Assembly: GCA_000827205.1 (NCBI GenBank)
Contig: KN832556.1
Coordinates: 2,102,969 to 2,166,968 of the forward strand
Direction: 5' to 3'
DNA length: 64,000 bases
Source: Plicaturopsis crispa FD-325 SS-3
Taxonomy: Eukaryota > Basidiomycota > Agaricomycetes > Amylocorticiales > Amylocorticiaceae
How positions within the stretch are numbered: position 1 is the stretch's first letter; every line of letters begins with the position of its first letter. Below, piece by piece: positions 1-64,000 of the stretch. The translations under genes were made by a program, and so were the position numbers. The notes beneath the pieces are model-generated. The model ran no database searches and had not been told where the DNA came from. It was given only the letters and a program-made list of their open reading frames with translations.

Positions 1-640
1 GTACAGCATCGCGGGCTTCATCAAGAGTTTGTATTGCTTGACGCGTCTGCGCTCTGGGGACAAACATGTGAGACAAGAGTTCAACGTGCAATTGACACTA
101 GTGCATACCTGATATCCCATAACTTTACGGTAGAGTCGAAAGATCCTGTGAAAAGCGCGTCAGAAAGCCTGCCTTGCTCGTTAGAGTCAAAATATCAGAC
201 ATACCACTTGCGAGAACACTCGCGTCCTCGTTAAATTCCACGACATGTACTTTACCAATGTGCCCAGGAAAACGCCTCGTCGTGACGCCAGCGGTCACAT
301 CCCACAGGAAAACCGTCCGGTCTCCCCCCGAAGACGCGAACTTGCTATTATCATGCGACCTTGAAGCACGGGTAAGTTCTAATTCTTCCTAAACCAGTAG
401 AAGGCATATAGCTTACACGGTGATGGAGAGGACCTCATATCCGTGCGCGGTGAACGTTTTGATCTCTGTGCCCAGGTTTGGATTCCACAAGCGCACTGTA
501 CGATCCTGACCGCCGGTCAGGACATATTTTGCAGTTCCTTTGGCGTAGCGTGCGACGTGGACCGGTCCTTTGTGGTTTGCGAGTGTAGTATGAATGGTAC
601 GCGCTAACGGCTGTGTCTGAGGACCTCTAGAGGGTGCCAT
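1..640 (-). CDS. WD40-repeat protein, WDR83/MORG1-like (partial)
   Basis: Beta-propeller scaffold of the WDR83/MORG1 family. Known members join the spliceosome or scaffold MAP-kinase complexes. Only the N-terminal half is present; the gene runs off the left edge. Exons, in transcript order: 640-417, 359-205, 145-109 and 53-1, with donors GTAAGC, GTATGT and GTATGC and CAG or AAG acceptors. The reading frame stays open through all four. Each repeat ends in the usual Trp-Asp-type signature (TVRLWN, TVFLWD, TVKLWD). The spacing and the phrases GGQDRTVRLWN and GHIGKVHVVEFNEDASV fit WDR83 better than other WD40 families. The start is the first ATG, 161 bp from the start of the divergent F-box gene, so the two probably share a promoter region. 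Assignment within the WD40 superfamily is fairly secure; orthology is inferred. Confidence 0.8.
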
Positions 641-801
641 GAGTGCGACAAGGAGTAGCGAGATGCTACACTCAGGCTACGCTTGTAAGTACTGACGGAA
701 TTGTGTCCGAGCCTCCGAGGCGGCATATGGGCGGAGTTTGAAATTGTTATCTAGCGTTGAGTCGACCGACGCCGACGCCCTCGTCCTCATCGTTGCGCAC
801 G

Positions 802-2575
802 ATGTCAAAGCACTCTTTGTCGCCAGGAGCGCCGCTGCCACGACAGAAACGTATTCATACACTCTCATCCCCACAAATTTCTCAGTCCGCCCCTCAAATT
901 ACGTTTGATTCCGCCTTGTACGACGAACTTATACTCCATGTCTTCTCGTATCTATCCTGGGCAGACCTCTGCGCTGTTCAAGCGACGAACAGAAATTGGT
1001 CTAGGCTCTCCGCAGATAACCAGGTACATATACCCCCAAACGTGTTCACAAGAATGTGTTGACGAACGTCCGAGCGCCATGACTATCTCTCGTCCTCAAA
1101 TTAACACGGATAGTTATGGAAGGCCCTGTTTCTCGAGGTCTACGGTCGAACGAGATTGCGAGGAGCGCGTGGCTTCATTGGGCGTACGGATGGCCGTGAG
1201 GTGAAGCCACTACCTGGAAGAGTCAAAGCGGACGACGCCAGAGACTGGAAGTGGATGTTTCGCATCAGCTCTAATTGGAAGAGTGGTACGCTTTTGTTGC
1301 CTTCGAAAATTGCGTCGCAGCTCATAGGAGACTTGGGTAGGTCGCTGTACTGTGGAAAACTTCGACAAAGTGTCACAGCCTCTCGCGAAATGCGTACCAT
1401 CGAATACGCAGCAGCCCAAGCCGACGCATATCCTACTAGCTGGTGCTTTGACTATCACCGCCTCGTCTCGTCCGGGTCCTTGCCCTCTTATACATTTTCT
1501 TGGGCCGACGTCACCCATACACACGCTGCGCTGTCCGTCTCATGATCGCGGAGTAGCGCTCCTTTCCATTACTGCCCTCGCGTTGGACCAGTCTCCACCG
1601 TCTTCGGCGCACAACCTACGTCTTGCTTCGTTCCTCAGCACGGGCGAAATTCACATCTTCAAGTTTAATCACGCAAATCCATCCAACGCATCCCACAAGC
1701 TGGCCTATCTACCCAGGTCCCTGACCCAGCGTCTGTCGCCAATCATAACAGCCGTGTACCATCATCCACTCTTGATTACGCTCTCCGAAAAGTTTCGACT
1801 TTCGATATACGATGTCTCGGGAGACACGATCAGGCAGACGCAGACGTTGACCTCGTTCACGTCGTATCCTCCCACGTCCTTGGTCCTCTCCACGCCGTCA
1901 CCGTCAACATACAAACTCGTCTTGGTGTATGCCGTTCCCGTTTATCCAGTTCACTGGAGTGTGGGTGCTACAGAACTGATCATATCCGGTGCATCATCGC
2001 CGAACCCCATGACCGTCACTGCGACAAGAACTGCCCGCGCATTTGATGTACCACAAGGGTGGATAGACACGCAGAAGATGAGCGCCATGCGCGAGCAGTG
2101 GGGTCGAAAGGTCGAATGCGTCGCAGACACTCAAACAGACGGAAAGTGGGTCGTGCTTGCTCCGGGAGACCGGGATACGTCACCACCATCTGGTTCATCT
2201 TCGACCTCCGGACTCCCTTCTTCGTCGCCAACCAGGACTACTTCATCCAGTTTGCATTCGCCTACCCATTTGCAGCTGTACCGCCTATCATTACCTGCTT
2301 CGTCTTCGTCTCCTACCCCCAGGCTCACCTTCGTGAAAACATTGCACGGTCAAATTGGCCCTGTGTGTGCATTAGCGCTCGCAGATGGACGGTGCGTTAG
2401 CCTTGGGGCCAACGGTAGTATATGGGTTTGGGACCTCGAGGGAGGAACTGGCGCAGAGGTTGCAAAGGCGTACTCAGGAGACCCTGATTCGACTGGGACG
2501 GTTGTATTCGATGAGAGACGGATTATTAGTGCTCGTGCCGGGGCAGGTGTAGAGGTCAGGAGATTCGATGTTTGA
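802..2575 (+). CDS. F-box protein with C-terminal WD40-like propeller
   Basis: Likely substrate receptor of an SCF ubiquitin ligase. Exons 802-1023, 1114-1285 and 1341-2575 give 542 residues. The F-box lies at about residues 38-70 (LILHVFSYLSWADLCAVQ, then NRNWSRLS), where Skp1 would bind. The next exon carries a Trp-rich linker (LWKALFLEVYG, DWKWMFRISSNWKSG). The rest is weakly conserved beta-propeller sequence with repeats such as GQIGPVCALALADGRCV and GSIWVWDLEGG, and a low-complexity Ser/Pro/Thr loop near residues 330-365. The layout resembles fungal F-box/WD proteins such as fission yeast Pof10, but I cannot prove orthology. An upstream in-frame TTG exists; the ATG at 802 is preferred because it is the first ATG before the F-box. 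Confidence 0.78.
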
Positions 2576-2751
2576 TATTGTATCATGGATTGTACTTGTC
2601 TTGTATTTTATTGGTTTCGTATACGCTCGTCTGGTGGTCAAGAGTCGGGGACACACCAGTCACAGTGAATTATAAGCGCTATTTTACATCAGCCTGGACT
2701 GCCAACCTGGCCGTGGGTGGTTTACAAGAAATTTTGCAATCAAAAGAGGCG

Positions 2752-3290
2752 CTACCGTTTTACTTGGTTAAGGGCCTCTGCAAGGTCGGGAATCAGCAAT
2801 ATGACCACGCAGAGCAGAGGGTATATGTATGTACCTCTCCGTGTAGCATCCTCCAGTAACTGGGTGTCTACGTGCTCTGACGGTAGCTGAACATAACGAA
2901 CGACAGATCCACGGATGAAGCAGTTCTTTACAGCCATCTACGAGTACCCAGCGATTCGTGAGCAATTATATGCGAAACTACGAAAACCGGTACGCGCGAC
3001 TCACCATGTGCGGATGCCGTGCCTCATCGAGTACTTTGATAGAGTCCAAGCGAATATTCAGAAATCTTTGGATCGCAAGCAATCAGCAATGCATACGTGC
3101 CTTGGAAATACCGATAGACGTCCTTACTGGTCTACAGATTTCAGGACACCGGTGATAGAAAGGTCATTCTTCAGCTCGACCGTGACGCGCTGGTCGGTGA
3201 GGGTTTTGAAGACGGAAAAGATGAGCTAGATGGGTAATGGCATTGGTATCAGCATTCGGACTATGGGTATGCGGCTGCGGTACCTACCAT
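2752..3290 (-). CDS. LSM2: U6 snRNA-associated Sm-like protein LSm2
   Basis: Subunit of the LSm1-7 (cytoplasmic mRNA decay) and LSm2-8 (nuclear U6 snRNA) rings. Five coding exons: 3290-3288, 3225-3128, 3065-3005, 2937-2835 and 2777-2752, giving 96 residues, close to the 95 of animal LSm2. The first coding exon is only the ATG, followed directly by GTAGGT. Exon 2 then starts LIFSVFKTLTDQ, the typical LSm2 N-terminus. The Sm1 motif (TVELKNDLSITGVLKSVDQ, FLNIRLD) and Sm2 motif (NCFIRGSVVRYVQL) are both present, and the tail VDTQLLEDATRREA is diagnostic for LSm2. The exons are too short to show as long open frames, and long spurious frames on the other strand mask the gene. It converges with the F-box gene; the stops are 176 bp apart. 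Confidence 0.95.
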
Positions 3291-3599
3291 GGCGGTCTTA
3301 GCAGAGACGAACTACTTGCTCAACAGATGGACGCAGAAAGCAGCGCTCGAAAAGGAAATCGAGGAGATGAGCGCTGCCAGTGCCATCAATTGTTTCGACG
3401 CCCTCGACCAGCCCTCGACGCTCGTATACTTATTTATCTCCTTTTCTCTCTTTCATATCCGTCTTGATAATTATTCTTGGGGCTGGTCATAGCTGTACAC
3501 GACTGGCCGACAGTCAAGCACCCCCCTTGCCAGGCGCAAGATTGTTTATCCTTCCTTTATTTCGGTTTCTAGCGCTGCGCCCGTCGACCGGATCGTAAT
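3291..3599. other. Divergent promoter region of LSM2 and the PPxY membrane protein
   Basis: This stretch lies between two divergent starts. It is pyrimidine-rich on the plus strand just before 3600 (about 3430-3560), as is common upstream of fungal genes. I see no gene and no convincing TATA box or named operator. Confidence 0.5.
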
Positions 3600-4694
3600 A
3601 TGGTTTCGACTACAGCGCCAGTCGCATCAGGCTCTCGCGCACCAGCGACCGAGGAATCGCGGCCGCAGGCGGGCCCTCTACCAACTAAGCAGGGCGAAAT
3701 TGGGTTTCAGGAGGGAGTACACGGACAGGAAGCTAGCGCAGACGATGCAAGCGCCATCGCGCCCATGCCAGCCAGGCATCCTGCGGACAGAGATGCAATC
3801 GGCCCAGAGAGCATAACAGTACCACCTCCGGCCGTACTGTCGTCCACCCCGTCCACCGTCCCCGATCCTTCGCTCAGTGCGGCGCCTGCATCCGCACCCG
3901 TAGCGGAGACGTCTGCATCCTCGACGCACTCGACGGGCAAGCGTAGCATAATCTCATTCCTGCGCCCAAAGCGCATCCCATCTTGTGGCGGAATTCGCCT
4001 TCCCACTCTCATTTCTTTCGTCCTCCAACTCATAGTCATAGGTGCCACAATCGCCGGTTGGGCGCTTACGGCTATGGTACTCGCCGCCAATGCTCGCAAG
4101 GACCAAGCAAACAACACGATCCAAGGAAGCTTTGGAGCATCATCTTCCTCCATTTTTGTGCACGTCCTGTTTGCCCTGGCCTTGATCATCCAGCTCATTT
4201 TCCTCGAGCGCCGCGTTTTCCGCATCCGCGCCGAACGCTACGGGCATCTGCATCCCGGCCAAATGCTCCCTTCTCATCACCGCCGCTCCTCACAATCCTC
4301 GGACACCGGCATGGGCTTCGCACCATGGCATCGCCCGCCCATCCCGACCTACGCGGCCGCGCTGGCGCAAAGTGGTCATGGAACAGGTGACGTTGAGGAT
4401 CACCTCATCGCTGCCCCACCGCCACCCGCTTACGGTCACACTCGTGGAAGTACCCTTATTCTTGCTGGGTTCTTGAATGAGAATCTGAGGGCGCAACGCC
4501 CGCCCTCGGAGCACAGCGTGCGGAGCACTAGGGAAGAGACAGGGGAACGGCCGATTAGTTATATGAGTAGGGACGAGGAGTGGGAGGAGATATGTGACGC
4601 AGAGCGGGCGAGGGCCCTGGAGAGCACATTGTCGCAGTTGGCAGATGGTAGCTTTGTAGGTGTTAATCACCAGCCTGTACAGTCGCGGAGATGA
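3600..4694 (+). CDS. Two-pass membrane protein with a PPxY motif, unknown function
   Basis: Single-exon protein of 364 residues; I do not recognise a named family. Residues 1-115 are low-complexity Ala/Ser/Pro. Two hydrophobic helices follow at about 136-161 (FVLQLIVIGATIAGWAL) and 184-202 (FVHVLFALALIIQLIFL). They are separated by a short loop and followed by a basic stretch (ERRVFRIRAERYGH), which by the positive-inside rule puts both tails in the cytosol. The C-terminal tail holds a PPxY motif (PPAY, residues 275-278), a known ligand for WW domains of Nedd4/Rsp5 ubiquitin ligases, and an acidic segment (RDEEWEEICDAERARALE). This design fits an Rsp5 adaptor at an endomembrane, but that is inference. 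A possible 3'-UTR intron (GTATGC to TTACAG) follows the stop. Confidence 0.72.
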   Translation: MVSTTAPVASGSRAPATEESRPQAGPLPTKQGEIGFQEGVHGQEASADDASAIAPMPARHPADRDAIGPESITVPPPAVLSSTPSTVPDPSLSAAPASAPVAETSASSTHSTGKRSIISFLRPKRIPSCGGIRLPTLISFVLQLIVIGATIAGWALTAMVLAANARKDQANNTIQGSFGASSSSIFVHVLFALALIIQLIFLERRVFRIRAERYGHLHPGQMLPSHHRRSSQSSDTGMGFAPWHRPPIPTYAAALAQSGHGTGDVEDHLIAAPPPPAYGHTRGSTLILAGFLNENLRAQRPPSEHSVRSTREETGERPISYMSRDEEWEEICDAERARALESTLSQLADGSFVGVNHQPVQSRR

Positions 4695-5341
4695 AGGTAT
4701 GCGTCCTTGCAACTTTACTATCGCCATTCATTGACGACAGCTTCCCTTTTACAGGTATGCTGCTGCACGTCATGCTCGGGAGACTTTATGGGTGAGGATA
4801 CAGTTGATTTGCTTGCAATGTATAAGTACTCATACATAACACCTCATGATGCATACTTAGGCTGTCCGGGGAGCGGACGCGGTACTAGCATGTTTATTTC
4901 GCATCGCATAATGCATGGGACTTCGTAAGCACACTCAATTTGAAGAGAGGCGCGATTTACAAGGCGTTACACTGTAAAACAAAACGCAATCCCACCAAAC
5001 CTGCAGCGTTGATGGCTGATCATCAATGCTAGCGTTGTGAATGAATCACACTTTTCTTGTTGGGCCAGTCACAAAATGCAGATACTTACTAACAACATCC
5101 GTAGAGGAGAATGAAACATTGAAACGCGGTTGGGTACAGTATGAGGCTTACGCAGGCATCCACTAATCGCTCTGCAGATTGGTTGTGGACCTTTGAGCTT
5201 TGCTCCTCAGGTGAGCAACCCAATATTTACATAGTAGGACGGTAGTTCGTTGACAGAAACATGAAGCATACATTCCTTAGACCCATAACTTCGACTTGGC
5301 GTATCCTATTGCATTCGTCTGCACCCCCCCTCGCCGCTCGT
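4695..5341. other. Intergenic stretch between convergent genes
   Basis: This region should hold the 3' ends of the membrane-protein gene (+) and the gene at 5342-6364 (-). It is AT-richer than the flanking exons. I found no open frame with coding character, no RNA gene and no repeat. Confidence 0.45.
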
Positions 5342-6364
5342 TCAATTCTTGCTTCGACGGGTGGGTCGCGTCCGGGCACTACGTCGAACGGCCGGCTTTA
5401 TGACACGTTTGTCGATTTCATCGGTCTCCCGGTCGACTTTCACCTCGGGAATCCAGCCTAGAAATTAAAATCGATACACCGTTCAACACAATCACAACAA
5501 AGAACTCACCTGGGTGCGGTACAGTGTCTGTGATCCTCCAGAACTTCATCGGTATCCCTGTCAAAGGATGCCACCCCGGAAGATCTTTCGAAGGTAGCTC
5601 CAGAGCCTTTCGCCGCTCCTCTTCTTTGATATCTTCAAAACCCGACGGTGAGATCGTGTACAGTCGCACAAAACTCTGATGCATGCTCACCTGCTACGTT
5701 GTACTTCGCCATCAGGTTGGCTGCGGGGTGGACGACTTGCGCCTTGCGGCGGACCTTGACCGGGAGCTTGCTCGAGAAGACATTGTCTGGCTTGTCTGGA
5801 ATAAAGTGTCAGTGCTCCTGCAGGCCCCCCGTACAGCCGACGCAACATACCTGCGGGTGCATCGGTGCCTACTCGCACCGCTGGTACCGACGAGGGCACT
5901 TCCCCCTCACCCTCGTTTGCAGGCGCTGGGCGTTCTCCGTCAGTGGTCTTGAGTGACGTCTGATCATCGTGCACTCGGCTCCTTGGCGCGGTCTGGGGAG
6001 TGTCTGCAGAGTTCTCTGCTACAAGCAGTGAGTCCCCCTTCGATGCGCTGACCACTGCTCATCACTGACCTTTTGTCTTCGCAGCACGCTTTCGGAATCT
6101 GGGCGGCAGGCCAGACGATGGCCCGGCCGCACGATCCTCCTTCGTGTATTCCAAGCTGCGCAATTCTCCTTTGAGGTCGTCGTCGCCCTGGGTTGGCGCA
6201 CCCTTCGGGATCGCCGCTGCGCGAGGGCTGCCGCCGTCGTCGCCCAGCATGCTGTGCTTCCCCGCTTTCCTGAGCGGGCTGACATTGAGAGGCAAGTTCG
6301 TTCGCTTTTCGGTGAGCGGGCCAGCGGACGCGCGAGGTGTTCTCGGAGGGGATGTCTGGGACAT
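5342..6364 (-). CDS. Hypothetical protein, 268 residues, disordered N-terminus
   Basis: Five exons: 6364-6070, 6018-5851, 5795-5691, 5632-5510 and 5457-5342. All junctions keep frame. I do not recognise the family. The N-terminal half is polar and Pro/Ser/Thr-rich (MSQTSPPRTPRASAGP) with basic patches (RFRKRAAKTK), as in many nuclear proteins. The C-terminal half is better ordered: SSKLPVKVRRKAQVVHPAANL, KEEERRKALELPSK, then a motif rich in Trp, Pro and Gly (PGWHPLTGIPMKFWRITDT) and a basic tail (RRSARTRPTRRSKN). Intron 3 (58 nt) ends TTGAAG; an alternative acceptor would break frame. The basic tail and disorder suggest a nuclear role, but no catalytic motif is visible. Confidence 0.7.
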
Positions 6365-6791
6365 GTTTGCAGGCAGTCTTGGAGGGCAGAGGTGAAGGTG
6401 AGAGGTCGAGGTGGAGGTTTGCAGCTTCACTTGAAGTGTAGCGTTGTGGACACAGTCCCGTTATGGAAGGGTGGCCGGTACAATCTTGCTCATTGTTCTC
6501 TACTGCAGCATCGCAACAATCGGCTAATTTCCTGCCATTGTCTCAGATTGTGGATCTACTCATGGCTACGAAAACTGCGGGTCGAAGTATGCTCCCCTCT
6601 TCAATAATCATGGTCCACCGCAGGTCCGCCGTATGCATTGATCGTCCGCGCAGGAATTTACTTGTGTGCAACACCGTCCACCGAGGGAAACTTTGGGCAT
6701 GCGGTAACTTCACCGTCGATTATCACTGGAACGCTCTATGCGATACAACATGGATCGAGCATACTAACTTCCGCGAGGTATATATGTATAT
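6365..6791. other. Intergenic stretch between two minus-strand genes
   Basis: This is the probable promoter of the gene at 5342-6364 plus the 3' UTR of the Spc34-like gene. I see no supported gene, repeat or RNA gene here. Confidence 0.45.
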
Positions 6792-8646
6792 TTAAATATC
6801 AAACTTGACAACCTGTTCGCCCCCTCCTCTGTCAATCCTAAGCAGCCGCTTCGCCACGCAAGCGTACAACGCCCGCGTCGTCCCCTGCGACGCCACACCA
6901 CCCACTTTCGCCACCAGCGTCTCCTTTATCTTGTTTAGCGGTATCGCATAGTTCGGCGGTGACGAGAGGAGGGTCAGTAGCAGGTGCGCGATGAGGATCT
7001 GTTGCGTTGTGGGTTGGCCGGGGGGAGGGGGCGCGGCGGCTGAGAAGGAAGACAGGCTTGAGGCGGAGGGAGACGCAGGAGACGGGTCTTTGACGGATAT
7101 TGTCTGGAGATGGGCACTGCGCCGATATTCGTGAGTTAGAGGAAAAATCAGAGTTACTTGAACGTACATAGTTTCTTTTGCTCGAGGGGGCTTATTGACG
7201 CCTGTGCCGGAAACGTCGAATGGATGGCCGGGCATGATGACCTCGCCCACCGTAGTCCATATTTTCGACTAGAGCAACATGATAAGATGAAGAGAGACGG
7301 TCACAACGCAGATTAAACATACCACGATGCGCTCCATTTCGCTGCTTACCCGCATTTTTGTACGGCCGGTAGAGGGTGGAGGCTTGACACCGGGTTGCGA
7401 TGAAGGTGGCGGCGTTGCACTGGCTACCGGAGGGACAAATTTGTTCAATACAATCGTTTGCTCCTCCTCCTCTTCCTCCTCCTCGTCTCCAGCATCGTCT
7501 ACATCTGCGGGGGTGTCTGTCGCCGCTGGTCGAGCCTCGAAAGTTTGATCCTCCTCGTCAATACTCTCCTCACTTCGGTCTTCGGCTTCCGCCTGCGGTG
7601 CGAAACCACTTTGCGGTGGAGAAGGTGCGGTGGGGCTCATAAACGACATCGTTGACACGTCTCCTAGCTCCGGATCTTCATCCATCAAAAGGTCGTCGCT
7701 ATCGGTGAATCGCAGTGTTCGAGCAGGGGCTGCAGGCGTATTCCAAAACTCATCTTCCTGAGGATCCACTTTGGGGGCAGGCGGATCTGGCTTGGGTGGT
7801 TTCTTGGAGATGGGTTGGGAAGCAGCCTTTTTCCCTACAACGGCCTCTTTCTGCGGAAGTTCAAACTGCTCAGTGGGTAGCCGTTGGTAAGTGATAGAAA
7901 CGCAGGGCACACCCTCTTCTTGAGTTGCGTTAGCCTGGACTGTATTTCCTGTATTCGAGCCTCTTCTTTGGCTGCCAGCGATTTTGGAGAGCTCGGAACG
8001 TTCGTGTCTCTGGCGCTTTTCGCCTGGCAACCAACATCGTTAGGAAGAGGTTTCAGTGCGACGTGTACATGATGCCCACTTCATCAAGGGAGCGTGTCAG
8101 CGACTCGAGGCTCTCTCGGAGCGCGGACAGATCGTCGACTATGGCAACTACCTGTTCTCGTGCTCGAGGCATCGGGCGAACAGATTGGCTAGAGACGCAT
8201 GTCAATAACTTCTGCTAAAAATGATAGTTGACATGTAAGCGAGAGCGAACTACTCACTAACGATCGAGGTATTTCAGGGCTGCCTCTGCGTATATTTCCG
8301 GCGGCGTTTCCTTGACCTTGTGCATCTCCTCTTTCCGGTGCGGTTTTCTCAGCGGCGTAGCGCCTGTAAATTCCACGCGTGAGATCTCGCCTTTTGGAAC
8401 ACCTCTAGCATCACGTTCCGGGGGTGTGTGCTTGTTGGTAGGAGCGACGAGGGTGAATAGGCCGAGTTCCGAGGGGTCTACGTCGCGAATAAGATCGCCC
8501 AACGATGCCTCTAGAACGGCTCGCGTGAATGGTCCACCTGGGCGCGCAAAGCGATCATCATCTGGAATAGCTGTTGCATCTGCAGTTTTCTTGATAGCTT
8601 TTGCGTGCTGTACGAGTCGGTCTGTGTAGTCGGAGAGAGAGGGCAT
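6792..8646 (-). CDS. DASH/Dam1 complex Spc34-like protein with a C-terminal extension
   Basis: Probable subunit of the fungal DASH (Dam1) complex, which couples kinetochores to spindle microtubules. Six exons: 8646-8258, 8188-8080, 8023-7913, 7850-7323, 7268-7168 and 7116-6792, giving 520 residues. The N-terminus has the Spc34-type signature GGPFTRAVLEASLGDLIRDV followed by SELGLF. Then come EAALKYLDRY and a coiled coil (VDDLSALRESLESLTRSLDE, then AAKEEARIQEIQSRLTQLKK). The centre is acidic and includes a run of eight Glu. The last 110 residues are odd: after a Pro/Ala linker they read QQILIAHLLLTLLSSPP, IPLNKIKETLVAKVGG and LYACVAKRLLRIDRGG, which looks like a small winged-helix-type fold. 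Yeast Spc34 is about 295 residues, so this tail is extra. The intron at 7851-7912 is needed to keep the coiled coil in frame. Confidence 0.68.
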
Positions 8647-9735
8647 CGTGGCGTTCTGCAAAGTCGCGTTCAACTGGCGACGCGCTGAGACTGTTCACGT
8701 GGATGCCGGCCCTAAATTCTTCTATGAAAAGTCAAGGTCGCGCAGGACTTGCATCTCGTTTTCTCTCCTTCTCTCTGATCATGATACGTTTGCGTTTCTC
8801 TATTCATCATCAGACTCGTGTTTTGTCTCAGAACACGATGTAGCACCAGCTACTTCCCCGCTGTTTCAGGTGAGCGTTTATATCCAATGTGTTTGAGGAT
8901 GTTATCATGGAGTTACCGCCTGACACTTCGTGTGTGACGACAATTCCAAGGCTGTACTTTTTAGTATTCTGACCTATCGTATCGTTTTCTGTGCAAAATT
9001 TGCTTTGTTACAGTTAGCTGACCGCCTTAGCTTTTTTTTAGGTGAGATTTGCTTTCATGCTATTCTCTTATGATGTTTTATCACGACGGTCTTCGTACCA
9101 TATCCTGGCGAAACTGCCCGCCACAGCTCAAATATTCGGGCACCCCCTTCTGAACTCGATCTATCAACAGTTTTGTCGAGCCGTAGCTGATTTATCTGAT
9201 TTTCACAGATCTGGCAGTCTGGCGTGCGATAGCCGTCGCGTATCGTGCGATCCCTTAACTCCGAGTCGACCGTCGCCGTCTAGTTCTGTGAAGTATTCGC
9301 ATAAGAGATGCATCACGTACCGTGTCTGTAGCGGTACTGCTTGTTTGTATGGTGTTCAATGAAATCTTTGTATTGAAATCACGGTGTGCTATGGGGACTT
9401 GAAGATATAAAGCGAGCATGAAAAGCTGTTTATGTCGAAACATCAAAAATTCAATACATTTGATGAAAGAAGCAAGACATAGACCGCCCTGCATCGTGTC
9501 GAGTGTAGGATACTGACTGCGCTGTACCCGTCTTTCTTCCTCTGCTGTTTTCCGAACCTCTGGCGGCTTCTTGGTTTCGTAGCTCATTTATATCTGGTCG
9601 TCCGACGCTGAGCGCTGAGCTTTGGTCACGCACGCAGTGGACTGGCTAACGAGAACGTTTGGTTAACATACTGTCATTTGCACGACACCGATCTCGCGTC
9701 CAATTCTTGACCGCTATTCTGGCAGCATCCCACCT
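8647..9735. other. Intergenic region upstream of two divergent genes
   Basis: About 1.1 kb separates the Spc34-like start from the DOCK start. It is AT-rich around 8900-9100 with T-runs. A minus-strand frame from an ATG at 9587 encodes a Lys/Glu-rich start (MSYETKKPPEVRKTAEEERR) but then degenerates; I could not support it as a gene. No RNA gene or repeat was found. Confidence 0.4.
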
Positions 9736-12700
9736 ATGGGCACCGGGGCAACTCAACGCAAAGGCGTATGGGAACCTCTGCCTCTCATTGTTTACGGTTA
9801 CGCGGTCCACCCGCTGTCGCAGTCACGACGAGATACGCGACTGTCCAACCGCACTCGGCTTTCCACAGTCACGGAGGGATCAGGTGAAGAGCATGCCATT
9901 CACCGGGATATTGTACCCCTCGAAGTCGGCGACGAGGTGTATGCCTTCGAAAAATACACGCCGAGGGGGAAAGAGGTGGAAGGTGTCTGGTACAGAGGGT
10001 CTGTCCGCTCGACTTCATGTCCCCTTGTTTTTGCTCTGACTTTGCTATGCCTCCGGGTGTACTAGATATGTTGTATGCGCCATTCGTCGCCCACCCGTAG
10101 CGTGGACATTGTCCACCGATCCATCTACTTCTTCCGTTGTCAAGGTGCCTGCAAAGTCCGAAGAGCAGCAAGTCTTCATAGGCATCTTTCCGGCTTCACA
10201 TATTCACGTCCGCGACGAGCTTTCCGACGCGGAGGGCCGCCTCGCAGATGTAGCTTTGTCCCTTAACGGAGCTACAAACGGGGGCACAAACGATGGCGAC
10301 GTGACGGCACAATGGAGTAGGGACAAGTTGGCGGCTGGGCTGGACACGCCCCGTGAGGACGACGAAGACATGGAGGCGTTGGCTGCGCGAAAAGCATTTC
10401 GACTGCATCCTCCTCCTGATCAAGCAAATTCCTCCAGAGGAGGCTTGCCGGTTTATCCAGCAAGCTTACGCTCATCGTCACCCGCGGACTCTCAGATCAT
10501 GAAACCGCTACCACCACGCCCTTCGCTCAGGTCTGGCGACGATACCGCTTCGGGCGCTGCACAACCTCTTATTGATGAAATCGCGTCCGCTCTCCGCGAA
10601 TGGCACACACTCATGTTTCAATACCTTGCGCGACGCGAGTATGGTCTTTTCCACATCGTCCGCGAGCATATCGAGGCGTTACATCTTGGTCGGCGTCAGC
10701 TCTTGGCACAAACACTCAGCGCGGACGAAACAGTCAAACTGCGACGCGACTGTGTTGCGCGTCTGGTCAGCGGAAATATCGTTCAGGGTCTGGATGTCAT
10801 TGTCAGACATCCAACGTGGGGTGGTTTGGTAACCGTGGGTGTGGAAGGAGACATCGACAGCCGGAGCTGGATGAGTGCTGTCCGAATGTACGCCATGCAA
10901 ACTTCCCTGGCGTACCTCAACGTATCGCAAGATGCGATCTACTCTCCAAAACCATCAGCAATCGGCATCGTCACCGAGCATACAGCATCAGGCCCTTTAC
11001 CCACACCTGCACATTCCGCCTTTCCTGATGTTCCCCGACTGCAGGCTCACAATCGGTCAATGGGCTCGTTGGCATCCCCGTCGACGTCTAAACAGTCCTC
11101 CGCTAAATTCTTCCATGTCTTCCTCGAACTCCGTGCATTCGTTGCCTCGCCGTGTGCCCCAGGCGAGACCGCTGAACTGTTTTTCTCCCTTTGGAACAAA
11201 ACGGAGATGCGCTTCGTGACGGAGGATTTCTGCGTTGTGTTGAACCACAATGGCGTGTTAGCGCGTGACCCCTCTACCAGGATCCGCACGCTATTCACTG
11301 ACTTGGCGCTCTCGGACATCCAAGACCCAATCTACCTGACATGCCGCATCGTCAGGAATGGCGCCCTCAAAATAGGCACCAGTATGAGCTCAGGTCTGCC
11401 TTCGGACAGGGCAAATGGAAGGCGGACTTCCGAAGTGTCTGTTAAAGATGGCGCGCCCTCTGCCGTCTACACGGATAACATATCGACTACACCGGTCAGC
11501 CCTCGCGGATCTTTCCCCGGTGACTCCCCTCCCCAATTTCGACGGCCATTCGGGGGCGCCGTTTTGGAAGTTACGCAACTCGGCAGGATAGCACTCGAGC
11601 AGTCCGATGGCACGCCAACCCGTGAATATACCATGCCGATATATACACCGACCAACGAGGGTCATTTCTCTACCATACATCAGGAGATAATAGCGAATAA
11701 TACAAAGGAATTCGAGAAATCACCCCGGTATGTGTTTTCTCTGTGAATCAGAATAGGTCTGACAGTCTCGCATAAATAGAGCGGAGGCGCTAGCTGTATC
11801 TATCAAAATATTCCACGGCGATGCGAACACTATAATCCGCGAAAACACCTCTTTACTCCAAGATACCCCACTCACCCTCCGCCTCGGATTCCCCGACGTC
11901 GTCTTCCCAGGCGATGTGCGCAATGAACTTTACATTAAACTATGGAGCGGCGACTTTTTCTCAGCTAGCTCGGGGTCCGGACGGCTTAGCGTCGCGAATT
12001 TTGCGCGCGGTCAGATGGGGCCGACAAGCCATAATGTCCAGGTCACTATTGAGATTCGAGATCAAGATGGTAGGCCGGTGGAAAATGCCATCTCGCAAGG
12101 CAGCGGAGAACCGTTGATGACCCAATTCCACTCAATGGTATTCCAACGCAACAACGAGCCGACTTTTGGCGAGCTCATTAAACTCCAACTGCCCCTCGAG
12201 GGCACGCCTCAATGGCACTTGTTCCTTACTTTCCGCAACCGCAGCGGACGAACAGGTATCGGCGCGCGTCCTGTGACGGAGAGTACAGACCGACCATTCG
12301 CCTTCGCATTCCAACCCCTCTTTCCCGATGGTCGTGCCTTCTTAGAGGATGGCAGTCACAGTCTTGTGCTTTACCGCGCAGACAAGCTTAGCCATGTCAC
12401 GCCCGAGATGTACCTCGCTTCCTCGTCTCGCCTAGTCGGTGGTCAGAAACCGGACCAGGTTTATGTTCCTCCTGAGATGCAGAGAGTAGCACCGCCTCTT
12501 CGGGATAGCATGATAATTCGCTCCGCTTTGACTTCAACGAAGTTCACGCAGAACCCCGTCCTCCTCAGCTTGTTGAACTGGGAACAACTGGCTGACCCGG
12601 AGCTTCTATCCACAGTCCTGACGAAGTTTACGTTCGTCGGGGAAGTGGAGATCGTCAAATTCCTCCGCGACATTTTCGACTCGCTCTTTGGGATTCTGGT

Positions 12701-15700
12701 CTCGGGCAACAATCAGACGGGCGAGATTGATCATTTGGTATTTAACGCCCTCGTCACCGTTCTCCGCATAGTCCAAGATCGTCGTTTCAGCAACTTCCAG
12801 CCAGTGCTAGACGTGTACATCGAAAAGCACTTCAACTGTGCGGCAGCATCCTCGCACATGATCCATTCGATGAATCGCCTCTTGGCCAACCCTACGTCAA
12901 ACGAATCCGCGTCCCCCCTCCGTGCGGCTTTGAAAGTCTGGCATTATATCTTCAAGTTTATCGCCCGTTCACGGGAGATACAGAAAGCCAGGGAAATCGG
13001 AATGGGAGGTGGTGCGACGGCAGAACATCTGGAGGCAACGTTCAAACGGGAACTACAGACTCACCTTACCGAAGTGAATCGCATGATGGCCACGCCAGCG
13101 CCACCGTCTATCATCGGCACACAGACCATTGCGCTGCAGCACTTCACCTCGATTTTACCCGAGCTAGCAAAGATATTTTCGACCGTGGAACTTGTCACGA
13201 TTACGAGGGCATTTGCGACAGCGGTCGCCTCCAGCAAGGGGAAGATCGTCATCTGGAAGCTGATCATGTATCTCCAGATCGTGAAAGGCTTTCTCTTTGA
13301 CAGTCCCACATCGCGAGCGCATTTGGTCGAGGCCGTAGTCATATGGATCAAGCCCCATTTCGGCAAATTTGACGAATACGCACACTCTCAACCGAACGAC
13401 TCGGACAGTGCTCGCGATGCTGCACGCGTCAGCTGGCTTGAGAGCATCCGCTTATGTGTTACAATCATTGCGGTGATGCTTGACAAGCTTCAGCAGAAAT
13501 TAGTCGACCCAGCGATCGTTGGGGACCGGACCAAATTGCGTCAAGAGCAGGATAATGTAGAATACCTGCTATCGCTACTACCGAGGTACGATATTGATTC
13601 TGCTCGTTGCATATATGCGTCTCTAACTCGTGTCGTGTCCAGACTGCTCGACTCGTATAGAGAGTTCCAAAGTTCGGCATCCCATCGAGCTGTCGAACGC
13701 ACCCGCTCTCAAACAACGTTGGCATCTAGTGTTCCCGTCACTTTTCCCGAGTCGTATCCTTTCTCGCTAGTTGCTTCCCTCCCGAATCCGCCAAGAAATT
13801 CCCAAAAGACGTCGCTCACTAACAGTAACAACACATTGTTCAACCCGGGTTTAGGTGAAACCGCAATTGTGTTCCTCGTGCTTGTGCTATCATCTCCGAA
13901 GAAGCACATACTCGATTTTCTAGAGTCGAGCCTCGAGATAGAACGCAGAGACAATTTCACCGCTTTCCTGTCGCAATTCTTCGCTGTGTCGACGTCTATC
14001 TTGCAAAACGACGCGTTCCCCGCCACCTGGCTCAATGTCAATATTCTAGCTCACCAGGTTCTGATCAAGATTATGGATCCCATTGCAACAGTTCTCCAGA
14101 GGGAATTCATCCCTGATCAAGAATCGGGATTCGAGTTCAACGCCAATCTCTGGAAGGAAGGTTTCCACATGCTGCTGAAGTTGTTGTCGTCGGAGCAACT
14201 GGTCATCGAAGAGTTCAGCCCTCAGGTAAGCATAGCCACTTGTGCCACTAACTTGACCTCGTCTCACGCAAACCGTTTACCAGAAACGACGTGCTGTCTG
14301 GCGCCTTGCTGGTGACATACGTGGTGAAGGGGCAACGATTTTATTGCGGCTTTGGGATGCACTGGGTTGGCCAGAAGATGTATCTGCGAGCTCTGGCGCC
14401 GTTACAAGATATGGAGTATGTTATGCGTTTCATCGCACAGATGAGTTTTCTCATGGTATCTTTTTCAGGGCTACCAGTTCTTCCTCAATTCGCTTGTCGG
14501 CCACGTCGTCAATCTGTGCTTGAGCTCTCATGATCAATTGCGGAGCAATGCTGTTCAAATCCTTTACAGCATGATCGTCTCCGAGTACCACGAATCCGAG
14601 CATTTCGACGCTATCGAATACGAACTTGTGAACAGACTGGACTCCTTGTTCATGTCAGATAGCAAAGGCGATGATATATCTAGAGCATTTTTCATCGGCC
14701 AATTGCGTCATCTCTTTGACTCCTCGGAGGTGGACGACCAGCTTCGCGAGAAGGTGGCCATATTCCTCGAGGCGGTGGATTCTTTCCTCGAACTTCTGCT
14801 CAACGTGCGTGCTCTACCCGAGGGCGAAGAATTCGCTGATGATCGCGTCATTGCCACGGTAAGAGCCATCCTACAATATATTGCCTTCGTTTATAACCTT
14901 CGTCACGCAGCTCCGACTCATGAACTTCATTCGAAGAATTGGACGGGATGAGATTTATATCAAATATGTTCACCAACTAGTAAACGTAAGTCAATCCTGC
15001 CACCATTCGCCTCATACAGCGACGACTTACATCTTCCTCTCAGATGCACCTCCAGTCGCAGAACTATGTCGAGGCCGCACTGACGTTGAAACTCCATTCC
15101 GATCTTCACGAATGGGACCTCAATTCTTTCGTCGGTCCTATGGAAGATCTTGGTCTACCAAATCAATCCCATTTCCACCGAAAGGAGACACTCTGTCTCC
15201 TCATATTGGACTACCTTGGTTAGCCACAGCGTCTCTACAATGTTTTTGAGATACTGACGTTCATACGGCTACAGGGAAAGGAAAGGCCTGGGAAAATGCC
15301 ATTGAGATCTGCAAAGAACTGGCGTATCAGCATTCTGAAGTGACCTTCAACTAGTAAGAACATTGTCAAGTTTTTAGGCCGGGGAGACCTTCTTACACTT
15401 GACTTAGCGGGCGACTTGCCGAGATATTGCGACACCAAGCTGCTCTGCTTGAACATATCGTCACGGACCAGCGATACTACTCTGACTATTTCCGAGTCGC
15501 TTTCTACGGTGCCTTCCCGGTCGCTATTCGAAATAAGCAGTTCATTGTATGTCACCCCTCGTTTTCATTTCCAGTTTTCTAACGGGCACCTCCTAGTATC
15601 GCGGGTACGAATGGGAGAAGTTTGGCGCATTCTGTGAGAGAATGTTGAACAAGCATACCGGTGCCCAACTTCTCAAGACCTCAGGCGATCCACCGCCCGA

Positions 15701-16997
15701 CATTCGCTTCGGAAATGACCAGTATATTCAATGCACAGCCGTCACACCGGAGCCCAATCGAAACCTACCGCTATTCGCGAATCCAGATGTGCCATTACCA
15801 GTGAAAGCATATTATGAGCATAGGTCACCGTCACCCTCTCCCTTTGCATTTACGTTGACTGATATCCGTTTTGTTGCTGCAGTGCTATCAACTTGTTCAG
15901 TTGCACACGACCGATAGCGAGACGGACTCCGGAAGGCACGGAGGAGGTATGGTTGGAAAAGACCTACTTCACCACCGAGGAGGTATTCCCAACTGTTTTG
16001 CGACGCTCTGAAGTCGTTGCTGTGGAGCTCGGCGAGACTTCTCCTATCGAAAACGCCCTCCAGGAGATAGAGCAGAAGACAAAGGAGTTGGCGGCACTGC
16101 ACGTCAAGTATGCCGCGATTGCCAAGACAACCCAAGTCGTGTCCACGAACGCGTTGTCCATGAGCTTGAACAGCGTTGTCGATGCCCCACTCGACGGTGG
16201 CATCCCCAGTTATCGGGAGATATTCTTCGATCCCGAATATCTCAGTCGCAACCCCGACGCTGCTGACTTGATTGAGAAGTTACGCCAGGTTATTGATGAC
16301 CAGGTATGCTAAACCTCCTTCCTCAACCATGTAACATCTCTAAGTACTTCTCCTTCAGGTTCGCATGATTGATAGCTGTCTCAAGCTGCATGCCCAGCTG
16401 TGCTCTCCCGAATGGCTGCTTTTCCACGAAACTCTCGAAAAGTTTTTCAAGAAAAACTTCCATGAAGAAATCCGACGACTTGGGCTGGATGACATGTCTG
16501 AGCGAATGGGATCTTCTCTACGATCACACACCGTGGCCGGAACCTCTCAATACCAGGGCTCTATACGGGATCAGGAATCACTAAACAGGACCATGTCCGG
16601 GGGTTCTAATTCGCGTCCACCATTTTCAATCCAACCTTTACAAGTTGCTGGGCGCTCTCTAACACCCCCTCCTCCATCCCCGCAGTCGACAAGGGGTGGC
16701 AGCATGGAAACTTTGCCGCAGGCTACCCGGACGCCGTTACGTCGTCATCTAGATCACCTTGCCACCCATGGAATCAATGGTGTATCGTCTGCGCCCGGGG
16801 AGAGCAACGCTGGAAACGAATCTCTCTCTGCAGAGTCGCCTCATGAGTCTTCGTTTGTCATCACCGGCAATAGTGCACCCGCTGCTGCACTTTCGGGCAC
16901 ATCGCTTGCCACTTCAAACTTGGGGAGTCTCGGTTCGCTCCGTGGTCGGTTTTCACGGTTTGGAAGTCTGAATTTCGGACGCCGAGGAGGCTCGTAG
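9736..16997 (+). CDS. DOCK-family guanine nucleotide exchange factor (SH3, DHR1, DHR2)
   Basis: Atypical GEF that activates Rac/Cdc42-type GTPases, relative of animal DOCK180 and yeast Dck1, and likely partner of an ELMO-type protein at the membrane. Twelve exons: 9736-9998, 10066-11727, 11780-14225, 14284-14415, 14469-14858, 14911-14985, 15044-15218, 15275-15353, 15408-15546, 15597-15823, 15883-16303 and 16359-16997, giving 2215 residues. An SH3-like domain lies in about the first 120 residues (VPLEVGDEVYAFEKY, VFIGIFPASHIHV). The lipid-binding DHR1/C2 domain follows at about 650-860 (VRNELYIKLWSGDFF, NNEPTFGELIKLQLP). The catalytic DHR2 runs from about 1630 to 2045 (RDEIYIKYVHQLVN, YVEAALTLKLHSDLHEWDL, YYSDYFRVAFYGAFP, GYEWEKFGAFCERML). 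The tail is Ser/Pro-rich with basic ends. A 57-nt in-frame stretch near 13588-13644 could be a further intron. Confidence 0.95.
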
Positions 16998-17183
16998 CAT
17001 TCGTTTACTGTCAGTTTTGTGGACAATCTTTTGCTAGTCATGTCGTTGTCTCACTACACGTTTCTTTGGACCATTCTGTTTCTTTGTGTTTTTCTCTTTC
17101 TTCGTTTGTTGTTCATGTATAATGCACTAATAGTAGATTCTCAGGCGTCAGGCCGCACCGAGAATGAAGACACATGCCCTAAG
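16998..17183. other. 3' flank of the DOCK gene up to the inverted repeat
   Basis: The DOCK 3' UTR probably lies here. It is T-rich (about 17070-17120) and ends in CCTAAG at 17178-17183, a hexamer that recurs just outside the matching inverted repeat at 32896-32901. Confidence 0.5.
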
Positions 17184-17265
17184 TAGGGTAGGCGGGATCG
17201 CCACGGTTCGATTTCAAGTCGCGAGTCGGCCTTTCCGCTATCCGATTCCGATTCCCACACATCTC
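17184..17265 (+). repeat. Left terminal inverted repeat, 82 bp
   Basis: Reads TAGGGTAGGCGGGATCGCC inward and ends CACACATCTC. It is the reverse complement of 32814-32895 except for two adjacent differences (CT against TC at about 17238-17239). It contains GGTTCGATTTC, close to a pol III B box, which leaves a SINE-like origin open. After 17265 the two copies diverge. Confidence 0.85.
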
Positions 17266-18909
17266 TCCCAACCTGCTACGCTCCGATCTCCACGCTGACA
17301 CCGTACTCGATGTCGAACGCTCCTCAATGATGCTCGCCTCTTTGCTCCTCCTTGCTCCCGCTGGAATTGGACCCAAGGAACTCTTACAGTTGCTGTAACT
17401 CTGCTTGTATGCGCGCCCAACACAATGATTCCATCAGTACTGTGAGACTGAAATGTCGCATGCATAGACGTTCCGAAGCCGCTGGAAGATGGATTTGCAG
17501 GGCTGTTTGCTAGTGAGTGGCCGAGTGCGAGTGACGGTAAGCACGACTGAATGCAATTGCGCCATGAGAATGAAAACTGACAAAAGGGTTGCATTATTCT
17601 GCGCGACGCAGAATAATGCAGCTCCCCTCGTAGCTTGCTGGACAGTTGCTCACACCCTCATTATTACACCGTCAACCGCTGCTTTTCCCTCTCAAGTTCA
17701 TACTCTCGATCCCACAATATCATCATCGTACTATTCAGCTCCTGGACAATATTTACAGCGGCGGCGCATGTACCAGTAACTCGTTTTTGCCGCTCAGATC
17801 ACCGCCCTCCCTCCGCCTCCCGCCTATCTTTCTTCCAAAGAAAACGGAAAGAAAAAAGTGAGTCCACCGCTTTTATCGCGTTGTTGCCTACCACCGGGGA
17901 GCCGCAGTACACCTTCCTACCCTGGACGGTAGGAGACGCGCTCACCGGGTCAACTGACGACACGTTGATCGTTGTTCAGGACAGATTTCTGACTGCCTCG
18001 CATACAACATAGGAAGCCCGCGCCAAAACGAGCGACGACACGTCGCTCACAAATGTGCGCGTGGCAGGTACCCCTGAGGTGAAGGGCGCAGACAGTGAGT
18101 CCTCTCACAGCCTCGGGTGCGCTGGCAGGCGCGCTTACAGCTCAGGGTATCACGCAGTCCGACCCAAGCAAGGTTTCTGCCGACGGCAGTCGGCGCATCC
18201 CTAATGCCATCAGCATGTTTAATCTGATTGGCTAGCCTAACCGTCACTTTGCCCGTTCAGCCACCGAATGGGCAAAGTCACTGCCAGTCCCTGACATGCA
18301 CAGCACTGTCCTCTGCGTTCGTGCCTCGCCCCCAACCAGGCAAATCTATTCGTACATATTCAAAGACACAATTCCTGTACTTACTTACTTCCCCATTAAA
18401 GATTCCTTCGTCATGCCTGCTCGCTCGACGCCTTGACGTGCATCAGCGGATTAGGGTATCGAGCCGGGCCTCCCTTCTGCGAAATCCCACATCTCGCAGG
18501 CAACACCCTCACGATGCTCCTCACACCCTCGCGGTGCTCCTCGTCTTCGTCGGCTCCCCGTTCCCTACCAACCATTCAACTTAACATTTTCATTCTCCAG
18601 AACATCCTCCGTACGTCTTATGTGCTCTACGCTATGCCTCGACCTTCGCAACTCACGTCGATGCCCACTTGTGCCATTATTCATAGGACATAACTAGTTA
18701 GAATGAGGGAATATGATAGTGCTGCTCGGTGAGCAAGCACAACGTAGTATTGTACTGCCCGCGTATGACCTTTTCTGTCGAGGATACGTGGCAGGCTTTC
18801 GGAACACCCATGGCGTAGCTTGCTCCCGACCGCGGTATGGATCTTGTTCTCGGCACATTCCGACCATCTTCTTCACCCGGAGGCGATACCTGTCTGTGAT
18901 TGCAGTCCA
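17266..18909. other. Low-information stretch inside the inverted-repeat segment
   Basis: I found no intact gene here. A possible relic on the plus strand at 18013-18235 is listed separately. A 13-bp hairpin with a 7-nt loop lies at 18246-18278 (ACTTTGCCCGTTC against GAATGGGCAAAGT, one mismatch). The rest is pyrimidine-rich and frame-broken. Confidence 0.35.
18013..18235 (+). pseudogene. Possible gene relic, unknown family
   Basis: Two stretches with coding character lie head to tail in different frames. The first (18013-18099) reads EARAKTSDDTSLTNVRVAGT and on to GADSE. The second (about 18107-18235) reads TASGALAGALTAQGITQSD and on to IPNAISMFNLIG and a stop. Only about 8 nt separate them, too few for an intron, so a frameshift or decay is likelier than splicing. 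An acceptor-like TAG precedes the first piece. I do not recognise the family. Confidence 0.25.
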
Positions 18910-19370
18910 TACCGGACTACTTGAGCGCAAGAAGCGCTACACGCGCTCGTACTGGGAACCGTATCTCGTGCTTACCCCCGCCGGCTTCCTGCCCGAATAC
19001 GCGTCGTCCGACTCTGTCGCTGCGTCAACACCGCTGTTCTCGCTTTTCTTTCCCGCGTGCACTCAGGGCCCATTGTCGTCCTCCAGCGTACGTTCACACA
19101 AGTTCCACATCAGGGGCCGGAAGTGGATCGGGCTCTACGAAGCCCAGCGGCCTGTCGCACCTGTCGATTTCCCATAGCCGTGTGGAGCTTCCACGCACGC
19201 AGCCGCAAGGACATGATGGAGCGGTGGAACATCATCCAGATACCTGGTGTAGTATCCTGATGGCGAGCGAGTCGATGGAGTAGAGCGGACCCGTTGCTGT
19301 GGCTGTACGCCCGCCGGGTATGCCGGCGAAGCGGAGGACAAGGAGCACGAGGAAGATGAGTGACCACCCT
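18910..19370 (+). pseudogene. PH-domain pseudogene, Slm1/Slm2-like
   Basis: This is a decayed copy of the C-terminal pleckstrin-homology domain of an Slm1-type protein, a phosphoinositide-binding family at the plasma membrane. The plus strand reads GLLERKKRYTRSYWEPYLV, LTPAGFLPEYASSDS, LFSLFFPACTQGP and SHKFHIRGRK. In a second frame it continues with STKPSGLSHLSISHSR, then back with VWSFHARSRKDMMERWN and, in another frame, VASESMERSGPVAVAV. The order matches a single PH domain, but at least two or three frame changes break it. No N-terminal membrane-binding part is recognisable upstream. It is host-derived and probably captured or left by duplication inside the inverted-repeat segment. Confidence 0.6.
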
Positions 19371-20142
19371 TAATGTGCACCCTGCAACGTCAACTAACTC
19401 CTCTGCTTCGACGCGGCCGGGTGCATTTCACATAATGCAGTATCCCCCATACTGCTCGGTATCCCGTACGCTCTCCGAGTTTGCGTATACCGCAGTCGTG
19501 GAGGGATCAACGGACTACGACTCATTCTACATCATACTAGTGCAATATATATGCATTTTGCAACTAGAATTGAGATTGCTTAGGCCTTAAGAGTTGCTTG
19601 CGCGCCAATGAACAGAATAGAATGCATTACAGAGCTTGTATAACATTTGACATAGCACTGAACACATCCCACGCGCTGTCTAGGTTAAGTGCTGGCCGCC
19701 CCACGGAATTATAAGCCTCCCCTGCAAGGGCCGCAAATTCGGCCGTTACCCAAGCCAAGTGGCTGTCTCGCGGGCCAACTTCCTCCACCAACTGCTCGCG
19801 CAGCTCCGCAATAGCTTCCGCCGGTACACGCACTCTACAATCAAGACCACCTTGGGATTTGGGGTGCTCTAGAACGTCTATCGGAACATGTCCAGAGGGC
19901 ATATTCTTGTCTTGCTGGTATCGGACACGATGCTGATTCCACCAGGTGCGAAATTCGTCTAGTTCGGCCTGGATGATAGATGGAAAAATCCAGTTGAAAA
20001 GATCCCTATGATGCCTCTGAGAGAAATAAACTTGTAGTCGGATTGGATGGTTCACATACCGGTGCCACGGAACATTGGAATCAAAGATATGGTCCGTCTT
20101 ACCCCGAAGAATATACGCCTTAAGATTTCGACCCATCTTATC

Positions 20143-20335
20143 TGTAACCGTGCCCGATTACTACCTTCCGCATCCAGCTATTAACCCCTATACCCCACGT
20201 ACATACGCGCCCACTTGTATTCCCTTTACCTCGAGCTCCCCTTCCTCCAACCACCATCACCCCGCAATGCCATAAACTTGTCCTGATTATCTCCTGTCCC
20301 TTTCCTCTAAGTGTAGCCACCCCGACTGGCTTCCA
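20143..20335 (+). repeat. Left (5') LTR, 193 bp
   Basis: Starts TGTAACCGTGCCCGATT and ends GACTGGCTTCCA. It matches 25615-25807 base for base, and TTATC precedes it at 20138-20142. Confidence 0.95.
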
Positions 20336-20720
20336 CTTTTTTTTAATCATCGACAAAGCTTATCCCTCAATTTACCGGTTCCACGCTCCGGCGCCGCGAA
20401 GTTGAGTTTTGCAAACCTTATCTCCGTCAAACCGTTCCCGCCGCTCCCGCCGCCCCCGTTCACCTTTTCTTTTTCACCCCCGCTACCAGTTCAACGTTCG
20501 TACTATCCGTACGACACCAGTTCCAGCCATTCCAGCTTCAACCCGGTCCCGCACGGTTCGCCAAACGGCGTCTGTGATCACGCCAACTTCGTCAATCTCG
20601 TCAATCTCTTCAGTCTCGTCGCTCCCGCTCTCAGTATCCGCTCCAGCCTCCCCCAAATCCACAGCTCTCCCACCGTCTCCGGACTCCTCCAGCTCCTCGG
20701 ACTCTGACGTCTCGACCACC

Positions 20721-23700
20721 ATGTCTTTCCTTACCCCTGCCGATCCCCGCGTCGCTCGCGTCGAACAAGCGGACGGTTCCAAGCCGCCCATTCTCACGCA
20801 GGGCAAAGTCACGCCTCGCGTCTTCCGCGATTTCGTCGACGCGGCGGAACACTACCACTATTACAAGAAGATTACGGACGAAAACAAGGTCCAGTCCGTC
20901 GTCTACGGACTGAAGGACGCGCGTATTAAGGACTGGTACGGCGCGAAGAAAGCCGAGTTGAACGCGAGCTCCTGGGAGGACTTCCTCCCGAAGCTCGCGA
21001 AGGTTTCTCTGCCCGGCGGCTGGGAGCGCGAGACGCGCAACCAGATCCTGTCCGCTAGGCAGGGAAACGACACGTTCGAAGATTTCTACATCCGCATCAG
21101 CGCGCTGAACTCATTGATTTCCGACACCGACAGCCATGTTTCCCTCGACTATATCCGTATGCAGCTCTCTTCCAACTGCCATCCCGACCTACACCACCTC
21201 TGCGAGGAATCTCTCGCCCACGAGATCGCGGATTTCACGGATTTCCTCGACGTCGTCTCGAAGCTGGACGAGAAACGCATCCGCGCCGCTGCGCAGCACA
21301 AGGCCCTCGTCGAACAGGTCGTAAAAGAGCGCTCTGACCGCATGGCCAAGGCGGCTCCATTCACCACCAAGGGTCGTGTCCCTCCTGGCGCCACCAGCAA
21401 AACTGTCGTCACCGCTTACGGTCCGCCCATGCCCGCCCTTCTCGAGGAGGAGCGCGCGCTCCTGGGTAAACATGAAGGCTGCTACAAGTGTCGGCGTTTC
21501 TACGCCGGGCATCGTGCCAACGCCTGCACGAACGACTACCCCGACGCCACCACGTACAAGACGCTCACGAAGGCCGACGCCGAGAAAGCCAAAGCTCGCG
21601 TCACTCCCCTCATGATCAAGAAAACGACGGTTGCGGCCGCGAACGTCATCGCCGCCGTCGGCATGAGTTCGTCGGTTATCGAGGAGGCCGGTGATGAAAC
21701 CGTCTCCGACATCGGGAGGTGCGCACCGTTCCATGTTCCCCACCTTTACTGGGACTGTCTTCTTGACAGTCCCGGCGCTCCTTCATACATCGGAACGTCC
21801 GCTCTTATTGACGACGGATGTACAGCCGTTCTGATTAGACCAGAACTTGCTGACCAGCTCAAACTTCGGCGGTTCCGATTGCACAAACCGGTCGAAGTTG
21901 GTTTGGCGATGGAATCAGGCGAGGCCAACGTGAAGTTTGAGCTGAAGGAGTGGGTTCGGCTTCGTTTTCTTTCTCAGAATCATTCTTGGTCTTCGCGCTC
22001 TGTAAAAGCTATCATCACGCCTGGACTTTGCGCCCCAGTTATTTTAGGTCAATCGTTTTTGTCCGCAAACACCATCGTCATTGATTACAGTGACCGCTCG
22101 GTCGTCGACAAGTCCTCGGGTTTCAACTTGCTCGACGCCGCCTTCCCCGACTCCGCCTTCCCCAATAAATCCAAGCCGAAATCCCGCCCTTCGCACGCAA
22201 ATCTGCCCAAGTTTGGTACCGTCAAGAACGCCCACCGAGCGGTCCTCAAGGAACTCGGTGAAGTTCTGCCAGAACGCAAAATTCTGGTGGACGATGACAA
22301 TGAGTGCTCGCCGTCTAAATTTGCGAATACAACTTACGTTGCAGCTGTCCGGCAGCGTATTGAGACTCTCGCGTTTGCGGAGAAACTCAAGAAGCGCGAC
22401 GCCAAATTCAAGTCGAAATTCGGCGACGTCTTTGGTGAAATACCGCACACGGACGACTTGCCGACAGACGTCTACCACCGCGTCAAGTTGAAGGACCCCC
22501 TGCAAGTCATCGCCTGTCGAGGCTACGCCTGCCCGCGGAAACACCGTGAGGCTTGGGACCAATTAATCAAGTCTCACCTGGACGCCGGCCGAATCCGCCC
22601 GTCGAACTCGCCATACGCTTCACCCGCCTTCCTCGTTCCCAAGGCCGACAAGGACGCCTTACCGCGTTGGGTTAACGATTACCGGAAGATCAACGCAAAC
22701 ACAGTCGTGGATACATACCCCCTTCCGCGGATTGACGACATCCTCGCGGACTGTGCGAAAGGTAAAATCTGGGCGAAGATGGATATGACGAATTCTTTCT
22801 TTCAGACTCGCATGCACCCGGACGACGTGCAATACACGGCAGTGCTGACGCCCCAGGGGGCTTTCGAATGGCTCGTCATGCCGATGGGCTTCCGCAATTC
22901 GCCATCTACCCACCAGCGTCGCGTGAACGCGGCCCTCCGGCGACACATTGGCAAGATATGTCATATCTACCTGGACGACATCATCATCTGGTCACAAACA
23001 ATTGAAGAGCACGAGCAAAACGTTGCGACTATTCTACAGGCGCTACGTGATGCTCATTTGGTCTGTTCTCTCAAGAAAACTGATCTATTTGCCACAGAGG
23101 TCGACTTCCTTGGCCACCACATCTCCGAGCGTGGTATCGAAGCAGACCTTTCAAAGGCAGATCGGATCGTGAACTGGAAGACTCCCACGTCGGCGAAAGA
23201 AGTTCGCGCGTACCTGGGACTCGTACGATATCTAGCTACGTTTCTTCCCGGTCTGGCGGAGCTTACCGCGCAGCTGACGCCGTTGACTAAGAAGGAGTGC
23301 GACCGGCTCTTCCCTACGTGGACGGCCGAACACCAGAAGGCGTTCGAGGAAATCAAAGCCCTCGTCGTCAGTCGCGACTGCCTGACAACGATCGACCACC
23401 AGAGCCCTGGCGCAAACAAGATTTTTGTTACAACGGACGCCAGCAACCGTCGCACCGGTGCCGTACTCAGCTATGGCGAGACATGGGAAACGGCGCGGCC
23501 AGTGGCGTATGATTCCATGCAGTTCAACGCCGCCGAGAAGAACTACCCCGTCCATGAGCAAGAGATGCTCGCGATTATCCGGGCACTAAAAAAATGGCGC
23601 GTTGATCTTCTCGGGTCTCGATTTGAAGTGTATACTGATCATCGCACGCTCGAGGCGTTCAATGATCAACCGGACCTTTCCCGCCGGCAATGTCGGTGGC

Positions 23701-25391
23701 AAGAATTCATGTCTCAATACGACTTCGGGATCCATTATGTCAAAGGAGAAGATAACACGGTCGCCGATGCGATGTCGCGTTTGGAGGACGACGATTACTC
23801 GCCCTCTTTCATCGCTACGGTGAACATGCGCTCCGTTTCGAAGGCGCTCTCTCGTTTGCCCCCGGTTACTTCGTGCAACGTCCCCACGGTCCTCGCATCA
23901 ACTTTCGTTATCAAGTCGCACTCTTCCCTGCTCGCGGACATCCAACATGGATACACGGTCGACGATTACTGCGTCAAGCTACGCGAAAACATCGCCAGTG
24001 TCCCTGGCCTCGCCGAGCGCGAGGGTCTCCTGTATATCGGGGACCGCCTCGTCATCCCTCGTTACTCAGATGTGCGAGAGCAACTCTTCCGTCTCGCGCA
24101 TGACAATCTCGGTCATTTCGGCTTCGATAAATCCTATGGCTCCCTCCGCGACTCTTACTACTGGCCCCGCATGCGCTCGGACCTGGAACAGTCTTACATC
24201 CCTGGCTGTGCGGACTGCCAGCGCAATAAGGGTCGCACTGCTAAACCCGCCGGACCTCTACACCCGCTGCCCATTCCCGACGGGCGGTGCGACTCTGTCG
24301 CCATCGATTTCATCGGCCCGTTGCCCCCCGACGAAGGTTACGACTCCATCATAACAATGACCGACCGCCTCGGTTCCGATATCCAAATTGTCCCTTCCAC
24401 CACGACCCTTTCAGCCGAGGATTTCGCCACGGTCTTTTTCGACCGCTGGTACTGCGAAAACGGCTTACCGCTCAATGTCGTCAGCGACCGCGACAAGCTG
24501 TTCGTGTCGCGTTTCTGGAAGGCCCTTACCAAGCTCACGGGCATCTCACTGAAAATGTCGACTGCGTACCACCCGGAGACGGATGGCAGCAGTGAGCGGT
24601 CGAATAAAACGGTCAACCAGTGTTTACGTTACCACGTCGAGCGCAACCAGCGGGGCTGGGTGCGCGCTCTGCCGCGGGTACGTTTCGATATCCTCAACAC
24701 GGTTAACGCCTCTACCGGTTTTTCAGGTTTCCAACTCAAAACCGGGCGTTCTCCCCGTGTCATACCGGCGATTTCGTCGCTTGGCGATGCAGCTTTGGAC
24801 GGCACGGATGCGGAGGCGGCTCTCGCCGTGCTCCGGCGTTTACAAGATGACGTCGCGGAAGCGAAAGACAACTTACTCGCTGCGAAGGTCGCGCAATCTG
24901 CACAGGCTAACAAGCATCGTGGGTCCGAGGTCGTGTACAAAGTGGGCGACAAGGTGATGTTATCCACTTTTCACCGCCGACGAGACTACGTTCAAAAAGA
25001 TGATAGGCGGGTTGCAAAGTTCATGCCGCGGTACGATGGGCCGTACACGGTCACGAACGCGAACCCAGCTAGGTCTGTTTATTCGATTGAGATGCCCAAC
25101 TCACCCGAAGTCCTGCCTACTTTCCATGCGTCGCTCCTTTCTCGTCACGTCCCAAACGACGACGCTCTTTACCCTTCGCGGGCGCGAGTCGAGCCCGGTT
25201 CCGTCGTCACCGCCGACGGCGAGGTCGAGTGGACGGTCGAGAAAATCATCGACGAGCGACGCCGCGGACGCGGATTCCAATATCTCGTGCGTTGGTCCGG
25301 CTACGGACCCGAATCCGACCTCTGGCTCCCCCGGCGGGAGCTGGACGAATGCGCGGCCCTCGACGCTTGGCTCGCGGACCACCCTCGTTGA
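20721..25391 (+). CDS. Gag-Pol polyprotein of the Ty3/gypsy chromovirus
   Basis: One frame of about 1,556 residues from the ATG at 20721. The order is Gag with a CCHC-type knuckle (CYKCRRFYAGHRANAC, about residues 253-268), an aspartic protease region (about 360), reverse transcriptase (YLDD near 750), RNase H (TTDAS near 904), integrase with an HHCC zinc domain (about 1126-1170) and D, D, E signatures (about 1195, 1255, 1291), and a C-terminal chromodomain (about 1504-1556: VEKIIDERRRGRGFQYLVRW). RT-RNaseH-IN order and the chromodomain place it in Ty3/gypsy chromoviruses. The frame is open further upstream, but no earlier ATG is evident. Confidence 0.95.
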   Translation: MSFLTPADPRVARVEQADGSKPPILTQGKVTPRVFRDFVDAAEHYHYYKKITDENKVQSVVYGLKDARIKDWYGAKKAELNASSWEDFLPKLAKVSLPGGWERETRNQILSARQGNDTFEDFYIRISALNSLISDTDSHVSLDYIRMQLSSNCHPDLHHLCEESLAHEIADFTDFLDVVSKLDEKRIRAAAQHKALVEQVVKERSDRMAKAAPFTTKGRVPPGATSKTVVTAYGPPMPALLEEERALLGKHEGCYKCRRFYAGHRANACTNDYPDATTYKTLTKADAEKAKARVTPLMIKKTTVAAANVIAAVGMSSSVIEEAGDETVSDIGRCAPFHVPHLYWDCLLDSPGAPSYIGTSALIDDGCTAVLIRPELADQLKLRRFRLHKPVEVGLAMESGEANVKFELKEWVRLRFLSQNHSWSSRSVKAIITPGLCAPVILGQSFLSANTIVIDYSDRSVVDKSSGFNLLDAAFPDSAFPNKSKPKSRPSHANLPKFGTVKNAHRAVLKELGEVLPERKILVDDDNECSPSKFANTTYVAAVRQRIETLAFAEKLKKRDAKFKSKFGDVFGEIPHTDDLPTDVYHRVKLKDPLQVIACRGYACPRKHREAWDQLIKSHLDAGRIRPSNSPYASPAFLVPKADKDALPRWVNDYRKINANTVVDTYPLPRIDDILADCAKGKIWAKMDMTNSFFQTRMHPDDVQYTAVLTPQGAFEWLVMPMGFRNSPSTHQRRVNAALRRHIGKICHIYLDDIIIWSQTIEEHEQNVATILQALRDAHLVCSLKKTDLFATEVDFLGHHISERGIEADLSKADRIVNWKTPTSAKEVRAYLGLVRYLATFLPGLAELTAQLTPLTKKECDRLFPTWTAEHQKAFEEIKALVVSRDCLTTIDHQSPGANKIFVTTDASNRRTGAVLSYGETWETARPVAYDSMQFNAAEKNYPVHEQEMLAIIRALKKWRVDLLGSRFEVYTDHRTLEAFNDQPDLSRRQCRWQEFMSQYDFGIHYVKGEDNTVADAMSRLEDDDYSPSFIATVNMRSVSKALSRLPPVTSCNVPTVLASTFVIKSHSSLLADIQHGYTVDDYCVKLRENIASVPGLAEREGLLYIGDRLVIPRYSDVREQLFRLAHDNLGHFGFDKSYGSLRDSYYWPRMRSDLEQSYIPGCADCQRNKGRTAKPAGPLHPLPIPDGRCDSVAIDFIGPLPPDEGYDSIITMTDRLGSDIQIVPSTTTLSAEDFATVFFDRWYCENGLPLNVVSDRDKLFVSRFWKALTKLTGISLKMSTAYHPETDGSSERSNKTVNQCLRYHVERNQRGWVRALPRVRFDILNTVNASTGFSGFQLKTGRSPRVIPAISSLGDAALDGTDAEAALAVLRRLQDDVAEAKDNLLAAKVAQSAQANKHRGSEVVYKVGDKVMLSTFHRRRDYVQKDDRRVAKFMPRYDGPYTVTNANPARSVYSIEMPNSPEVLPTFHASLLSRHVPNDDALYPSRARVEPGSVVTADGEVEWTVEKIIDERRRGRGFQYLVRWSGYGPESDLWLPRRELDECAALDAWLADHPR

Positions 25392-25614
25392 GTTGGTTTT
25401 GTTTTGGATCTGGTGTTTTTTTTTTTTCATTTTTTCTTCTGGCGGTTGCTCGTGCGCGATGAGATTTCGACGAGTTTGGTTTTCGGCCCCCCCCGCATTA
25501 CTTATGTTTCATACCTTCGCTATCGCATTTTCGCCGTCGACCGGCGTTTTCTGGTCTTTTCTTTTTTTGCCTGCTGTCCCGACGCCCCGTCGAATTTCTG
25601 TCGATGGGGAGGAG

Positions 25615-25807
25615 TGTAACCGTGCCCGATTACTACCTTCCGCATCCAGCTATTAACCCCTATACCCCACGTACATACGCGCCCACTTGTATTCCCTTTA
25701 CCTCGAGCTCCCCTTCCTCCAACCACCATCACCCCGCAATGCCATAAACTTGTCCTGATTATCTCCTGTCCCTTTCCTCTAAGTGTAGCCACCCCGACTG
25801 GCTTCCA
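25615..25807 (+). repeat. Right (3') LTR, 193 bp
   Basis: Identical to the left LTR, preceded by a purine tract and followed by the TTATC target duplication (25808-25812). Confidence 0.95.
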
Positions 25808-27322
25808 TTATCCCGCAACCACCTCCAAAATCCTTCGATAACAGTGTTGTGCACACTCTTGAGAAAAACCCATGGTGGATAGACGTCAGGATCAATTTCC
25901 GGGGCAAATATTTCCCTTCGAGTTGGGATATGAATTGAGTTAAACGAGGCACAGCTTATATAGATCCCCTTGTGCTTACCGTAAAGCAGTCTGAAAGGCG
26001 TATTGCCAACCAGTCTCTGACCCTTTATCGGTTGTCATTTGGATAGGAACACCTATAATAGCAGCAACACGTCAGCCGAGGGTCCATGAATTTCTGATGG
26101 GTCCAATCATGCACGCACATCCCGTTTCCTGAATGAAATCAAGGAATACATGACCTAGTGCAGCTGCCGTGCGGCAGTCGGGTAAAACGCGCAACATCAA
26201 CAGAGCATCCGAATACTTGTCTTTATAACCGTAGATTGGTAGTCCAACATCGAGCCCCATTCTCAATGCTTGCGAGGATAGCTTCTCGTGGCCATCTGCT
26301 GAGATTTCGTGGAATGGCCCAATAGCCGACAGTGCTTGGCGTTCGATGTTAGATTTGCTTCGATTTCCCGGGAACCGTTGGCTGAACCCTTCTGGGCGCT
26401 GAGTGTGCATGGCATCACGAATGGTATCCCTTCCGGTTGCACACCACTGTAAGTATCTCAAATTTTGCACGCAACGGTCCTATAACACACCTGGGAGCCA
26501 TGATATGCTGATCCTTTAACTTTCCTTTGATGAAGTTTGGACCATTGGAGTTGGTTACATCTTTCTCAACCTCGTCTAGGATAGCCTGTTGAACTTGCTC
26601 GGGAGGAACAATTTGTCGTCGAACAGATGGGATCGCAAGTTTGCGTTCAAGTTGATTCAGTTTCGATAATCTGTTGCAGTCCCATGAAGAAGTGGTAAGT
26701 AAGGAAGCCACATTGTCGGCGGTCGCGGCTGCCGCCGCTCAGCACGTCACTTACCCAATTGAGAGGTCGTGATCATCACGCAATCGTGCAAGCTTCTCGC
26801 TTTGCGAGAGACCACGACGCGCATACTTGAGAAATGTATCTTTCAGCACCTCGTCGGGAGGATCTGCCAGCAAAACATGTGAGCATTCAGCATCTAAGTG
26901 AGATGGAACTCGACTGCAGCTAACAGTTTTTCTTGCCGTAGCTGTTCTTTCCGTCGTGGTTAGGCATCTCCAGGAGCGAGTGTAACGATTCGCGTCAATG
27001 TCGAGAATATCTTGGGAAGAACAAGGTCGGAGTTGTTGCCAGCACATTAGTAGGGCTGCGAGTTGTGCGTATTGTCGATTGAGCTATGTACTTGAAAGAA
27101 ATTTGACAGACGAACCGTACGGCAGGTAGCCGGCAGAACGGCAGAATTAGCAATTGCAATGGTGCAGTATAAATGCCTCCCTCTCGCCGTGAACAATCCG
27201 TGGCGTTCACCGCTCTGATTCCTTGACTCTACCACCCGCCACTGCCAAGGCAGTGTTTCCGTCCTTGTCATTGAACATTTCCCTTTCTTTCCGCATACAA
27301 GCCTCTATCCCCTGCTGGTTTC

Positions 27323-29983
27323 ATGCCTCAAAACTCGGAATGCGATGACTGTGGGGAGACCTTCATTCTGCAAGAAGGAACAGGTGTATGCTGCAAGTGC
27401 AAGAAGCTTAGCGGACACAGACTTGACTCCGTAGAGTATGCGGACATCTCGGTACGTCTTCTGTATCTTTGGGTACTTGTGTGACGGCCTCCTCATCTCA
27501 TACGTGTCTTGTCTAGAAATGGCCACAATGTGTTATGTGTGGTGTAACTCGCCGCAACCTAGCTTCGGGATCTCAAGCCGGACCGCAGACGTGTGGCGCT
27601 CCGAGATGTCGCACCCTTGCTGCGCAGGGACAGCAGGATGGTGCGTCGATCAAAATCTGTTCAACTCTACTTCAGTATCGGCTTAGTATGTCCTCGAGCA
27701 GGAGTTGAGCAGTCAGGAAAGCGCAAGACCATGCTTCCTGTCGCAGAGTCTCACAAGGAGCGTGCAGATATGGTACGCCAGCGTCTAAAGCTGTCTCCGG
27801 CTGCCACCCTTCACGGAGGTGCAAGCGGCACGTCCTTGAACACTGCTGCACTGCTCGCCCACGAAAGTGCTGGAGGGGCTCCTGGTGAACCTAAGGCCAT
27901 GGTCTGTTGGCAGGTATGATCTCACAGCTTGCCTACAGTCGTTTCAATCTGATGCTCATTGCTGCTTCTTTGCGCTCTGCGCTCAGGTTCGTGTAAGTAA
28001 TCAGCCAAAACAAATCAATCACGACCTTCCAAATGGGAACAAACTATGGGCGTATTCGATGTGGCTCTCAGGTACTTCTCTCTTTTGATCGATGCATGCC
28101 TTCAAACCTTGCTTATTCGTTTGGTAATATAGATATCAAGGCACACGTACTTCAACAAATCGCGGTCGATTGGAATCGCAACGGCGCGGCTCCGCTCCTT
28201 GAGTAAGTTATCAACTTCTGATCCCCTCTTCAAGATGACATACTGAATGCACGTGTCCTGCAGTGAAGAAGTCCAGTTCCGCTGGAATGGCAACAGGGTA
28301 TTCGAAAAGGACACTTCGACCATGCGACTCGGAGAATTCGTGATGTTTCATCAAACCCCGACAATGTCATTCTACTTAGACAAGATCCCCTCGAATTGGA
28401 AAGCTCATGCCAAGGGAAAAACACCGTGTCTGTGTTTCGAATTATACATTGATTATCACGCGGTATGTAGGATCATGACTATTTGTTGAATTTGCTTGTG
28501 CTCAAACAAGTCCGTCCAATCTTAGTATTCAAAACGACTGCGTAAATTGCGACTTAACCACAGTGATTCTGACGACAACGACGAACTTGAAGACACCTCG
28601 GGCACTGGGGCCATGGTTAAATCTATGGTTCGGGGTGCCGCAAAGCGTTCAAGGCCGCTCTCGGACTCATCCGAAGTCAACAAACGTCAGCGCGGTAAAG
28701 TAATTCCATATCTCTACCAACACCTTGTTTTCTAACCCATAATTTTAGTTCCTAGCAGCGCAATGGGAGCTTCATCACCGTTCAAAAGCACGTTTAGAGC
28801 TTCTAGCCAGTCTGGAGGCCTAGCTATGGTCCAGACCCGGAGCGATGTCAATCTCAAGAAGATTGTCTATCACCTCAACGATGTTGATGGAACATATGAG
28901 TTTGAGGATCCTCAGGTCGTGGTAAGGGGCAGAATTCGAGATGTTCCCTTCAATAGCGGTGCAATGAAGCATGCATACGATGTATGAATCCACCTTCTTT
29001 ACTGATCATTCCGTTCTGCTAATCCGGCGGTGTGTTCCAGCTTATCCTCGATGATGGAGGAAGCTACGTTGCCAAACGATTCTTCAAAACTGGTGGATCC
29101 GAAGGGCACAAAAACTCGCTCTTTGACGACGATAGTGCTTCGCAATCCGCAGGACCCGTCACAGTTGCAGGTAACGAAGCAGCGCTGCAGGGCGAACTTG
29201 GACGCCTCGCACTTGGGAAGTGGTGCTTGCGGAGATTCTATGAACACGCAAGGTCAAACACTATTACCGTGGATTTTGGTAAGTTTTACTGCACCGTATG
29301 AGGCACATAAGTATTGACTATAGCACTACCCAGATATTGCGTTCGCCCGAGCGTTTCTCGGGAAAGAGATCGACAGGCCCAGTCGCGCATCTGGAGTCAA
29401 CGTCATCGATGAAGCAAATGAAGGTATCACCTGGCTGATAGAAGAGCGCCGTCCACAGACTGTGATTCGCTTTAGCGGGACACTTGCTCATCGTTCAATA
29501 CGTCGTGATCTACGGTCGGCCACCATTTCGGCCTTCGCCCACTTTGCCTGGGGTGCCAGCAAATATAACTTTGTCTTGGCTGATCTACAAGGTGAGCTAG
29601 TCCTTATCTGAGCACCATACAAAGTCCTGATGGTCCTATCGTTGTAGGAACACCCCACCGAGTCAGAGGAAAAGACGGGTTGATTTTATTTGACTTAATG
29701 ACGCATACGCTTGAAGGGTAAGCCTGCGGCTACTCGATATTCGAAGGGACTTGTAGGCTCACTCAGCCCCAGAGAAAGTGGTGTCGGGGATTTTGGTCGA
29801 GAGGGAATCTCGACGTTTTTCCGCGACCATTCTTGCAACAGCATCTGCCGTGAAATGCGCCTAGATTCCGAGATGCCCCTCCGGTTTGTTGAACGGGAGG
29901 AGAGCCCGAGGGGAATCAACAGCGATGATTTGGAGTATGAGCCCGGGCATACTGGAGAGGACTCGGGCGGAGATGACAGTTGA
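27323..29983 (+). CDS. Alpha-type (MHCK/EF2K-like) atypical protein kinase
   Basis: Serine/threonine kinase of the alpha-kinase family, unrelated in sequence to classical kinases; this family is expanded in several basidiomycetes. Twelve exons: 27323-27451, 27517-27640, 27702-27913, 27987-28071, 28133-28202, 28264-28462, 28526-28694, 28749-28981, 29041-29278, 29334-29591, 29648-29717 and 29773-29983, giving 665 residues. The N-terminus is Cys-rich with CxxC pairs (CDDCGETF, CCKCKKL, CVMCGV, CGAPRC) and may bind zinc. The kinase domain covers about residues 340-640: YVAKRFF with the probable ATP-contacting Lys, NFVLADLQGTPHRV, LILFDLMTHT, the family signature GVGDFGREGISTFF and the zinc-binding HSCNSIC. 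All key motifs are present, so activity is plausible. The substrate is unknown. It starts 276 bp from the divergent integrase gene, inside the inverted-repeat segment. Confidence 0.93.
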
Positions 29984-30125
29984 ATACCTTCCCAAGTTCC
30001 ACCTCCGAATCGATGACATGGCACCGTAGCTACATTACTCTTTTACTAATGGTTCATTAATACTATGCACTCTCGGACACCTTTCATTGACACAGAACTA
30101 CACTTCGAGCAACATTATACTGGAT

Positions 30126-32126
30126 TTAGATAACATTAAGGGCATGTAAATACACTATGGTACAGTCATAAGAAACCGACACAGGTGGACTAATCCCCGG
30201 GGCAGTTGCTAGCCCATCGACGTGAATATGCGCGCTCCACAGCTTCAGTGTCTGCGGGTGCAGCCTCTCGTCGACGGAGGGCGATTTGAACGCGACAATG
30301 GCTTCGGTCGGGAATGGCGCTGGCTTTTCGACTGCAGCCGGAATAGCTTCAGGTCCGGGGGTGTCGACTGTAGTCTCTACGATCTCCACAGGTGGCTCGG
30401 GGGGTGGGACTTGCTCGTCTTCCACGGGAACCGCATTCACAGCGGACACGACGTCCTCGGTGATGGGCCCCGTTAGCGGTGCGATTGATTCTATCTTCGA
30501 GACGACAGGTGGAGATTCTACAGCTTCGCTTTCCGTAGCGTTTTCGGTGGCAGGCGGCACAGATGGCGCCGCTTCGGGGACGTCTACGTCTTGAGATGGT
30601 TCCACGGCGTGCGCGTCTGCCGGCTCCTCGACAGGTGTCGGGTGCGACTCCGCAGCGACAGGCTCCGGCAGAGGACGCAATTCCGTGGTGTCGGGCGGAG
30701 GCGACGGCTCGCCGTAGATGGTCGATACGTTCTCCGTGTCCGCATCGAACTTGGACGAAGGGCCTGCCTCGGGGGCAGACGTTTCGATGACGGCGCCCGT
30801 GTCACTGGTGCCCAGCGCGTCTTCGATAGCCGCGGGTTCGGCGGGGGCACTGTCGTCCTGCTTCGCCAGCTCCCCGGCGATGCTGTACGCCTCGCTGAAC
30901 ACCATCGTGTCCGTCCTGTTCCTGCCCACCTTGCGCGGGCTCTCGCTCCCAGCCGCGGCCCATTCGCCGACACCGGCGTCCTGTGCGCTGTGGCGGCGCT
31001 CGCGTTCGCCGAGGGGGTCGATGGCTGCGGCCTGCAGGCGCGGCGGCGAGACGTCGGCATCGTTGCGGCCGTCGCTGAGCGTGAGCCGCGAGGGGATGAC
31101 GAGGAATTCTGCGGGGACGAGGTCGAATTTGGACGTGAGCGCCAGGAAGCGCGCGTAGAGCGAGGACTCGACTTCGGCCTGCTCGAATGCTTCACGGTGG
31201 TGAAAGTACGCGTGCGCGAAGATGCGCCCGAGGCGGCGGGCGAGAGAAGAGAAATGACGGTAGGAGGTCTGGGGAATGGAAAGGCGCGAAGGAAAGGCGC
31301 GCGGCGAGTTAAGGAGTGCTGTTGCACTGTCAAGGGTATGCATGATGTAGTCTATCGCGCAGCATTGCTGCGAGAAACGTCAGTGGGGTCTTCTGGGCAC
31401 ATGCAGACGCTGCATTACCTCCATGGCGCCGTCATTTCCGTGCGCGACGCAGAGATACAGCCATTCGCCGGCTTTCATCTCGGGACAAGACGACCGTGTG
31501 CATTCTTGCTGAAGCATGGTTATGAGAGGGTGTGATAGGTCTTGTGCTAGTCGTCTGCATGCATGATGTAGGTGCGCTCAAAGACAAATTCTGAGCCATG
31601 CTCACCGTAATTGCTCGTAAATCCAACATGCCTCGTTGACGGTGACCTCGCCTTTGTCGTCCTTTGCCTCCTCTGCAGCTGTGGGTCATTCCGCGGCCTT
31701 TTCTTTGCCCTGGAATCAACACGATATTGTCGACATCGTGCACGTTCAAGGGTCTGAGCAGGGAAATGTATTCTTGGAGCTGGAAAGCGCTGTCGAGGGA
31801 AGCCAACGGCGGGAGGTCCATGACGGAATAGAAAGAGGAGATACGCGGGCCCCGTAACGGCCTCATAAAGACCTAGAGCCCTCACTGTCAGCATTCTTCC
31901 AGGAAATAGAACAGCAAAGCAGCTTGCGTATTGTAACCGGTGTCAACGCCGTCACAATGCGACCTAAGCACAAGCTGTCGAGCTGGAGCCGGGTGGGGTA
32001 CCCTCGGTCCGGGCTCGAACCTGCAGATCGCTCTGCCTTGCTACTCGTGCGTTGCAGTGGATAGCAAACATATGAAATGCTCACCTTCTTGATCAGCATC
32101 AATCCCCGACCGACGACCCTCTGCAT
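30126..32126 (-). CDS. MOB/phocein-family kinase activator with long acidic tail
   Basis: MOB-family adaptor. MOB proteins bind and activate NDR/LATS kinases or, as phocein, join STRIPAK complexes. Exons: 32126-32085, 31872-31723, 31670-31606, 31554-31419 and 31367-30126, giving 544 residues. The MOB core fills roughly residues 50-230: FQLQEYISLL, ACWIYEQLR, LAQDLSHPLITMLQQECTR, CPEMKAGEWLYLCVAHG, CCAIDYIMHTLDSATALL, LGRIFAHAYFHHREAFEQAE and ARFLALTSKFDLVPAEF. The Cys and His residues expected to bind zinc are there. The remaining 310 residues are disordered, Pro/Glu/Ala-rich and acidic. Exon 1 (14 codons) and the acceptor of exon 3 are the least certain; intron 1 is long (212 nt) and holds a tRNA-like scrap. 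The gene converges with the alpha-kinase; the stops are 143 bp apart. Confidence 0.85.
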
Positions 32127-32813
32127 TTGTCACATCTCACAGTGCACACTGAGCTCACGGTCCACCTCCCCGTCCAGCGCGTCTGCCATCCCTAGCTCCG
32201 TAAAGTCTACACGTCAATCCCGCCACCGCTTCTTGATATATCCTAGCAGGAAAACCGGTAAATTCGTCAATACACCCGGACGAGAGACGAGTAGGGGGGA
32301 GACCCGCACAGTGGCGAGGAGCGGTATGCGCCGTGGGAGCATGGGAGCTGAACGGGTGCGCGCACGCTGTCCTGCACTCTAGTGCAAATCCTACGTGCAT
32401 CTGGTCATTTACCTAGTCAAGCCATTCAGCATCTGTAGCACGACCACATATAGAGCAAACTAAGAACGCGGACCTCAAGAGTTCTGTAACACAGTGGGCG
32501 CACACGAGGGGCAGAGCGGGCAGCGTAAGAAGATACTGTTAGCCAGACACAATGGGACAAAGTGCGCGATAGGGTGCAACTCGAGAGCAGGGACCACACA
32601 GCGACGTAGGGCTGCAGTCGAGAGGGCCTGTGTGGGATGCCTAGCCCGTTGTTCGTCCTGGCATATTTCCGAAGTATGGCAGAAAACGCTGCATTGTCGC
32701 AAGTGGCACGATCTAGGCAAGGAGCATGGTGAAAGCGTGAAGTACGGATTATGTTACTTAGGTACTGTCAGTCCAGTGTCAGTCTGTAGAGAATTGGCCC
32801 CGCGTCGAGCGTT
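32127..32813. other. Upstream region of the MOB gene inside the right inverted repeat
   Basis: This is the probable MOB promoter. A Cys-containing open stretch on the minus strand (32475-32720) has no family signature, and I do not support it as a gene. No RNA gene was found. Confidence 0.4.
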
Positions 32814-32895
32814 GAGATGTGTGGGAATCGGAATCGGATGACGGAAAGGCCGACTCGCGACTTGAAATCGAACCGTGGCGATCCCGCCTACCCTA
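32814..32895 (-). repeat. Right terminal inverted repeat, 82 bp
   Basis: Reverse complement of 17184-17265 at 80 of 82 positions. The hexamer CCTAAG follows at 32896-32901, matching the one at 17178-17183 on the same strand. Confidence 0.85.
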
Positions 32896-33114
32896 CCTAA
32901 GCCTTGGGTTTTTGCAACGGAATACGAGCAAACAAACGAGTTGGATCGAAGTACATGCGCAACTGTGATGTCCATAAAACACAAACTAGCATCGTCGAAA
33001 CTTGCAACAGAAACCGTCGTACGGTAAAACCCACATGAGAAGTAATATAACCATAGATACGTGTCCAGAGGAAAGCTGCAAGGAATACACATACAAGTTA
33101 CACATACATGGTGG

Positions 33115-34988
33115 TCACATGGACCCGAGCCCGGGGGACGCCTGGTCAGCGTAACGCAATAGCTCGAACTCCTGTGAATCATAATGATTCATAGGGAAGT
33201 CCGGCTGATAGACGAAGTCTGAGTCAGTGACCAGGGACATATCCCCTTCGCCGAGGTTAGAGGATTGCGTACTCCAGCCTTGCGAGCCTTGCGAGCCCTG
33301 AGAGTAGGATGAGTCGCCGTCGGAGGAGCGGGTATTTGCTGTGCTTAGAGCGGTAAAGGGGTTGCCTTCTATGATTGGAGTGTGGGTATACGATATCGCC
33401 GTTTCCGAGCTACGTGTGGGGTATGGAACGGGAATCAAGGCCTCGGCGAGGCCTCGGTATTCACCGCTGAAACTATGAAGTCCTTTGATAGGTTGTGGTG
33501 GTGATGACGATGGTGGTGGTACATTGCTGGTATCAGTGAGATCTAACACAGCCTCGGTGACGGCAGCAGTCTTGGAAGGAGTGGCGACAGAGGCGGTTTT
33601 GCAAGAGGGCGGAGGGCGAATGACAGAGACGTAGCGAGATGGGCTATCGGTAGCAACAATATGTAGGGACTGGAAATATTGAGGTCAACGTGGGGACGAC
33701 AGCGTGATATCAGTGGATGACATACATATCTCGACATGATCTTGTTCAGCGCGACACCTAAGACGTGCCAGTCAAACACCTTGAGGTCCTTCTCTATCTT
33801 CCGAGGCCGAGGGTCCGGGAACGCCATGATGCGCTGGAAAAAATCCTTGGACTCGAGCTTGTTCTTGAAGATAGTGGTGGGTTTGAGGCCCTCCAAGTTA
33901 CGTCGGATGCGATTCTTCTCTTCGACCTCGAACTCAGAGCCGACGAGGTTTTCAAGGAGATAGATGATGTCTGCGGAAGTGACGATGCATCTCTCGGTGG
34001 CGGGGTTGTAGATGCATGAGATGACGATGTCCTCTGCCTGGTAGTCCTTCTGCTTTATGCAGTCGCAGGTAACCCTCAACCGTGTACCGTTGAGTACACT
34101 CTTGACACGAATAAGACGACGACCGCTAGCCAGCTCCGCGTGATCCCAACCACCGGCAAAGTACTCGAGGGGCGTGACGATGTCGAGAACAGGCTTTTGA
34201 GGGAGATTTTCGGATTCGGGTGGCGGCACGATAGTCTGGGTGCGACGGACAAGAACGACTCGCTTCGCCTTGCGGGTGCCCGATGTTTTGGGCTGGGGCA
34301 GCTTCCGGGGCGGCGACGCGATAGTGGGATTTGATGCTGGTTTGGTCTCCGGAGATGAAATTGCAGCGGATCGCTTTGCTGCCGGCGCCATTCCGTCCGA
34401 ATCCTCGACATCGGAGCGAGGATGCTTCAACGATCCAGCAGCTGTTAGAGCGCGCGCTACCAGAACAGGAAACATTTAACTTTTTGAAAGACATAATATC
34501 ACTAGGCGACTCACCATAATCCCTGTACTGGAAGTCGCCGACTCTCATGGAGTCGATGATGCGGTGAGCCCCGCACGTCAATGCCTGCACCGTGATAGGA
34601 ACGCGCGCGGAAGGGAATAGCTTGCTGTCGAAGGGGGGAACCGTTGCCTCAAGCTGCCATCGGACGGAATCATCGTCGCCAAGCTTCTTAACCTGAGTAC
34701 CGATGGGCTTGTTACCCACGACCAAGCGAACATACACATTTTCTTCCCCGAAGAAGTCGATTTGTGCAATGAGAGGAGCCGCAGGTTCTCCCTCTCGCGG
34801 GCTGTACCCACAGACACTGAGGCGACGGGGGACTGCAGGTGGAGGAGCATTCGTATCCACAGGCGGAAATGCATTGTGGGATCCTAGCGGGGTGGATTTA
34901 TATCTCGCACTGTCGTTCGAAGTGGTTGTCTTTCGATGGATATGATTGAGACAATCGAACGCATGCTGCAAAGGAACGTGCTCACCAT
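33115..34988 (-). CDS. Medusa (MedA/Med1)-like developmental transcription regulator
   Basis: Fungal regulator of the MedA family; members control conidiation, filamentation or virulence in ascomycetes and smuts. Exons: 34988-34986 (only the ATG), 34929-34515, 34441-33726 and 33669-33115, giving 562 residues. After the ATG-only exon the protein starts TTTSNDSARYKSTP. The first conserved block (about 48-145) resembles an IPT/TIG fold: LSVCGYSPREGEPAAPL, VYVRLVVGNKPIG, VRWQLEATVPPFDS, VPITVQAL. The hallmark block follows (about 240-375): TPLEYFAGGWDHAELASG, ISCIYNPATERCIVTSADI, VEEKNRIRRNLEGLKP, RPRKIEKDLKVFDWHVLG. The tail is Ser/Gln/Gly-rich. A gene-free region of 1.9 kb lies upstream, typical of a developmental regulator, and a 5'-UTR exon is likely near 35090-35200. 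Confidence 0.85.
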
Positions 34989-36923
34989 GACCGTAGGCGT
35001 ATATAATAGTCCTGATGGTTCACGGGATAGAGCGATCGCCACAGGGAAGAGACGGACGACAAGAAAATCTTCAGCTTTTGACACAAGAGGCTGACAATAA
35101 CGCGTTAGGACAGTCCATATTTGAATGGATGAACAACCACTCACAGAAATTTTGTGGCGGTCGCAAAGAAAATTCTAATCCCAGCTGGAGGGGAAAATCC
35201 CGGCCGAATGGGCAGTCTGAATGACTCCGGCCACGCTAGTGAGACGAAAGGGATGGGGAGGGAGTGACTCGGAGGGACGTCGACGAACAATCGAATCCGC
35301 CGACTAAATATCCACGCCTGACGGAGCTATGTCGCGGAATATTGGACAGTCCAAAAGCGATCGACCAGGTATGCTTCGCTGATGTGACGACAGACTATCG
35401 AACCGTCCCCGTTTCGACGAGTGGCGACGAGGAGAAACAAAGGAGAGGTGGTAAAGTCATAGGCCAAATCCGTCTAGACTTTTCTGCCGGCCGTCGATGA
35501 GCCTTGTCTTGCGGAGTATGAGCAGATACGATGGTGCCTAATCAGAGCGATGAGTAAACAGCGGCTGGTGGCGTCCCGTAGCCTCGTGTGGTCCGGCCTT
35601 CTCTCAATATTTTGACAATAACATTGATTATATTTGGCTAATCTTGTCAGTGAAATCTCCCGGTTCGCGGGCCTAATGGTCCCCTTCTGATCGTAAGTGA
35701 TATGTCCGGGGGTATTGCTTCATTGGGCCGAGAACCGGGGCGTTGTGCTTTGCATCTTTCTCTGCAACTCACCGGCGTCCTGTACCAAAAAAATCTGCAA
35801 GTTCAGAGCAACCAGAAATAGTGGAACGAAGAGAGACATACACCATCGAAGAGGTCCCTCGCGCTACTGAGAGAGTGCGAGGACAGCTTGTCGTCTTGTC
35901 GTGATGCTTCAGAGTTCCAAATTCTCCGTCTTGTCACCATCTTGTGAATTGACCGACAAAGTAGATCAATAGACCGCGGAGTTCGTGATGCGCCAAAAAG
36001 TGTAATTTTGAAAAATGAACTTCGTGAATGGCAAAAACGGCAAGTACAGCCCCGCAAGTGAAGGTTGCCGTAACGCATATGTGGCTTCTTGCCCCGAGTC
36101 GCCTGGTGAGTTAGAGGCATACGTCGAGCAAAAAAGTGACGTGAACGAGGCAGGTTAGAGTCGACACAGGCCATTGCCAGACGGAACCCCGAACCCCGAA
36201 TTTAGAGCCCCAAATTGCTGATCGAGATCGGTGATAGGACAATGGCTCGAAGACCCCGTCACCTGGACTGCATCCAAATTCTCAATCCAAATTATGACGC
36301 TAACCCGACTGCATACATCGCAAGCTGCGCATACAGTCGGCATGTCCAGCGCCCTTTGGCGAGCTCGTGAAACGGCCAGCAATGTACGACCGGAAACCTC
36401 GATAGACGCGGGCCATTGGCTCGTCGACGAGGCCTAGTAAATCCATGGCGACGAACAACAAGTAGGCATAATGTCTATATAAAAGGGTTCCTGCGATGAA
36501 TAGGATATCATCACCATGATGCTGGACAAGTTAAGGACGTACAATTCGGAATATATACAGGATCCACAATCGCCAACCATGCTTCCCGATCCCGGTGAAC
36601 AGGGCAGGCCGCCACGAACGACGGTCCTGTGCTCCCAGCGATGATTGTTATGCGTTGGCGTGGCAATGCTAAGTAGCGGTTAAGGAAGTAATCTGCAATC
36701 GTGTGGTCTTGTGTGGCCCACTCGTGGATACAGACGGCCAAGGGGTACGAGTCACCCGGTGATCTGAGATAAAAATTAGACCGGTCTCGGGGCGAAGGGA
36801 AAGAGATAGGACACAAAAGCCAGGGCATCCTTACACGCACAGGCAGACGCGTAGAAAGATCGGTCCGAAAGATGTCCTCAATAGGATTAACAGCAACTTC
36901 ACGTGGGGAGAACAATGGAACAA
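34989..36923. other. Long intergenic region upstream of the Medusa-like gene
   Basis: A 1.9-kb stretch with no supported gene. A GTGAGT donor at about 35142 and a CAG acceptor near 35095 on the minus strand suggest a 5'-UTR intron of the Medusa-like gene. Small minus-strand frames near 35800-36170 and 36155-36380 lack coding character. The proximal part probably holds the promoter of the Medusa-like gene, the distal part the 3' end of Med27. Confidence 0.45.
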
Positions 36924-38001
36924 TCAATTCTGAAGGCAGTTGGCATGCCTGGGCTCCCAGATTGCGTGGTCTTTGTTGTTCTCTGATATTATGCGAGCTA
37001 CTGGAGGTAGATAGCCTTCTGCTGATAGGACGCGTTGGCAGCTCGCGCATCGGTCCAAGAACAGGCCTTCGTACGAATGAAGCAAGCCCTGGAATTGCAT
37101 TGTCGGTAAACGGGCCAATGCCAATTGACAGCAGGAACACGTACTATGAGTGCTTGAATTGAAACGCATGGATGCGACTGGATCATGCGAGCGATGTGCT
37201 GCGAGAGCGTTTGATAGACTACGTATTCGGATTGCAAATGCGGAGGTTTCTAGAGATCACAAGATTTGTCAGGCGTTCAGCCCTCATAACTATGGCGCCT
37301 CACATTTTCTCGCGGGCCGAAAGCCGTAACGGTCTCCACTACTAGCGTAGGGTCTTCTTGACTGAAGCCAAGCGTGACGAAGGCCGTTATTGTATTTTTT
37401 ATTGCGAACCGTAGCAAGACGGGGCCGCTGGAAAGCTTTTTTACAGCGGGCGGTGGTTTGCTGCGCGTCCAAACATGCAAGGATTTTGTAGGCCTGAAAG
37501 ACCGATTGAATTCACGGATATAATTGGGTAACTCGTCGAGCCGCAAAGACGTAGGGTCCTCGTCGGACACGGGGAATAAAGACGCGGTTTTGGGACGCGT
37601 CGAAACGAATGGCTGGGGAGATTCTGGAGAGGGTGGACGGCTAGATGATAGCAATAATCAGTCTGAGGACTGGGAAGCAATGATTAGTTTGGAGCGTACC
37701 GTCGCTTCCTATTTTCGCGTCTGCCATCGACATTGATCTCGCTACCGTCTGCTTTCTCACTGTCACGCGCAGTTCGCAAGGCCTCTTGCACCGTCTCTGA
37801 CCGCACCGCATCTGCTATTTCTTTTAGTTTCTGAAACTCAACATTCAGCAGCTGAGATTGGGGGGTAGATAAAATATCAGAGCTCGGTGGGTGCAGGAGA
37901 AGAGTGGGTATGTGGCGCAACGCGTGTAACCGGTTGTAAAGGTCCGTTAATGTTTGTATTTGAGATTGGAGAGTGATTTGTTGAGATGGGGTTTCTTCCA
38001 T
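36924..38001 (-). CDS. MED27: Mediator complex subunit 27
   Basis: Subunit of Mediator, the nuclear co-activator that bridges transcription factors and RNA polymerase II. Four exons: 38001-37700, 37640-37304, 37249-37145 and 37088-36924, giving 302 residues. The N-terminus has a helical region (LQSQIQTLTDLYNRLHALRH, FQKLKEIADAVRSETVQEAL, RRENRKRR). The second exon carries a beta-rich region (VLLRFAIKNTITAFVTLGF, LVVETVTAFGPREN) and the third QSEYVVYQTLSQHIARMIQ. The last exon has the Med27 C-terminal zinc-like motif: LDRCASCQRVLSAEGYLPP and WEPRHANCLQ. The C-terminal motif is diagnostic. The gene is divergent from SKI3, 310 bp apart, so the two may share a promoter. Confidence 0.93.
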
Positions 38002-38311
38002 AGTGTTGACTTTCCAGAGACGCGTTTGAAGATTGCAGAGAGAGAGATGGAAGATCATATGGCGTCGGACAGACAGACAGCTTCGATGAAGCGCCGCGCA
38101 GAATGTTTGTTCGGGAACGCCCCTGTCTCCAACTGCTCATCTCGCGCTCATCCACTGGCACCTACAATTGCGACTTACATCGACTCGGCGCTCGCCAACT
38201 GTCGGACGTCGTGAAGAGGCCTTCGATTATCATTGCAATACCACCAAATATTGGTCTCTGGAAATTTGAAGGTCCAGCATCGTAAACGGAGGGCGTTCCG
38301 CGCGGAGCACA

Positions 38312-41300
38312 ATGTCTTCATTCGCGAAGAGCAAGCTAAAGGAAGCTCGAGACGCACTCGCGAAGAAGAATTATCCTGTAGCCCGCGATGCTGCACGGCA
38401 AATACTGGACTATGAACCTGACAACTATAACGCGTACGTCCTTACCCCAATTCGCAATTCTTGACGTTCAAATGCGCCGACGCCACCTCCAGTAATGTTT
38501 TCCTCGGCTTAGCTGCACTGGAGCTAGGAGATCATGATCAAAGCGAGCAAGTAATCCCCACGTCTCGCTCTACATGAGGACATCAGTGACGATGTTTACC
38601 AGGCTTATCGAAAAGCAATAGATCTCAATCCAGCGCAGACTCTTGCCTGGCAGGTCAGGACATACTCAGGAGCTTCTTCGAAGCAGTCGGATGCTTACAT
38701 TGTCTAAGGGAATATCAAAATTCTACGAACGAAACGGCAACACGGACAAATATGTCGAAACCCTTGAAAAAATGGCACAAATCCTGGCCAACAGGCAAGC
38801 CTCCCGTCATGAAAAGTACTGCACACGCGATACTCATGCCCTTCTAGCGGCGAGGTGATTAAATGCGCAGAAACTGTGCAAAAACTAATTACTTTCCGCC
38901 GCGAGCACGGTTCTCGAAACCAGGTATATCATACTCACCCTTCCCTCGACCAGTATGCATTTGATTGATCAATTATATAGCTGATAGAGGCATTATCCAT
39001 GCTCCTCCCCGAGTCTCCACTTCACACGACACTGTCTAATCTTCCCCCGCCCGACCCTACGAACCCCGCCTCTGCATCGACATACGATACGGTCCAATCG
39101 GCCGTTTATAACTACCTTCCGACGCTCGAGGAAATCGTATCCATTGCCGAAAAGGAGGAGGACGACGTAATGAAGAAGGAGGTAAAAAAGCGACGCATGC
39201 GATTGGGCGCTCCGGGTCCCGAGCAGTTGAAGAAAGAGGTCGGCTGCGAAATTTGGGGAACTTCTCCGGTACGTGTATACTTTTGTCTCTATCTCAATCT
39301 ATCAACAAAGCAACTCCACAGTTGCCGGCTCTGTATACTGATATCTTGAATCATCCCAACACACCCGACGATCTACGCCGATCAACCGAAGCAAAGCTCC
39401 TCCGGCACAAACAGCGCCATCTATATGCTTTACCTCTTTCAGAGCCTTTGAAAGCATCTCTCAGGAAAGAATTGGATAGTTTGGTTGATGGTGCAGTCGT
39501 TCTGGGAATTCCAGACGAGCTAGCATGGTCTATATTTGTCGAAGGAAAAGACACTGACACTATCGGTGGGTGCATTCAACCGTATTCTTTCTCGCTGCTC
39601 ATGTTTTGGACGCACAATTATGCAGATGGATATGACTTTGCGCTTCTGCAGCAATTCACAGAGCTGTTCCCTTTGTTGCCATTGTCTAGATTGCTCAAAG
39701 GATACTTCATATACAATGGAATCCCGTTAGCCATCAAAGATGATGACGATGAGCAAATACAAGCAAAACCTAGCGCGGGCGAACAGGAAGAGGATCCTTT
39801 CGATACTATATTGGTTAGCCGCAGACCATTTTCGTTTACAACCGCGGAACTCACGTCTTGATGGTGGACAGGATGCGTTTGCTTCATGCTCAGACAGCAT
39901 ACTCGCAAACCGCATAGTAGCAGATACTTACTTGCAAGAGCAAGACTATCAAAATGCCATCAGAACGGCCGAAGTTGGTTTGACGCTCGTGGGCCGGGCA
40001 GAAACCAACAACGGGAGAAAACTTTCACAGTAAGTATCTCGTCGATAATGTAGCGAGACGCGCTGAAGTGCCGTTTGCGTAGAGTTAGAAAAGCTTTCAA
40101 TGTCGTGCTAGCGACCGCCCTCGTACACTTGTTTCCTCCAAAACACCATGTTCGGGCCCTCGGAATTATCGACGAAGTTCTCGCTCAGGATCCGGATAAC
40201 ATTGCTTGCCTCATGGGGCGCGCATATATCCTTCAGCATGCGGAAACCTGGCCGGAAGCAGCCAAGCTGTTTGGGCGTGTCGCCCAGCTCGCACCGGATG
40301 ACATGGATGTCGGCCTACGCGCAAAGGAAGAGCAAGCGTGGTGCCAAGTCCAGATTCAGACCGACAATGAAGATGATACTAGCAGCGGTAAGGCCGCTCT
40401 CCAGAGCGTTATCGAAACATTGGACGAAGTCGGAGATAGAGACGATGACAAGGCGCGCTGCCTATGGAAACTCGGAAAATGCTACTGGGCACTGGGAGGT
40501 GAGCAGGGAGCCGTGACAGGTCTTGCTCCCGAAATTGACGCAGTCGTTGGCAGACGAAAAGCGAGATGAAGCTTACCGGCTTTTCATCACTGCGCTCAAG
40601 CACAATCCGAGTTATGCCCCGGCATTTACTTCTCTGGGGGTCCACTATGCCGAATTTGCTACCCCACCTGATCCCACACGAGCGTCAAAATGCTTTCAGA
40701 AAGCATTTGAGCTCGACGCCCGCGAGGCTGAGGCAGCACGTAGGTTAGCAGAGGGATTTGCAGATGAAAGAGAATGGGATCTTGTCGAAGTCGTTGCCAG
40801 ACGCACGATCGACGGTGAAGGTGGGTTGGATGCTGGGCTTACGGCGAGTGAGAACGGTGCACCTGGCGCTCCTGGACGGTATCTCCCGACCAACGCCTGG
40901 GCTTGGAAAGCCGTCGGAGTGGTGGAGCTTGTAAGCTGCCTTGATTTTTTTCTCCGAACAGCCCGACTAAGGCGTCGTTCACATTCAGACTCGTCGAAAC
41001 TACCCGCCTGCAATTCAAGCTTTTCAGATTGCTCTCAGGGCGGATCCTGACGACCATTTATCTTGGCTACGGCTCGGCGAATCCTACAGCAGAGCTGGTC
41101 GTCATGTTGCTGCCGTTAAAGCACTTGCGCGTGCCCATGAGCTGCAACCCTCTGATTGGATTACCACGTACTTCATCGGGGAAGTACAGCGCCAAATGGG
41201 CGACTTCCAACAGGCTATCAACTCACTCGAGTCAATACTGGCTGACCGGCCGTCGGAACTGGGAATTTTGATAGCCCTCGGACAGACTCATCTTGAACTC

Positions 41301-43457
41301 GGCCTCAGCGAGCTTGCGACGGGGTTCATGGGCAGGGCCGAGGAATCGTTCCTGGCAACCATCGACGTCGGTCTTCGTGCAATCGAACAGAATCCTGGAT
41401 TCCGTGGCATTGCCTGGAAATCTGTCGCAGATGCTGTCTTTTGTCTATCCAGGCGCTCGTCGTTCGTCGACTCTGAAGCCGTGTCCACCACACTGTCTAG
41501 GGTCGCCGGCTCAGTCGTTCCTGTAGTCGATGGACGCCTCTCCGGAATCTTGCCCGATAGTCTGCTTCCTGGTGGTGTAGAGATGAACGGACTAGATGCT
41601 CTCGCAATTGCACTAGCCTCTTACGACTATCGCATCTCACTCGTTGCTTCCGATGATGCTGCCGTCGCGACGGCCTGGTACGACTTCGGCGCAGCGCTTC
41701 ACCTATGGTCTACGAAGGTGACATCCTCAGATCGCAGAGAGAAAGCGGAGAAGCTGGCCGTGTCTTGTTTGACATCTGCGCTTCGTGGGGACCCAGGAAA
41801 CGACGCTTTTTGGAATGCTTTTGGGAATGCGCATTTTGTAGCGCAGCCCAAGACAGCTCAGCATGCGTTCATCAAAGCGTTGGAGATTGACTCGAAGGTT
41901 CGATCTTGTCCACCTCTACAGATAATGATGTCTGATATTGCACATGCGCAGAACGTCACTACATGGACTAACCTTGGTCTACTGTACCTTCAGCATGACG
42001 ACTTTGAGCTCGCCAATCAGGCATTTTACAGGGCGCAAACTCTTGATCCAGATTATACTCTTGCGTGGATTGGACAAGGCCTAGTGGCTACGGCCAATGG
42101 GCATGACGTCGACTCCAAGGCGCTCTTCGAGCATGCCGTGGGTTTAACCGCCGACATTGTGGGTCATCCTCGCTATCAACATTAATCTAACCGTCAGCTG
42201 AAGACCCGTCTCAGCCTGAAGCAGACCTCGAATTTGCGACGAGACTTTTCTCTAGGCTAGCTAGCAGCGATCATAACGGGACATTCAGCGCTTCCGAAAC
42301 TGCCTTCCCCGCATTCTTCGTGCTAGACCGATATTGCAAGCAACGACCAGACGACGCCACCGCTCTCCACCTGTTCGGCCTCGTATGTGAACGCCTTGGT
42401 CATACTGATTTCGGCATCGATCTCATACAGCGTGCAATCACAATCCTAGAGGCCGCATACGAAGAGACAGAGGATACCAAAGTGGAACGCCAATTCACCA
42501 TTGCCAACTCCAACCTGGCGCGTATGCGTCTTGCGGTCGGCGACTATGAGGGCGCGCTCGAGTCGTTTGAGAGCGCACTTGGCCTACTGCCAGATGACGA
42601 TGTCGAAGACCCCGCAACGCTGGCACTTCGCGTGCAGGCTCAATTCGGTTCTGGCATAGCACATTTCAGGATGGGCGATCTCGAGAATGCCTTGACGTTG
42701 CTTGAAGCTGCCGTAGAGATCGCTGGGGATGCCGCGCTCATCAGAGGACAAGTTACTGTCTTGCTTGCGCAGACGCTGTGGGCGCTTGGTACGGATGAGC
42801 TCAGAGACGCTGCTAAAGCGAAACTGCTGGAATGGTCTGTTACGCGCTGTCATATATATTCTATTACCTGCTGACCAGAGTTTTAGCATCACGGTGGACC
42901 CAGAAAATTTGGCTGCAATCAATGCCCTTGCTGGGATGGGTATCCTAACGGAAGACGATAGTCTAGTAGATGCTGCATTATCGGAGATTCTCTCCCTCCC
43001 TTTGGACAAACGGCGGGATCTCGACAAAAGCAGAGACGTCAACCACCTGCTAATACAGCATCATCTCGTTCAGGTAAGTTGAACCGTCATTTCCAAACAA
43101 GCGTGTGCTGTATCTCACACATCTATACCTTGAATATAATAGGGAGATCCGGTGCAGGCGTTATCGGTTGCTCAGAAAGCGCTCTTCGCGGAGCCTGCCC
43201 TTCCGGAAGCTAGGCGTGACGTTGCGACGCTGACGATGCAGCGCGGGGAACACAAATCGGCGCTCGCCACACTGGGCTCGGCGGCCGAGGGTGTGGATGA
43301 CGTGGAGACCCTACGCCTTCGTGCTATCGCTGAAGGCTCAGGTGCAGAGGCACTCCGGCTGGCGCAGAGAGCTGTTAGGCTGAGGCCTTGGCAGCTACAA
43401 AACTGGCAGGCCATGGCATTTGTACGAACACAGAACGTCGGAAGGGAAAATAAATGA
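38312..43457 (+). CDS. SKI3: Superkiller protein 3 (Ski3), TPR subunit of the Ski complex
   Basis: Tetratricopeptide-repeat scaffold of the Ski2-Ski3-Ski8 complex, which feeds mRNA into the cytoplasmic exosome for 3'-5' decay. Sixteen exons: 38312-38433, 38493-38550, 38603-38653, 38709-38794, 38848-38923, 38981-39268, 39322-39565, 39626-39813, 39872-40029, 40083-40498, 40554-40930, 40989-41897, 41952-42158, 42215-42834, 42887-43073 and 43143-43457, giving 1433 residues. It starts MSSFAKSKLKEARDALAKKN and shows TPR units throughout (AYRKAIDLNPAQTLAWQ, SKCFQKAFELDAREAEAARR, AIQAFQIALRADP, ANQAFYRAQTLDPDYTLAW, ALESFESALGLLPDD). Length and order match yeast Ski3 (1432 residues). Intron 4 appears to use a GC-AG pair (GCAAGC to TTCTAG). 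The intron at 40499-40553 needs the downstream acceptor to stay in frame. Confidence 0.95.
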
Positions 43458-44010
43458 GTACGTGTTGTATTTCTAAGATTGAGTTGCAGCCGCCATTTGG
43501 TTAGGGTACTAAATACTACCGATAAGCGATTGGTGGTACCTCAGTAAGTGCTTAGCTGCTCAAACGTCCTCCTACTTACTCATACTCTTCCTCTAACAGG
43601 CACAGGATAGTCCAGCATCTCTGAGATAGCTCGGATCATGGAGATGCCATTTTCATAATGCTCAGTCCTGGAGCCCGCTACATGATAAGTGCTGTTCCGC
43701 GCCAACGTACCGTCACGTTAAGTCTTAAGATGAAGAGCTCCTCCAGCGCTCCTGTGTGTTTCCGTATCTTTCTGGGAGATAGTGGCGTGAGTAGTACAGT
43801 ATTCGAGTTCTACTCGGATAGGGTCCCTTCCCGAACGCCAACGATGTGGGAATGTGTGCAATGTGCATGCGGTGCTGCCTCCTCGCCCGAGGTCCCTCCG
43901 GACCAGGTAATTGGACTCTGGAGGGTATATAATAAGTGCGACAGCACTGTCTACTTTTTCTCCAGCAAGCATCCCCGATAACTACACTCCCACCTACACA
44001 ACTTATCACT
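43458..44010. promoter_or_regulatory. Upstream region of the metallothionein-like gene
   Basis: The 3' end of SKI3 and then a promoter. A clear TATA box (TATATAATA) sits at 43926-43934, 77 bp before the ATG at 44011. Two TGTGCA units lie 7 bp apart (43855-43860 and 43862-43867). I cannot assign them to a known metal-response factor. Confidence 0.5.
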
Positions 44011-44161
44011 ATGGTCAGTGGCACTGCCAACTCTCGAGACGTCCTTCCTGTTCGCTGACACTTGCGTATGGTAGTCTGACAAGCCCGCTTGCGCCTCGAG
44101 CACCAGCTGCTCCTACCCCAACTGCGCCTGCGCAGAGCCCCCCAAGAACAAAGCCAATTGA
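44011..44161 (+). CDS. Small Cys-rich metallothionein-like protein, 29 residues
   Basis: Two exons: 44011-44013 (only the ATG) and 44075-44161. The intron of 61 nt runs GTCAGT to GGTAG. The product is 29 residues with Cys at 7, 13, 18 and 20 (PACASSTSCSYPNCACAEPP) and no aromatic residue but one Tyr. Ser, Pro, Asn, Lys and Ala make up most of the rest, and the CxC pair is typical of metallothioneins. If real it would bind copper, zinc or cadmium in the cytosol. Four Cys is few for a metallothionein, so a metal-loading role is inferred. Support is the Cys pattern, clean splice sites and a TATA box 77 bp upstream. The short length leaves chance possible. Confidence 0.55.
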
Positions 44162-44853
44162 GCTGCGGCACCTTGTGCGTTCATTTTATTCACATATATG
44201 ATGCCTTCGACGGTGCACTGACGACATTCGACAACGCAGCTGCTACTTGCATATGCACAGAACGATAGCACAGAATGATACATATGTACAACACACATCC
44301 TTGCGCAAGTCGGCGTGTATGATGTAGAAGAGCTGTGTACGATGAAGCTTGAAGCCGGACCGTCTTGCTATCCCCACATGTGAATAAGATATGAAACCCA
44401 ATTGCATTCGTGCTCGTAGACACACTGCACATCCGAGTCGATCTAGTGCCTGGACGTTTGAATGGTCCAAAAACCCGCTCGACCTTGCAACTACCGGGCG
44501 GTCAAAGAATATAGCAGTAAGCCACGGTATACGGATAGGGAGACGGCGCTCCGATATCCTACAGAAATAGAGAGAACCCCAGATGATGTTACATAGTCCA
44601 TGGTGTCACCGAGTCAAGTCATCATTCGTCTTCGACGTCGTCGCCCCTCGTTGGCTTACAGAAGTGCTGAGCCAGTTAAAGCTCACGGTTAGCCGAGCGC
44701 CTACCGAAACGATACGAGGGTGCTCACGTTGAGTTTCATAGCATGCGGCAACCGATGGACCTGCGTGCGACAGCTCCATCCATACCTACAAGAGCTCAAG
44801 TCACGTATGCACCCATATATAGATCATTCGAACGCACCAGCAGTCATCCTGTA
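44162..44853. other. Intergenic region, convergent 3' ends
   Basis: This holds the 3' UTR of the small Cys-rich gene and of the F-box gene on the other strand. No further gene, repeat or RNA gene is supported. Confidence 0.4.
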
Positions 44854-46383
44854 TCACTTCACCACCTGGTAGTAGTATAAACGGTCAGGCGATGCGTGAC
44901 AATTTTTGGACAAGAGAAGGAACGCACGCTTTCTTCTCTGGTCCAGCCACCACGCGTTCAAATGTGCGCGGAGGAATTCGCGTATGCAATTCTCACACAA
45001 CCAGTCCTGAGGCGTCAAATCTGCGAAGGGGCCAGTGCGCAACTCCATCATGGCAGCCATGGTGGCCACGAACATGTTACTTTCTAGGGTGGAAAAAATC
45101 TGATCCGCTTCGCTTGCGTTACGCGCGAGCTTGCCCTTGAGGAGCGTCATAATAGTCCGTGAGGTGAAAATATCCACGCCGACGAACTGCCAATCTGTAG
45201 AGGTCATTCGCATGTAGGCCCGGAAGCACATCCACAGAAGCACAACACGTACTGGTTTCGTTCCAGAGCCTCAAGCCGGACGGGACACCACAGTGAGCAC
45301 CTGGCATATTGATACGTTAATGCAGGGAGAGATTGCGGATATCAATGTGTCAGACGTACACGGGTCATCGCGACCGGCCACATCATTCAAGAGTATTCCC
45401 TCGTAGGACAGGCCCGTATCCGGAATCTTGCTATCGCGGGTTTTCAAAATGGGCGTGAGGGCTTTGAAGAAAAACTCGGCGATATCACTGTGGCTGAAAT
45501 TGTCTTCCTCAGCGTCGCCCGACGTCGATGACGCCTCGAAGATTGCTTCAAAATTCTGGTCCCGGAAGGTTTCAAGTATCGCCCTGGGACCCACAGAAAG
45601 CGCGTATCCTACGATTTCGTCTGGAGTGTGCACGGGTGAGATATACTGGAGTGACTATGCACAACGCGCTCCGATAACGAACCAACGAAGTCGTCCGCGT
45701 GGAATCCTTTCTTCACCCACTGTACCGTTTCGCGTAGGAAGGCCGCGACCCTCTCCAGTTCTTTCAGCTCTTGTGTCGGAAATTGTTTCAAGAACTTGCT
45801 CTGCGCTCCGTGCATAGTGTCCAGTTCGATGTCGTCCATTTCATAAGGGTTCAATGCAACCCCGAAAACGTCTGAGAACAGCCAGAACCGATACAGTGCA
45901 CGCTGAAAGCGGAAGGACTCATTGCAGGATAGTTGGCTGCTCTTATTTGTTCGGTCCTTATGTCTGAAGCGGGGCAGGACAGTTGTCAGCGCGGTCGACT
46001 GGTGAGTGTGGCAAAGGGTGTCACCTCCAGCTAAACAGGTCTTCCAATGCCCACGCAGTTGTGGCATTGGTAGCCAGAGCTTTGCCAACCTCAGCACTTA
46101 TCGGGCCAGTCTCTAGCTCGTCCTTCTCCTCGGGCAGCGATGCGCCAAAAATATCATGGTGATAACGACAAGCGGCTAGCAAGGCTTGAGGCAGGGCGGG
46201 CCCAACAATGTTCTTGCAGACGGAGCGCGTGATAGACTTGGGGTGGGTCTTGTAGACCGAATAAACGGCTTTGCATGTGCGGACCATTGAGAACAGGGTT
46301 TCATGGTCAGGCAACGACGCGAGGATGCGGTCAATGACATCGTCGTCGAGAGGAAACGACGAAAAAACGCGACTGGTAGCCAT
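44854..46383 (-). CDS. F-box-like protein of basidiomycete type
   Basis: Five exons: 46383-46025, 45963-45683, 45620-45360, 45300-45253 and 45194-44854, giving 429 residues. The N-terminus resembles a degenerate F-box (SFPLDDDVIDRILASLPDHE, MVRTCKAVYSVYKTHPKSI). The rest is helical and leucine-rich with no catalytic motif: FRFQRALYRFWLFSDVFG, KELERVAAFLRETVQW, DDFVDEIVGYALSVGPRAIL, GVDIFTSRTIMTLLKGKLAR, MAAMMELRTGPFADLTPQDW and CIREFLRAHLNAWWLDQRRK. Such proteins form large lineage-specific families in Agaricomycetes, presumably SCF receptors, but targets are unknown. Exons 3 and 4 are chosen so that two GTACGT donors (at 45359 and 45252) are used; reading through them breaks the frame. Confidence 0.72.
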
Positions 46384-46799
46384 GTATTCTGCTTGTTGGA
46401 CTGTAGTGAAAGTGTTGTTGAGAATAGATGCACAGATATTGGGGGGCTTTATATCAGTTTTGTGGCAGTGGCGGTCGCGGAGAAAGAGACGCGAGTCAGT
46501 TAGTCTCCCTTAGCATCCGTCGAAACAATTCTTTCAACCTCACGGGCTCGGATATTCTTGTCTGACGAGTCAGTCGGAGTCGTCGCGAGTCAATATCAAG
46601 ACGCGAGGTGTCCACGTGTGCCGGTCGGTCACAGCATGCCACCTTGTAAAACTGGCTCATAATGATGTTCACACTGCGTCCTATGCGAGTTGGGTTAAAT
46701 TATTGTCACTTCTGAAGACATATCTTATATATATTTGTCCATGAGAACGAGAGGTAGGGCTGCAACCCATGCCAACGCGCAACCAATGCCCGACAGTGA
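46384..46799. other. Intergenic region between two minus-strand genes
   Basis: Promoter of the F-box gene and 3' UTR of the LETM1-type gene. AT-rich around 46690-46740. No gene, repeat or RNA gene is supported. Confidence 0.45.
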
Positions 46800-48327
46800 T
46801 CACCGAACGCATTCCGCGACCGCCAATATCCGTCGCGACACAACGTCACCAGCTTCGATCTTGTCGACGCTTTCCAGCCAGAGCTTCAACAACCCAGGGA
46901 GCTCGCTAGGTGCAAGTCCCTTTGTTACACTGTAAGCAAAAGAACACGCGTCAATATAAGAGCGGTCAACATGGACCAAAGAGATAATTCAAGGGAAACG
47001 CACATTCCACGTTCTTGTAACGCTTCCAGGAGTTCCCGGTGAGATAGGCGTACACCGAAGGTCTCCCGGCGCAAGAGCTCATCGTCGGCAGCGATCTTCA
47101 ACAGGTGACGCTCTATTCTGCGAATCCGTAATGGCGTCGGACCCATCGTGGACAGCTGCATAGCTCTGTAAAGAAATTCCTGATAAGTGTCCGGGGCATG
47201 GGATGTGAGTTACAGTTGCAACGCACCCGCATAGCGACTCCGCGAATGAAGCTTGGGTGAGGGATTTCACAGGGACGAATCCAGCCCCAGCCGCGACCCG
47301 GCGGAGGTCGAGGTACGTAGACCTAAATTTCTCCCGGGCTTCCATTTGTTTGTCTTGTTTCTTTGCTTCAATGCGCTCACGTTGCGAGGGGAGCAGACAC
47401 GTCGAGGGAAGCATCCAAGGCGCATACAGAGCGATGAGAGGGATAATCTCCTCCAGAATGATTACCACGATGAGGAATGGGATCAGCCTAAAGACAAATT
47501 AGTTGAGACAGAGCTGGCGAAAAGCGGTGAGGAAAGGGACGTACTTGAGCAAATCTTCGTTCGTCTTGCTGATAAATCGAGTTTCCCATCTAGTAAGTGG
47601 TTCCCCGCCAGCCTTGACCCGTGCTCGTATTTCGTTTGCGCTCTTGCGGTTCGCGGATATCAGTTTCAGACCCCTCCAGTAGAATTTCTAAGCGAACATA
47701 TTATTCTGTCAATAAGAACAGAAATGATGAGGGAAATGGAAACGCACAAATAGCTCTTTCGCCTGATGAAAGAGTGCTCCAATGCGCCCAGCATCAGCTG
47801 GGACAGGTGCAAGGATCCCATGCTGCGCCGCATCTTCGATATCGTGTTTTGTTATCTCCGTTATGGTTTCATTGGAAGCAGGGGCCGCCTTAGTCTCAGA
47901 CGACTGTGTGTCTGCCAATTTAGGTAGTGAGCTGCGCGTTTCTGGTGCAGCGTGTTTCGTCGACGAGGCAGACGTAGAAGCGTCGGAAGGATCGTGCTTT
48001 GGTTTAACTGGCCCCGGTCTTAATTCGACCTTGGGTTTCCGAGCAGGCGGAGGAGCGGGCGATGCCTTGGGAGCTGACGAATCCCTAGTATGGGGTGCTG
48101 CGGGACCAGATAGCCATCGCGAGGAGGGGCCGCACGCAAGCGGGCCAACAGGGCGACCTACGGCAGCACGAAGGGCCACCGTAGAAAGCACGGACGTGGT
48201 ACGCCGTGCGGTCAACGACCTAGGGATAGAGAATAACGAGCTTCAGTCCCCGAAGCTGACCGTGACAGTATGGGAAAGACGCGCACCTTTCAACCACGCC
48301 ATGGCTCCGTCCTAGTGAGCGAATCAT
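46800..48327 (-). CDS. LETM1-domain protein of the mitochondrial inner membrane
   Basis: Member of the LETM1/Mdm38/Ylh47 family, inner-membrane proteins tied to potassium/proton exchange and to mitoribosome binding. Six exons: 48327-48287, 48219-47748, 47687-47545, 47487-47227, 47165-47004 and 46929-46800, giving 402 residues. The N-terminus is basic, Arg/Ser-rich and lacks acidic residues over a long stretch (SLTARRTTSVLSTVALRAA), as in a mitochondrial presequence. A helical KFYWRGLKLISANRK segment precedes the transmembrane part (LIPFLIVVIILEEIIPLIAL, about 220-245), followed by YAPWMLPSTCLLPSQRERI, the LETM1 signature. The C-terminal ribosome-binding-like domain includes RRIERHLLKIAADDELLRRE, LSHRELLEALQERG and LPGLLKLWLESVD. 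Of two possible ATGs, the one at 48327 keeps the first intron in frame. Confidence 0.9.
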
Positions 48328-48536
48328 GCAATATTCGCGTCTAAACGAACGGTGTTGGCCTTGAAAATAGGTAGAAATGTAGGGTAATGCAGCAGGAGGG
48401 GATGGTGGCGGGAAGAGATTTGACTTTGCGACTTCTACGCGGCGGCTGTCTTTTGCGCGTATACACGTTCTTACGACTCCCGTCGGCACACTGTCACCTT
48501 TGCTTCTTGTTTCCTTACTCTTTCCTCGTTCTCAAC

Positions 48537-49245
48537 ATGTCTATCTCTACCATCAAATTACAGGATGTGTCTCAGGAAAGTGTCTCCGGCGCAATCGCTC
48601 AGTTATCAAAATTACCAGGCCCCTCAGCGTCAGCAGTCGCCGCTACCGTGTCCGCCCTCACCAGTGTCGCATCGCCAGCGTGCAATTTCGCGCCCGCTAC
48701 CCTCACACTTTATCCTGAGGCCCATGACAATGCCGTGTCCGATCTGAAGACATCAGAGCTCCTTTCTGGATTAGCCCACTCGGCACACGATGCTGCTCAA
48801 TCACTTGCGTGTGGCAGCCTCTTAGCAGGCCCGGGCAGTGAGAGCGATGACTTCGGAGATGTCGCGTTTTGGCTGGGGGAGGGCAATTTTGGCGCAGGCC
48901 ATGAGATAGATGTGCTCCGTGCGCTCGGCCTCGCTCAGGGTAGCGGTGCAGGTTCAAAGGTGTGCCAATCTGGCTGATAGGAAGTGCTTGCGCTCACTAG
49001 TAGCCGTTGTCTAGTACTCCAGCGTAGAATCAATCTCCCCGGAAATGCTGCCTGTCGGCACACCTACTACAGGATCAGCAGTGTCGAAATTGGCAGCTCT
49101 GCTGAAGACGCTCAGTGGTGTATACTGCTTCCGCGTGCCCTTGGGCAGTGCGAGGATGGCGTTCTTTTTAGTGGGGCATTCGGACATCGACACAAATCCT
49201 GGATGGGCAGGCCTTGCAGGGATCGGCATCTGGAGCGACGAGTAA
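48537..49245 (+). CDS. Hypothetical protein, 217 residues
   Basis: Two exons, 48537-48959 and 49015-49245, joined at GTGTGC and GTCTAG. I do not recognise the family. The first half is Ser/Ala-rich and mostly helical (SVSGAIAQLSKLPGPSASAV, LLSGLAHSAHDAAQSLACGS). The second is Gly-rich with a hydrophobic strand-like part (VYCFRVPLGSARMAFFLVGH) and ends GWAGLAGIGIWSDE. No signal peptide, membrane helix or catalytic motif is evident. It starts 210 bp from the divergent LETM1-type gene. It is open in frame with clean splice sites, so it is probably real; its role is unknown. Confidence 0.68.
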
Positions 49246-49631
49246 GAGTATCAGACCAAGGTGTATTACTTCAATAATTGTATCGTTAGATGAATACAGC
49301 GACGAGCGTCCATCCAAAGTGCAACATTGAATCTAGAGCGATATATGCATTTGAGTTGTAAGAGAGTATCATTGGCCATGTACAATGCACCCCAATACGG
49401 CCCAGGACAAGAGGAAAGAGAGAAAACTGCGATGCGTGTGGGATAAAGCGTAATGATGGACAGACAGTCGATGAGCTCCCAACCGTTTCAGAATTATAAG
49501 CTGGTGAATAAACCTCCCAGGCCGACGGCGGACGTAGGGTATATATGAGGGATAGCGATATAGGGATCCAGGTTCTGGAAGGGAAAAAAGGTGAAACGAA
49601 AAGACAGTCCGTTGCATCCAAAAGGTGTCCA
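49246..49631. other. Intergenic region between convergent genes
   Basis: This holds the 3' ends of the 217-residue gene (+) and chitin synthase (-). I see no gene, repeat or RNA gene. Confidence 0.45.
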
Positions 49632-52600
49632 TTAGAATCGCCCGCCAGGCCCCAGAGGCCCGAGGGGACCATAATCTTCTGCAGAGTTGGAACGCCCGCC
49701 ACTTCGTCGTTTGGCATGCGTCTTCCATTCGCCACCCACCGCCGAGCTCATACTGTTCATAGGCGGCGTCGGCGTGGTAGGCGTACTTACGCCTGGAGAC
49801 GTCGATCGCTGGACAGGCGTGTAGCCATTGCCGAAGTGCGGTTGGCTGCTGCTATCCGACAATTGGTACCGCGCAGGGTATGTGGCGCCTGCAGGTGACA
49901 CCAGTTGTGTGCGTGATGAGGAGGGGGAGGGAGCGTCATCAAAGCCGGCGTTGAGCATCGCCTCTAGCTCAGCACCGCCTAACGTTGGGGCACCTTGAAG
50001 GGAATCTTGTTCTGGCATGACGAGTCCGACTGGCGGAGGAGGGAACTGGGAGTTGTTCTCGTTGTATCCACCAATCTGCGGGCCCCACTGGTCGTCTTCC
50101 GATGAAGTGACAGATACTGTATCAGAGCCGTCATACTGGCTTTGACTGCGACCGTCAAATCTGGCACTGAGCATGTCGCCATCGCCGGCAATGTACCCTG
50201 TAGGATGCGAGCGTTCGAAGTCTCGTCTCCGTTTTTCCTCGCGCTTGAGTTTTCGAAGGCGAGAACGTTCCCAGTCTTCCCATCGTCGAAGAGGCACGCT
50301 AGATCCGTCGAAGACTCCAGCCCCTGCGCCGTGGCCTGCATCCTTTCGTTCGCCTTCAACTTTCCTGTAAATGTATGAGGTCAACACATGTTTCACGAAG
50401 AGTCAATTTAATCAATCTTACCGGGTTTCTCCCCAGGAAAAGTCGTCGAAATGCCAGAACGCGTATAAAGGAAGGACGAAACTCCATATAGGAAGAGCGA
50501 GAAGATATATGCCCATCCAGAAGACGTAGACGACTTTTCTTGTGGTGATGAGGATGAGGACCGCGGGAAGACCGAGGACGGCAACAAGCAGCATGAGTGG
50601 GATCGCTTCCTCGAAGGTTTTGGGAGGTGAAAGCGCCATGTCAACAATGAGGCCGTACGTGAGAACGATAGCCACTGGCAAAACGACGGTGCCAAGAAGA
50701 TCCATGAACACAACAAACTGCATGCTGAAGCAGAACGTCCCGCACAAGTTGCGGACTAGCACGAGTTCCATGAGATTGTGGATGGTAGAGTTGATCCAGC
50801 GACGACGCTGGGAGAGCAAGACGGAGAATGTATCGGGAACGACCGTTCTACACCGCGCCTGGGGAAGGAACATCATCTTGCGGTTTGGGAACGTGCGCAG
50901 AAGGATGGTGGTCAAGAAACGATCCTCGCCGAGGAGGAGCAAGTTCTTCTGGTGCAATGTCGTGACTTCGTTTTGGCTGTACTCTTTCACTATCTCCGGC
51001 TTGATGATCAGCGGTACCCAATCATCACCCGAGACCTTGCGCGCCTTCAACCGGAACATGGAGAAACAGCCTGGAAGACACGACACACCACCGAAGACTG
51101 CCTCGAATGCCTTGGCCAGATGATGCGAGATGAAGTACTCGAACACCTGGATGGCTGTGACCCACGATTGCCGCTTGTTCGCAATGCGTGTTTCTCCGCA
51201 GCATCCCATAATGAGTTGATCGTGATGCATGCAGTTAACGAGATATTTCAAAGAGTCGGGGAACACTTTCGTGTCGGCATCCACCTGGATGACACAACTA
51301 ATGAGTTTTCGCTCGAGTATATACGTCTACCGGGAAGCTTACCATGAGACAGACTTCGAAGAAATCGGGTGTCACTCCCATGAGGACATGGAGCTTTCGG
51401 AATAGGTCGAAATCCAAGGGCGTCATACGGTCGTTGTATGTGACGCGCGAGAAGAAATTCATCAAGATAAGTTGACTATCGCGTTTGCCGCGATTTCCAG
51501 GTTTCTTTTCTGTTGCCGCTTCAGCCTCGGTGCCACATTTCACGACAATGACCGTGGGTGTGCGACGACCAGCGACAGCTAAACATCATGTCAGTGACGA
51601 TGCGAGAAAACAAGAAGAGCACAGATGACTGACTATAGTGACCCGCATAGACCATAGCTCTGTTCTCCTGCTTCGACCCAGAGCCGACCGCGACGTAGGA
51701 CATAGGCATTGGGTTGCCGAAGCGAGGGTCTGCTTCTAGCAAGCTTACGCAAATGTCCGGCGTACTCTTCTTCTCTCCAGCACCTGTAATCATCCCGTCC
51801 GCCACCACGAACAGAAGCTTGCGCTGGTCTGCGTACGTGGTCGTAGATATGGAGTCGAGCGTGGTCCGTAACGACTCTTCACCCTCCGAGTAACACGTTA
51901 CCAAACAGACCGCAAACAGCTCCGCGCCAATCTGAGCGAGGCTCATAATGGGCGCGGCACCGTCTGCGGTGAGCGTGGTGCTAGACGCAGATGCAAAAGA
52001 GCGGGCGGACTTGTTTGACGGTTTCGCGAGCTTTTTCGCGCCTCCGGGTCCTGCCCAGGGTGCCGTGCCGTTCTTGTTGTCGATGGAGACGTTGGCACCC
52101 TCCGGCATGACAGCAGGACTGATCGCTGACCGCGCCAACGCATGACTATCTGGGTTCCCAGCTAAGCGTTCAGAAAGGAACCAGTTGAACACGCATGCCA
52201 TGGCGAAGCGAACGAATACCAGGCCTAAGATGACGATTAGGCCGGTATAGAGGAAAAGTTGCGACGCGAAGCAGCCGGGGGTGATTTTGTCAATGTTACC
52301 GGCGTAATACCGCTGCTGTAGACAGTGGATGGCGGAGTGAATGTCGGCGCGGTGAGAGAAGAGACGAGTGGCGTCTTTACCACTGGAGCCCGACTGCGTG
52401 TAGAGAACGGTACGAAGGGCGGCGTCGACGTTGTCATATGGGATGGCGTTGGGGTGGAGTTTCATGTAAGGATTCATATTTAACACGGCGCCGTCGATCA
52501 CGAAGTAGTTCTGCAGGGAGGCGACCTGATCCCAGTCGTATCCGACAAGGTTGCTGGTGTTCTGCATGTTCAGGCCGGAGAATGTAGACGACGAGTTGAG

Positions 52601-53272
52601 CGCGCCGAGGGGACATGGCGTCGTGGTTGTACAGGGTGTGTCGAGGGCGGCACGAAAGCTCAGCCCCGCGCATGCCGGATAGCTAGCAGCGTCTCTCTGG
52701 AAGAGCGTCGTGATGTCCTGGCCCGACATTTGCTGGGAAAGCTGCAGCAAATTGACACCGTCGGGAGATTTGGAGTTCGAGACGTTGTACAGTACGCCTG
52801 ATACACCCAGTGTACCAGGAACTGTACCTATTCTCGAATACTTGTCGTTATTTTGAACGCTAGTCGAGGGGCAGAGGACTGTTTGGAAGCCAACGGTCGC
52901 GAACCCTACGACTGCACCCAACACCAAGATGATAGAACACAATGCCATCTTCTCCCTCCATGCCTGTATTGTGTTCTTGTCCTTCAAACCACCAATCGAT
53001 TTCAGGAGAAATGAGGGAGCCCAAAAAGTGACGACACGCGAATACGTCCTCCATGCGCTGAAACCAGAGTCGGGGGCGTTGGTGGACAGGGATCCCGAAG
53101 GTGAGGTCGTAATCCCTGCTGGTGGATTAATGAGCGGTACTGGAGCGACACTGCGTTCTGGGCGAGTGAGTGTCTTCGCACGGCGGACAGTAGTGCCCGA
53201 GGAATTGATTGGATTTCGCGTTGTAGGAATTGGAACATCTGCTGGGTCATATCTTCGAGACTGAGGAGGCAT
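49632..53272 (-). CDS. Chitin synthase, class IV-like (Chs3 family)
   Basis: Family 2 glycosyltransferase that polymerises N-acetylglucosamine from UDP-GlcNAc across the plasma membrane into cell-wall chitin. Four exons: 53272-51634, 51578-51343, 51284-50422 and 50364-49632, giving 1156 residues. The N-terminus is polar, then two membrane helices appear at about 109-133 ([20 protein letters not shown]) and 345-375 ([20 protein letters not shown]) flanking a long extracellular loop with Cys. The catalytic region has [27 protein letters not shown] (about 626), [11 protein letters not shown] and QRRRWINST, the standard UDP-sugar, acceptor and product motifs. A cluster of helices follows ([39 protein letters not shown]). 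The C-terminal tail is disordered and Ser/Pro-rich. The long N-terminal loop and absence of a myosin head favour class IV. Confidence 0.93.
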
Positions 53273-53521
53273 TGCGAAGAGAGAACTGGAGGGTAAAGAG
53301 CGGACAAGTCGTGTCAGATGGCCGTCACGCCAACGAGTAAACGAGCGGACACCAGCAGAAAGTGAAGAAACGGAGGGAAAGAGACGAGAAAAGCCAGCAG
53401 CGCAGCCGGTCACTGTGGAGAGCGATGTCAAGGCGAATTCGGAGTCTCTGTTGCCTTCCGATCCAGCTGTGGCGCAAAACTTCCTCTCAGGTACCGCCGA
53501 CGCTTGCCGTCAACGTTCACC

Positions 53522-56091
53522 ATGGCAAACGCCATAGACAAGCTGCCTGACGCTTTGCTGGACGGTGAGCAGTATAGTTTACTTGCATCGAATGCAATTT
53601 CAATATTCTATGTAGCATTCGTCGCCAATGCTCTCGACAGTGAGCCGTCGCTACGACCCGCGTTCCTTTCATCAATGGGCTCTCGCGTGCACGTAGCTGC
53701 GGCGCGCGCTTCATTCACCTCAATCGTTATTCCCGATAGCCAAGATGAGTTTGCACTGCCTGCGGCACAGTGGTCGCCTGTGCTGCTACCTCACAATGAA
53801 TACGGAAGCCACGTAAGATCGCTCGTCGTGCGCGACAACGACGCGACGCGCCCTCTCGACGCGTCGAGCCTGCTACAATTACTTTCTAAATGCCCCTTGC
53901 TCGAAGAGTTTGTCTGGGAAAGCTCGTCTCCCCCGCCCGACGGTGTATGCGAGGTACGGTCCCGCATTACTTTACCGGTGAAAGACTGACCTGGGGTGAC
54001 CCTTAGATGATCAGTACTCATAATACCCGCCTCACTCTGTTCTCTTTTCATCCATCGACTCCCCAGTCTCGCCGAAGTCTTCTTCCGAAATGGGATGCGC
54101 CCTCGCTTCCATTGCTTAGCACTCTGCCTCTGACCTCCCTGCGACTGTCTTCTCTTTCGCAAGCAGGCGCCCGCGCCCTCATGAACCTTTTTTCCAGTCT
54201 AGGCGAATACTCCACGCTTGAAGATGTCAGTGTCGACTTTGTTTGGCTCGATGACACCCTCTGCGAGGCCATAGTTGAAGCCAACCGCCGACTACGCACG
54301 CTAAGACTAGGCACGAGCGGAACGAAGCTCACCGACCGCGGCATCACCGCTCTCGTTGAAGGCTGCGGTGCGTTACAATGCTTCACTCTACAAGAGGTCC
54401 AAGGTAGAGGCTTATTTCAAATATACTTGCCCACGCTCACAATCAATAATGTAAACCACTCAGGCAGATTAAGCCGTGGATTGTGGTCAAAGCCGGATCA
54501 ATTTCCTGCAGGGCTGAACGACTTTGGAATCGTCATCAACGAAGCAAGCCCACATCACTCATGGACGACTGATCACCTACTCTCTTTGCAGGCCCTGCCC
54601 ATGGAATCGCTCAGCAAATTGTCTGTCCTGCGACTGGAGTCGCCACCACGAATTCACAACAACCAACCTGTGTACGATGTGCCTGTCGACGATATTGCTG
54701 TCTTGAAACACGTGCCCCCTGATTTCGTCGACCGAATGCGCCTGGCGACGTCTCTATCTGTATTTGAATGTGACTGGTGGGCGTGGGGCATTCCGGACCT
54801 CAAAGTTGTTCTCGAGAACTGCCATGAACTGGAGGTACGTATCTATGACTCCGAAGTATGATTGCATGCCATTGATATACCCATTAGACGATGAAATTCT
54901 GCCTGGATGCTCCCTTCTCGAAGCTGTTAACTCTCGGCTCTGCGTTTGCCTCACTCCCGAATCTGTCTAAGCTCTCTGTGTCTGTGAACCCTGCCTTTGC
55001 GCCTGGCACGGCTCCCGTTCCTGTCGTCCCTCTTGAAAAATCCTCGCTACCTACGCCAACCGAATCGCCCAACATGAAAGCGAAATCACTTCTGCCCCAG
55101 CTACTCGACTTGGACCAAATACAAACGCACACTTGCCTTTCCAATGCAGCCGCTGGTGACCCGTCTATGCCGCTTTTGCGAGATGTCAAGCGATTCGCTA
55201 GGAAATGTCCACGGCTAGCGCTCATAGGTAGAGTTTTCACAATGTCGCCTGTCTACCACCTGACACCTTGCAGAATGGTACGGAAAGAACGGCCGAGGGT
55301 CGTGGGTCGTTTCGCGACCTTCTCCCGCGACCTCGAAGCTCAGCACAAACGTCACCGTCGAATACAATGCCCCCAAGATATCTGCTCAGGTGTGGCAGGC
55401 GCTGCTGCGGCAACAGGAGCGTGAGCGAGCAGCGAGCAAAGGATCCCTCCCCGAGGTCGTGGGAAGAGTAGGTCAAGCGTGGACGGGAGCAGCCGCGGAA
55501 ATGGCGGAGAGTGCACAGGAGAAAGAGGACACCGCACCTGCGGTGTCGAGAGGCAGACAGGCGAAAGCGCGCAACACTTCGATCTCTGAGACACCCCGAG
55601 ACGAAAACACGCAGCTCATGACGCCGAGAGGCAGCACGCACTCCCTATCTCCCGTGCAGACGACGGTCCCGATCATGTCGCCTTCCGGTAGCAAAGCGTC
55701 TTCGGCAATCACTCCGCCAGTTTCTCCGCGTCATTCTAACCGAAACGCACACCCTGCGCGCAAACGTGCGCCTTCGGAGCCGACAGCACGAGCGAAAGCG
55801 GTTCCTGTAGTGCGAGAGCGGAGCATGACAAGCAGAGGCAGCTACGACGGCGAGCGGAACCGTCAATATTTCAGCAAGAGCGGCCCGGGCCAGGCATTCT
55901 CTAGCCTCAGCTCCAATGGCGCGAACTACAAGATCTCGGGACGCGGGCGAGGTGGACGGGGAATGAAGAGACAACCGGCACATCTCGGCGAAAGTCTGTC
56001 CCCGCTCACTGGAGGAGGAAGAGGCGGCGCCAAAGCGGCAGAACATCCTCCCAGGCCGACCTCGCGCATCGTTAACTCCACTCCTCCCTGA
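53522..56091 (+). CDS. Leucine-rich-repeat-like protein with disordered basic tail
   Basis: Exons 53522-53564, 53616-53953, 54007-54403, 54464-54834, 54888-55227 and 55274-56091 give 768 residues (785 if a 51-nt in-frame intron at 53565-53615 is retained). The middle contains irregular leucine-rich segments (LTSLRLSSLSQAGARALMNL, YSTLEDVSVDFVWLDDTLCE, LRTLRLGTSGTKLTDRGITA, LSVLRLESPPRI) like RNI/F-box-type repeats. No clear F-box is seen at the start (LPDALLDAFVANALDSEP). From about residue 510 the chain is disordered and Ser/Pro-rich, ending in GRGRGGRGMKRQ and GGRGGAK, an RG-rich RNA-binding-type patch. The function is unknown; the repeats suggest a protein-binding scaffold. It is divergent from chitin synthase, 249 bp apart. 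Confidence 0.7.
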
Positions 56092-56740
56092 TCTCCGGCT
56101 TTCTAGGACTACTTGACCAATCTCCTCTTCATAACTGCAACCTCCAAACTTTCTGTATAGCAGCGTCCATCCCGTATCCAAATGTCCCTGCCTTTCCTTT
56201 CTTCACTATGTGTTCACCGGCGTGTATTATGTACGAAACCCAAGCACCACTGTACGAACAAATAAGCAACACCATGATATAGCAATGTGTTCTCGTTACT
56301 ACATAGTGCGTTTAGGAAGGAGGACTGTGCCACTCGGATCGGAAGCATAATGAAGGTCCACAATCGGACCTCGGAAGCCACGCCCGGCAACCCGGTCAAT
56401 TAACTTAAATTATACAGATCTGTGTACGCGCGAAGTGCTCGCAGCGGCTCTCTGTCCTCCTCGTCTTACGCTGTCTATTTGCTGTCCAGCGACATCCGCC
56501 GCACGCACACTATATCCTATACATATCCGCGACGACAAATTTCCTGGCAGAGCAGAACGTTTTTAGCAGCAGCGGGCTTGGTCTTCTCATCATCCTTCGG
56601 CGACCCCCAAGTGAGCACGCGTTGTTTTCATCGCGCAATTTGCGTGCACGCTCTCAGAGCCTCTTACGGTCTTACTGACATCTCGCTAGACCTAGAAACC
56701 GACAGCAGACAGGGTATCCCCCCACACCAACACTTCGACC
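56092..56740. other. Intergenic region with a probable 5'-UTR intron
   Basis: This lies between the LRR-like gene and the basic protein gene. A GTGAGC at about 56610 and a CTAG at about 56690 could bound a 5'-UTR intron of the downstream gene. I found no gene or repeat. Confidence 0.4.
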
Positions 56741-57622
56741 ATGTCCCCACACCACAGCTCGCGCACCACTCACAACGCCGCCGCCGCCCCAGTTGCCACA
56801 TCCTCTATTCGTCGCAAACCCCAGTTCACATACCAGTCGCCAGCAGCAGATGCGCCAGAGCTGCGCATTGAGGGTTCTGGGAGTTCCTCGGTATCCAAAC
56901 TACCATCTTCCTCCAGCTCGTCGTCGTCGTCGTCATCCCTCGCCTCCTCTCTATCCAAACCCACCCCTCTCATCCGTCGTAAGGACTTATCCCACCTGCC
57001 GCCATTGCCGAAAAAGAAGGTGTATCCAATGGGTCCTCCATTTCTGCCACTATACCATCCCCACGGTCGCCTCGCACTTTCCCTGCCTGAACTCGACCCA
57101 GAGAGCCTCGGGTACTCCGCCCCCGTGGTAGTCGATGATACCGCCAGACGCCCTTCAGCACGGTCGCGTCGACCAGCCGCGAAACTACGCGACGTGAACG
57201 ACGACACTTCCCCAGCCACACCACCGCCGGCCCCGCTCCTGAAAGAGCGCCCGAGCCCGCGAAAGCGTCGCCCGGGCGGAGGCGGCGGCAAGCGCAAGCG
57301 CGTCACAGAGGTGGACGACGCGTATCCTGCAAAGCGTGTTGCGCGCACTCCGCGGGGTGCCGTCGAGCCGGAGGCAACCGCTGTAGTCGAGCCCCGTGAG
57401 AAATCAGAGGAGAAGAAGCCGGAGAGACGCTCGACGCGCGCGCGGAGCGCGTTGGTTAGGAGGGACTCGAGCGCGAGCGAGGCCACCGCGCCGTCTGTTG
57501 CCGCCGGGAGAAACGACGACACGGCTGAGGCCGAAGTCGCGAGTACGAAAGCTAGCGAGGAGAAGGATGGTGAAGGCAAGGAAGATGGGGAGCTCAGTGA
57601 AGAGACTCGACCCTCGCGATGA
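56741..57622 (+). CDS. Disordered basic protein, 293 residues, unknown
   Basis: Single exon. The protein is almost entirely low-complexity: poly-Ser (about residues 54-68), short Pro stretches, and dense Lys/Arg clusters (SPRKRRPGGGGGKRKRV, RRSTRARSALVRR) that could be nuclear localisation signals. The tail is acidic and Glu/Lys-rich. One ordered-looking segment, VYPMGPPFLPLYHPHGRLAL, is about the only candidate for a conserved motif. I recognise no family and no enzyme. A chromatin or RNA-binding role is possible but unproven. The frame is open and the ATG follows GACC, so translation is plausible. Confidence 0.55.
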   Translation: MSPHHSSRTTHNAAAAPVATSSIRRKPQFTYQSPAADAPELRIEGSGSSSVSKLPSSSSSSSSSSSLASSLSKPTPLIRRKDLSHLPPLPKKKVYPMGPPFLPLYHPHGRLALSLPELDPESLGYSAPVVVDDTARRPSARSRRPAAKLRDVNDDTSPATPPPAPLLKERPSPRKRRPGGGGGKRKRVTEVDDAYPAKRVARTPRGAVEPEATAVVEPREKSEEKKPERRSTRARSALVRRDSSASEATAPSVAAGRNDDTAEAEVASTKASEEKDGEGKEDGELSEETRPSR

Positions 57623-58118
57623 CAGTGAGACCTGTTTACTTTTCCTCTTCAATATTGGATCACCATTTTGCTATTCCCATCTTGTAGGCGTGGATTTCTC
57701 GACGTGCCAGGGCGTTCCTGGCAATGTGCCATATTGTACCAAGTACCTGTCCATACAGTGCATCTATCTTTTGTCTGTTGTCTTTTCTACCTACGTACAT
57801 GCCCATCTCCTGCTGTATATAAAACCGCGTCTGTGTTATGAGGCATTGCGGATTCGCTTCGTTTCCCTGTCTGCCGTGCCACAATACCTGTATTCTGTCG
57901 ATCATAGTTCATAGCTACCTAATGCATCCGAACTTAGATTCGACCGCCGAGTACACGGTGGCGTTTCCGTTCAAGTCTGCCCCACAATTTCCCATATTCC
58001 TCTTGCATCTCTCTTTACACCACTAAGTATACATGCCCATAGGACGTCTTTATCTTGTCATCTATTCGTATAACGCCTCTCTTTCTGAGCCCTCGCATTA
58101 CCGGGTAGCAAACCAGCC
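57623..58118. other. Intergenic region upstream of the phosphatase gene
   Basis: This holds the 3' UTR of the basic protein gene and the promoter of the phosphatase. It is T- and C-rich in places. No gene, repeat or RNA gene is supported. Confidence 0.45.
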
Positions 58119-60308
58119 ATGACCATGTCTGCAACTCTTGTGGAGACGTTTCCCTTCACGCCGCCACATCAGATCCACGTCGAGGACCTCACTACTGGTG
58201 CACCGTACTCTCAGCGTGTTGCTCTGGCGGCCTCCTCTCAGTCGGGTCATGACACGTCGCACGATCACTCTGCAGAGGAGAACTGGGCGGCACAGGTATG
58301 GTGTGGTCAGAAGTCGAAGCGCCTTCCATTTTGACGAGATTACGCATATATAGCTGGTTCATCTCGCATCGCAGCACCACAAGAGTGACTACAACCGCAT
58401 GAAGTTCGGACCTCGGGGTGAGTCAATCGAACCCATATACAGAGTTCGTGGGTTAATTTGCGACAGGCTGTCCGATAATATACGTCCCGCTGTCGATACA
58501 GATGCCAGAGCATGTGTCCGAGCTTCAAGCGCTCCAGGTGGAACATGCAAAGGCAAAGGCGTGGTGGCCTTGCGACCAAAATATGGATAGCTCGTTGGAC
58601 GACGACCAGAAGTCGCCAGCGGACCCTCCAGTGGTCTTGGGACCCTGCGGAGATCATGCGGTTCTTGCCATTGACCTCGAAGAAGAGCTCTCCGCTGCAA
58701 TCTCTTCACCTCTCGGAAGCCCAGCCCTGCCTCCAACACCTCCTGCACATTCATCTCAAGTGAAAACATCAGAAACACACCCTATACAGTATGTCCGATG
58801 TCTGGGCTGTCGGTATATGTTTCATCACTAACTTTTACGCCCAGTATTTCTATAATTATTCCGCCAGAAACGATAGCCATGGTTTCGTCGCATCTTGTAC
58901 CCGCACCCACCCCATCCCCTGTTCTCTTTGACATTTCCCCTGCATATACCCTGGACAGAGTCACCGGATCACAGCTCGTTCCACCGTCCCATCCTTCGCC
59001 ACCATTGCCGCCCACATTTGCTCCTTTATCGCAAAGGACACTGACGCCGGTGGAAACCGACAATACGCCTCCGGCTGTCGTCCAAATCAGCAGCCGCTCC
59101 TCCGTCAGTGAGGCGCTTGAAGCTGCTATCAGCAGCGGACTTGTAGCGGCAGCAGCTAGCACGCCTCCCATTCCCCAAATGCCGACGGCTCAGTATCGCA
59201 CTCGCGCGCAATCTGCGTCAAAACTCGCTATTGGATCGTCAGGCCCAACGATCTTCGACGAGAAGCTGTCGATAACTAGACAAAATAAGTTATACCCGAC
59301 TCCTCCTGCTCCTCCTTCAAAAGCGTTTTCACTCAACTCGTAGGTCACATTCCGTTTGCATGTCTGGGCTTTTGCTTAAAAATCTCCCCGCCTGTATAGC
59401 TCAATGCCACCCACCCTTCGGGCCAACTCCCATCCCGTTTCATCCCGCTTCAAAGATTATTCAATCAATACGCCGCTATCCCCTCTATCGCAAAATGGCT
59501 CTCATGGACACGCACCTTCGTCTTCAGCATCGTCGTCATTATTTTCTATTGGTAATTTATTCTTATCGTCATGCCCCGGTAAAAAAGGTAAGCCGATCGT
59601 TATGCGCGTTCTGGGCGTACATTTATCGTGCTCGCGCTAGTCCGCCTGAGCGGCCCTGTAAAAGGCCGCAGCGCCGTCTGTAGAGACCTCAAGACGGATT
59701 TGACACGGATGAAAAGTATGGGAGTGCGTTGCATTGTCTGGTACGCAGAGTTTTCACTTGAGCCTTTGCGCAAAATGTTGATGTATTGTCCATATACCTG
59801 CAGCTGCCTTGATGACAACGAGCTTGAGTTTCTCGGTGCATCTTGGCCCGAGTATTCGGCCGCTGCAAATAGCGTAGGCCTTGACGTGCTCCGGTGAGCA
59901 GGCCTCTTGTATCTAGTTTGCTTTAGAGCGTCTCTCTAATCATGTCTTCCATGTAGCCTGCCTACACCGGAAGGACTAGCGCCTCTCACGCCCGCCGCTC
60001 TCGACGCCCACCTCACGCGCATCATCCAATCGTATACTCTCGCGGGCTCAAACATCCTCGTGCACTGCCGCGGCGGCGTCGGCCGCGCGGGTCTCGTCGC
60101 GTGCTGCTGGATGCTCAAGCTCGGACTATGCGGGTGGATCGAAACGGACCCGCAGAGCACGGCGGTGCGGCGCGACACGATGCAGCTCGTCGAGCGCGTG
60201 ATCTCGGTCGTGCGGCGGCGGAGGAGCATGAAGGCGGTCGAGACGTACGAGCAGGTGCGCTTTCTCGTGGAGTACGTCGATTTTTTGCGGCTCTCGGCGA
60301 GTCTTTGA
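58119..60308 (+). CDS. Dual-specificity / tyrosine phosphatase with long disordered N-terminus
   Basis: Cys-dependent phosphatase of the DSP/PTP superfamily; the catalytic loop HCRGGVGRAG fits HCxxGxxR with the essential Cys and Arg, at about residues 528-537. Seven exons: 58119-58295, 58375-58417, 58467-58788, 58845-59339, 59400-59587, 59641-59893 and 59957-60308, giving 609 residues. Residues 1-400 are Ser/Pro/Thr-rich and probably regulatory, with one ordered bit (CPIIYVPLSIQMPEHVSELQ). The catalytic domain begins near VRLSGPVKGRSAVCRDL and includes DLTRMKSMGVRCIVWYAEFS, a GASWPEYSAAANSVGLDVLR strand-loop, the P-loop and a helical C-terminus (TMQLVERVISVVRRRRSMKA, YEQVRFLVEYVDFL). Substrates are unknown; Cdc14-like or KAP-like proteins are the closest in style. 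Confidence 0.85.
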
Positions 60309-62259
60309 TTTCTGCTGCATTGCATACATACTTCTTGGGCCTGTCTCGCGAGCGCGATCATTGGCCTTGGCCTTGGATAACCTGTGGACTGGAGTACATA
60401 TATAGAGGAAATACATTGGGTTTAGCTGAGCGCCGGACACTGTCTAGTCTAAACGTTCCGGAGTCTGCACCTCTCATGAATAAGTGTTCTTTTTATCTAG
60501 ACCTGGGCAGAGCGCACGCACTACTGTAACGTTCTTAACGGGATATAAGTATACCGCAAGCGTCAACCGGTAAGTATTTTAGGTGCGCAAACTCAATCTC
60601 GAGATTGCGTTTTGTCTAGGAAGCTAGACAGCCGTGTGAGTCTCAGTGAGCCTCATGCTGAGGAAGGGCACGGCAGTAGGAAAGGCCCGATGTTGCTACG
60701 CAGTCAAAAATAGCGAAGGGCACACTGTTCAGTGCAATTGCATATAAGATGGCAGTGTGTACATAGATGTCTAAGGCTCGCCTGATAGAACATGCTCAGT
60801 CTGGGTCGAGTACATGTGAATGCGCGGAGACCCTACACGTCGCCCTCGGTCGGAGCACCGTCAAATCTACATGCAAGTAAAAAAGGGAGCTGCGCACCTT
60901 CCTCAGCTTCCAGAATCCGCAAGCTTCGAAAGTACTGAAACACGAATGACGCGACATAAATCCAAGCACCTGGTAGGAGCTGATGGGGGAGGGCTTGACG
61001 CTAACCTGTAAGCTCGTCGGGAATGATCGATCAAACAAGGCCATGGAACAATTGTAGGCGTCACCTCCAACTGGAAGCCCTAACCGTCATGACTTCAGAG
61101 TCACGATGTTAGCGATCGTAGGTCGCATGATGCCTATGGTGAACGTCAGGAACTGTTCCGTGAACTAAGAGCGATAGACTAGCAATGCAGCATGTGAAAA
61201 TTTGGACCGTGGAGTATTGTAGAGTACATACCTATTACCGGAAGGAAGAAGATACGAATCGATCCAGAGTCCGTCACCAGTCGGGGTGATATCCAAAGAG
61301 GACTCTGCTCGAGTGCCTCACGAGAGATGGTCCTGAGCACTACAGGACCTCTTGTCAACTGTAGTTCAACAAGAATTTCTGTATACGTTACTGTACGGTT
61401 TAACGTTGAGAATCTGCGTCCGCTTTTGGGCATGAAGGATGGGCCCCGTGTGCGAAACGTCCGATCATTGGTTAGTCGATCCCCATTCATGTCTCACGAT
61501 CTGGCGACGAAACGACGTACCTCAGGTGGTAACCTGAAGAAAAGACGAAGAAACTCGAGGCCTCCGAGTCAGAGACAGCTCTTGAATGCGGGGTCGTATT
61601 GATACCCCATGGGGCCCCGCATTCCACATTTCTATACGAATCCAGGCTGAACTTGACTGTGATTAAAAAACCTCGTTTGATACAGAATCTGGTCTGCCAA
61701 TTGAATCGACGTCTGCACCCGACGCTGCTTCCCCCAGATATGGTGCCTTCGAACGTCGAGAACGGTGCCAGTTGTCGACCTGGCGAAGCGCGATGGAGTA
61801 GCCTTGTGACATGGCAAAAATTGCCATCAATCGATTTCTGTCGTCGCAATAATGGGCGGGTGACCTGATCGTCCACGCGGAGCCGACAATTTCGTGCGCG
61901 CCATTGGCCTGCCCCGCAAGCGCACCATCCTGTTGGGCCTTTTGTGGAGTCCCACGGTGCATTTCATTGCGAGGTGGTCTGTCACATATAGGTACTTTTC
62001 GCGAGGTCTTGTTCCCGTTTCCTGCTCGTGTTTTCTTGCCGGTCTAGTCCTCACCGATACTGGCACGCTCGACGGCTAACGATGGAACACTACCGGCCAG
62101 CCAGAAGCAGCAGTGGGGTCTATGATACTGACATTGGCACGGAGGCGCGTAGTATTGCGTCTGGGTCGCAGGCATCGCTCGGTCGTGAGTAAAGACGCGC
62201 CTTCACCGACTAGTAATGTGCTCACAGCGGGGTCGCTAATTGTAGGCAATGCGGAGGAC
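60309..62259. other. Intergenic region, no confident gene
   Basis: 1.95 kb between the phosphatase and DUF3712 genes. On the minus strand two stretches have weak coding character: 61179-61490 (LVELQLTRGPVVLRTISREA, SGSIRIFFLPVIG, followed by a GTATGT donor) and 61663-61962 (NRLMAIFAMSQGYSIALRQ, VDNWHRSRRSK). I could not join them with consistent splice phases, so I do not call a gene. The last 60 bp before 62260 contain a likely 5'-UTR intron end (TTGTAG). Confidence 0.4.
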
Positions 62260-64000
62260 ATGGCCCATGACGCACCCCCAGTCCCGCAGCGGACAACAGC
62301 GGCGGGTGTTCCAGTAACTGGCGCTGCCGCCGGTGCAGCCGCCGCTGACGCGTCAGGAAGTGCGAAGGAGGGTGATGCTGCAGCACCTGCAGCGGCTGCG
62401 ACGGCCGTCAAACCTCCATTTTACAGACAAAAGTGGTTCAAAATTGCCAACGCCATCTTAATTCCTATAGGAATAGCGCTACTATTCATCCTGCTGTACC
62501 CCGTCGTCAAAGCTGTCTCCCAGCTAGTCCTGAACAGAGCTGTTCTAAATGTCGACACGGCCTCGATTTCTTCTCCGCAAAATGATACGTGAGTAACCTT
62601 TAGCCACAACAATTGAATTTTAACTGAATACGATTTCTTAGCTTTCAGCTGGGCCTTAATGGAGTGGTGAGGCATTTTTTATTTCCGGCGAAGAAGCGGT
62701 ACTTAGTCTCTGATTTTTGTAGGTCACCCACACGGGCATTTTCAGTGCAACTATTGAATTTCAGGAACCCCTGAACGTCTCTTGGGTGTACGGGGACGAA
62801 GTGATACCCATAGGGACGATGCCAATGCAAACCATCCACGCTCACAGCAAACGCGCCTATATTAACGAAACTACAACCTTCTCGATTACCGACCAGGATG
62901 CCTTCGGAAAATTCGCCGCGTACATGATTACTGCGGAAGCTTTCACTTGGCGCTTGCACACCAGCTCATTGAGAGTCCAAGCGATGAAATTCCCATGGGA
63001 GCACGGTCTGAAAATGACTAAGGACGTTACTTTGAAAGGTGGGCACGATTTGACCTAGTGTAAATTCCGTTTTTTACTTCTCTCGGGCTAGGCATTCATA
63101 GTTTCGACGGAAACGTTGCTCTGAAATCGCTTTCGCTCCCCAGCGATAATCCTGCAGGCGGTATTGACTTCGTGGCAACGACGACTCTCAATAACCCGAG
63201 GTAAAATACAATCCTCCTCCGTGATGTTTCGGCTCAACGTCTCCGGCCAGTCCATTTGCTTTGGGTCTAGGCACCGTAGTTTTCGATTTAACGACCAACG
63301 GTACCTACATTGGCACGGGAACCGGGAAAAATGTATCAATTGTGAGTTGACGCGCGTATAACGTTTTGGAACTCGCTCACTCGCATCATAGGTCCCCGGA
63401 TCTAACGACATAACGCTTTCCGGTATCCTTGTACCGCAAACATCTACTAAGGGCCTCGCCGACGTTTCGCAACTCTTCACGAACTACATTAACAGCGACG
63501 TCACGCCTGTCCTCGCAACGGGGCAGTCGACTCTACAAAACGATGGATCCGCTGTGTCGTGGCTCAGTCAAGGACTCAAGAGTCTGACTCTCAGTGTCCC
63601 GTTCACTTCCCCCAGTCCAATTAACCCGATTCAGAGCATCAACATCGGGTACCTTACCCTCGGCTTTGCGGCGGAGACACCATGGCAGCCTAGCATCGCA
63701 AGTGATGCTGTTCAGGCCGCGATGAGTACGCTTATCCTTCGTAGTAGCGCAGACGAGATTCTGACGGCTTTTGACATAGAACTTCCGTTCGGGTTCGGTT
63801 TGTCTGTGAACGACATTCAGAATGATTTCAATATCACGAAGAACGCGTTGACCGTCGCTGGCCTCAGTACGGTGGGTCGTTTCGAACCAGGTTTATATGT
63901 ATGTTGCTGATATCCTGATAGCCACTGGGTGCCTCCAAATCTGCTGTCAAAGTGTTGGGACCCACTGACACGGAGGGCCAAATCAACATAACGATCGCCA
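62260..64000 (+). CDS. DUF3712-type single-pass membrane protein (partial)
   Basis: Fungal protein with DUF3712-like repeats related to LEA-14 folds; its molecular role is unknown. The gene runs off the right edge. Exons: 62260-62588, 62642-62666, 62723-63038, 63092-63200, 63251-63341, 63392-63871 and 63922 onward, all in frame. The N-terminus is Ala-rich and cytosolic by the positive-inside rule (KPPFYRQKWFK precedes the helix). One transmembrane helix lies at about 59-85 (IANAILIPIGIALLFILLYP). The extracytosolic part has repeated beta motifs typical of the family: NRAVLNVDTASISSP, GIFSATIEFQEPLNVSW, FTWRLHTSSLRVQAM, KSLSLPSDNPAGGI, PFALGLGTVVFDLTTNGT, GSNDITLSGILVPQ. The start at 62260 is the first ATG after a probable 5'-UTR intron. 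Confidence 0.85.

Follow-up and report, generated by a model that had tools for sequence, protein, structure and literature searches.

Positions 17178 to 32901 of the window (the whole stretch of DNA analyzed, 64 kb long, with an N count of 0) hold a 15.7-kb stretch bounded by terminal inverted repeats (TIRs) and a target-site duplication (TSD). On its left stands a DOCK gene (PF16172, PF14429, and PF23554), and on its right stands a DUF7082 gene, named "Medusa-like" in a previous sequence-only reading of this DNA. Judging from its gene content, the window probably belongs to a fungal chromosome, with a basidiomycete as the likely host. The unit itself (17184-32895) measures ~10.0 kb when the Ty3 element nested in it is left out. 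From left to right, the features are as follows.

17178-17183, unstranded: left TSD, CCTAAG, directly outside the left TIR
17184-17265, plus strand: left TIR, starting TAGGGTAGGCGGG; its outer part recurs at C2 (as an inverted pair) and at C17
18760-19359, plus strand: decayed piece of a PH gene of the SLM type (PF20399, E = 1.7e-22), similar to C18:211043-211691
19627-20142, minus strand: C-terminal portion of the transposase that belongs to the element itself (PF24764, E = 0.0048, below the family cut-off)
20138-20142, unstranded: left TSD (TTATC) of the nested Ty3 element
20143-25807, plus strand: nested Ty3/gypsy chromovirus with identical 193-bp LTRs (20143-20335 and 25615-25807) and one open frame (20406-25391)
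25808-25812, unstranded: right TSD (TTATC) of the nested Ty3 element
25808-27083, minus strand: N-terminal and catalytic exons of the transposase, in a three-frame reading
27347-28987, plus strand: stretch conserved with C17 (64% DNA identity, tblastx pieces), probably the N-terminal part of the alpha-kinase
29023-29983, plus strand: catalytic exons of the alpha-kinase (PF02816, E = 3.8e-8), divergent from the transposase
30126-31866, minus strand: MOB gene of the phocein (MOB3/MOB4) type (PF03637, E = 1.8e-16), with introns placed by eye and a long C-terminal tail
32814-32895, minus strand: right TIR, pairing with the left TIR
32896-32901, unstranded: right TSD, CCTAAG, directly outside the right TIR

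Ends, genes, and nested insertion

The sequence-only reading had reported two near-identical 82-bp inverted repeats with the same hexamer directly outside each, and both statements were confirmed. The repeats agree at 80 of 82 positions (97.6% by BLAST), and CCTAAG occupies the six bases beyond either one. They are the window's sole inverted pair with an exact 20-base seed, and resampling the window three times under an order-1 Markov model produced none. Three other inverted pairs, 20 to 21 bases long and 76 to 85% complementary, lie at 17000-33100. Two random 6-mers of the window agree with a chance of 0.0003. No further TIR-like match longer than 11 bp occurs in the window, and there is thus no inner TIR between the alpha-kinase and the MOB gene. 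ARAGORN called no tRNA in the window. As the reading frames of the flanking genes converge, we infer that, with the segment taken out, the DOCK and DUF7082 genes would face each other with short convergent 3′ flanks and form a natural empty site.

A Pfam scan covered 20 frames, 16 inside the unit and 4 flanking it; positions 16500-33500 contain 61 frames of at least 90 aa. The alpha-kinase, MOB, and PH domains named previously were all recovered inside the segment. The PH stretch, previously called a pseudogene, is indeed decayed, with stops and frame breaks visible by eye, and it aligns with the PH_20 gene at C18 at 79% DNA identity over 651 columns (we take SLM to be the name of this PH_20 family). 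The left cargo region also holds other dispersed repeats: pieces of 17800-18280 recur at C8, C1, C9, C15, C17, and other places, some of them a few kilobases from PF24764 integrase genes.

The unit contains two distinct integrase genes, one within the Ty3 polyprotein and the other the separate minus-strand transposase, whose two pieces are set apart by the 5,665-bp Ty3 element. In the Ty3 frame, Pfam placed reverse transcriptase (RT), RNase H, integrase zinc-binding, and chromodomain families over their cut-offs (on 22659-25391), while the integrase core (rve) had an E value of 0.0037, below its cut-off. The transposase shows the motifs ADGHEKL (about 26296), TTDKGSE (about 26029), and NTVIEGFW (about 25836), in which we recognize a DDE triad by eye, and judging from its sequence it is likely integrase-like. 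Over one exon, the protein is 83% identical to the C17 copy and 38% identical to that at C26. Similar transposase C-termini occur at C17, C26, C15, and C6 and, more weakly, at C3. The genome search with PF24764 listed 13 matches at five loci, with the window and C17:81 kb absent; against a profile made from pieces of those five loci, the window transposase gave an E value of 2.5e-4 and a probability of 43%. The exons with the first catalytic D matched no Pfam family in the window, at C17, or at C26. Two transposases of a related family, much alike in sequence, stand beside a run of N at C26 (L044) and at a contig end at C15 (L041), respectively; that run (the first 4,098 bases of L044) and that contig end conceal any alpha-kinase there.

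A DDE-integrase gene able in principle to mobilize the segment had been proposed. A transposase gene is present, but it is split, and the sole uninterrupted integrase gene is that of the nested Ty3 element. Because the Ty3 insertion disrupts the element's transposase gene, the present element probably cannot mobilize itself.

The MOB gene, between the alpha-kinase and the right TIR, matched phocein (E = 1.7e-22) far ahead of MOB1 (E = 4.9e-4) in a PDB search; phocein-type MOB proteins are part of the STRIPAK signaling complex. A genome search with PF03637 gave seven matches at three places (C5, C1, and the window). The gene at C5 is MOB2/MOB1-like (PDB search: MOB2, 6.6e-16; MOB1A, 4.6e-14), and that at C1 reads as MOB1, typed by eye only, which leaves the window gene as the only phocein-type MOB found in the assembly (one of three MOB places). 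The stretch that contains it (29990-32813) had itself as its sole genome match. The gene does not look like a retrocopy because introns are present, as placed by eye. The reading frame switches once near 31610-31700, where no clear GT-AG intron is visible; this may reflect a frameshift, a misassembly, or a short intron whose acceptor is weak. In the titles and abstract openings that our literature search covered, no MOB gene inside a transposon was recognizable.

Related repeats, transposases, and alpha-kinases in the genome

We searched the whole genome for further copies of the TIR. The DNA search gave 4 matches and a pattern search (at most 3 mismatches) gave 5, the window's own two included, counts that are lower bounds (at least 5 genome-wide). 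The same pattern read backwards, as a control, had no match in the genome. The three matches outside the window fall at two loci, with an inverted pair at C2 and a single copy at C17, so that four of the five (at least) sit in inverted pairs. The C2 repeats are ~2.5 kb apart, have TACGGTAGGC ends and the same TIR core, and enclose a run of N. Their flanking duplication, CCAGGAT, is 7 bp as written and 6 bp with a one-base shift. A stretch that resembles a tRNA by eye lies within a few tens of bases of the start of the C2 pair (L005, 3280-3420); ARAGORN called no tRNA in L005.

The C17 copy has its lone TIR at about C17:73301, ~2.8 kb beyond the end of an alpha-kinase that is divergent from a transposase, in the same gene order as in the window. 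The alpha-kinases of the two loci are 79.5% identical in protein over 88 aa. The matching block spans ~4.7 kb in the window (Ty3 left out) versus ~6.4 kb at C17, where ~1.9 kb extra adjoins the kinase. Matches to the C-terminus of the C17 transposase are spread over several frames, which suggests decay or introns. A frame between the TIR and the kinase at C17, considered as possible captured host DNA, gave only short, weak matches in the genome, five besides itself. Family searches of the genome placed no MOB or PH match at the C17 copy, and no recognizable second TIR was found there; a 16-bp match near C17:88866 was rejected because it falls within a short repeat that adjoins a run of N.

Alpha-kinases were found at four places genome-wide (the window, C17, C6, and C3:1.23 Mb), and pieces of a related transposase lie within ~6 kb of each. 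Kinase and transposase are divergent in the window, at C17, and at C6 and in tandem at C3:1.23 Mb, which also has the poorest transposase match (E = 1.4e-7 without composition correction). This comparison took in seventeen loci; ten loci around PF24764 copies, used as a control, gave no hits at an E value of 0.05. Since all four places found have transposase pieces nearby and the pairing is published for IS3EU (PMC12730594, in the portion consulted), the alpha-kinase belongs to the standard gene set of such transposons and is not a random host gene. Of the genes previously described as host-like, the MOB gene and the PH fragment stand as cargo. The association of every alpha-kinase place found in the assembly with an IS3EU-like transposase points to a spread of these kinases as genes of the transposons.

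Around the transposases of C26, C6, and C3:1.23 Mb, the stretches inspected held no TIRs of the window family, a small related element at C6 excepted. This element (L043, 4557-5959; C6:1481556-1482958) is ~1.4 kb long, with inverted repeats 98.7% identical over 239 bp, a related TIR start (TACCGTGG), a 6-bp duplication (ATCGTG), and a run of N inside. It sits between the alpha-kinase and its transposase.

Origin of the segment

The near-identical TIRs, the matching TSD, the inverted pair at C2, and the TIR standing before a transposase/alpha-kinase block at C17 argue that 17184-32895 is most likely one insertion of an IS3EU-type cut-and-paste transposon with a MOB cargo, broken later by Ty3. 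These observations support the large cargo-carrying transposon that the sequence-only reading had put forward. An integrase-like transposase would have bound the 82-bp TIRs and joined the ends to the target 6 bp apart, which would leave CCTAAG on both sides. The normal gene pair of the element is the transposase on the minus strand and the alpha-kinase on the plus strand, and the MOB gene was probably acquired when host DNA enclosed by the two ends moved along with the element. The PH fragment, on the other hand, was copied, because the C18 gene that it resembles is still in place. The unit, from TIR to TIR and across the kinase and MOB genes, would then have been excised and inserted where the 3′ ends of the DOCK and DUF7082 genes converge, and a Ty3 chromovirus would later have landed in the transposase gene (TSD, TTATC). 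No second phocein-type MOB was found, which fits cut-and-paste, and, as far as sequence can tell, the MOB gene may have been relocated by the element. For the complete account, in which a transposon swallowed and relocated the host's only phocein-type MOB gene and was later immobilized by the Ty3 insertion, we consider the case evenly poised.

Several observations speak against a single insertion of an IS3EU-type element. The C17 copy lacks a recognizable second TIR and any MOB or PH match; the transposase stays below the PF24764 cut-off, is absent from the matches that the genome search with this family listed, and reaches a profile probability of only 43%; the ends TAGGG (window) and TACCG (C6) do not conform to TAYGG; the C2 duplication, unless shifted by one base, has 7 bp; and kinase and transposase are in tandem at C3:1.23 Mb. 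The MOB gene could always have resided between the DOCK and DUF7082 genes. In that case an IS3EU element would have landed next to it, a second insertion or a rearrangement would have supplied the right TIR, and MOB would never have moved. A sole phocein-type MOB is what would be expected of a resident core gene, the surroundings of the gene have no second genome copy, and the MOB family search lists none at C17. However, near-identical TIRs that share one 6-bp TSD, the lack of an inner TIR (or of any TIR-like match over 11 bp) between the alpha-kinase and MOB, and the natural empty site expected from the frames of the flanking genes make this history unlikely, and we rank it below a single IS3EU-type insertion.

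We also rank below it the SINE-like origin that had been kept open previously, under which two separate SINE or MITE copies face each other by chance. The repeat does contain a short B-box-like string, and the C2 pair resembles a nonautonomous element of ~2.5 kb. Yet the string is altered in the C6 relative, a single TSD is common to both ends across 15.7 kb, the C17 copy stands before a homologous transposase and kinase, and the genome matches found (at least five) lie mostly in inverted pairs, not as the many lone, dispersed copies that mark a SINE. The SINE-like origin thus found no support, and two chance neighbors are very improbable. Polintons (Mavericks) carry an integrase along with protein-primed DNA polymerase and capsid genes and measure 15 to 20 kb, a range that includes the segment. 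That it is a Polinton, which likewise has a 6-bp TSD (PMC10045372, as far as consulted), or was moved by the Ty3 integrase is scarcely credible beside the single insertion: the 16 Pfam-scanned frames of the unit gave no polymerase or capsid family, the Ty3 RT apart, and the Ty3 integrase was rejected as the mover since it sits within its own LTR element, with its own TSD, inside the transposase gene.

If the single-insertion reading is true in full, a TIR transposon is able to move a single-copy signaling gene to a new place, beyond copying gene fragments, which bears on how gene order changes in fungi.

Comparison with known transposons

Fungal IS3EU elements are described with a 6-bp TSD, TIRs longer than 30 bp, TAYGG..CCRTA ends, and a transposase opposite in orientation to an alpha-kinase (PMC12730594), and the wider description gives IS3EU TA..TA ends and a TSD of usually 6 bp, with GingerRoot likewise at 6 bp (PMC10045372; both papers in part). 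The TSD is 6 bp in the window (CCTAAG) and at C6 (ATCGTG) and 6 or 7 bp at C2 (CCAGGAT). TA..TA termini are present at both ends in the window, at C2, and at C6 and at the one end seen at C17. TACGG at C2 and C17 fits TAYGG; TAGGG (window) and TACCG (C6) depart from it. The window TIR of 82 bp exceeds 30 bp, and the opposed alpha-kinase is seen in the window, at C17, and at C6, with C3:1.23 Mb in tandem. From its features and the published descriptions, the most fitting assignment of the unit is a DNA transposon of the IS3EU type, whose terminus deviates from the published ends by one base. Dada transposons, which came into consideration for the 6- to 7-bp TSDs and the tRNA-like stretch at C2, insert in multicopy small RNA genes and have no TIR (PMC3706591, in the part consulted), and they were rejected since the window element has an 82-bp TIR and ARAGORN called no tRNA in the window or in L005.

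With the fungal IS3EU TET+ families, as far as the portion of PMC12730594 describes them, the window element has in common the 6-bp TSD, TIRs longer than 30 bp, TA..TA ends, and an opposed transposase and alpha-kinase. It differs in its added phocein-type MOB and PH fragment, in its end (TAGGG, not TAYGG), and in that no TET/JBP gene was recognized among the genes read in the window; a TET/JBP gene between transposase and kinase is defining for the TET+ families only. Compared by description only with the IS3EU/GingerRoot superfamily (PMC10045372), it shares TA..TA ends, a 6-bp TSD, and probably an integrase-like transposase, and it carries host cargo, of which the part of the superfamily description consulted makes no mention. 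The cargo, a PH gene fragment and the sole phocein-type MOB found, is what is new here.

Gene capture by transposons is familiar from Pack-MULEs, which share with the window element a copied host gene fragment (here PH) inside TIRs. Their transposase is different, and the window MOB spans the whole domain, with no second copy found. Starships are likewise large fungal elements with cargo genes; they use a tyrosine recombinase and are without the TIR/DDE structure of the kind seen in the window.
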